Source: a virus. Taken from it: 21,923 bases of DNA. A program made the translations under genes and the position numbers. The stretch lies in the IMG/VR virus record IMGVR_UViG_3300032275_000621, positions 1 to 21,923 of that record. One strand, 5' to 3'. The notes under the pieces were generated by a model. It saw only the letters and a list, made by a program, of their open reading frames with translations. It ran no database searches and was not told the DNA's origin. Shown here in pieces: positions 1-21,923 of this stretch (position 1 is its first letter; every line of letters starts with the position of its first letter).

Positions 1-161
1 CAGAGACGCAGCGACCGGCGCCAGGTACCACGGGTACAGGATGCCCCGGCGCCGGAAGGCGCCAGGAGCCCGAGACGCCCGCCCCGGAGCCCTGCCCCCG
101 GAAAACACCCTTTGACCAACGCTTTTATATATCGTGCAACTTGCGCGATACGACGATATAG
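1..161 (+). CDS. Possible 3' end of an upstream gene (partial)
   Basis: The window opens inside GC-rich, proline-rich sequence. Two + frames stay open for the first ~160 bases: the frame entered at base 3 stops at TAG 159-161, the frame entered at base 1 stops at TAA 163-165. The frame from base 2 closes at TGA 113-115. The frame from base 3 would give a Pro/Glu-rich tail ending in RDTTI, plausible as a protein C-terminus. In lambda-type phages the gene ahead of gpW is the large terminase, so a terminase tail is possible, but nothing in the residues identifies it. The stretch also contains inverted repeats (GGCGCC; ATATCGT at 129-135 with ACGATAT at 153-159), so it may instead be the first part of the structured non-coding region. 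Confidence 0.25.
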   Translation, partial: ETQRPAPGTTGTGCPGAGRRQEPETPAPEPCPRKTPFDQRFYISCNLRDTTI

Positions 162-219
162 ATAAAGCGCATGAGATATGAGCTTTACAGTTTTGAGTTC
201 TTATTCTTTTGAGGGCTTG

Positions 220-272
220 AAAAACAGGGAATCAATTGACAGAATTCCTTATAAGCTTTTTCCCTGTTTTTT
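220..272 (+). terminator. Terminator-like hairpin
   Basis: An 11-bp perfect stem, AAAAACAGGGA (220-230) with TCCCTGTTTTT (261-271), encloses a 30-base loop. The right arm ends in a T run (266-272). It lies about 60 bases after the possible end of the upstream gene, so it may terminate that transcript. Because the T run is inside the stem and the loop is long, it is not a textbook intrinsic terminator. Its arms could equally make it the first member of the hairpin field that follows. Confidence 0.45.
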
Positions 273-419
273 GAGACCGAGAAAAACCGGGGAGTTTGGG
301 GGTGGAAGCCCCCAAGTCAACTGACAGAATACCGCTTATGAGTTAGGGCAATCATCACTGAATATTCACTGAATACTCATGAGCATTCATTGAGGAACCT
401 TCAACCGGGCTGGAAGCAC

Positions 420-470
420 GGGCGGCCACTAAAGCTTGTGCAGGGGGTCACTGGATGTGACTGGCCGCCC
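420..470. repeat. Isolated stem-loop GGGCGGCCA/TGGCCGCCC
   Basis: A perfect 9-bp stem, GGGCGGCCA (420-428) with TGGCCGCCC (462-470), encloses a 33-base loop. It is the first strong GC-rich stem of the array. The bases just after it (CATCTCCTAACCCC near 495) recur near 2066 beside the family D hairpins, so it belongs to the same repeat field. Confidence 0.5.
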
Positions 471-544
471 AGCAGCGGACTTTCAGGGAGCAGACATCTC
501 CTAACCCCCTTCCTTGCTCACCGCAGGTGCGCTGTTGAATCCCC

Positions 545-797
545 GTCAACCCCAGTGGCGCGGCTTGTGCCTTTTTTTTGCACAAGGCGTGACACCTACC
601 CCCAACGTCGCTCAGCACCTGGACCCCTATCCGCCGCTTTTTAAACAATCCTTTATTAATAAAACTTTCAGACTGCCCTGACCGTGGCCTGTTCCCTCAA
701 CGTATAGACAGCGCATAGCCGTGCCGGAAAACAGTAGTTCATACACCCGCCCGTCACACAGCGCCGACGATCAGCTTTTTGATGGTCGGCGCTGCAT
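545..797. repeat. Long composite repeat, copy 1 (hairpin A + conserved linker + hairpin B)
   Basis: Copy 1 carries, in order: the family A hairpin (CTTGTGC 564-570 / GCACAAG 580-586, loop CTTTTTTTT); a linker containing GCTTTTTAA then CAATCCTTTATTAATAAAA; TGCCGGAAAACAGT (722-735); CGCCCGTCAC; and the family B hairpin (760-773 with 780-793). The second copy at 998-1235 has the same modules in the same order at about 65-75% identity by eye. The B stem has 13 of 14 pairs with a single G.G mismatch (769/784), and the mismatch is retained in copy 2. Confidence 0.75.
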
Positions 798-838
798 GCG
801 CCACAGCCAAGTTTCCGCGTTCCCGTCCTTCTCCCGGT

Positions 839-1812
839 GCTTCGGGTACCGCTTTTCGCGGTTCCCGAAGCAGAGCCATCCGCGCCCAGTAAGCACTTCA
901 ACAGGTTTTGAAAACAGTTGGGGTGGCGGGCGGGCATTGTCAGATAATGCTTTTATCCGCTTCTGGCTTTTCGTCCTGGGACTTCCTGTCAAGCTTTCAA
1001 CCCGCTTCCAGTGGCGTGACCCATGCGGTTTTTTTGCATGGGGCATGCCACCAACTTCCATGTGTCGCGTTCTCCTGTTCTCGATTCCGTCGCTTTTTAA
1101 TCAATCCTTTGTTAGTAAAAACCTCTTGTTACCCCCAAAGTTGCCGGAAAACAGTTTGACAACAGTTCAGTTTGTCCCCGTGTTCACCTGCCCGTCACCC
1201 GGCAACGATGATCGGCTTTTTGATGATCGTTGCCGCACTCCTCAGCCCGCGCCTCCATGTTCCCGTCCTACGTCTCATGCCACCAGTTACCGCGGCCCTT
1301 GCGCGGTATCTGGCGGCACGCTCGTCATGTTCACAATTTTTTTTGCTTTTGTCATCGCACTTGCAAAGAGGTCGATTGCAAGTACGAGATATTTCTCTGC
1401 GTCGGGATTCGTGCTTTTGGGCACGAATCCCGTGAGCACGTACCGCGCGTTCACAGTTTTTTGCTTTTGTCATTGCAGTTGCACACGATTTCATTGCAAC
1501 TGCAAAATAGCTCCTGGCGTCGGGTACCGTGCTTTTGGGCACGGTTCCCGTAAGCTCGCACCGGTCGTGGCGGTGTTTTTTTCTGGATCCACCTCTGCCC
1601 CATGGAGCGGGATTCGCGCTTTTGTGCGCGAATCCCGTGAACACGTGCTGTACGTCCAGTGCCGTCTTTTGTGCTGGTGCTGTTTTGTCTTATGGAGCGG
1701 GTGCCTGGCTTTTGGGCCTGGCCGCCGCGAACACGCACTGGATGTCCCCGTATTTCTTCTGTTCTGTTCTTCGGGCCATGTGAACGGGTACCGAGCTTGT
1801 GCGAGGTTCCCG
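839..1812. repeat. Family C hairpins, seven copies
   Basis: Members: 839-871, 1283-1313, 1403-1432, 1521-1550, 1608-1637, 1698-1727 and 1785-1812 (the last two weaker). Stems of about 12-14 bp commonly begin CGGG and close on a TTTTGG-type loop. Two subtypes exist: a perfect one (CGGGATTCGTGC / GCACGAATCCCG) and one with a single internal T.T mismatch beside ACCG/CGGT (839, 1283, 1521 and probably 1785). From 1403 on they recur every 87-118 bases. They are followed by a half-conserved box like CGTGAACACGTG, then CGTCCAGTGCCG and TTTTGTGCTGG. Loop conservation with paired stem change argues for a folded element. Confidence 0.7.
998..1235. repeat. Long composite repeat, copy 2 (hairpin A + conserved linker + hairpin B)
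   Basis: Copy 2 of the 545-797 unit. The A hairpin pairs CCCATGC (1020-1026) with GCATGGG (1036-1042), plus an outer GTGGC/GCCAC (1012-1016 / 1047-1051). The linker has GCTTTTTAATCAATCCTTTG and GTTAGTAAAA, then TGCCGGAAAACAGT, then TGCCCGTCAC. The B hairpin pairs 1200-1213 with 1222-1235 around loop GGCTTTTT. The B stem sequence differs from copy 1 at many positions, yet both arms changed together and the G.G mismatch (1210/1225) is kept. Confidence 0.75.
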
Positions 1813-2640
1813 TGAACACGTGACACATGTCCAGGGCCGTCTTTTGTGCCTGTGCTGGTGTCTGTGCTGGTGCTTGTGCTTTTGCTTGTGCGTCCAGTCA
1901 ACACAGAAAATCGCCTAGGCGCTCCCCGGCTTTATGGGGTGCGCCGTTTGAACCACATAGCGGGCAGCCCGGCTGTTTTCTCGGCGCTTCACAATAGAAC
2001 ATCGCCTAGCCGCTCCCTGGCTTTTTAGGGAGCGGCTGGCCAGCACTGAACGTCCAACCATTGGCCATCTCCTAACCCCTTTCCTTCCGCGTTTTGAATG
2101 AAGGCGTCGCATAGAAAATCGCCTAGGCGCTCCCGGGCAGTATCGGGTGCGCCGATCTGCACTGCATGTCGGACTGCGCCGTGGTTTTTCCTTCCCGAGT
2201 TTTCAGAAAGGTTGTCGCATAGGCGCTCCCTGGATTTTCAGGGAGCGCCGCAGTGCACCGGCCGTCACTGCTTTTGTTTTTCTTCCGCCGCTCCAAAAGG
2301 TCGCCTGTACACCGCTCCCGGCAGTTTGGGTGCGCCTGAAAGCTGCGGCCACATGCTTGTGCTTGAGCTTTTAGGCTTTTTTATCGGAACACCCCTCAAC
2401 CAGCTCGGGAAAGTCGCCTAGGCGCTCCCGGGCTGTATCGGGAGCGCCGGAGCGGTTTGACCGGGCGGGGTATCATGCACAATCGTGACGCCTGCACGGC
2501 TTTTGCTTTTGGGAGCCCCTGGGGGCGGACGGGCGATCTGCCAGGAAGGTTATGCGGAGAGATCAAACAGGTCGCGTAAACCTTGGGGCAAGAAGACATA
2601 ATGCGTGTTATGTCTAGTGGAGTGAGGGCAGGTTTTTGGG

Positions 2641-2670
2641 CTGCGTGCTGCGGTTTTTTGCAGCGTGCAG
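2641..2670. repeat. Hairpin CTGCGTGCTGC / GCAGCGTGCAG
   Basis: Left arm 2641-2651 pairs with right arm 2660-2670 (11 pairs, two of them G.T) around loop GGTTTTTT (2652-2659). The loop matches the family A type. It sits directly before the perfect palindrome at 2681-2710, in the one long gap of the family D array. Confidence 0.6.
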
Positions 2671-2680
2671 ACCAAAAAGC

Positions 2681-2710
2681 CACGGCTGATAAGAGCTCTT
2701 ATCAGCCGTG
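2681..2710. repeat. Perfect 30-bp palindrome
   Basis: CACGGCTGATAAGAG (2681-2695) is followed without a spacer by its exact reverse complement (2696-2710). A zero-loop palindrome differs from every other stem in the region, which all have 6-10-base loops. It could be a dimeric protein site (operator, resolution or packaging site) or the centre of a cruciform. Confidence 0.75.
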
Positions 2711-3159
2711 CCGAACGGAACGACTTGACCCAAGGTTTTAAGCGGCCGGTCGCAACCCGTGAAAGTCCATAGGAACCAAGTCACCCGGCGGGCGGGGGAT
2801 CAAACTGACAGAATACCTTATTCCTCTGCTTTTTCGTCCAGGATGCTTCTCACGCCAGCTCGGCGCGGCTGTAAGGGTCTCCCGGCAGTTTGGGAGACCC
2901 TGGAAGTCGCAGGCCGGGCGGGTTCAGAACTCAGGATATCCGCATGCAGGCTTTTTTTTGCTCTCCGCCTTAACCAGCTCGGCGCGGCTGATAGGCGCTC
3001 CCTGGCTGTATAGGGAGCGCCGTTAAGTCGTGACGGGCGGTGGATCAAAGCTTCGGCCTCGGCATACAGGCTTTTCTCGTGGTATTCCTCAAAAGGTCGT
3101 CTGTAAAACGCTCCCTGGCTGTATAGGGAGCGTTTTACTCATTCTGACCGGAAGCCTTG

Positions 3160-3195
3160 CCGGCGGGGCTGTATTTTTCAGCAGGCTCCCGCCGG
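3160..3195. repeat. Family E hairpin, copy 1
   Basis: CCGGCGGG (3160-3167) pairs with CCCGCCGG (3188-3195), with an inner GCTG/CAGC pair around TATTTTT. It is followed by AAGGCAGTCCTTTTCG. It lies between family D members at 3103 and 3237 and matches the copy at 3422. Confidence 0.65.
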
Positions 3196-3421
3196 AAGGC
3201 AGTCCTTTTCGCGTCACCCCTGAAGAACGTCTGTTAGGCGCTCCCACCAAGCTTGCTTTGTGGGAGCGCCGACACACACACTGACAGAAGACCAGCCGGG
3301 CGGTGCTTTTTTCCGCACGGAGGGCAGTCCCGTTCCAGGCCGACACAAAAGGTCGTCGCATAGGCGCTCCCGCCAAGCTTGCTTTGCGGGTGCGCCGTAG
3401 CCAGCACAAAACAAAGTCCTG

Positions 3422-3459
3422 CCGGCGGGGCCTGTGTTTTTCAGCAGGGCTCCCGCCGG
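3422..3459. repeat. Family E hairpin, copy 2
   Basis: CCGGCGGG (3422-3429) pairs with CCCGCCGG (3452-3459). The inner part reads CCTGTGTTTTTCAGCAGG, close to copy 1. It is followed by AGGGCAGTCACTTCCG. It again lies between two family D hairpins (3363 and 3501), so D-E-D is itself a higher-order repeat of about 265 bases. Confidence 0.65.
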
Positions 3460-3727
3460 AGGGCAGTCACTTCCGATCCCCTCAATAGAACATCGCCGAA
3501 GCGCTCCCGCCAAACTTGTTTTGCGGGTGCGTGCAGGCGCACTCCGTCCCCGTCCTTCAGCACACCCATGGTGCGCTCCCTGGCTTGTTCTTTTCTTCTG
3601 GTCGCATCACCTCAATAGAACGTCGCCAAAGCGCTCCCCGGCAGTTTGGGGAGCGCTTTGGCATTGCTTCCCCACGTCCAGGTCATGGTTTTTGCTGTTG
3701 CTGTTGCGTTAGGGGGGCTGAAGGGAA

Positions 3728-3753
3728 GTCTTCGGCGGCTTTTTGCCGAAGAC
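3728..3753. repeat. Hairpin GTCTTCGGC with GGCTTTTT loop
   Basis: A perfect 9-bp stem, GTCTTCGGC (3728-3736) with GCCGAAGAC (3745-3753), encloses exactly the loop GGCTTTTT (3737-3744), the same loop as the family D hairpin at 2008-2037 although the stem is unrelated. Confidence 0.65.
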
Positions 3754-3759
3754 CGGAGC

Positions 3760-4005
3760 GACAGCGGAGCCGGAAGACAACCGACGGCGTCAGCCGGAAC
3801 GCTCAAAGGCAGAAACTCAGGTAATGCCAATACCAGTATAAGACGAAACACCAACACCCTGGGATCATCAACCACATCCGCCACCACCAATACCCCCACA
3901 CCCACACAGGGGCGCTAGCGGGGAAGCATAAAAACAACAATACGCCGAGCCGCCACAGCAGTGCGGGTGCTTTTGCTTTTGTTTTTGCCCGGCGAGCCAC
4001 CCAAA
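3760..4005. other. A/C-rich spacer inside the array
   Basis: From about 3780 to 3920 the + strand is rich in A and C with repeated ACCACC/CACCAA/CCCACAC words, unlike the GC-hairpin text on both sides. No stem as strong as its neighbours is seen. A frame through it would encode Thr/Asn-rich low-complexity sequence without a start signal, so I do not call a gene. Around 3965-3990 there are TGCTTTTGCTTTTG repeats. Confidence 0.4.
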
Positions 4006-4400
4006 AGAGTAGCGGCGCGGCCTTTGCTGGCTTTTTTGCAAAGGACGTGTCGCCAGCCACGCCGTCAGGTCGCGTCACCGCATAGGCGCTTCAACACCAA
4101 AGGACGTTTTATTCACTGAATGTGCAGTCAGTCACCATCAAATTGGCCTTTATCCGCCAGCAGATATGGCAAGCAACAACCAAATGAGTAGCGGCGCGGC
4201 CCTTGCGGCTTTTATGCAAGGGGCGTGACGCCTACACCTCACGAGAGAGGTTGCACCATCAAATATCAAATGCTTTTATCCGCTTCGTGGTGGAGCCGAA
4301 GGCGACTCCAGGAACAAACTACCGGGCTTGCACCAAATGGCCCAGCGGCGCGACCCTTGCGGTTTTTTTGCAAGGGGCGTGACGCCTGCTCCTTCCGTTC
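4005..4400. repeat. Family A hairpins, three further copies
   Basis: CCTTTGC (4021-4027)/GCAAAGG (4038-4044), CCCTTGC (4200-4206)/GCAAGGG (4216-4222) and CCCTTGC (4354-4360)/GCAAGGG (4370-4376), with loops TGGCTTTTTT, GGCTTTTAT and GGTTTTTTT. All share an upstream AGCGGCGCG and a downstream GACGTG/GGCGTG then CGCC, which adds an outer pairing GGCG/CGCC. They are homologous to the family A hairpins at 564-586 and 1020-1042. After the 4200 copy, AATGCTTTTATCCGCTTC recurs from near 947 (18 identical bases). Confidence 0.7.
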
Positions 4401-4833
4401 AGGTTGCATCCATGGTACATCATGTGGAGCTGCACCCTGGGCTTCTCACGAATCCATCCGGTTTGTCATAGCTACCCACTTTACATCTAACATCATCAAT
4501 CATCAACCATTGACATTTCACGCCTTTCCGCTTTTTTTTTTCATTTTTCATGTCATTTTACCCTCATTTCATGTCAAAAATGGGTCCTTTCCACTCATTC
4601 AAATCCATACGGGTGCCCTACTTGCACCACTCCCCCAGATTGCCTTGTTTTTTCATTATAACCGATAAGTTACCATCTTAACCGCCCCCCTTGAAAGCAT
4701 CGGATATTCGCAAATATCGCACTTCCTTCTTCCTGCACACAAAAGCCCCTTTTCCCTGCATTTTAAGCGAATACTGCGAACTGTGTACGGTGCTCAACTT
4801 GCGTCCCTGAAAAAATCCTGCATTATTATCGCC
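4400..4833. other. Pyrimidine-rich gene-free leader before gpW
   Basis: The last part of the non-coding region has no strong hairpins. 4490-4660 is rich in T and C on the + strand, with CATTTCA/TCATTTTT words. I see no convincing sigma70-type promoter with correct spacing, although a late promoter would be expected upstream of the head genes. An operator-like palindrome lies at 4703-4718. A T/C-rich leader could be a transcription-factor or Rho-utilisation region; this is speculation. Confidence 0.35.
4703..4718. promoter_or_regulatory. Operator-like palindrome GATATT-CGCA-AATATC
   Basis: GATATT (4703-4708) and AATATC (4713-4718) form a perfect inverted repeat with a 4-base spacer, 116 bases ahead of the gpW start. 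It could bind a dimeric regulator of the late operon. GCGAATACTGCGAA (from 4767) resembles a half-site cluster. No regulator gene is in the window. Confidence 0.3.
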
Positions 4834-5067
4834 ATGCCACAGACCCTAACAGAGTTGAATACATTACTTGCTGCTGTAGACGAAGCCATTGCGAACTTGA
4901 TGTCGGGCGAGCGCGTCATCCGCATTTCAAACGGTGAACGCATGGCCGAATATGGTCAAGCCAAGCTCGGGGATTTACAGGATTACAAGTCCAGCCTCAT
5001 AGCGGAGATAAACGCCTTGAACAGCAGACCACGACACTTCCGAATATCTACGAGCAAGGGGGTTTAA
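4834..5067 (+). CDS. gpW-like head-tail connector protein
   Basis: A 77-aa protein matching the lambda gpW family in size (68 aa in lambda) and layout: an N-terminal helix (TELNTLLAAVDEAIANLMSG), a beta hairpin (ERVIRISNGERMAEYGQA), a second helix (LGDLQDYKSSLIAEINAL), and an Arg-rich tail. gpW stabilises the filled head and forms the ring onto which the tail connector is built. I prefer ATG 4834 because a GTG start at 4783 would add 17 residues absent from the family; neither start has a good Shine-Dalgarno. Its stop overlaps the portal start (TAATG), as expected for the lambda order A-W-B. Recognition is from motif pattern, not a search. Confidence 0.8.
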   Translation: MPQTLTELNTLLAAVDEAIANLMSGERVIRISNGERMAEYGQAKLGDLQDYKSSLIAEINALNSRPRHFRISTSKGV

Positions 5068-6503
5068 TGGCCTATCTGAAGATATTGGATGCCTCTGGCC
5101 GCAAGATCCGCGCTTATACCGCTTTTGAGGGTGCGGGAAACGGCCGGCGCCTGTCGAACTGGGGCACATCCACGTCAGGGCCGAACAGCACACTGTACTC
5201 ATCCCTCGGGAATCTCCGTTCCCGGTCCCGCGAACTGTCGCGTAATGATCCCCAGATATGCGGGGCACTTGATTGTCTGGTATCCAATATTGTCGGGATG
5301 GGAATTTCCCCCCGGTGGCAGCTTGCCGACTCCAAGCTCAAAAAGAGGCTGCAACAACTCTGGTCGGACTGGACGCAGGAAGCGGACGCAGATGGGCTGC
5401 TTGATTTTTATGGACTCCAGGCGCTTGCTGCCCGGTCGATCATCGAATCCGGAGAGGTTTTCATTCGGTTTTGCCCGAAGCGCTCGGGAAAAGGGCTTAT
5501 GGTGCCGCTGCAATTACAGATACTGGAAGCCGATCACCTGGACCACAATTACAATACGATTGCCCCAAACGGCAATGAAATCCGCATGGGTATTGAGTTT
5601 GATAAGACAGGTCAACGCAAGGCGTACTGGATGTTCCGGGAGCATCCAGGGGAGACTTTCCTGACCAGTGTTCACCCATATGACCGGATTCGGATTCCGG
5701 CACCTGAGATACTTCACGCATTCCAGCCGCTTCGCCCTGGGCAGCAGCGTGGGCGGCCGTGGCTCGCTTCCCTGATCCTGACCATGCACGAGCTGAACCA
5801 ATTTAATGACGCCGAGCTGGTACGTAAAAAAACAGCAGCCATGTTCGGGGGGTTTATCACACAGCCTTCGGAAGAAGGCAATATGCCCCCACTCTTTGGA
5901 AACGAGGGGGATGCGGATGAAACCGGTTCCCCCGTTATCCAGATGGAGCCAGGCACGTTTCCATCGCTTCCTCCCGGATACAATGTCACGTTTTCGGAGC
6001 CGGCGGATGTCGGCGGCAATTATGGTTCTTTTGTCAAGCATCAGGAGCAGCGGGCGGCGCGGGGGATCGGCGGGCTGACTTATGAAAAGTTTACCGGGGA
6101 TCTGTCCGGAGTGACTTATTCCTCTATCCGGGCCGGAAACCTCGAATTTCAACGCCAATGCAAGCAGTTTATTTTCAATGTCATGGCATATCAGATATGC
6201 AGGCCGGTTGCCAGGTATTGGCTTTCCCAGGTTGCGCTGTCGAATGCCATGCGCTTGCCGGGATATGCAAAGGACCCGAAATCTTACATGCGGATCAAAT
6301 GGACGATTGACGGCTGGCCGTGGGTTGACCCCCTTAAGGACTTGAAGGCGTCAACCGGTCTTGTCCGCTCCGGGTTTTCTTCCCGGACCCAGGAGGTGGC
6401 TGAGCGGGGATTGGACGTTGAAGCGCTTGAGGAAGAAATTCAGGCCGATAATGAGCGGGCGGATGCGGCTGCCCTGGTGTTTGATTCGGACGCAAGGCCG
6501 TGA
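5067..6503 (+). CDS. Phage portal protein, lambda gpB family
   Basis: This 478-aa protein would form the dodecameric portal ring at one capsid vertex through which DNA enters and leaves. The N-terminal part has the family signature RSRSRELSRNDPQICGALDCLVSNIVGMGI (cut here by context; residues ~50-80), followed by LQLQILEADHLD (~152-163) and GIEFDKTGQRKAYWMF (~175-190), then the clip/stem region with VRKKTAAMFGGFI and the ARGIGGLTYEKFTGDLSGVTYSS motif (~335-357) typical of the gpB-type portals. ATG 5067 is preceded by AAGGGGG and overlaps the gpW stop. The length is close to lambda gpB (533 aa), somewhat shorter. It is followed by the prohead protease, the canonical order. Confidence 0.95.
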   Translation: MAYLKILDASGRKIRAYTAFEGAGNGRRLSNWGTSTSGPNSTLYSSLGNLRSRSRELSRNDPQICGALDCLVSNIVGMGISPRWQLADSKLKKRLQQLWSDWTQEADADGLLDFYGLQALAARSIIESGEVFIRFCPKRSGKGLMVPLQLQILEADHLDHNYNTIAPNGNEIRMGIEFDKTGQRKAYWMFREHPGETFLTSVHPYDRIRIPAPEILHAFQPLRPGQQRGRPWLASLILTMHELNQFNDAELVRKKTAAMFGGFITQPSEEGNMPPLFGNEGDADETGSPVIQMEPGTFPSLPPGYNVTFSEPADVGGNYGSFVKHQEQRAARGIGGLTYEKFTGDLSGVTYSSIRAGNLEFQRQCKQFIFNVMAYQICRPVARYWLSQVALSNAMRLPGYAKDPKSYMRIKWTIDGWPWVDPLKDLKASTGLVRSGFSSRTQEVAERGLDVEALEEEIQADNERADAAALVFDSDARP

Positions 6504-6549
6504 CAATGCTTCGCAAGGAAACCGAAGGGAAAAACAGGAGGAAATGGTG

Positions 6550-7821
6550 ATGGAAATACCGACCAGGCTTTTTAATGCAGCGTTGATGGTGGCGCCGCAA
6601 GCAGTTGATGAAATTCTTTCTGCAAAAACGGCGGGTATCAAGTCAAATGGCGTGACATTGCATGGCAAGGAAACGGCTGACTGCAAGAGTGCCGACAAAT
6701 TTCAGGCGCTGGCCTGTTTTGAAAACGAGGTTGTGTTTGCGGATGCGGGTTACGCGATCATTGACGGCATTGCCCTGATCGAGATTTCAGGCGGGCTGAC
6801 TTATCGCGCGTACAGTTGGTGGACCACGTCCTATTTGGATATCCGCGATAGTTTCCGGGCGGCGATGGCCGATGAACGTGCTGAAGGCATTTTGTTTCTT
6901 ATAGATTCCCCAGGTGGTGAAGTCGCGGGCCTTTTTGATTTGGTGGATGAAATCTACCATGCAAGGGGAACCAAGCCTATCATTGCCCTTGCTGATGATG
7001 CGGCTTTTTCGGCTGCTTACGCGATTGCTTCCGCAGCGGATGAAATTTATCTGCCAACAACCGCGCAGGTCGGTTCGATCGGGGTTATCGCCATTCACAT
7101 TGACCAGAGCGGTTACGACAAGAACCTGGGACTTCGATATACCACTATTTTTGCCGGTGATCATAAAAATGATTACAACCCGCATGAGGCGTTGAAATCT
7201 GATGCCAAGGAAGTGCTGCAAGCCCACGTCGATAAGCTCTACGACATGCTCACTGCGATTGTTGCGCGAAACAGATGTATGACACAGGCGGCGGTGATTG
7301 CCACGCAGGCGGGCTTTTATATGGGTGCAGAAGCTGTAGCGGCTGGTTTGGCGGATGGTATTTTGTCGGTAACGGATATCATGACAAGAATGAGTTCAAG
7401 CAAAGGAGATATGACTATGAATTTGAACGAAGTGAAGGATTTCATTAACCAGGCATTGGCGGAAAGCCTGTCTGAAGTGAAAAAGATGCTGGAAGGGATC
7501 GAGGCGCGCTTGATCGAGCCGGCGCCGGTGATCGAGCCGACCGACACCACTGACCCGGGCGCTGTGACCCCGACTGCCGGGGCGGGGGCTGGGGACATTG
7601 TGGAATTGTGCGACGTCGCGGAAATGCCGGAACTGGCTGGCCCCATGATCCGTGATGGACTGACGCTCGATGAGGCAAAAAGCGCTATTCTTGACGCCAA
7701 GGCCAAGGCGGCAGCGCATGCGCCTATTATATCCACTATCGGACCACTGGCCTCAAGTGAAAGCAACCCGCTTTTGGCTGATGCGAAAAAGCGTGCTGAA
7801 CTTGTTTTGAAAAACAAATAG
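6550..7821 (+). CDS. Prohead protease, S49/SppA type, with C-terminal scaffold domain (lambda gpC-like)
   Basis: A 423-aa homologue of the lambda gpC family (439 aa), which processes portal and scaffold during capsid maturation. The S49 core shows ILFLIDSPGGEVAG (~114-127), forming the oxyanion region, AFSAAYAIASAADEIY with the likely nucleophile Ser154, and FAGDHKNDYNP with the likely general-base Lys206. The last ~135 residues are Ala/Glu-rich and Pro-rich, resembling the lambda Nu3 scaffold. The start is ATG 6550: AGGAGG at 6536-6541 is 8 bases away. ATG 6544 and GTG 6547 are too close to it. A second ribosome binding site inside the gene makes the scaffold separately. Confidence 0.92.
   Translation: MEIPTRLFNAALMVAPQAVDEILSAKTAGIKSNGVTLHGKETADCKSADKFQALACFENEVVFADAGYAIIDGIALIEISGGLTYRAYSWWTTSYLDIRDSFRAAMADERAEGILFLIDSPGGEVAGLFDLVDEIYHARGTKPIIALADDAAFSAAYAIASAADEIYLPTTAQVGSIGVIAIHIDQSGYDKNLGLRYTTIFAGDHKNDYNPHEALKSDAKEVLQAHVDKLYDMLTAIVARNRCMTQAAVIATQAGFYMGAEAVAAGLADGILSVTDIMTRMSSSKGDMTMNLNEVKDFINQALAESLSEVKKMLEGIEARLIEPAPVIEPTDTTDPGAVTPTAGAGAGDIVELCDVAEMPELAGPMIRDGLTLDEAKSAILDAKAKAAAHAPIISTIGPLASSESNPLLADAKKRAELVLKNK
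7417..7821 (+). CDS. Nested in-frame scaffold protein (lambda Nu3-like)
   Basis: AAAGGAG (7402-7408) followed by ATGACTATG gives an internal, in-frame start in the protease gene. ATG 7417 has ideal spacing (8 bases) and ATG 7411 is the alternative. The product would be about 134 aa: an N-terminal amphipathic helix (NLNEVKDFINQALAESLSEV), a Pro/Thr/Gly linker, and a helical C-terminus (LTLDEAKSAILDAKAKAAAHA). In lambda, Nu3 is made the same way from the 3' part of gene C and acts as the internal scaffold for capsid assembly. The call rests on position, the strong internal ribosome binding site and helical composition. Confidence 0.72.
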   Translation: MNLNEVKDFINQALAESLSEVKKMLEGIEARLIEPAPVIEPTDTTDPGAVTPTAGAGAGDIVELCDVAEMPELAGPMIRDGLTLDEAKSAILDAKAKAAAHAPIISTIGPLASSESNPLLADAKKRAELVLKNK

Positions 7822-7847
7822 CGTCTTGGACAATAAGGAGAACGAAC

Positions 7848-8759
7848 ATGCAGACTGTATTGACTGAAGGAGCGTACCTGAATGATTTGCTTAAATGGGA
7901 AATGGAAAACAACCACTCCCGCGAGCATGTCACTGTATTGGCCGGACAAGACCTTGTTATGGGGTCTGTGATCGGGAAGATTAAAATCGGATCTGTGCCC
8001 ACGACCGGTACTGCCGGAACCAACACCGGAAACGGCACCTGCGTTTCCGTGACCGGTGGCGCCAAAACCAAAGTAGGCGTTTATAACCTGCGATGCGTCG
8101 GGGTGGCTGCCAATGGCGGGATTTTTTCGGTCCGAGATCCGGATGGCGAATCATTGCCGGATGCCGTGATGGGCGCTTATACCAACCCGGCGATCAATTT
8201 CACCCTCACCGATGGCGCCACGGACTTTGCCCTCGGCGATTCTTTCACCATTACGGTTCCGGCTGGTTCCGGGAAAGTCAGAGAGCTCAATCTTACCGGG
8301 ATTGATGGGTCTGAGGACGCTTATGGGATACTGACTGCCGGGGCGGATACGACGGATACGACCCGGAAACAGGTTGCCTACACCTCGGGTGGCGTTGCTG
8401 AGCTGCTGGCCGGCGAAACTTTGACCGGTGCAATAAGCGGAGCAACCGCGCAAGTTGTTTCATTTACTTTGAGTTCCGGAACCTTTGCTGCGGGTACTGC
8501 GGCAGGCACCCTCATTCTCGACAACCAGGTGGGAACTTTCCAGGCTGAAAACCAGAACAGCGCCCGGCAGACCAATATCTGCACGATTGGAGCTGACACA
8601 TCTGCTTATAACTCTGACAGGCAGGCTGTTGCAATTGTCCGTGATGCCCAAATCGTTGCCGATTATCTGACCTGGCCGGCAGGCGCCTCGGATGCCCAAA
8701 AGGCTGCCGCACTGACCCAATTGGCGAACGCGGGGATTGTTACCAGAACGGATGTTTAA
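7848..8759 (+). CDS. Head decoration protein D with two inserted domains
   Basis: This 303-aa protein sits in the lambda gene D position. Residues ~1-50 (VLTEGAYLNDLLKWEMENN, then VLAGQDLVMGSVIG) and ~256-303 (AVAIVRDAQIVADYLTWPAG, then SDAQKAAALTQLANAGIV) are the recognisable head-decoration fold, with a connecting strand at ~145-165. Lambda gpD has only 110 aa. The surplus is two Gly/Thr-rich beta segments at ~55-140 and ~172-240. Both look like surface modules, and would project from the capsid trimers if inserted in loops. ATG 7848 is preceded by AAGGAG (strong site). The family role is to cement the expanded shell at the three-fold axes. Confidence 0.88.
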   Translation: MQTVLTEGAYLNDLLKWEMENNHSREHVTVLAGQDLVMGSVIGKIKIGSVPTTGTAGTNTGNGTCVSVTGGAKTKVGVYNLRCVGVAANGGIFSVRDPDGESLPDAVMGAYTNPAINFTLTDGATDFALGDSFTITVPAGSGKVRELNLTGIDGSEDAYGILTAGADTTDTTRKQVAYTSGGVAELLAGETLTGAISGATAQVVSFTLSSGTFAAGTAAGTLILDNQVGTFQAENQNSARQTNICTIGADTSAYNSDRQAVAIVRDAQIVADYLTWPAGASDAQKAAALTQLANAGIVTRTDV

Positions 8760-8765
8760 ACAAAA

Positions 8766-8837
8766 CAGGTGATGGGTAATAGGTTATGGGTAAAAAACCA
8801 TCCTTACCCATAACCCCTTACCTATAACCTCTTACCC
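8766..8837. repeat. Intergenic inverted repeat element, copy 1
   Basis: The 100-base gap between decoration and capsid genes is filled by repeats of words like GGGTAATAGG and TTACCTATAACC. A perfect 12-bp inverted repeat, GGTTATGGGTAA (8782-8793) with TTACCCATAACC (8804-8815), can form a hairpin. It begins CAGGTGATGGGT, identical to the start of copy 2 at 14277. The capsid ribosome binding site AAAAAAAGGAG lies just after it. This kind of short text-like repeat is typical of intergenic repeats in some Desulfobacterota genomes (recollection, not searched). Confidence 0.7.
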
Positions 8838-8859
8838 CCCAAAAAAAGGAGTATGAAAA

Positions 8860-9867
8860 ATGTTGCTTAACCCTTTTGAAACAGATGCATTTAACTTGGT
8901 CTCGCTTACGAATGCAATCAATATCCTTCCGAACAATTACGGCAGACTGAGAGAGTTGGACGTTTTCCCCGATAAGGGGATAACAACCCGTGTGGCGCTG
9001 GTAGAGGAGCAAAACGGGGTACTTAACCTGTTATCAACGATGCCTGTTGGCGCGCCCGAACAGCAGAACCGAATGGGTAAAAGGAAAGTCAGGGCGTTCA
9101 GCGTCCCCCATATTCCCCTAAGCGATGTGATCCTGGCTTCCGAGTTTGAAGCTGTCCGTGAATTCGGCACAGAGAACCAGGCACAGACATTAGCCAGCAT
9201 CATCAATAGCCATATGCAATCGGCCAAAAACAAGTACGCGATTACCCTGGAACATTTGAGGATGGGGGCGCTGAAAGGGATCATTCTGGATGCTGACGGG
9301 ACCCTTCTGTACAATCTTTATACGGAATTCGGGATTGAACAGAATTACGTTGATTTTGATTTATCAACACCCACAACCGATGTCCGGGCCAAATGCATGC
9401 AAGTGCTTCGACTCATTGAAGACAATCTGCGCGGTGAGGTCATGACACAGCCGCGAGCGCTTGTTTCCGCCGACTTTTTTGATGCGCTGACCGGGCATGC
9501 GAGCGTCAAAGCCGTTTTTGACAATACCGCATTGGCCGTTCAAGTCATTGGCGGAGACATTAGAAAGGGGTTTTCCTATGGCGGGATTATTTTTGAAGAA
9601 TACCGCGGCACTGCTACGGATGCCACGGGAGCAACCAGAAAATTTATAAATGACGATGAAGGGCATTGCTACCCCCAGGGAACGATGGACACCTTTAAAA
9701 CCATTTATGCACCGGCCGATTTTCTGGAAACCGTGAATACTATCGGGATACCGCTTTACGCAAAACAGGATGACCGGCCGTACAATCGCGGTATCAATTT
9801 ACACATGCAGTCCAACCCGCTGCCAATGTGTTTTCGCCCTGGAGTGCTCGTCAAACTGGTGGCGTAA
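8860..9867 (+). CDS. Major capsid protein, lambda gpE family
   Basis: A 335-aa protein, nearly the size of lambda gpE (341 aa). Typical features are the N-terminal NPFETDAFNLVSLTNAIN; RLRELDVFPDKGITTRVALVEEQNG (~28-52); PVGAPEQQNRMGKRKVRAFSVPHIP (~62-87), characteristic of the gpE family P-domain; and HLRMGALKGIILDADGTLLYN (~130-150). The C-terminal end reads FRPGVLVKLVA. It forms the HK97-like hexamers and pentamers of the head. ATG 8860 follows a strong AAAGGAG. The stop overlaps the next start (TAATG), implying translational coupling. Confidence 0.95.
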   Translation: MLLNPFETDAFNLVSLTNAINILPNNYGRLRELDVFPDKGITTRVALVEEQNGVLNLLSTMPVGAPEQQNRMGKRKVRAFSVPHIPLSDVILASEFEAVREFGTENQAQTLASIINSHMQSAKNKYAITLEHLRMGALKGIILDADGTLLYNLYTEFGIEQNYVDFDLSTPTTDVRAKCMQVLRLIEDNLRGEVMTQPRALVSADFFDALTGHASVKAVFDNTALAVQVIGGDIRKGFSYGGIIFEEYRGTATDATGATRKFINDDEGHCYPQGTMDTFKTIYAPADFLETVNTIGIPLYAKQDDRPYNRGINLHMQSNPLPMCFRPGVLVKLVA

Positions 9868-10181
9868 TGACTGACTTTGACACCCTACAAAACAGACTCT
9901 GGACGGATGTATTGGCCAGGCTCGGGGGAGTAGATGCCACATTTACCCCTTTGACCGGCGAGCCGTCCAGCTTCAAGGTGCTGTTTACCGAATCGATGCA
10001 GTTGCAGCCATCCGGCATGTCCCAAACATGGCTACAGGTGAATACCATAGAATATTCTCTTGCAGACCTGGCGCATGTAGCCAAAGTCGGAGAAACCTTT
10101 ACGATTTACGGTACCCCATACGCCGTACAGTCCATTATGAATAATGACGGCTACGTTATCAAGGCGGTGGTCGGTGAGTGA
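9867..10181 (+). CDS. gpFII-like head-tail joining protein
   Basis: A 104-aa protein, close to lambda gpFII (117 aa), in the same position after the capsid gene. It is mostly beta: FTPLTGEPSSFKVLFTESM, a central strand-rich part, and GETFTIYGTPYAVQSIMNNDGYVIKAVVGE at the end, which is a pattern seen in the FII family of joining proteins that cap the filled head and accept the tail. ATG 9867 overlaps the capsid stop codon. Its own stop lies within the next gene's start region. Identification rests on position, size and strand pattern. Confidence 0.72.
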   Translation: MTDFDTLQNRLWTDVLARLGGVDATFTPLTGEPSSFKVLFTESMQLQPSGMSQTWLQVNTIEYSLADLAHVAKVGETFTIYGTPYAVQSIMNNDGYVIKAVVGE

Positions 10182-10803
10182 CAGCTTTATCATAAAGATT
10201 AACAGGGCTTCCTTTGATGATGCGATAGCAACACTGCAACTGCTGAAATCGTATCTGCCCACGCACGCCTGCACATCAATCACAGAAGGTGCAGTGCAAT
10301 CCCAAAAAGATATTATCACTGAAACCGTCAAGACGCTGAATGTCGATGAGCTACATGTACGTGCTGAGATCGAAATGACAATACCCGATACTGAAACCCT
10401 CGACGGATACAAGGCGGAGATCATCTCAAAAGGAAAACCGATCAAGTTGATCGATTTTGCCATCGACGCAGCGGGATGGGACTGGCGGCACCCAAAATCG
10501 ATAAACGTCCAGATATTTAAAGATGGCGTTACGCATGAATTCAGACATGTCTTTGTTTCAAAAGGCCACATGTATGGCCGCAAAAAAAACAAAGGGGGCG
10601 AAGCCGCCGGTCGCGTTTACGCATGGATGAAATACGTAGCCGGGGCTATGTCTCTCAGATACCCCATAGAACGCCTGCAAACTGTTCGTATTCAGGACAT
10701 CCAGGCGCAACCTTATTTTATTGATCCGATAACGGAAGCCGGCGCCGAAGCCATTGTCACGGATTACAAAAAAGCCGTTGAAGAGGTTTTCGAAAGTGTC
10801 TGA
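10174..10803 (+). CDS. gpZ-like minor tail / tail completion protein
   Basis: 209 aa, similar in size to lambda gpZ (192 aa) and in the Z position. An N-terminal helical part (FDDAIATLQLLKSYLPTHACTS) is followed by a beta region. The core HEFRHVFVSKGHMYGRKKNK and the motif RYPIERLQTVRIQDI are like the family pattern in which a basic loop is followed by a proline-containing strand, then a C-terminal helix. Start GTG 10174 is chosen because AAGGCGG precedes it at suitable distance and because it gives the usual overlap with the upstream stop (10179-10181). Lambda gpZ completes the tail so it can join heads. Confidence 0.68.
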   Translation: MSDSFIIKINRASFDDAIATLQLLKSYLPTHACTSITEGAVQSQKDIITETVKTLNVDELHVRAEIEMTIPDTETLDGYKAEIISKGKPIKLIDFAIDAAGWDWRHPKSINVQIFKDGVTHEFRHVFVSKGHMYGRKKNKGGEAAGRVYAWMKYVAGAMSLRYPIERLQTVRIQDIQAQPYFIDPITEAGAEAIVTDYKKAVEEVFESV

Positions 10804-11239
10804 CACAAAACGTGAACTGATCATTCAAGCATGCCTTGCGCGCGCGGCAACCATCACCACGGCAAATGGGTATAACACAGACATGGGGCTGAATACCTTC
10901 CGCGCGATATCCAAAATAGATCCATCAAGGCTGCCGGCATGTATCATCTACCCGTTTTCCGAAACAGCAGAGCGGGTCGGCGGCGGAGAATACCTTTGCA
11001 CGATGCCGCTTCGGGCTGAAGCTGTTGCTTTAACCGGGATAACGAACCCCTCAGTTCTTGCGGAGCAGATGCTTGGGGATATGCGGCAAGCTTTCATGGG
11101 GGCGCCGATTACGCCCCTTATTGAAGAAATAGCCTACACCTCCGGCGGCACGAATGATTTTTCGAAGAATGATTCAGTTTCGGTCATAGCGAATTTCACG
11201 ATCAAATACTTTTCAACCATATCGACTCCATACACATAA
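10796..11239 (+). CDS. gpU-like tail terminator protein (probable)
   Basis: 147 aa, compared with 131 aa for lambda gpU. An N-terminal helix (KRELIIQACLARAATI) is followed by strands with PACIIYPFSETAERVGGGEY, TMPLRAEAVALTG and a final SVSVIANFTIKYFSTIS. This helix-then-mixed-sheet layout and the gene order Z-U-V suit the ring protein that ends tail-tube polymerisation. GTG 10796 overlaps the previous stop by 8 bases and has GAAGAGG upstream. The function is inferred mainly from order and layout. Confidence 0.6.
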   Translation: MSDTKRELIIQACLARAATITTANGYNTDMGLNTFRAISKIDPSRLPACIIYPFSETAERVGGGEYLCTMPLRAEAVALTGITNPSVLAEQMLGDMRQAFMGAPITPLIEEIAYTSGGTNDFSKNDSVSVIANFTIKYFSTISTPYT

Positions 11240-11254
11240 AAAAAAGGGCCAACG

Positions 11255-12268
11255 ATGACAACCGCGGAAAACTCATTGTTGTATTTTGAAAATGGACAAA
11301 CCTTTGTGCCCATGGCCGTCTTGGCGGATGCGGGAGACCATAAGACTTATAACTCAGCAGCAGAAATCTGGTCTGATGAAGCCGGTTTTTCGCCTGTTGT
11401 CAAGCCGGACGGTGTTCTGACCGGCCTGGTTGTAACCCCGGCGATATCCGGCTCAAATGACAAGGTTGATTTATCGGCCGGTACCCTGAACCTGGCAGGC
11501 GTCGTGACAACTCTGACGGCAAGTGCGGATAACACCTGCCTGCGCGGCTCAGATACCAACATTTGCCGCATCAATTCCATCGCCATTACTTCAGCCGGGG
11601 TTCCCGCGGTCGTAAGTGGCTCGGACCACACGGCGTTTTCTGAGGAACGCGGCGCAAGCGGCGGACCCCCTTTCATCCCGGTCGGCAGCGTCGAGATTGC
11701 CCAGGTGCGTTTTTCATCCATCACGGCGGCGCCTGTAGCCGCCAGCGAAATCAAGGCCGTACCGAACCGGCACCGCGAAATGGCAAATTACCCGTCAATC
11801 ATCCGGATCAACTCTATCCGCGAACAGGACACAATTCTGGGCGCTCCAGGTGTTGATTTCAGCACGGCCTTGATGCGCAACCATACAGGCAGCATCACCA
11901 AAAAAGTTTATGCCCAGTATTATGAACCGGATTTCACAGAAGTTCTGAATGCAACGGACTTTCAACCGGCCATAATCAGCATGACGACTTCTTCTCTGCC
12001 GGTTTACGGCGGCGCCATCGGGGAAGTCAGTTCAGCATTGAAAAACGGCAAATTCAAAGCCTTTTTAGAAAACGGTATTTCAGACGCAATTTTGAGAAAA
12101 GAAGGAAAGAAGATCTGGTTCAAGTATTACGCCGACAGACTCCAGACCGAAAATTATATCCTGACCCAGGGTTACCTCGGAATCACCCCGAATTACCCGG
12201 CACGGAGCAGCATTACCGCGGACTGCACCATCAATGCGTTAGACCCCGGAAAGAGAATCACCGGGTAA
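11255..12268 (+). CDS. Probable major tail tube protein with N-terminal beta module
   Basis: 337 aa, larger than lambda gpV (246 aa) but in its place. Residues ~45-165 form a Gly/Ser/Thr/Ala-rich beta module (TGLVVTPAISGSNDKVDLSA; FIPVGSVEIAQVRFSS). The later part, from about 170 (MANYPSIIRINSIREQDTIL) to the end (YILTQGYLGITPNYPARSS), has the long-strand pattern expected of a tube subunit. The gene starts at ATG 11255, 15 bases after the U-like stop, behind a weak AAAGGG. The likely role is hexameric tube rings around the tape measure, with the extra module outward. A different tail structural role cannot be excluded. Confidence 0.6.
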   Translation: MTTAENSLLYFENGQTFVPMAVLADAGDHKTYNSAAEIWSDEAGFSPVVKPDGVLTGLVVTPAISGSNDKVDLSAGTLNLAGVVTTLTASADNTCLRGSDTNICRINSIAITSAGVPAVVSGSDHTAFSEERGASGGPPFIPVGSVEIAQVRFSSITAAPVAASEIKAVPNRHREMANYPSIIRINSIREQDTILGAPGVDFSTALMRNHTGSITKKVYAQYYEPDFTEVLNATDFQPAIISMTTSSLPVYGGAIGEVSSALKNGKFKAFLENGISDAILRKEGKKIWFKYYADRLQTENYILTQGYLGITPNYPARSSITADCTINALDPGKRITG

Positions 12269-12271
12269 ACA

Positions 12272-12310
12272 GAAGGGTGCAGGCATCAGGTAGCAGGGGG
12301 CAGGAACAAA
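12272..12310. repeat. Degenerate GCAGG-word spacer
   Basis: Between the tube gene and the exported-protein gene the sequence repeats GCAGGCA, GGTAGCAGG and GGCAGGAAC. It is similar in style to, but different in sequence from, the repeat elements at 8766, 14277 and 18579. It separates the small exported gene from the tail operon text and may mark its insertion. Confidence 0.4.
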
Positions 12311-12341
12311 CCCTGAACTCTTTATTTAAAGGAGAAAGACC

Positions 12342-12674
12342 ATGAGAAAATCTTTATTTGCCTGTTTGTTGATTGCTTTGCTGTTTGTACTGACCAGCCT
12401 TGCCACTGCCGGGGATATCAAAACCGATATTGCCGGTCACACTTACGATGTTACCCTTTCCGGAACCGTTTATGAAATCCTTTTCACCCAAGGGCCTTTT
12501 GGACCCGGCCCCTGCGGGAAAGCGGAACTGAAGGCCAATGGGGCTGTGCTTGCGACTTACGATTTTTATACCAACGGGGATCTGGTCATCATTACGAATT
12601 TCGCAAACTTTTATTACCGGGACTGGGAACTGATCTGGATTCAAGGGCAACTCCTGGTCCTGGATGGAGATTAA
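12342..12674 (+). CDS. Small exported protein, moron-like
   Basis: 110 aa starting with a clear signal peptide: MRKS, a hydrophobic core LFACLLIALLFVLTSLA, and a cleavage-like site at TAG/AGD near residue 23. The mature part (~87 aa) is beta-rich with GHTYDVTLSGTVYEILFTQG and a single Cys in GPGPCGKAEL. ATG 12342 has a strong AAAGGAG. Lambda has nothing here: the order should be V then G. An exported cell-envelope protein inside the tail operon looks like an accessory moron, for instance for envelope modification or superinfection exclusion. That role is inference only; I do not recognise the family. Its stop lies just before the G-like start. Confidence 0.75.
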   Translation: MRKSLFACLLIALLFVLTSLATAGDIKTDIAGHTYDVTLSGTVYEILFTQGPFGPGPCGKAELKANGAVLATYDFYTNGDLVIITNFANFYYRDWELIWIQGQLLVLDGD

Positions 12675-12675
12675 G

Positions 12676-13149
12676 ATGCCTTTTAAATCAAAAGAGTATA
12701 AGAAAGCCAAATTTTCCTATCGGACTGGAGTCGTACTTTTGCCGGAATTAAAAGACTGGTTCGATGGCAATGGCCCGCCCGAATGGATCGTAAAAGGCCT
12801 GAACGGCAATGAACTGGCACACTGCAAGGAAATGGCCGCACGAAACAGAAAGACCATCAAGTCATTACTTGAAACCCTTGTCAAAGAACAGTCGGAAGAT
12901 GCCGTTAAAGCCGTGAAACACCTGACGGGCACCGATGGATCGGTGCCAATGGATATCGCCCTGCGGGCGGAACTTCTGGTTGCCGGAAGTGTGGACCCGC
13001 CCTGTGATATTGTTCTGGCACTCAAACTGAACATGACGCACCCGATTGAATTCCAGTACCTGACAAAAAGAATCGAATCCTTGACCGGAATGGGTTACGA
13101 GCCGGGAAAATCGAAGCCCTCTGGAATCGAGCCGACACCAGAACCCTGA
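12676..13149 (+). CDS. Tail assembly chaperone, lambda gpG-like
   Basis: A 157-aa mostly helical protein in the G position ahead of the tape measure gene. It is the short product of the G/GT pair. The ATG at 12676 has GGAG six bases upstream. The in-frame ATG at 12664 overlaps the previous gene and its spacing is poorer. The C-terminal tail is Pro/Glu-rich (GIEPTPEP) and is read only when no frameshift occurs at GGGAAAA (13104-13110). Family proteins coat the tape measure and recruit tube subunits during tail assembly and are not in the virion. Identification rests on position, size and the frameshift signal. Confidence 0.74.
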   Translation: MPFKSKEYKKAKFSYRTGVVLLPELKDWFDGNGPPEWIVKGLNGNELAHCKEMAARNRKTIKSLLETLVKEQSEDAVKAVKHLTGTDGSVPMDIALRAELLVAGSVDPPCDIVLALKLNMTHPIEFQYLTKRIESLTGMGYEPGKSKPSGIEPTPEP

Positions 13150-13295
13150 TGAATCTTTGTGCGTCCAGGGGGCGTTTTTTGTTTGAAGTAAGACCGGATA
13201 TTTTCCCGCAAGGCTTTTTAACGGACGATGAAATGTACTTGTGGGGCCTCTACTATCTGGAAAAAAACAGGAGAAAACAGCTTGGCCGATCTTGA
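12676..13295 (+). CDS. Frameshifted tail assembly chaperone, GT-like fusion
   Basis: Reading G from 12676 and slipping -1 at GGGAAAA gives 145 G residues followed by about 61 residues in the -1 frame, ending at TGA 13293-13295 (about 206 aa). The -1 frame is open all the way and carries FLFEVRPDIFPQGFLTDDEM and LWGLYYLEKNRRK, the short T-type pattern of a Trp/Tyr-rich helix seen in such phages. The T part also has its own ATG at 13149 (overlapping TGATG with the G stop), so separate translation is possible. In lambda the T domain recruits the tube protein. Confidence 0.72.
13104..13110 (+). promoter_or_regulatory. Programmed -1 frameshift site GGGAAAA
   Basis: The heptamer lies in the correct phase as G GGA AAA within the codons CCG GGA AAA of the G-like gene. 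It matches the X XXY YYZ rule and the lambda site GGGAAAG except for the last base. It is 37 bases upstream of the G stop, and the -1 frame downstream is open. Confidence 0.75.
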
Positions 13296-13926
13296 AAAAA
13301 CAGTCCAGATTATCTTCGAAGCAATCGACAACATGACGGACCCCATTGGTGAAATGGGTACCGCGTTAAGCGGTTTCGGAGGCATGGCAGGTGATGCCGC
13401 TGAAAAAGCCGACGGCCTGGGCGATGCCATCGAGACAATACCTGCAGAACTGAGGCTTGATATCACCCTTACGGATAACGCAAGCGGGAGCTTAAACGAT
13501 ATCCAGCAGGGGATGGACGATATCCCCGAATCCGTGGAACTTGATATCGGCGTTGAGGCCGGTGATTACAGGTCGATTTTTGATGATTTTTCAGAAAGTA
13601 TTGATACCGCAAGACAGGAAATTGAAGACCTTTTTGCCGACCAGCCCTGGGAACTGAAAGAATTTGAAGCCGAAGCATGGCGACAGGCGATCGATGCTGA
13701 CATGGAGATGAAAAATCAAGAATTCGAAGCCCAGAAAAAACTGATCGATCAACAGCTTGAATTGCTGGATTCAAAAAAAGCCCTGTTGGAATCCGGACAG
13801 GCGCTTATTACCGTCGATACAACCGGCCTGGAACCTGTATTTGAAGACCTTATGATGAACTTTCTAAAAAAGTGCCAGGTTAATATCAGTGAAAACTTTC
13901 CAGCCGTCTTGGTAGGGATTGCCTAA
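13282..13926 (+). CDS. Very short tape measure-like protein
   Basis: 214 aa from TTG 13282 (AGGAG at 13269-13273, 8 bases upstream), overlapping the T-frame stop. The N-terminus (LADLEKTVQIIFEAIDNMTDPIGEM cut to its idea: helix with IIFEAIDN) and a C-terminal pattern VDTTGLEPVFEDLMMNFLKK resemble the two ends of tape measure proteins in related phages, while the usual long middle is missing. There is a coiled-coil stretch at ~130-185 (Glu/Gln/Lys-rich). At about 1.5 angstrom per residue this would set a tail of about 30 nm. It may be a shortened tape measure for a stubby tail, or a remnant. The position after G/GT supports tape measure. Confidence 0.6.
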   Translation: MADLEKTVQIIFEAIDNMTDPIGEMGTALSGFGGMAGDAAEKADGLGDAIETIPAELRLDITLTDNASGSLNDIQQGMDDIPESVELDIGVEAGDYRSIFDDFSESIDTARQEIEDLFADQPWELKEFEAEAWRQAIDADMEMKNQEFEAQKKLIDQQLELLDSKKALLESGQALITVDTTGLEPVFEDLMMNFLKKCQVNISENFPAVLVGIA

Positions 13927-13930
13927 AGGT

Positions 13931-14272
13931 ATGCTGATATCGCTTTCCTCAATAAACGCAGGAAGTTTCACCTTCCTTGATATAAACGCTGCCCTGCCGC
14001 GAGAAGGAAGCCGCAGGCTTTCCCGGACCGCCACACTTGACGGCGGTGCTGTCATTACAGATGGAGGCGTAACGGATGCCGACAGGAGTTTTGACTTTAC
14101 TGCGATACAGGCACCGGAAGACACCATTGAAACCCTATGGGCGATGTTTCAGGCTGAAGACCTGGTGCACCTATCTTGCCCGGAGGGTGTGTTTACGGGG
14201 TACCTGCAAAGAGTAAAAATAACCGCTTCCGGCGTAAATATAAGCTTTATGGTTCACGAAAAATTGACATAA
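13931..14272 (+). CDS. Small tail protein downstream of the tape measure
   Basis: 113 aa, beta-rich, with ending GVNISFMVHEKLT. It begins with LISLSSINAGSFTFLDINAA and has DADRSFDFTAIQAPEDTIETLW in the middle. It sits where lambda gpM lies, just after the tape measure, and its size (lambda M is 109 aa) and strand pattern suit a tail-tip ring protein, but I see no decisive motif. ATG 13931 is four bases after the previous stop. AAAGG lies very close before it and AGGGA is 12-13 bases upstream. TTG 13919 is an alternative. Confidence 0.6.
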   Translation: MLISLSSINAGSFTFLDINAALPREGSRRLSRTATLDGGAVITDGGVTDADRSFDFTAIQAPEDTIETLWAMFQAEDLVHLSCPEGVFTGYLQRVKITASGVNISFMVHEKLT

Positions 14273-14276
14273 AAAG

Positions 14277-14349
14277 CAGGTGATGGGTCATAGGTAATTG
14301 ATATAACCATCCTTTACCCAAAACCTATTACCTATAACCCCTTACCCAG
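14277..14349. repeat. Intergenic inverted repeat element, copy 2
   Basis: The gap 14273-14367 holds a second copy of the 8766 element: CAGGTGATGGGT (14277-14288) is identical, and TTACCTATAACC followed by CCTTACCC recurs. An inverted repeat ATAGGTAAT (14290-14298) with ATTACCTAT (14327-14335) forms the hairpin, using different but again complementary arms. A strong AGGAGAGGG for the next gene follows directly. Confidence 0.7.
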
Positions 14350-14367
14350 ATTTTAGGAGAGGGAAAA

Positions 14368-14799
14368 ATGGCAATCGTTGTAACGGTCCCCAACCACTAC
14401 AAGTACCTGCTCAAAACAAAGCAGATAGACGAGTTGAACGATACGTATAAGATCATCCTGATGAATACGACATTTGCTTATAACAAAGATACTCACGCAG
14501 AGCTTGCAGACGTGACGGCGGACCAGTTGGCAACGGGGAATGGTTATACCCAGAACAGCAAGACCTTGACCGGAGTTTCTGTAACAGAAAACGATACCAC
14601 GGACAAGGCTGAAACAAGATGGTCAAATGTATCCTGGACGGCTTCCGGCGGATCCATCGGGCCAAGCGGCGCGGCGATTATTTATAACGACACAGTTACG
14701 GGTAAACCGATTGCCTGCTGTATTGATTTCGGGGTTGATAAAACGGCTGAAGACGGCACGGGGTTGTTGATCGAGACACCTGGACTTGATCTATCGTAA
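14368..14799 (+). CDS. Phage virion-associated protein, Ala/Gly/Thr-rich
   Basis: 143 aa. It opens MAIVVTVPNHYKYLLKTKQI, then NDTYKIILMNTTFAYNKDTH, ELADVTADQLATGNGYTQ and a beta-rich end with GGSIGPSGAAIIYNDTVTG. I recognise the layout as a common conserved phage protein found near tail or fibre genes, but its function is not known to me. It may be a fibre or head/tail surface subunit. It has a very strong ribosome binding site (AGGAGAGGG), so high expression is likely, as for a virion component. Confidence 0.7.
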   Translation: MAIVVTVPNHYKYLLKTKQIDELNDTYKIILMNTTFAYNKDTHAELADVTADQLATGNGYTQNSKTLTGVSVTENDTTDKAETRWSNVSWTASGGSIGPSGAAIIYNDTVTGKPIACCIDFGVDKTAEDGTGLLIETPGLDLS

Positions 14800-14817
14800 A
14801 GGCAAAGGCGGAAGTCC

Positions 14818-16857
14818 ATGACGACATTTTACCTTGATCCTGCAGGTGGAAATGATTCAAACGATGGGTCCACCTGGGCGCTGGCCTGGAAAACGATTAC
14901 CACCGGCGCAACAGCGGCAAGGATCACCCCAGGGGATACGATCAAGGTTGCAAAATCCCCGAACCCAACCAGTATCGGAAGCGCAACATGGAATAACCTG
15001 TCCAAAACCGTTACCCTTGCCTCGGCTTTGACCGCAAACGTGGAGCTGTGTGAAACGGCGTGGTCAGCGACTGCGAACATAGCTGTCATAACAAGCACCA
15101 CCTATCGAAAAGAAGGCAGTAATAATATACAAATCACGCCTGCCGGAGCCTTTACCACCGGGAAAATGGCATATAAGGCACTCGGGAGCGCGGTTAATTT
15201 TTCGGCATATCAACAGCTTTCTTTCTGGATTCGAACAAGCGCGGTTGTGGGGGCCGGTGTATTAAAGCTGTGCCTTTGTTCTGATACAGCCGGAGACACG
15301 ATTGTAGATGAATTCGTTATTCCGGCGATTGATTCCTCTGCATATAATTACCCCTTTACCATAGACAAAGGTTCAGCGCTCGGCTCATCCATTCAATCCG
15401 TGGCCCTTTATGCAATCACCGACCCCGGTACAACAGTTTTCATGCTGGACAATATTATCGCCTGCAAGGCGAGCAGTGCTGCCGATGCCTTGAGCCTGAC
15501 AAGCCTCATATCGAAGAATTCAGCAGCCAGCGGCGGGGATGAAGGCTGGTACCCGATACAGTCCATCAACGGCACGACGATATTGTTGGACAACGGGCCG
15601 CCGACTGTAGCAAGTTCAGGCCGCGGCTATTACGGAACGACTGAAACCGTGACGACATACCGACGGGAAGGTTTCAGAGTCGCATACACCGCCTGCACAA
15701 TTCAGGATTCCGGAACAGCCGGAAGTCTGATCGAGTTCCAGGGGGGCTATAATACGTCCACCGGGAACCAGGACGGCGAAACCTATTTCGACGTGGGTTC
15801 AGGCAGGGGCGCCGGGATTGATTTTACAGGCAAAAGCTACGTTCTGACCAACAGACTGAACATGGTCCGGGCTGCTTATGCCGCTTATTTTGCTTCTGCT
15901 GCATCTTTTTGTGAAATGATCGCCCACAGCCTGTGCGGCAACGGAAGCGCCGGTGTTTACATCTACGGGGTGAGTTGTTGCAAGGTTGACGTAAAAAACG
16001 CCAACAACAATTCCGGCTCGGGTGTTTTGTATGCGGGCACAAATAACGTCGGCAACGAAATCACCCTGGTCAATGCCAATAACAACAACAATAGCGGGAT
16101 ATCGATTGCAGCGGCCTACGCGAACAAACACACAGCGGAGAATGTTTGTAACAATGGCGCCTCTAATATTTTACTCGGGACAAACTCGATCCGGAACACA
16201 TTCAAAATAACGAACAGTAAAAATTCCGGCGCCTACGGCTTTTCTTTTGATACCTCCCCTGCCCTGGATAATAAAATCAGCGGAACAACCACAGCATCAA
16301 ACGCCAGCGGAGCTGTAACGGCTGCATCTCCGGGCACCCAGTTTTTCAGGAGCTGCACCTTCGGAGAAACCATCAAGGTTGCAAACCAAACGGCCTGGCT
16401 GAATGGCAGGGTTTGTTTGAACGCCCACGACGGATCACCGGATAATAATTATATCTACACTGACGGCGGAATCATCAATTCCCAATCGTCCGTGAGGCAC
16501 ACGGCGGCCGGGATTGCATGGCAATTATCGCCGATATCCGCAAATCGGAGCGCCTACTATCCACTTTTTATGTCGCTGGCAAAAATCGCGGTTGCCGCAA
16601 GCACGCAGGTGACTGTCACGTGCTGGTTCCGAAGAACCAACACCGGAATCACCGGAAAGCTTGTTTGTCGCGGCGGGCAGATTGCCGGGGTCAGTGCGGA
16701 CGTTTCCGTCTCGATGTCAGCGGCGCAGGACACCTGGGAACAACTTACCATCACCTTCACGCCGACGACTGCGGGCGTGGTGGAGATTGAAGCCCTGGCC
16801 TACGGCGGCACAACTTACAGCGTTTATATTGACAACCTCGAATGCAGCCAAGCATAG
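14818..16857 (+). CDS. Tailspike/tail fibre-like protein with beta-helix and carbohydrate-binding-like modules
   Basis: 679 aa. The N-terminus YLDPAGGNDSNDGSTWALAW, then ARITPGDTIKVAKSP, is the opening turn typical of right-handed beta-helix proteins. Residues ~75-220 (SFWIRTSAVVGAGVLKLCLC, MLDNIIACKA) look like a jelly-roll carbohydrate-binding module inserted in the helix. The helix resumes at ~250 and at ~385-500 shows short repeats with Asn-rich ladders (NANNNNNSGISIAAAYANKH). The C-terminus (~570-679; QDTWEQLTITFTPTTAGVVE, SVYIDNLECSQA) is a second binding-like module. The likely role is receptor binding or depolymerase at the tail tip; no catalytic site can be assigned by eye. The start ATG 14818 follows AAAGGCGGAAG. 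Confidence 0.72.
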   Translation: MTTFYLDPAGGNDSNDGSTWALAWKTITTGATAARITPGDTIKVAKSPNPTSIGSATWNNLSKTVTLASALTANVELCETAWSATANIAVITSTTYRKEGSNNIQITPAGAFTTGKMAYKALGSAVNFSAYQQLSFWIRTSAVVGAGVLKLCLCSDTAGDTIVDEFVIPAIDSSAYNYPFTIDKGSALGSSIQSVALYAITDPGTTVFMLDNIIACKASSAADALSLTSLISKNSAASGGDEGWYPIQSINGTTILLDNGPPTVASSGRGYYGTTETVTTYRREGFRVAYTACTIQDSGTAGSLIEFQGGYNTSTGNQDGETYFDVGSGRGAGIDFTGKSYVLTNRLNMVRAAYAAYFASAASFCEMIAHSLCGNGSAGVYIYGVSCCKVDVKNANNNSGSGVLYAGTNNVGNEITLVNANNNNNSGISIAAAYANKHTAENVCNNGASNILLGTNSIRNTFKITNSKNSGAYGFSFDTSPALDNKISGTTTASNASGAVTAASPGTQFFRSCTFGETIKVANQTAWLNGRVCLNAHDGSPDNNYIYTDGGIINSQSSVRHTAAGIAWQLSPISANRSAYYPLFMSLAKIAVAASTQVTVTCWFRRTNTGITGKLVCRGGQIAGVSADVSVSMSAAQDTWEQLTITFTPTTAGVVEIEALAYGGTTYSVYIDNLECSQA

Positions 16858-16877
16858 GCCGGTGAATAGGTGAAACG

Positions 16878-17438
16878 ATGAGAAAGTCAAAAGTTTGGGT
16901 CCAGATTTTTTTATTTGTCGTTTCGGTGCATCTGGCATGGGACGCCAACAAGGAACCTAAGCTCAGCGGGTACAAGCTCTACTACGGCAAGGCAACCCGG
17001 AATTACAGCGTTGTCGTTGATGCCGGCAAGGTAACGGATTACGTGCTGACAGGGGTTTCGGAAGACAATCCCATTTTCTTTGCTGTAACGGCTTATGACA
17101 CAAGCCGCAATGAAAGCGCCTACTCAGAAGAGCTGGAATGCGCTGTGGTTAAAGAAGAAATCACCGGGACGGGAAAAGCAACCATCACCAATACTGTCAC
17201 GGGGTGGGCGTCTTCGACGACAAAACAGCTTTTCGTCATCGAGAAAAACAGAAATAGATCGCTGACAATAACTTTAACGCCGGAAGACCCAAGCAATTTC
17301 GTTTCAGCGGTTCGGCTCAATGGAAACTTGTTGACGCTCACGGCCCCGAAAATAACGATCGAGAACATCACCGGGGACCACCTCTTGAATTTTGACATAA
17401 AGAAATTGTTCGCACCTTCAGGCGCAACGGTGAAATAA
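16878..17438 (+). CDS. Fibronectin type III protein with hydrophobic leader
   Basis: 186 aa. A short basic/hydrophobic start (MRKSKVWVQIFLFVVSVHLAW) runs straight into an Fn3 domain at ~17-92: WDANKEPKLSGYKLYYGKA, YSVVVDAGKVTDYVLTGVSE, and FFAVTAYDTSRNESAYSEEL, all textbook Fn3 strand signatures. Residues ~95-186 are a second beta region of unknown type. In tailed phages Fn3 domains usually decorate virion proteins. The leader would suggest export, yet it supplies strand A of the Fn3 fold, so it may be only a hydrophobic strand. The start ATG 16878 has AGGTG upstream. Confidence 0.78.
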   Translation: MRKSKVWVQIFLFVVSVHLAWDANKEPKLSGYKLYYGKATRNYSVVVDAGKVTDYVLTGVSEDNPIFFAVTAYDTSRNESAYSEELECAVVKEEITGTGKATITNTVTGWASSTTKQLFVIEKNRNRSLTITLTPEDPSNFVSAVRLNGNLLTLTAPKITIENITGDHLLNFDIKKLFAPSGATVK

Positions 17439-17444
17439 AACGCC

Positions 17445-18584
17445 ATGGCATTGCCGACTTTTAATAATTTAAAGGGCCTGGACGTATCCTTCAACGGAGA
17501 GCCGTTCTGTAATGTCTCGATAGGTAACGGCAGCCTTGACGGCCTGGATACGGCTTACGAAGGGGAACCGTTTTCCGGAACCAAAGCGGCCAGCGGCGGC
17601 GGTGTCGATATACAACCGGACCCGGGCCTTATAACGGCAAGCGGTTTTTTTGCCGGGCTTAAAATAAATTTACCCAGCGCTCCGGGGGTGATTGCATCGG
17701 CTGGCGTGTGCGGGAATATCAGTGTTTTCGAATCCGGCGAAATAAGACCCGAACCTGGAACGGTAGCGGCAACAGGGCGGGTTGAAGGCATCATGATGGT
17801 GATACCTTCGCCAGTGGGCCTGGCAGGTGCGGAAGGCACGTGCGGCGGTGTTGTAATCGCAGCCGTTATGCAACCGGCGCCGGGTGAAATAAGCGCCTCG
17901 GGGGCATTCTCATGGATCGGACAAAAAATCAGTCCGCCGGCGGCGCAAATAGTCAGCGGCGGGAATATATCCGGCATGCTCTGTGTTTTGTCGGCAACAC
18001 CTGCCACGGGGCTTTTGACGGGCGGAATAGCGGGCATTCGGTGTGTTTCCGTTACAACCGGGGTGCAGCGGCGGTATGAATGCAAGATTCAATGTGTCGG
18101 TTTTGACGACATCATCGTACCGGTCTCGGCATTTTCGTCAAGGCAGCGCCATGGATACCCGTCGTATTCGGAAATAACGATACCGGGACTCCAGCACTTT
18201 GTGGAACTGGCTGCGCGGCATGAAGGATATCTTGTGGTATCGGCCATCATCGCAAAAGGGAACGAAATTTTATTGAGGGAAGACATTTTTAACGCCCCTA
18301 TCGATAAGATGACCATTACGGGAAATCAGTCCCTTCAGCACATGGTGTTGTCCGGCACCCGGCCTGCAGAAGAAAACCCAGGGCCACAAACAGCACCTTT
18401 GCGCGGGATCGTTTACCGGTGTCTTTCATATGGAAAGCTGGCGTTACGGGCTGCGGTTACGGACCTGTACTTGAAACCCGGTGATACGGTCACCTATGAC
18501 GGCGACAGCTTTACCGCAAGAACCATCACGCATACTTTTTCACCCACAGGGGCTTTCATGGAAGTCAGGGAGTCGGATGTATGA
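17445..18584 (+). CDS. Tail tip-associated protein with seven ~21-aa repeats
   Basis: 379 aa. The N-terminus has two related halves (LDVSFNGEPFCN and LDTAYEGEPFSG). Residues ~58-203 hold about seven units of 21-22 aa following PxPGxIxASGxxxGI (for example PDPGLITASGFFAG, PEPGTVAATGRVEG, PAPGEISASGAFSW), probably short beta turns stacked in a fibre-like rod. Residues ~210-300 (CKIQCVGFDDIIVPVSAFSS; GYLVVSAIIAKGNE) match the whole of the next gene product, so a domain is shared between neighbours. The end (GDTVTYDGDSFTARTITHTF) is a further beta domain. Function unknown; likely virion tip. The start ATG 17445 has only a weak ribosome binding site. Confidence 0.68.
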   Translation: MALPTFNNLKGLDVSFNGEPFCNVSIGNGSLDGLDTAYEGEPFSGTKAASGGGVDIQPDPGLITASGFFAGLKINLPSAPGVIASAGVCGNISVFESGEIRPEPGTVAATGRVEGIMMVIPSPVGLAGAEGTCGGVVIAAVMQPAPGEISASGAFSWIGQKISPPAAQIVSGGNISGMLCVLSATPATGLLTGGIAGIRCVSVTTGVQRRYECKIQCVGFDDIIVPVSAFSSRQRHGYPSYSEITIPGLQHFVELAARHEGYLVVSAIIAKGNEILLREDIFNAPIDKMTITGNQSLQHMVLSGTRPAEENPGPQTAPLRGIVYRCLSYGKLALRAAVTDLYLKPGDTVTYDGDSFTARTITHTFSPTGAFMEVRESDV

Positions 18585-18614
18585 AGTATAGAGTATGAAG
18601 TATGAAGTATGAAA
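18579..18614. repeat. Short tandem repeat GTATGAA(G)
   Basis: GTATGAAGTATAGAGTATGA and two further TATGAAG/TATGAAA units form a degenerate 7-8-base tandem repeat that overlaps the stop codon (TGA 18582-18584) of the preceding gene. The next gene's GGAGG follows after 16 bases. Possible replication slippage or a mobile short-repeat insertion. Confidence 0.6.
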
Positions 18615-18639
18615 CGGTTGGATTTTCATTGGAGGAATA

Positions 18640-18933
18640 ATGAGCGCAACTGTTGTGAACTGTAAGATGACAAAGACGGGACTGACAGACCTCATGATTC
18701 CCATCAGTTCTTTCCAGGTTTTCAGGCGGCGAGACGGGACGCTCGGCTTGCAGGTTACAACCCGCAGATTTGATCTTTCGGGGGCAATTGCAGACAGGGC
18801 AAGGGGCTATGTTGTCGTAACCGCAACCATTGATGGGGCAACGGAAGAGATCGGGACAGCCAAAGTAACCCGGATACGGCTTGATGAAGGCCCGATGAAT
18901 AAATCGATCACCATCCAGGCGACGGCGGAATAA
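18640..18933 (+). CDS. Small protein homologous to the C-terminal domain of its neighbour
   Basis: 97 aa with VNCKMTKTGLTDLMIPISSF, FRRRDGTLG, then RARGYVVVTATIDGATEEIG and NKSITIQATAE. It aligns by eye with residues ~210-297 of the 379-aa protein encoded just upstream (shared CK, G-D--IP-S-F, R--GY-VV-A-I, and a final S/TIT strand). This suggests tandem duplication of a beta domain, perhaps forming a homo- or hetero-oligomeric ring or collar at the tail tip. A strong GGAGG precedes ATG 18640. I do not know the family's name. Confidence 0.7.
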   Translation: MSATVVNCKMTKTGLTDLMIPISSFQVFRRRDGTLGLQVTTRRFDLSGAIADRARGYVVVTATIDGATEEIGTAKVTRIRLDEGPMNKSITIQATAE

Positions 18934-18935
18934 AC

Positions 18936-20540
18936 ATGGGAAAAGGTGAAATCATATCCGGCGGCGAAGATGGCCAGTACCAGGTGAGACTGAAATACTT
19001 CCGGGATACGCTTAACGAAAAACTGGCCCTGCTCGATTCGAAAATTGCCGAACAGGAAGTAAAGATTGGTGAATTGCCGGAAGGCAAGGACCGTAACCGG
19101 GCAAAACTGACACTTGTGGTGCTTGAACAGGAAAAAGAACTTTTCAAGGCCCTGCCGGAAGATCCGGAAATAGATGCGTGGTGCGCGGATTTGTCAGAAG
19201 CCCTGTCCGGAGCGGTTGGAATGATCGAAATCGGCGGACAGCTTTCACCCGGCAAGGTGATGATCCGCCCAGGTTATAACGGCAGAGCGGACTTTGACGC
19301 GGGGCGTGACGGGCAACTCGTGCACTTTCTAGCCCTGAAACCCTGGCTGGCACTTTACAATTTTGTCCTGATGCCCGGTTGGCAAAAGTGGATGCCGACA
19401 TATCGGGTCGGGACGATCACGGAAATTGATGAAGACACATGCAGCGTTACAATCGATAGCGTCATATCCATCCATCAAGGCCTCGATGTGACCGGTCAAA
19501 ATAGTTTGTCCGGCGTGGCCATTGAATACATGAATTGCAATGGAGCGGCTTTCGAGGTCGGAGACCGGGTGATCGTGGAGTACCGAAACCGCTCCATCGA
19601 AGATGACGAAACGCCGGTTGTAATCGGGTTTGAAACCAACCCGAAGCCTTGCGAATGCAACATTCGGATAAAAATAAACGGGAACACCCCGACAAAAATC
19701 AAGACGGTTTATCTTGTGGAACAGGAATCCGGGAAGGTGCACACGGCAAGCAGTCACGCGCCTATCAGTCCGCCCTCCCCTCTGCACGCTTATGATGTGT
19801 GCGGACCGTTCAGTAAAGTGGTTTTTCCGGCAAAACTCTATCTGGCCAAGATAGACGGGACGGGGGATGCCATGTTTGAGTTCTGGTGCGAATGTGAGGA
19901 CGGAGAGCCGGACCATGAGCATTTCGGGTCAAGCATATACCCGAACGAATACCCATACGGGAGTTACCTTTCCGGAGGGCTCAGGGGCCATGAGTCGCTT
20001 CCGCATACCCGGGAGGTTGTCGCAAAAAAGATCGAACGGGCACAATATGCAGCCACGTTGACGGAGCGCCCGGAGTTGGCAACGGTGCATAATTTCGCAA
20101 ACATGAAAGTCCTTATGATCGCGCTTTATCAAAAGCTGGATGATGAGGGGTGCGGAGAACTGATACCAGTTACGGATAAAAAGTATTACCCGCAGGTATG
20201 GCAAGGGTTTTACCCGCAGGTCCCCGGAGGTGCATATCCTCCAGATACCGACTGTCCGGGCTGGGGAGTGGGGAACCAATGCGAATCGGGATATTTCGGA
20301 GAGGAGTTCGGCGACCCGATTTATGATGATTTTGCTGCACAATACACGGGCGGCGCCCTGGTGCCGAATGATGCCGTAGCCATTTTCACGGACGAAGATG
20401 GACTGAACCCGGCGCATACGACGTGGGAATGGAAGATACAGAATTTTTACCCGCACCCGGAACCCGACTTTGTTCCGCGGTATGAAGACGGGGCCTTTTG
20501 GAGGGTGTCTGCTGTGGACACGCCGATTGACAGGATATAA
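18936..20540 (+). CDS. Coiled-coil phage virion protein, baseplate/tip-like
   Basis: 534 aa. It begins GKGEIISGGEDGQYQVRLKY, an opening seen in phage tip proteins with an OB-like strand. A coiled coil follows at ~20-75 (TLNEKLALLDSKIAEQEVKI; RAKLTLVVLEQEKELF). Residues ~150-235 are a compact beta domain with PGWQKWMPTYRVGTITEIDE, DTCSVTIDSV, YMNCNGAAFEVGDRVIVEYR and PVVIGFETNPKPCEC. The C-terminal half contains many Asp/Glu/Pro and FYPQVPGGAYPPD. The mix is consistent with a trimeric tip or fibre-attachment protein; I do not recognise a precise family. It is the last large structural gene, and starts two bases after the previous stop. Confidence 0.68.
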   Translation: MGKGEIISGGEDGQYQVRLKYFRDTLNEKLALLDSKIAEQEVKIGELPEGKDRNRAKLTLVVLEQEKELFKALPEDPEIDAWCADLSEALSGAVGMIEIGGQLSPGKVMIRPGYNGRADFDAGRDGQLVHFLALKPWLALYNFVLMPGWQKWMPTYRVGTITEIDEDTCSVTIDSVISIHQGLDVTGQNSLSGVAIEYMNCNGAAFEVGDRVIVEYRNRSIEDDETPVVIGFETNPKPCECNIRIKINGNTPTKIKTVYLVEQESGKVHTASSHAPISPPSPLHAYDVCGPFSKVVFPAKLYLAKIDGTGDAMFEFWCECEDGEPDHEHFGSSIYPNEYPYGSYLSGGLRGHESLPHTREVVAKKIERAQYAATLTERPELATVHNFANMKVLMIALYQKLDDEGCGELIPVTDKKYYPQVWQGFYPQVPGGAYPPDTDCPGWGVGNQCESGYFGEEFGDPIYDDFAAQYTGGALVPNDAVAIFTDEDGLNPAHTTWEWKIQNFYPHPEPDFVPRYEDGAFWRVSAVDTPIDRI

Positions 20541-20556
20541 GGGGGCAGAATCAACC

Positions 20557-20943
20557 ATGGAAAGCTGGGTCCAGATAGCACTTTCTTTAGGGGCGTTTAC
20601 CATCGTCAATCTGTCTGCAACGGCGTTTCTCATCGGAAAGATCGTGCAAACCGTCAAGGAACACGGGGAGCAGATCGAAGAGATAAAAGAGGAATACTGC
20701 AAGATCAAAGACAGGCTGATCCCGTTAAACGGAGATAATAGGTTGATTACGGTCAAAGAATGTGCAGCCAAGCAGGCCGTTATCGTATTGGGGATCGCGG
20801 AGATTAAAAGCATGCTTAACATTGCCGATCAACGCCATGAAGACCGGATGTCCAGAATTGAGGCAAGACGGGATGAGCTCGTGGCATTGGTTTTTAACCT
20901 GACAGGAAAACTTGACGGGGTCAAAGGAGGGCCAAGAAATTGA
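20557..20943 (+). CDS. Holin-like membrane protein with coiled coil
   Basis: 128 aa from ATG 20557 with AAGGGGG nearby. One N-terminal transmembrane segment (~4-26; VQIALSLGAFTIVNLSATAF) is followed by a charged coiled-coil (KTVKEHGEQIEEIKEEYCKI shape) and a helical end with HEDRMSRIEARRDELVALVF. The layout (single N-terminal TM, long soluble helix) and the position immediately before the endolysin suit a holin-type or pinholin-type membrane protein. The upstream in-frame extension to 20470 lies within the preceding gene and is unlikely. Its stop overlaps the endolysin start (TGATG). Confidence 0.62.
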   Translation: MESWVQIALSLGAFTIVNLSATAFLIGKIVQTVKEHGEQIEEIKEEYCKIKDRLIPLNGDNRLITVKECAAKQAVIVLGIAEIKSMLNIADQRHEDRMSRIEARRDELVALVFNLTGKLDGVKGGPRN

Positions 20944-21392
20944 TGGATTTTATAACATTGACACAAGAAGCAACGGAAAAGGTTTTTCTTGCCCTGGTGG
21001 TCTGGCGCGAGTCCCGGGGGGAATCGAACGAAGGAAAGGCGGCGGTGGCATCAAGCATTTTGAACCGCGTGCACAGGCCGTCATGGTGGGGGCATGACGT
21101 ACTCACGGTTGTTTTCAAAAAATGGCAGTATTCGTCCTTGACTGACCCAAAAGATAAGCAGCTTGCGACATGGCCGCAAAAGTACGCTCCGGACTGGATC
21201 GAGTGTTTGCAGGTCGCAAGCAATGCCGTTGACGGGATACTGAAAAATCCGGTTCCTGGTGCGGATGGATATTACGATGTATCCATACCGGCGCCCGACT
21301 GGGCAACGCCCGAAACGTTTGTCAGGCAGATCGGGAAGTTGAGGTTTCACAATCTGGACCATGACATTGAAAAAGAGGAGTTAAAAACATGA
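20943..21392 (+). CDS. SleB-family cell wall hydrolase (endolysin)
   Basis: 149 aa. The motif VVWRESRGESNEGKAAVASS followed by ILNRV (~18-42) is the signature of the SleB/hydrolase-2 fold, with the Glu in WRESRGE as the likely catalytic acid; the W and H-rich stretch RPSWWGHDV follows. The family cleaves peptidoglycan glycan strands as a lytic transglycosylase. No signal peptide is seen, so release by the upstream holin-like protein is expected. ATG 20943 is chosen over TTG 20940 and lies 11 bases after AAAGGAGGG. The C-terminal half (VSIPAPDWATPETFVRQIG; FHNLD) fits the family. Confidence 0.85.
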   Translation: MDFITLTQEATEKVFLALVVWRESRGESNEGKAAVASSILNRVHRPSWWGHDVLTVVFKKWQYSSLTDPKDKQLATWPQKYAPDWIECLQVASNAVDGILKNPVPGADGYYDVSIPAPDWATPETFVRQIGKLRFHNLDHDIEKEELKT

Positions 21393-21742
21393 AAGCATTA
21401 ATTCTGGGATTCATCATCATCATCATTGTTGTTTTGTTGTCAATTGCGCCGGCTTCGGCAGCGCCTTTTCTGGTGTCGGACCCAGTAGCGTCGGCAATCG
21501 GCGCATCTTTTGAGATACAAGATAAAGCCGGAGCCGTTATTGCCGTAAAAGCCAACCAGGCTGACGGGTCGATCCACTATGACCTGCAAAATGTCACTGT
21601 CGGCATCAACACCTGGCAGATCAGATATGTGGCCGATAACGGGGTGTGGGGTAAAGCGTATACCGCTTTCATCCCTTTCGACTTCAAGAGACCTGGAAGT
21701 GCAATCGACCCTATAAAGGGGCTGCGACTTGCAACGGAGTAA
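21389..21742 (+). CDS. Secreted small protein with an Fn3-like domain
   Basis: 117 aa with a signal peptide: MKAL, hydrophobic core ILGFIIIIIVVLLSIAP, and an ASA-type cleavage site near residue 24. The mature part has PFLVSDPVASAIGASFEI, GSIHYDLQNVTVGINTWQIR and TAFIPFDFKRPGSAIDPIKG, a beta-sandwich pattern similar to small Fn3-like domains found in phage and bacterial cell-surface proteins. It overlaps the endolysin stop by four bases (ATGA), so it is part of the lysis operon. It might act in outer-membrane disruption or as a virion/envelope protein; this is unproven. Confidence 0.68.
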   Translation: MKALILGFIIIIIVVLLSIAPASAAPFLVSDPVASAIGASFEIQDKAGAVIAVKANQADGSIHYDLQNVTVGINTWQIRYVADNGVWGKAYTAFIPFDFKRPGSAIDPIKGLRLATE

Positions 21743-21766
21743 TCAAGTTCGAAGGATTGTGATGGC

Positions 21767-21923
21767 ATGAATATTTTACTGGTGGTCCCGCATTATCCGG
21801 ATTCGTTCTGGGCTTTCAAAACCATTTTGCCTTTTGTCGGTAAAAAGGCGGCATGTCCGCCGCTCGGCATGATAACCGTGTCGGCCATGCTCCCGAAAGA
21901 CTGGAATAAAAAGCTGGTGAATC
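21767..21923 (+). CDS. B12-binding domain radical SAM protein (5' part only)
   Basis: The first 52 residues are in view: MNILLVVPHYPDSFWAFKTI, then KKAACPPLGMITVSAMLP, and KDWNKKLVN. This is the usual N-terminus of cobalamin-binding radical SAM enzymes: strand NILLVVP, the PPLG loop, and TVSAMLP. The Cys cluster CxxxCxxC of the SAM domain is beyond the window. AAGGA at about 21752 gives a usable ribosome binding site. It is either host sequence next to the prophage end or an accessory gene of the phage. No clear att site or terminator is visible in the short gap 21743-21766. Confidence 0.75.
   Translation, partial: MNILLVVPHYPDSFWAFKTILPFVGKKAACPPLGMITVSAMLPKDWNKKLVN

Follow-up and report, generated by a model that had tools for sequence, protein, structure and literature searches.

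A conserved, gene-free array of covarying hairpins upstream of the head genes in related phages

Layout of the locus

The window analysed here is a stretch of 21,923 nucleotides, positions 1 to 21,923 of IMG/VR record IMGVR_UViG_3300032275_000621, and all features given below lie on its plus strand. A gpW-like head-tail adaptor gene (4834–5067) is followed by a lambda-type portal gene (5067–6503), which served as the query for finding relatives. The adjoining region that we scanned, 166–4780, is non-coding. Phages rarely keep gene-free kilobases, but the first-pass annotation of this DNA had reported no gene in 4.6 kb, and that was borne out. Protein coding was rejected because the open reading frames tested had zero matches in Pfam and PHROG, indel lengths relative to related arrays are mostly not multiples of three, and the codon periodicity of substitutions that is present in the portal gene is absent in two array frames. 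The same annotation had placed the array at the terminase position, which is half correct. In the four relatives that carry both, terL does lie upstream, but replication, toxin-antitoxin-like or other genes of unknown function intervene, and the window does not extend as far as terL. The proposed extent needs correcting: hairpins occupy about 420–4390, whereas 4400–4780 is a conserved, mostly unstructured end module.

The recognisable 5' start of the array in the sequence is a large bulged hairpin, GGGCGGCCA..TGGCCGCCC, with an inner GTCAC/GTGAC stem (421–469); extended homology to the G019 and G003 arrays is first seen at 421–517. It is followed by a bulged hairpin of the D4 type (557–593), in which a GGCGCG..stem-TTGC arm and a GCAA..CGTGAC arm enclose a U-rich loop, by a D17-family hairpin (CAGCGCCGACGATCA/TGATGGTCGGCGCTG, 759–794) with the loop gctttt, and by a TGCTTCGGGTACCGC/GCGGTTCCCGAAGCA hairpin (838–872). 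The D4 and D17 types recur downstream, D4 at 1011–1051 (loop ggttttttt) and D17 at 1200–1235 (loop ggcttttt). Positions 1403–1637 hold the CGGGATTCGTGC/GCACGAATCCCG family and its relatives (1403–1432, 1521–1550 and 1608–1637), with a TTGCAGTTGCA/TGCAACTGCAA hairpin (1473–1505) between its members. The CTCCC family forms two blocks. Block 1 (1896–2469) has covariance-model matches at 1896, 1987, 2104, 2200, 2289 and 2399, with stems at, for example, 2008–2037, 2222–2249 and 2421–2448; the stems of block 2 (2853–3679) lie at 2874–2901, 2994–3021, 3103–3138, 3237–3270, 3363–3396 and 3625–3662. Beyond these, a module at 3690–3807 (the 3690 module), which contains a GTCTTCGGC/GCCGAAGAC hairpin (3728–3753), is kept in nearly all arrays compared and is present in G010 without the hairpin families. 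D4-type hairpins follow at 4013–4054, 4193–4229 and 4347–4383. The conserved 3' end (4576–4662; AAAAATGGGTCCTTTC..GGTGCCCTACTTGCACC..CCCCCAGATT..CATTATAA) is common to the phages, the bacterial genome G241 and, less closely, G153. A GG-N10-GC (sigma-54-like) arrangement was spotted in it by eye.

Between the two CTCCC blocks sits a core module of about 300 nt (2511–2804) that is about 80% conserved in array phages. An inverted repeat of about 24 bp (left arm 2570–2592, right arm 2724–2747) bounds its invertible part. Core hairpin 1, AGACATAA-TGCGTG-TTATGTCT (2594–2615), has what we take to be Xer/dif-like arms around a 6-bp centre. Core hairpin 2 (2633–2678), with a U-rich loop and conserved internal mismatches, belongs to the D4 type seen elsewhere in the array. 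Core hairpin 3 (2681–2710) is a 30-nt perfect palindrome, CACGGCTGATAAGAGCTCTTATCAGCCGTG, the 24-nt centre of which occurs within IMG/VR only in array phages; a search for the conserved palindrome in GTDB genomes gave no match.

Hairpin number and pairing

A symmetric, strict Watson-Crick scan of 166–4780 found 16 strong hairpins, compared to a mean of 0.2 and a maximum of 2 in 30 dinucleotide shuffles and to 0–1 in coding chunks of equal length. A laxer Watson-Crick scan gave 23, to which the bulged GGCGCG..CGTGACGCC type must be added, so the original estimate of about 29 hairpins is reasonable. The hairpin families are real, as are their flanking boxes and U-rich loops (GGCTTTTT, GGCTGTAT, GGCAGTTT, GGCCCTTG); T accounts for 51% of loop bases and A for 7%.

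Across 56 units of one family, the mutual information at stem pairs 8 to 11, counted from the loop, was about 1–1.35 bits, against shuffle maxima of about 0.3–0.4 bits. Relative to the near relative L006, ten pairs had changed on both sides yet were still paired, while five were broken. The stems thus differ but remain paired, as had been claimed, and such conserved, covarying secondary structure is what is expected of a large non-coding RNA. Mismatches of the G-T kind outnumber A-C mismatches by 29:8 (binomial P 0.0008), hinting that the plus strand acts single-stranded, although the counts were drawn from related copies and are therefore non-independent events. G-A, A-G and T-T mismatches recur among units, unrepaired, and a T-G juxtaposition next to an A-G mismatch is found in 18/56. 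Matches to the CTCCC-family covariance model all fall on the late-gene strand except for one weak match. The total local folding energy showed no consistent difference between the plus and minus strands, which leaves the strand evidence mixed. A pseudoknot between the loop and the 5' box was inspected by eye and then dropped.

Related arrays and the core module

At least seven related IMG/VR phages, all of one lambda-type temperate group, carry homologous arrays upstream of gpW/portal. These arrays are gene-free, range from 4 to 8 kb and contain tens of similar hairpins, with about 48 in the two largest. The array viruses are temperate and most likely infect Desulfobacterota-type bacteria. Arrays are not limited to phages: the bacterial genome G241 has two outside any visible phage, and G153 probably also carries array sequence outside a visible phage. 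A search for the same families in related prophages had been proposed, with lack of covariation and of homologous arrays pointing to degraded repeats; what we found is a covarying, head-to-tail array with homologues in related phages and in G241. Phage and chromosomal arrays have a common block order, consisting of hairpins, the core, further hairpins, the 3690 module, D4 hairpins and the 3' end. Other phages have the same head module and no array, so the array is dispensable, at least there.

The three-hairpin core (160–300 nt) also occurs in about a dozen Desulfobacterota genomes, beside a primase and two tyrosine recombinases (TyrRs). The primase is of the CHC2/Toprim kind, and in nearly all bacterial loci with readable flanks the core lies next to it and the two TyrRs, a setting often located at RHS tips; in the bacterial genome G147 the core adjoins a TyrR gene. 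Primase matches in G241 and G147 were of housekeeping length only, so neither genome yielded a complete core-bearing element. In the phage G003, the core is inverted exactly between its inverted repeats of about 24 bp, which shows it behaving as a mobile or invertible unit. We take the embedded core to be an invertible unit of its own that is related to the flanking non-coding DNA of the primase-TyrR-TyrR element, and it ties the array to an apparently undescribed mobile unit of that composition at RHS toxin tips. A core covariance-model search of 297 genomes was insensitive, with few candidates scored per genome; it matched two genomes, one of them through HP2-like hairpins at gene ends that are not a true core, and BLASTN did better.

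Accessory genes adjoin the array edges, namely PDC-S14 and HEPN-Toprim in phages and an Hma-type operon in G241. However, remnants of a single gene are common to L005 and L007 at the cargo junctions, so this cargo may be just old accessory genes. A small open reading frame after the array in L005 had no Pfam match, no relative among named phages and no second intact copy in IMG/VR.

Comparison with known elements and possible function

The array is real and conserved, and it matches no known family tested. Rfam covariance models, including GOLLD, ROOL, HEARO and OLE, gave no gathering-level match in the window or its relatives, and the best match at a relaxed threshold had an E value of 0.69. 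Membership of GOLLD/ROOL or any other Rfam family was thus not supported, and neither was a tRNA array, since a tRNA scan found no tRNA in the window. BLAST against named phages and plasmids gave no match. The description of the array as undescribed stands. Known phage structured RNAs are far smaller than 4–8 kb. GOLLD and ROOL resemble the array in being large structured non-coding elements of phages with unknown function, but each is one fold of several hundred nucleotides rather than 4–8 kb of repeated hairpins (PMC12286853). A CRISPR array was rejected, since the units vary in length and sequence and are irregularly spaced (median 115, quartiles 77–185), in contrast to near-identical repeats with regular unique spacers.

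We favour, with a probability of about 0.4, a giant structured non-coding RNA that displays many copies of one hairpin type. The working form would be a single strand of plus sense, most likely an RNA whose transcription runs towards the head genes. A few hairpin types, each with a bulged or mismatched stem, a U-rich, A-poor loop and conserved flanking boxes, would be presented on it in tens of copies, and an RNA-binding factor of phage or host might use it as a multivalent platform, either sponge or scaffold. In its favour we counted the hairpin excess over chance, the covariation and compensatory double changes, the uniform orientation of the CTCCC family, the 29:8 ratio and recurrent mismatches, the T-rich loops and the shared block order. 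Against it we counted promoter matches at chance level (2 found in the array region, 2.5 expected), the lack of a folding-energy preference for the plus strand, the derivation of the mismatch counts from related copies, the size of 4–8 kb, the inverted core in G003 and the array-free phages. More tentatively, the arrays might constitute a novel class of giant RNA, 4–8 kb long and carried by phages and chromosomes, that displays one specific protein-binding hairpin in tens of copies and has within it an invertible module also belonging to a primase-tyrosine-recombinase element at RHS tips. Because the hairpin array changes fast yet keeps its plan, and is found in bacterial chromosomes as well, it points to either a large RNA of an unknown kind or a novel process by which palindromes are amplified and their pairing is kept up.

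The main rival is palindromic DNA of the REP/BIME kind, which we regard as a serious but still doubtful explanation. Unequal recombination assisted by RecT would multiply short hairpins in a single tolerant locus, and template switching during replication would keep the stems of these quasi-palindromes near-perfect, all without a phage function. Consistent with this, the arrays differ greatly among phages whose portals are 84–98% identical, RecT-like annealing proteins, exonucleases and Holliday junction resolvases occur in the phage gene sets scanned, and D4-type hairpins are dispersed through genomes G088 and G528, each of which has about seven copies. Template switching can also make and fix stems without selection (PMC8794818). 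Like the array, the GTAG/CGTC-tagged REP elements (REPINs, BIMEs) are non-coding repeated palindromes, 20–40 nt long, with mismatched stems and G-T pairs; however, they favour head-to-head dimers (PMC3733652), whereas the array is uniformly head-to-tail, is confined to one locus, and has longer, covarying stems and a conserved multi-module order. Nor does it have a consistent terminal tag: GTAG lies within 10 nt upstream of 6/179 hairpins and GGAG of 4/179, and CGTC is in the 5' flank of 22/56 CTCCC units. As to the RAYT/Y1 transposase associated with REP elements, none was seen among 57 phage proteins scanned. Mismatches that repair would erase recur, block order and 3' end are conserved across phages and chromosomes, and the CTCCC family, unlike the D4 type, is not dispersed, occurring in 1/390 genomes and only inside arrays.

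It is unlikely that the array is instead a platform of single-stranded DNA hairpins serving priming or site-specific recombination, in which the core would be a tyrosine-recombinase or primase site and the array hairpins its relatives, aiding exchange of neighbouring accessory genes. The bacterial neighbours of the core, its precise inversion in G003 and the accessory genes at array edges agree with such a role, but the element primase is absent from the array phages searched, the cargo may be old, and no Y1 transposase was found among the 57 phage proteins scanned. Clusters of attC sites without integrase in phages are likewise clustered hairpin sites near accessory genes (PMC9892861); an integron attC was rejected, since RYYYAAC/GTTRRRY boxes at both hairpin feet were found in 0/179 and the array is non-coding, with no cassettes between hairpins. 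Core hairpin 1, with its two arms and 6-bp centre, presumably resembles CTXphi-type attP(+) and Xer/dif sites, which also fits a recombination platform. The core is likewise flanked by inverted repeats and lies near TyrR genes in bacteria, but the likeness concerns the core alone and not the array.

That the array is a series of transcription terminators insulating the head operon from accessory or early genes is very improbable, and largely refuted for intrinsic terminators, since a U tract directly follows the stem in only 2/179 strong hairpins across arrays on the plus strand (8/179 on the minus strand) and the T runs sit in loops, against which stand the position, the T-rich sequence and 18 terminator-like consensus sites where 7.5 were expected.

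Hairpin content and coding status of the array

The 21.9-kb virus record carries a lambda-type head module comprising gpW, portal, S49 protease and capsid protein E. A scan for symmetric Watson–Crick hairpins found 16 strong hairpins in the array (166–4780), compared with 0.2 in dinucleotide shuffles and 0–1 in coding sequence of equal length; a laxer scan found 23. The hairpin array is thus real, and its repeat families are present as the first-pass annotation described them. The stretch is non-coding, because the ORFs tested had no match in Pfam or PHROG, indels relative to L006 (the locus from genome G002) and G001 were multiples of three in only a minority of cases, and the codon periodicity of substitutions, strong in the portal gene, was absent in two array ORFs. 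The description of this 4.6-kb tract as gene-free therefore held.

The arrays share a common plan: hairpins, the three-hairpin core (2511–2804), further hairpins, a conserved stretch (3690–3807), bulged D4 hairpins and a conserved 3' end module (4576–4662). Read by eye, the latter contains a GG-N10-GC spacing similar to that of a sigma-54 promoter.

No Rfam family matched the array, which leaves it outside the known structured RNAs of that database. Also rejected were attC, tagged REP, CRISPR and intrinsic terminators. The array lacks a defining feature of every family tested; a new REP-like variant is nonetheless quite possible. No published account of such an array was found in the literature searched, where subscription papers and preprints were mostly not covered.

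Stem changes and possible function

In the largest (CTCCC) family, invariant GCGCTCCC/GGGAGCGC pairs are followed by variable outer pairs with strong covariation (56 units). Between the window and L006, 10 pairs were altered on both sides yet still paired and 5 were broken; for G001 the numbers were 9 and 5. Stems thus differ but stay paired, as had been noted. The family model matched the arrays in a single orientation apart from one weak hit, and T makes up 51% of the loop sequence and A 7%. G-T mismatches outnumbered A-C by 29 to 8 (P = 0.0008 if independent, which mismatches are not), favoring the + single strand as the working form. Local folding energies did not separate the strands.

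From this structure, conservation and orientation, our tentative reading, at a probability of about 0.4, is that the array may be transcribed as a giant RNA, the hairpins of which would act as a multivalent platform for binding. Almost as probable is the main rival, in which recombination has multiplied REP-like palindromic DNA and template switching restores its pairing. Template switching could yield part of the paired double changes without selection (PMC8794818); however, T-T, A-G and G-A mismatches recur in the stems, which argues against pure repair. A recombination or priming platform is unlikely, its support being limited to the core, and a terminator array, largely refuted when tested, is highly improbable.

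Distribution in phages and bacteria

A portal search yielded 22 loci. Homologous arrays do exist elsewhere: in L004, where the array is near-identical to that in the window, and in seven further genomes and their loci (G001/L005, G002/L006, G003/L007, G005/L009, G012/L017, G014/L019 and G019/L024), besides near-duplicate records. Record counts overstate the independent arrays, because the IMG/VR records L007 and L008 (67 kb and 44 kb, respectively) have identical match coordinates over the array. Relatives G008, G015, G017 and L023 lack it, and the array state requires two changes on the portal tree. In the four relatives with terL, array and gpW all present, the terL–gpW gap was ≈17.5 kb (G003), 14.8 kb (G014), 10 kb (G019) and 9.3 kb (G005, measured by joining contig ends, assuming a circular or permuted record), and the array is separated from terL by genes for replication, toxin-antitoxin-like genes or unknown ORFs.

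The 57 proteins pooled from four records included an integrase, an S24 repressor, and RecT-like, exonuclease and Holliday resolvase proteins; from the integrase and repressor, the array phages look temperate. A 92% identical portal lies on a contig of a Desulfobacteraceae MAG, and on this binning evidence the host is probably a Desulfobacterota.

Judging from sequence matches, arrays are not confined to phages, because BLASTN against 390 genomes of the MAG's order detected array pieces on two contigs of bacterial genome G241, and genome G153 has two copies of the 3' end module. On one G241 contig, the array sequence adjoins signal-transduction (PAS/histidine-kinase) and housekeeping genes; on the other, it lies upstream of an Hma-type operon. 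Both G153 copies are close to contig ends, one with array-like hairpins, the other adjoining a gene pair, MerR and VIT/VWA. The CTCCC covariance model matched only G241 among the 390 genomes and 58 relatives of G241.

Defence-like genes adjoin array 3' ends in three loci: HEPN/Toprim_N (L007 2891–6923), PDC-S14 DUF4357 (L005 2225–6627), and Hma-like DUF499/DUF1156 genes with an AAA/HEC-01A-like gene (L077 627–10544). Past the 3' end of the array, two phages and G241 carry remnants of a small gene (AFNxAVIDLAxSxRYF..HFHSAQ; L005 1717–2007, L077 10952–11083, L007 2279–2377), open only in L005.

The core and the primase–recombinase genes

The core is ≈80% conserved among array phages, with changes on both sides in 17 of 36 predicted pairs of its consensus fold. 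Homologues occur in about a dozen bacterial genomes. At nearly all of these loci with readable flanks, a CHC2/Toprim primase is followed by two tyrosine recombinases, and the core lies ≈200 bp downstream of the second one, on the opposite strand. Several of these loci adjoin RHS-tip sequence. In G003, the segment bounded by ≈24-bp inverted repeats has the reverse orientation, and the sequence on either side of it is unchanged in direction. The primase was not found in the array phages searched. Given the bacterial loci, the G003 inversion and the phages without this primase, the best view of the core is that of a mobile or invertible unit in its own right, embedded in the array.

The primase (≈875 aa) and two tyrosine recombinases recur beside RHS-tip sequence (L079 144–4862, L080 6246–10888, L081 3799–8491). 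The trio, of which no description was found in the literature searched, looks like an RHS-tip mobile element; the L080 and L081 copies are near-identical repeats of >4 kb.

D4-type hairpins, with their U-rich loops, are also scattered in genomes G088 and G528, ≈7 copies each (L099, L105, L106–L111). Two of those in G088 lie within a palindrome of the CATTCCCG..CGGGAACC type, similar to a CGTC REP.
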